From contig JAGHCZ010000075.1 of NCBI GenBank assembly GCA_021160205.1, positions 1 through 6,235 on the forward strand: a DNA stretch of 6,235 nt, read 5' to 3'. This stretch comes from Nitrososphaerota archaeon. Its GTDB lineage: Archaea > Thermoproteota > Nitrososphaeria_A > Caldarchaeales > Wolframiiraptoraceae. The notes under the pieces were generated by a model. The model was not told where the DNA came from and did not search any database. It saw nothing but the letters and a program-made list of their open reading frames with translations. How positions within the stretch are numbered: position 1 is the first letter of the stretch; the number at the start of each line of letters is the position of its first letter. The position numbers and the translations under genes were made by a program. Below, one piece after another: positions 1-6,235 of this stretch.

Positions 1-254
1 ATCTTGATAGGTATGCTGTGGCCGTAGAGGGCTCTGATCTTCCCGTTTCTTATCTCGAATCTCCGCCTCTCGCTTCCCTCCACGATTTCTCGAATTAGAG
101 ACTTATCCGCTTGGGGGAATCTTTTCCTGATCTTTTGTAGTAGCTGGTTTAAATCGACGAATCCGCGTTCATCCATTTTCAGGTCCTTGGGGTGATGTCT
201 GAGTAGGTAGCTCATGTACTTGCTTATCCTGGTTTTTAATTCCTCTTTCATCAT
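1..254 (-). CDS. kptA: RNA 2'-phosphotransferase (Tpt1/KptA family), N-terminal 84 residues, 3' end outside window
   Basis: Enzymes of this family remove an internal RNA 2'-phosphate by passing it to NAD+, releasing ADP-ribose 1'',2''-cyclic phosphate; some members also ADP-ribosylate nucleic-acid 5'-phosphates. Seen in the translation: SKYMSYLLRHHP (residues 11-22) with the catalytic Arg19-His20 pair, MDERGFVDLNQLL (27-39), RRRFE (63-67) containing the third catalytic Arg, and IRALYGHSIPI (73-83), the NAD-binding signature. The fourth catalytic Arg and roughly half of the usual ~180 residues lie beyond position 1. The reading frame is open to the window edge. There are two tandem ATG codons at 254 and 251; the GAGGG at 257-261 is better spaced for the second. 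The gene starts 8 bases after the tenA stop, so cotranscription is likely. The family call is strong; the physiological substrate in archaea is unsettled. Confidence 0.92.
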   Translation of the reverse strand, partial: MMKEELKTRISKYMSYLLRHHPKDLKMDERGFVDLNQLLQKIRKRFPQADKSLIREIVEGSERRRFEIRNGKIRALYGHSIPIK

Positions 255-256
255 AT

Positions 257-261
257 CCCTC
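257..261 (-). promoter_or_regulatory. Shine-Dalgarno site for kptA
   Basis: GAGGG on the minus strand lies in the 8-base gap between the tenA stop and kptA. It leaves 2 bases before the first ATG (254) and 5 before the second (251), so initiation at the second ATG is somewhat more likely. A real ribosome-binding site here fits an internal gene of a polycistronic message. Confidence 0.55.
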
Positions 262-262
262 G

Positions 263-922
263 TTAGATGGGCCATTTCTCCATGCGATAAGCCATGTCCC
301 AGAACATGTATTCGTATTTGCTCGCTGTAATGAATATTCTCTCCAGCTTTTCGCGGCTTTCTTGGGCGGCCATCTCGTTGACAAATGCTTTCAACTCGTT
401 GACCAAATCTAGGTACTCTTTTGTGGTGTATACTTTTGCCCATTCCACGTAGATCTCGTTTCGATTGCGTTCCAGTTTGTCTTTGTGTTTTGACGCTATT
501 TCGGCGTAGCTCCAGAAACACGGCAACACCGCTACGAGTCCTTCTAATGGCGAGCCTAGGGCGCACGTTGTCAGCAGGAAGTTCATGTAGGCGGTGTTTG
601 TGGGCGATGGATCAACCCTTACAACGTCTTCAAGCCTCATTCCGAGTTTATCGAGGAGCCTCTCGTAATTAGCCATCTCCGTGGTCGCCTCTGTGTACGC
701 TAGTTCAAGCGTCTTGCGGGCCAATGGATACTCCGCCTTGGAGGCTATGAGGCTGAAGCACTTATACATCGTGACCAAATAGTTGTAGTCCTGAATCACA
801 TAATACCTGAACTTCTCGGAGGGTAGCGCTCCCGAGTAGAGCTCCACCACGAAAGGATGTTTGAGGATCGCCCTCCATATATGGTTCGCTGAATGCCTCA
901 GCTTCTCGGCAAGTCCAGCCAT
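263..922 (-). CDS. tenA: TenA family aminopyrimidine aminohydrolase (thiaminase II type)
   Basis: A soluble all-helical protein of 219 residues, normal length for TenA. The family hydrolyses aminomethyl-pyrimidine breakdown products of thiamin to hydroxymethylpyrimidine for salvage, and can cleave thiamin itself. Residues matching the Bacillus TenA active site are all present at nearly the same numbers: Asp45 and Tyr48 in QDYNYL, Tyr112 in SPTNTAYMNFL, nucleophile Cys135 and Tyr139 in LPCFWSYAEIA, Tyr165 in EWAKVYTTKEY, and Glu204 in SKYEYMFWDMAY. It therefore belongs to the cysteine-containing (TenA_C) class and should be active. The start at 922 is supported by a TATA box 25 bases upstream and the lack of a Shine-Dalgarno site, which suggests a leaderless transcript. 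kptA follows after 8 bases. No other thiamin gene and no TPP riboswitch is visible in the window. Confidence 0.95.
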   Translation of the reverse strand: MAGLAEKLRHSANHIWRAILKHPFVVELYSGALPSEKFRYYVIQDYNYLVTMYKCFSLIASKAEYPLARKTLELAYTEATTEMANYERLLDKLGMRLEDVVRVDPSPTNTAYMNFLLTTCALGSPLEGLVAVLPCFWSYAEIASKHKDKLERNRNEIYVEWAKVYTTKEYLDLVNELKAFVNEMAAQESREKLERIFITASKYEYMFWDMAYRMEKWPI

Positions 923-942
923 ACTTCAATTTGTTTTTATGC

Positions 943-951
943 GAATATATC
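943..951 (-). promoter_or_regulatory. TATA box of a leaderless tenA promoter
   Basis: On the minus strand this reads GATATATTC, centred about 25 bases before the tenA ATG at 922. That is the usual archaeal distance from TATA box to transcription start, so the transcript would begin at or next to the ATG. The 149-base gap to the upstream gene (923-1071) holds this promoter; I see no RNA gene or strong terminator there, only a run of five T on the minus strand near 968-973. Confidence 0.55.
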
Positions 952-1071
952 ACGTTATCTTTACGACAAAAATGCTTCATATCTCTTCGATTTCGCTCCA
1001 ACTCTCGCGGTCTTCTACATAGTGTTATCTAATTCTCCCTTTAACCTTCATCGACAAGAAGTTGATTCGTT

Positions 1072-1470
1072 TTACTGCTGCATTTGATACCGGAATCTGT
1101 CGATCTCGATGTCGCCGCTAAACACCCTCATTAAGAGATAGAGATATTTCGTTGTGTAAAATTTTTCCCGCCTCGGCTCCCTTCTTCTCAAATCTCCTCT
1201 CGCTCTCACGTCGATTTCAACTGCTCCCTTTTCGCTGAGAAGTTTTTCCGCGTCTGCTAGCGCGCTTTGAAGCTCTCCGACCTCGTCGAATTGGAGACCT
1301 CTGAGGCTCCATAGGCCCATGAGGGTGTCTTTTAGCTCGCTTTCCCAAGCCGATCCATATGAGAGGAGAAGCGCCTTGAGCACGTCGACCGCCGCTTTAC
1401 TCACGATATCTTTTACGTGCCTCCCGACAAGATCCAGAATGAATTTTTCGGCATCCTCGCTCAGCCGCAT
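1072..1470 (-). CDS. Hypothetical protein, 132 residues, possible winged-helix fold
   Basis: I do not recognise the family. The sequence is helix-rich and charged. Residues about 1-60 would form helices with alternating hydrophobic positions. Residues about 60-80 (DEVGELQSALADAEKLLSEKG) look like a long amphipathic helix, followed by a strand-turn-strand-like stretch (AVEIDVRARGDLRRR, about 83-97) that could be a wing. An Arg/Lys-rich linker (REPRREK) and a final hydrophobic helix (YTTKYLYLLMRVF) follow. Strong periodicity and codon use like its neighbours support a real gene. A TGA lies immediately before the ATG at 1470 in the same frame, so the start cannot be further upstream. The purine stretch GGTGA abuts the ATG, too close for a standard ribosome-binding site. 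A DNA- or RNA-binding role is only a guess from the wing-like pattern and basic patch. Confidence 0.75.
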   Translation of the reverse strand: MRLSEDAEKFILDLVGRHVKDIVSKAAVDVLKALLLSYGSAWESELKDTLMGLWSLRGLQFDEVGELQSALADAEKLLSEKGAVEIDVRARGDLRRREPRREKFYTTKYLYLLMRVFSGDIEIDRFRYQMQQ

Positions 1471-1540
1471 TCACCAGATATTATATCTTCTACAGGAATT
1501 TCAATTTTCGGTGATATTCGGGTTCCCGCTGCATCGGATT

Positions 1541-1547
1541 TGATAAA
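1541..1547 (-). promoter_or_regulatory. Possible TATA box for the 132-residue protein gene
   Basis: The minus strand reads TTTATCA here, about 75 bases upstream of the ATG at 1470, implying a leader of about 50 bases. A second AT-rich string, TATAATAT at 1478-1485, is only about 10 bases from the ATG and would place the transcript start inside the gene. Neither is convincing; this is the better placed of the two. Confidence 0.2.
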
Positions 1548-1580
1548 TCTTTGTTCCGAGCGGTAAACGAGCGGGTTAGG

Positions 1581-1588
1581 ATATTTAA
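1581..1588 (+). promoter_or_regulatory. TATA box of the Nudix-surface protein-Cys-rich operon
   Basis: ATATTTAA matches the archaeal TATA consensus and lies in the 160-base divergent intergenic region. A start about 25 bases downstream falls near 1610. This is downstream of the ATG at 1601 but 21 bases before the ATG at 1631, so the box helps decide the start of the Nudix gene. Confidence 0.6.
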
Positions 1589-1617
1589 GCTCTCCCCTAC
1601 ATGGGAGTTTATAGGAT

Positions 1618-1627
1618 AGGAGAGAGG
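1618..1627 (+). promoter_or_regulatory. Shine-Dalgarno site for the Nudix gene
   Basis: The purine run AGGAGAGAGG contains AGGAG (1618-1622), ending 8 bases before the ATG at 1631. It selects that codon over the in-frame ATG at 1601, which has no such site in front of it and probably lies upstream of the transcript start. Confidence 0.65.
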
Positions 1628-1630
1628 CGC

Positions 1631-2104
1631 ATGGAGATGCTGGAAGAAACCTCTGCAGGCGCAGTTCTATTCTACCTTAACAGGCTCATCGAATATCTTT
1701 TACTCCACTACGAAGCTGGTCACTGGGATTTCCCGAAGGGCGCGATCGAGCCCGGAGAAACCGAGATCGACACGGTTAAGCGGGAGGTGTGGGAGGAGAC
1801 TGGGATAAGGAACATAGAGATGGTGCCGGGATTTAGGAAGATCATCCGATACTTTTATCGCAAATCGAGGCACCTCGTCAGGAAAACCGTCATCTTCTAT
1901 TTGGCGAGAGCACCGACCAAAGATGTCACCCTCTCTTACGAGCACGTAGGTTATATCTGGCTAGACTACGAGAACGCCATGAGAAAGCTTACCTTCAAGA
2001 CCGCGAGAGACACGCTTCGAGAAGCACACCAATTCTTACTCGAGAACTACCTTCCATCCCACCAGTCAAGGCTCCAAGACCACGTGGTGAAAGGGGATGA
2101 ATAA
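1631..2104 (+). CDS. Nudix hydrolase, diadenosine tetraphosphate (Ap4A) hydrolase type
   Basis: A cytoplasmic protein of 157 residues from the chosen start at 1631; an in-frame ATG at 1601 would add ten residues but lies before the inferred transcript start. The complete Nudix box GX5EX7REUXEEXGU spans residues 37-59, with metal-binding Glu52, Glu55 and Glu56 (REVWEE). The preceding HWDFPKG (31-37) and the later SYEHVGYIWLDYENAMRKLTF-like segment (about 102-122) are typical of asymmetric dinucleoside tetraphosphate hydrolases, which split Ap4A into ATP and AMP. Other nucleotide substrates cannot be excluded from the sequence alone. The C-terminal tail (about 138-157) is polar. The gene ends inside the next one: its TAA overlaps the first 8 bases of the surface-protein gene, so the two are probably translationally coupled despite their unrelated cell locations. 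Confidence 0.92.
   Translation: MEMLEETSAGAVLFYLNRLIEYLLLHYEAGHWDFPKGAIEPGETEIDTVKREVWEETGIRNIEMVPGFRKIIRYFYRKSRHLVRKTVIFYLARAPTKDVTLSYEHVGYIWLDYENAMRKLTFKTARDTLREAHQFLLENYLPSHQSRLQDHVVKGDE
2086..2090 (+). promoter_or_regulatory. Shine-Dalgarno site for the surface-protein gene
   Basis: GGTGA within the last codons of the Nudix gene ends 6 bases before the ATG at 2097. It complements the archaeal 16S rRNA 3' end and supports the overlapping start. Confidence 0.6.
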
Positions 2105-3824
2105 GCTCGCTTCCACCGCGTTTATCTTCATCTTAGCTTTGAGTATGATCGCAGTGCAGTCGCTAGTATCTGCTCAGGCGGAAGCAACATTGGTCGTGAA
2201 GGTGGTGACGCCGCGGGGGGAACCGCTGAAAAATTTTGAGGTACACCTGGTCAAGGGCGCGGAGACGCGGAGGTTCGTGACGAACTCGACTGGATATGCA
2301 GACTTTAAGCATCTACCGCCTGGAGAGTACCGTGTAGAAGTGAAGCTCGGGAACATCACCCTAGCGGGAGAAACCGTTAAAGTCCCCGATCAACGCGAAA
2401 TAACCTTAACGGCGCTCATAGCCTCAGTTAAGCTGAAGCTATTAAACTCCGATGAAAAGCCCGTTAAAGGACTTGTAGTGAGCCTGCGAAGCGAAACAGG
2501 ATCGTATAACTCGACCGCCGAATCCGATGAAAAGGGGTATGCATCGTTTAGCCAGGTTCCATATAGCGAGCTTGAACAAGTTGGAGACTACGTCCTCGAA
2601 GTACGCAAAAACTCGCTCACCCTTTATCGGGAAGACCTCAAGATCAACGATCCGGAAATCTCGAAAAACATCGTTCTCCCATTAATCGATGTGAATTTAA
2701 CGATAACTAACTTAGAAGGTGAGCCGGTTCCAAAAATTACTGTGAAGCTAAGTTCCGAGGCATATACGGAGCGTAAAACATCCCTGAACGGAACGGTTTC
2801 ATTCGAAAGCATCCCCTCCTCTGAAGTGGAAGGCGTAGGAGCGTATAGAATAAACGTGACCATGAGAACCGCTGCGGGAGACCTGTCAATTCACAGCGAG
2901 AAGAGGGCCTTCAAGTCGAGTCAATCGCTGTCGATAGTCGCGGATTTAGCGAGGCTTCGAGTTGAGCTGATAGACGACGAGGGGAAGCCCATTAAGGGCG
3001 CTAAGATCATATTAAGCAGCGACTTATCGAAGAATTTCACCTCAGCGGAAACCAACAGCAAGGGAGTCGCCGAATTCAGGAACATACCCCTGAGCTTCGG
3101 AGAAATCAAGGCTGGAAAATACGCGGTAAAGGCGTTTAGAGCTGGAAAGCTTATAGGAGAAACCGAATGCGAAGTATCGGATCCCGTGGAGACGGTTAAG
3201 TTAATCGCGGAGAGGAAGAGCGTCGCTATCAAGATCACGGATTTCCGTGGAAGACCCTTGGCCAACTACGCGATCAAGCTGATCGACGAAAAGAGCGGAG
3301 AAGAATTCGAAGCGCAAACAAATGATAAGGGCGAAGCCGCGTTCAAGCTCTTCTACGGAGCGTACGATATGCAAATCTTGAAGGATGAAGAGCTGGTATA
3401 TTCGGAGCCGGTGCAAATTAAAGAAGAAACTCTGGACATAAGCTTGAAAAGCGTCAACTTCCCGTTCACGATAATAGTTCTAGACGCATTCGAGAACCCC
3501 GTGAAATCCGCGTCGGTAAAAATCTTAATGGAAAACAAGACCCTACTCGAATCCAAGTTAAACGGGGAACCTCTAAGCATAGAGCTTCCGCGCCCAGCCC
3601 ACCTCTACTGCGACGTATACGCACCTAGCGGCGAGCTTATTCAAAGGACCAGCTTTTACAGCTCCGGCCCCGGAGTCAAAGAAGTCAAGCTCGGGGACTT
3701 CGTCGACTTCAACGGACTCGTGCCTATAGAAAACTTCGCCGCGATCATAGCCGCGGGAATAGCCGCTCTGAGTATAATCGCCTTTTTCGCCATACTGTAC
3801 AGCCGAGCGAGGGCAAAAGGCTAA
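2097..3824 (+). CDS. Secreted, membrane-anchored protein with six carboxypeptidase-regulatory/Ig-like repeats
   Basis: The 575-residue product begins with a signal peptide: Lys3, a hydrophobic core at about 7-21 (AFIFILALSMIAVQS) and a probable cleavage near VSAQA (24-28). Six beta-sandwich-like repeats fill about 31-535. Each opens with a strand, a turn around a conserved proline (43, 122, 210, 298, 387, 468; spacing 79-89), then a G-x-A-x-F-type strand and usually a G-x-Y strand. These features suggest CarboxypepD_reg/transthyretin-like folds. Eight N-x-S/T sequons (for example at 63, 138, 200, 253, 313 and 480) suit N-glycosylation outside the cell. A single transmembrane helix at about 547-568 and the basic tail RARAKG place the C-terminus in the cytoplasm. 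Only two cysteines occur (358, 505). No catalytic motif is visible; a stalk, adhesin or envelope-scaffold role is inference. The gene ends with tandem TAA codons. Confidence 0.9.
   Translation: MNKLASTAFIFILALSMIAVQSLVSAQAEATLVVKVVTPRGEPLKNFEVHLVKGAETRRFVTNSTGYADFKHLPPGEYRVEVKLGNITLAGETVKVPDQREITLTALIASVKLKLLNSDEKPVKGLVVSLRSETGSYNSTAESDEKGYASFSQVPYSELEQVGDYVLEVRKNSLTLYREDLKINDPEISKNIVLPLIDVNLTITNLEGEPVPKITVKLSSEAYTERKTSLNGTVSFESIPSSEVEGVGAYRINVTMRTAAGDLSIHSEKRAFKSSQSLSIVADLARLRVELIDDEGKPIKGAKIILSSDLSKNFTSAETNSKGVAEFRNIPLSFGEIKAGKYAVKAFRAGKLIGETECEVSDPVETVKLIAERKSVAIKITDFRGRPLANYAIKLIDEKSGEEFEAQTNDKGEAAFKLFYGAYDMQILKDEELVYSEPVQIKEETLDISLKSVNFPFTIIVLDAFENPVKSASVKILMENKTLLESKLNGEPLSIELPRPAHLYCDVYAPSGELIQRTSFYSSGPGVKEVKLGDFVDFNGLVPIENFAAIIAAGIAALSIIAFFAILYSRARAKG
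2187..3701 (+). repeat. Six tandem protein-level repeats of about 80-90 residues
   Basis: Repeat units start near residues 31, 110, 198, 286, 374 and 455 of the surface protein. Shared landmarks are a turn of the form (E/R)G-x-P(L/V/I) near the start (GEPLK, EKPVKG, EGEPVPK, EGKPIKG, RGRPLAN, FENPVKS), a middle motif such as TGYADF, KGYASF, NGTVSF, KGVAEF or KGEAAF, and in most units a G(E/D/A/K)Y strand. Unit 6 is the most diverged and lacks the middle motif. Repeats 2 to 4 are the most alike in spacing (88 residues). The similarity is at the protein level; no long identical DNA repeats stand out, so the duplication is old. Confidence 0.75.
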
Positions 3825-3857
3825 TAACCTAGCTACCGGACTCAGTATTGAGCGTCG

Positions 3858-4190
3858 TTGGCGCAGCGTGGCGCGGGCCCCGAAAAGGAGCCCAAATGGA
3901 CGTTAAGCAGAAACCCTACGCAAATCTGCAATCCGCAATGTAGATATTTTAGATGTGGAAGAAAGCTGCTGAACTATAAGCGTAACCCCCCTTGGTGCAA
4001 TTGGGTCGGAGCCCCCTGCATCGGATACAAGTGCCCTTATGCCTACTGCGTGCAGATGAAGCTCCTGCCGGACGGGCGATGCGCCCTCTTCGTCAAGAGG
4101 AAGACGGAGGAGACGGAGCAGCTTGAGGCGGGATTCAAGATCGGCGCGCCTGAGAAAGTGAGGAAAAAGCTCGACAAGCTTGGGATTTAG
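3858..4190 (+). CDS. Small cysteine-rich protein, probable metal binding, function unknown
   Basis: A 110-residue basic protein that I do not recognise. Eight cysteines lie at 24, 28, 33, 47, 54, 59, 64 and 75, with spacing C-x3-C-x4-C-x13-C-x6-C-x4-C-x4-C-x10-C, and no signal peptide precedes them. In a cytoplasmic protein this suggests zinc or iron-sulfur binding; eight ligands could hold two sites. Aromatic and basic residues fall among the cysteines (CRYFRCGRK, PPWCNW, CPYAYC), and the tail from about 80 is a charged helix (KRKTEETEQLE, then PEKVRKKLDKLG). A TGA at 3849-3851 limits the frame, and the only start codon before the cysteine core is TTG at 3858, with no clear ribosome-binding site. 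It follows the surface gene by 33 bases with no terminator seen, so it is probably in the same transcript. Its stop overlaps the convergent permease gene by 4 bases. Confidence 0.8.
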   Translation: MAQRGAGPEKEPKWTLSRNPTQICNPQCRYFRCGRKLLNYKRNPPWCNWVGAPCIGYKCPYAYCVQMKLLPDGRCALFVKRKTEETEQLEAGFKIGAPEKVRKKLDKLGI

Positions 4191-5059
4191 GACCTCGCAA
4201 CTAAGTAGCCTGAGAGGACTATCAAGGCTCCGCCGATTATCGCCAGGCCGCCCATAACTTGATCTAGGAATATCAGTCCGAAGATAGCGGCGCTGAGGGG
4301 CTCGAGATAGGTGAAAACAACGGCCTCCTGGGCTTTAATCAGCCCCAACCCGTAAAAGTACAGGGTGACCGCTAGACTCGTGTTTACCCCGCCTAGGATC
4401 AGGAGGAGAATCCACGACGCGGGCTCGAGGCTCGGGATGTTGGACAAGAGAACGGGCGTTAGAAATAGGGCCGCGAAAAAGTAGGAGTAGAAGGCGATCG
4501 TCAGGCTCGAGAAGCCTCCGCGAAGCTTTTTCGAGACCAAGATAAGGCCAGCATAGCTTAATCCAGCTAGAAGCCCGTAAACCACCCCAAGGAGATTCGA
4601 AATAGAGCCCTCGACGATTCCGCCGTAGGAGATTAGAAGCACTCCTAAGAAGGAAAGAGCCAAAGCGAGCACGGTTAATTTCTCGAGGCGCTCTTTGAGC
4701 AGAGCCGGCGCGAGTGCGGCGGTGAATATCGGGGCCAGGTAGTTGAGGAGGACCGCGTCGGCGATCGGGATGAGCTTCATGGAGGCGAAGAGAAAGACCC
4801 AGCCGAGGCAGAGAAGAAGCCCGTTCAACATCACGAGCTTTAAGCGCCTTGCAGCGGCGAGAAACTCACCTCTCCGAAGGGAGAAAATGAAGGGGGCAAG
4901 GAACAGCGAGGCGAAGAAAACCCTGAAAAACGCGATAACAGAGGCGTTCAACGGGATCAAGTTCACGATGACCCCGTTTGAGCCCCAAACAACGGCGGCG
5001 GTAGCGGCGGCCAAGCATCCGGCGGCCTTCTCGGGAAGCCTCAGACTCCTCGACGGCAT
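4187..5059 (-). CDS. EamA/DMT-superfamily permease, ten transmembrane helices
   Basis: A 290-residue inner-membrane transporter of the drug/metabolite transporter superfamily, built of two homologous five-helix EamA halves (about 12-145 and 155-288). Typical landmarks include WGSN (25-28) in helix 1, an Arg in FFRVFFA (44-50), and the end-of-repeat signatures LNYLAPIFTAAL..LLKERL (about 105-125) and TYLEPLSAAIFGLIFLDQ (250-267). These loops resemble amino-acid or metabolite exporters, but the substrate cannot be read from the sequence. The frame stays open to 5185, yet the start at 5059 is preferred. It gives a short basic N-terminus (MPSRSLRLPEK) before helix 1 and lies about 36 bases from the TATA box at 5091-5098. 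The longer version would add 42 non-membrane residues, overlap valS and begin upstream of its own promoter. Neighbours do not reveal the substrate. Confidence 0.93.
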   Translation of the reverse strand: MPSRSLRLPEKAAGCLAAATAAVVWGSNGVIVNLIPLNASVIAFFRVFFASLFLAPFIFSLRRGEFLAAARRLKLVMLNGLLLCLGWVFLFASMKLIPIADAVLLNYLAPIFTAALAPALLKERLEKLTVLALALSFLGVLLISYGGIVEGSISNLLGVVYGLLAGLSYAGLILVSKKLRGGFSSLTIAFYSYFFAALFLTPVLLSNIPSLEPASWILLLILGGVNTSLAVTLYFYGLGLIKAQEAVVFTYLEPLSAAIFGLIFLDQVMGGLAIIGGALIVLSGYLVARS

Positions 5060-5090
5060 TTTAGCTGATCTTAATTGATTTGCCTTACAG

Positions 5091-5098
5091 TTTAAATA
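5091..5098. promoter_or_regulatory. Near-palindromic TATA box shared by divergent permease and valS genes
   Basis: TTTAAATA on the plus strand is a perfect archaeal TATA match and reads TATTTAAA on the minus strand. Towards valS, a start about 25 bases downstream falls near 5121, giving a leader of about 28 bases. Towards the permease it falls near 5069, giving a leader of about 10 bases. It is the only good TATA candidate in the 89-base gap, so one box may serve both directions. The flanking sequence does not clearly mark a BRE on either side. Confidence 0.5.
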
Positions 5099-5139
5099 GA
5101 CTCCTCCCTTTTTGCTCGTAAGGCAGGGATCTTGGAGCT

Positions 5140-5147
5140 GGGGATGA
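5140..5147 (+). promoter_or_regulatory. Probable ribosome-binding region of valS
   Basis: GGGGATGA just before the ATG at 5149 partly matches the archaeal GGAGGTGA site but is very close to the start; GGAG at 5134-5137 is a second candidate, 11 bases away. The ATG at 5144 inside this stretch is out of frame and reaches TGA after one more codon. Confidence 0.35.
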
Positions 5148-5148
5148 G

Positions 5149-6235
5149 ATGAGCAAGCAGCTTGTCGAGAAGCGTTGGGATCCAAAGCTCGAACTCGAGG
5201 TTTACGAACTCTGGTAAAAGGAGAAGATCTATGATTTCAATCCCAGAAGCCGGAAACCCATCTTCGTGGTGGACACTCCGCCGCCCTATCCATCTGGAAG
5301 GCCGTGGCATATAGGAGCCGCAGCCCACTACTCTCAGATAGATATGATAGCTAGAACTGCGAGAATGATGGGTTATGAAGTCTATTTCCCCATAGGCATA
5401 GATAGGAACGGGCTTCCGGTGGAGATTTATACCGAGAAGACCCGCGGAGTCTCGATCAGAAGCGTTTCCAGGGAGAAATTCCTAGAATTATGCAGAGAAA
5501 CCCTCGACGAGCTAGAAAAGGAAATGATCCAACTCATGAAGAGGATGGGGTTAAGCGGGGACTTCGAGAACTGCTATCGAACGGACTCCGAGGAGTATAG
5601 GAGCCTAACTCAGGCGACCTTCATAGAGCTGTGGAACAGGGGGCTCATCTACTCCGCTACGAGGCCGAATAACTACTGCTGGGAATGCGGGACAACCATC
5701 GCCGATGCGGAGATAGAGTATGAGGAAAGACCTGCCAAGCTCGTTTACATAAAATTCAGGCTCAAAGAAAATGGAGGAGACCTCGTCATCGCGACGACCA
5801 GGCCGGAGCTCCTCGCCGCATGTCAAGCGGTGATCGTCAATCCCGAAGACGAGAGATATGCGCATCTCCACGGAAAACACGTGATAGTCCCGATATACGA
5901 GCGAGAGGTCGAGATAATCCCTCATCCAGCCGCTAAACCCGAATTTGGAACCGGCGCGGTAATGATCTGCAGCTACGGAGACTACACCGATGTCCTATTG
6001 TTCCGAGAACTGGGGCTGAAGGAGATCGTCGCGATAAACACGAACGGCAAGATGACCGAGGCAGCTGGAAAGTACGCCGGAATGAGCATCGAAGAAGCGA
6101 GGAAGGCGATAACCGAGGATTTGATGGCGATGGGACTTGTAGTGAAGATGGAGGACATAATGCATCGAACCCCGATCTGCGAAAGAAGCAAAACCCCGAT
6201 CGAGATCATTCCCATGCAAGACTACTACCTGAAGC
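5149..6235 (+). CDS. valS: Valyl-tRNA synthetase, archaeal type, N-terminal part; in-frame TAA at codon 23; 3' end outside window
   Basis: Class Ia synthetase that charges tRNA-Val; about 360 of roughly 800 codons are present. Numbering from the ATG at 5149: residues 1-22 (MSKQLVEKRWDPKLELEVYE...) are the family N-terminus, codon 23 is TAA, and similarity resumes at once in the same frame (KEKIYDFNP). The catalytic nucleotide-binding segment DTPPPYPSGRPWHIGA (42-57) has HIGA where many class I enzymes have HIGH, followed by DRNGLPVEIYTEK. A Cys-x2-Cys pair (177, 180) lies in YCWECGTT. The CP1 editing domain shows ATTRPELL (215-222) and GTGAVMICSYGDYTD. The later CERSKTPIE (344-352) matches archaeal ValRS; KMSKS and the anticodon domain are outside. 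No good in-frame start exists between the TAA and the catalytic motif, except GTG at 5266, which would remove the N-terminus. The enzyme identity is firm; whether the gene is intact is not. Confidence 0.9.
5215..5217 (+). other. In-frame TAA within the valS coding sequence
   Basis: The codon after ...EVYELW and before KEKIYDFNP is TAA. Both flanks fit the ValRS N-terminus in the same frame, so a single base substitution (for example from GAA, AAA or CAA) explains it better than an indel. TAA also ends tenA, the 132-residue gene, the Nudix gene, the surface gene and the permease, so it is a normal stop codon in this genome. Confidence 0.85.

Follow-up and report, generated by a model that had tools for sequence, protein, structure and literature searches.

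The window, the whole 6,235-nucleotide stretch that was analyzed and apparently a complete contig, carries a valine--tRNA ligase (ValRS) gene, valS, that is cut by the contig end, six neighboring genes and, at the left edge, a partial Tpt1/KptA gene that was left out of the six-gene counts given here (Table 1). Five of the six neighboring genes end in TAA and one ends in TAG, and no internal stop was found in any of the six. The last bases of the NUDIX gene are also the first bases of the gene for a 575-amino-acid repeat protein (positions 2097 to 2104), and the stops of the convergent genes for a cysteine-rich protein and an EamA-type transporter overlap at positions 4187 to 4190.

Table 1. 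Features of the window
Feature	Position	Strand	Remarks
Neighboring gene	263-922	-	ends in TAA
Neighboring gene, 132-aa protein	1072-1470	-	ends in TAA
Neighboring gene, NUDIX	1601-2104	+	ends in TAA
Neighboring gene, 575-aa repeat protein	2097-3824	+	ends in TAA
Neighboring gene, 110-aa cysteine-rich protein	3858-4190	+	ends in TAG
Neighboring gene, EamA-type transporter	ending at 4187	-	ends in TAA
TATA-box-like element TTTAAATAG upstream of valS	5091..5099	+	kept in L001 and L002; putative promoter element
GGAG	5134..5137	+	possible ribosome-binding site for ATG 5149
valS (valine--tRNA ligase) frame, cut by contig end	5149..6235	+	ATG 5149; ValRS model matches from 5218; 359/362 identity with P0123
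In-frame TAA, codon 23	5215..5217	+	Gln in P0123 and P0122; sense codon in 80/80 loci
GTG, first in-frame ATG/GTG/TTG after TAA	5266..5268	+	restart possible but unlikely
WHIG, class I HIGH-type signature	5305..5316	+	frame residues 53-56

Several of the neighboring genes have features of their own. The 575-amino-acid protein contains Ig-like/carboxypeptidase-regulatory repeats and, as judged by eye, has an apparent signal sequence and a C-terminal membrane segment; of 7993 scored candidates, 22 proteins, itself included, reached an E value of 0.001 or better. The cysteine-rich protein (110 amino acids, TTG start) has relatives with the same start codon and the same place in the gene order in loci from Candidatus Wolframiiraptor (L001) and Aigarchaeota SKYB129 (L002), and no Pfam or NCBIfam match was obtained for it at E 0.001. 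The 132-amino-acid protein had no Pfam match; inspection of L001 by eye revealed a likely relative (1838-2248) that lies upstream of the NUDIX gene there.

The identity of valS was evaluated with protein family models. The part after the stop was matched by ValRS model NF009687.0 with an E value of 6.5e-138 (461 bits), versus 155 bits for the best IleRS model, and ValRS models outscored the models for IleRS, LeuRS and MetRS, as is characteristic of a class Ia valine--tRNA ligase. The cutoffs of the whole-protein models were not reached, a natural consequence of the contig ending within the gene. The frame includes WHIG at residue 53, which we take to be the HIGH signature of class I synthetases. 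A KMSKS loop is present in the homologue P0123, and the corresponding part of the window gene falls beyond the contig end. We regard the window gene as a normal valS of the archaeal type.

The preliminary description of this DNA had reported a premature TAA at codon 23 of an otherwise open valS, and this was confirmed. From ATG 5149, 22 open codons lead up to the TAA and 339 follow it, and no second internal stop was found up to the window edge; the contig ends 1018 bases past the TAA. Both sides of the TAA align with the ValRS of relatives, so the open frame is not a product of chance.

A protein search with the full-length ValRS of L002 as the query recovered P0123, a ValRS of 774 amino acids that differs from the window frame at only 3 of 362 positions: the stop, where P0123 has glutamine, R164K, and K348N. 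P0123 is encoded on a contig of 3240 bases, and its cluster comprises 9 member sequences. An earlier search with a 339-amino-acid query had covered proteins 0.55 to 1.75 times the query length and missed full-length ValRS. P0122, which is 91% identical, likewise has glutamine at the codon 23 position. As P0123 was compared as a protein, the comparison gives the glutamine but not its codon; a change from a glutamine codon to TAA takes one substitution. This near-identity means that a sequence of this species, or of one very close to it, carries an ordinary residue at codon 23. The window agrees with L001, L002, and P0122 at positions 164 and 348, which indicates that the contig is not generally error-rich.

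Among 240 listed ValRS homologues, 234 cover the codon 23 position; one of these has a gap there and the other 233 have a residue. However, predicted proteins hold no stops, and stop-free database proteins are by themselves weak evidence; the main weight was therefore placed on comparisons of DNA and on the near-identity of P0123. At the DNA level, a sense codon was present at the aligned position in 80 of 80 loci (the best 80 of 126 stretches encoding a relative), with GAA in L001 and GAG in L002. The valS loci of 22 genomes of the family gave the same result: all 21 that cover codon 23 have a sense codon there, several of these loci also being among the 80, and the remaining one (G022) begins at a contig edge past codon 23. 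A 27-letter pattern across the codon had no match in viral contigs.

Of the genomes compared, the closest are those of Candidatus Wolframiiraptor and relatives in the Caldarchaeales, and L001 ranks first among them (protein identity of 89.8% across the 362 codons of the valS frame and DNA identity of 80%). When 44 genomes of the order, the family included, were searched with the valS DNA, 41 were matched. The best match had 80% DNA identity over most of the query, and a 104-base piece in genome G001 had 86%. On these identities, none of the 44 genomes appears to be the species of the window.

We consider it likely that the TAA is an isolated base error, or a minor and unfixed variant, in the consensus of one contig. 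The TAA would be a single-base difference from a glutamine codon, probably introduced by a sequencing, library-damage, or assembly error or by a minor variant that entered the consensus at this place, some 1 kb short of where the contig ends. In the cells, full-length ValRS of the ordinary kind would most likely be translated from ATG 5149. We infer both the wrong or minority base call and glutamine as the lost codon. The preliminary description had preferred an assembly or sequencing error, a preference that the glutamine in P0123 and the sense codons in all 80 loci support. What speaks against an error is that the contig is otherwise clean and that divergence from L001 is higher over the first 22 codons (pN 0.232, versus 0.111 between L001 and L002, over a stretch that is short and variable).

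Further properties of the contig bear on how such a change could have arisen. A chimeric contig was considered and rejected; a single alignment to L001 spans positions 3783 to 6233 across the TAA. Only 155 of the 3258 one-step changes that are available in the valS frame make a stop; had the whole contig been equally prone to error, many more differences would therefore be expected than were seen. Because the finding was picked for being a stop, a single isolated event, whether error or mutation, fits these numbers equally well.

It is conceivable that the event was a true recent nonsense mutation. Part of the population would then carry a dead-end or weakly viable allele, and the remaining cells of the species would have an intact valS. 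A TAA one substitution away from a glutamine codon, glutamine in both P0123 and P0122, and six neighboring genes with no other lesion are exactly the picture expected from such a mutation. However, ValRS is essential, and an allele of this kind would be expected at low frequency and would be unlikely to prevail in a consensus. Furthermore, a single ValRS match at 72% identity or above was obtained in each of the 22 family genomes, G001 having a second piece in addition. This second piece looks like the same gene split in the assembly: contigs C65 (L001) and C90 (L111) overlap by 299 bases inside valS, at the contig ends, and the identity of 98.0% in the overlap suggests strain variation that broke the assembly. 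We regard a recent nonsense mutation as a distinct but unlikely possibility.

Older decay can be evaluated from the constraint on the frame. After the stop, comparison of valS with L001 gave a pN of 0.052 and a pS of 0.665, the latter near saturation, and the frame in this part is under strong constraint. No sign of old decay was seen in valS: in addition to the low pN, the TATA-like box and the gene order are kept. The further lesions, relaxed constraint, or lost promoter by which a pseudogene is recognized were not found in the window copy. This evidence disfavors an old pseudogene but does not count against a recent mutation.

That the window copy is the decaying paralogue of another, intact valS in the same genome seems extremely unlikely. 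A single ValRS locus was seen in each of the 22 family genomes, whose completeness is unstated; matches of 28 to 35% identity were taken as other class I synthetases. The gene order around the window copy is common to L001 and L002, which marks it as the native locus, and the nearly identical P0123 is open.

Initiation downstream of the stop, at GTG 5266, would yield a ValRS without its first 39 residues. The GTG is in frame and lies upstream of WHIG. However, a restart there would lose W10, E15, and W22, which are present in 231, 234, and 233, respectively, of the 234 homologues covering this part. The alignment with the solved ValRS 1gax begins at query residue 8, and the segment of the first 39 residues thus belongs to the known enzyme. 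Nor was a ribosome-binding-like sequence seen by eye in the 15 bases before the GTG. Such a restart is very unlikely.

The starts of the homologues were also compared. A DTPPPY-like motif was found near the start in 235 of the 240, and in 2 of these 235 it is preceded by fewer than 30 residues (P0068, 590 amino acids, and P0113, 286 amino acids). Four of the remaining five (P0072, P0078, P0109, and P0116) begin after the motif and hence are without the HIGH region; in the fifth, P0099, the N-terminal part is present and the motif was not found near its start. P0109 (317 amino acids) and P0116 (441 amino acids) are shortened ValRS calls that begin after the HIGH region on contigs of more than 240 kb, which indicates that shortened valS calls do occur elsewhere.

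Programmed read-through, recoding of the UAA, or RNA editing at codon 23 might be considered because the frame continues cleanly past the TAA. However, P0123 has a plain glutamine at this position, and the neighboring genes, with their five TAA terminators and lack of internal stops, give no hint of an altered reading of TAA. A stop under programmed read-through is expected to be conserved in relatives, whereas the 80 aligned loci all have a sense codon. It is also expected to be followed by a stimulatory RNA structure, but the RNA around the TAA folds no better than shuffled sequences (z-scores of -0.32 and -0.43, with 71 and 65 of 200 shuffles folding at least as well). Any of these three mechanisms is extremely improbable. 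General reassignment of TAA, which the preliminary description had excluded, should appear as TAA used as a sense codon in several genes and not as a terminator; the neighboring genes show the reverse and lend such a reassignment no support. A TAA that is real and fixed in the lineage, with ValRS production maintained through a restart at GTG 5266 or efficient UAA suppression, is likewise highly improbable. If this were true, it would be a rare natural case of a tolerated nonsense codon in an essential gene.

Irregular valS genes were encountered in other archaeal metagenome-assembled genomes (MAGs). The valS of an Aenigmatarchaeota MAG (L036, about 6076-6099) seems to contain some 6 inserted codons, including an in-frame stop, next to the HIGH-type motif; elsewhere the aligned frame is open, and the insertion is possibly an assembly artefact. 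The valS of a Nitrososphaerales MAG (L025, about 6553-6699) has about 49 additional residues, inserted in frame and of low complexity (Ser/Asn/Ile).

The window valS belongs to the same family as the archaeal-type valine--tRNA ligases (NF009687.0/TIGR00422.1). The loci from Candidatus Wolframiiraptor (L001, L003, L005, and L006) and Aigarchaeota SKYB129 (L002) encode proteins with 84.8 to 89.8% identity to the window frame, but all five have a sense codon at position 23, where the window has TAA. L001 and L002 also have the gene order of the window: NUDIX, repeat protein, cysteine-rich protein, EamA-type transporter, valS. Isolated nonsense errors or alleles in draft assemblies are a known general kind; a literature search for them returned no paper that matched all the queried terms together. 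The case presented here advises caution: a lone stop in an unfinished contig should not be equated with recoding or gene loss when near-identical sequence is open at that position. The window resembles these isolated errors and alleles in that it likewise has one in-frame stop, in an otherwise intact essential gene, on one contig.
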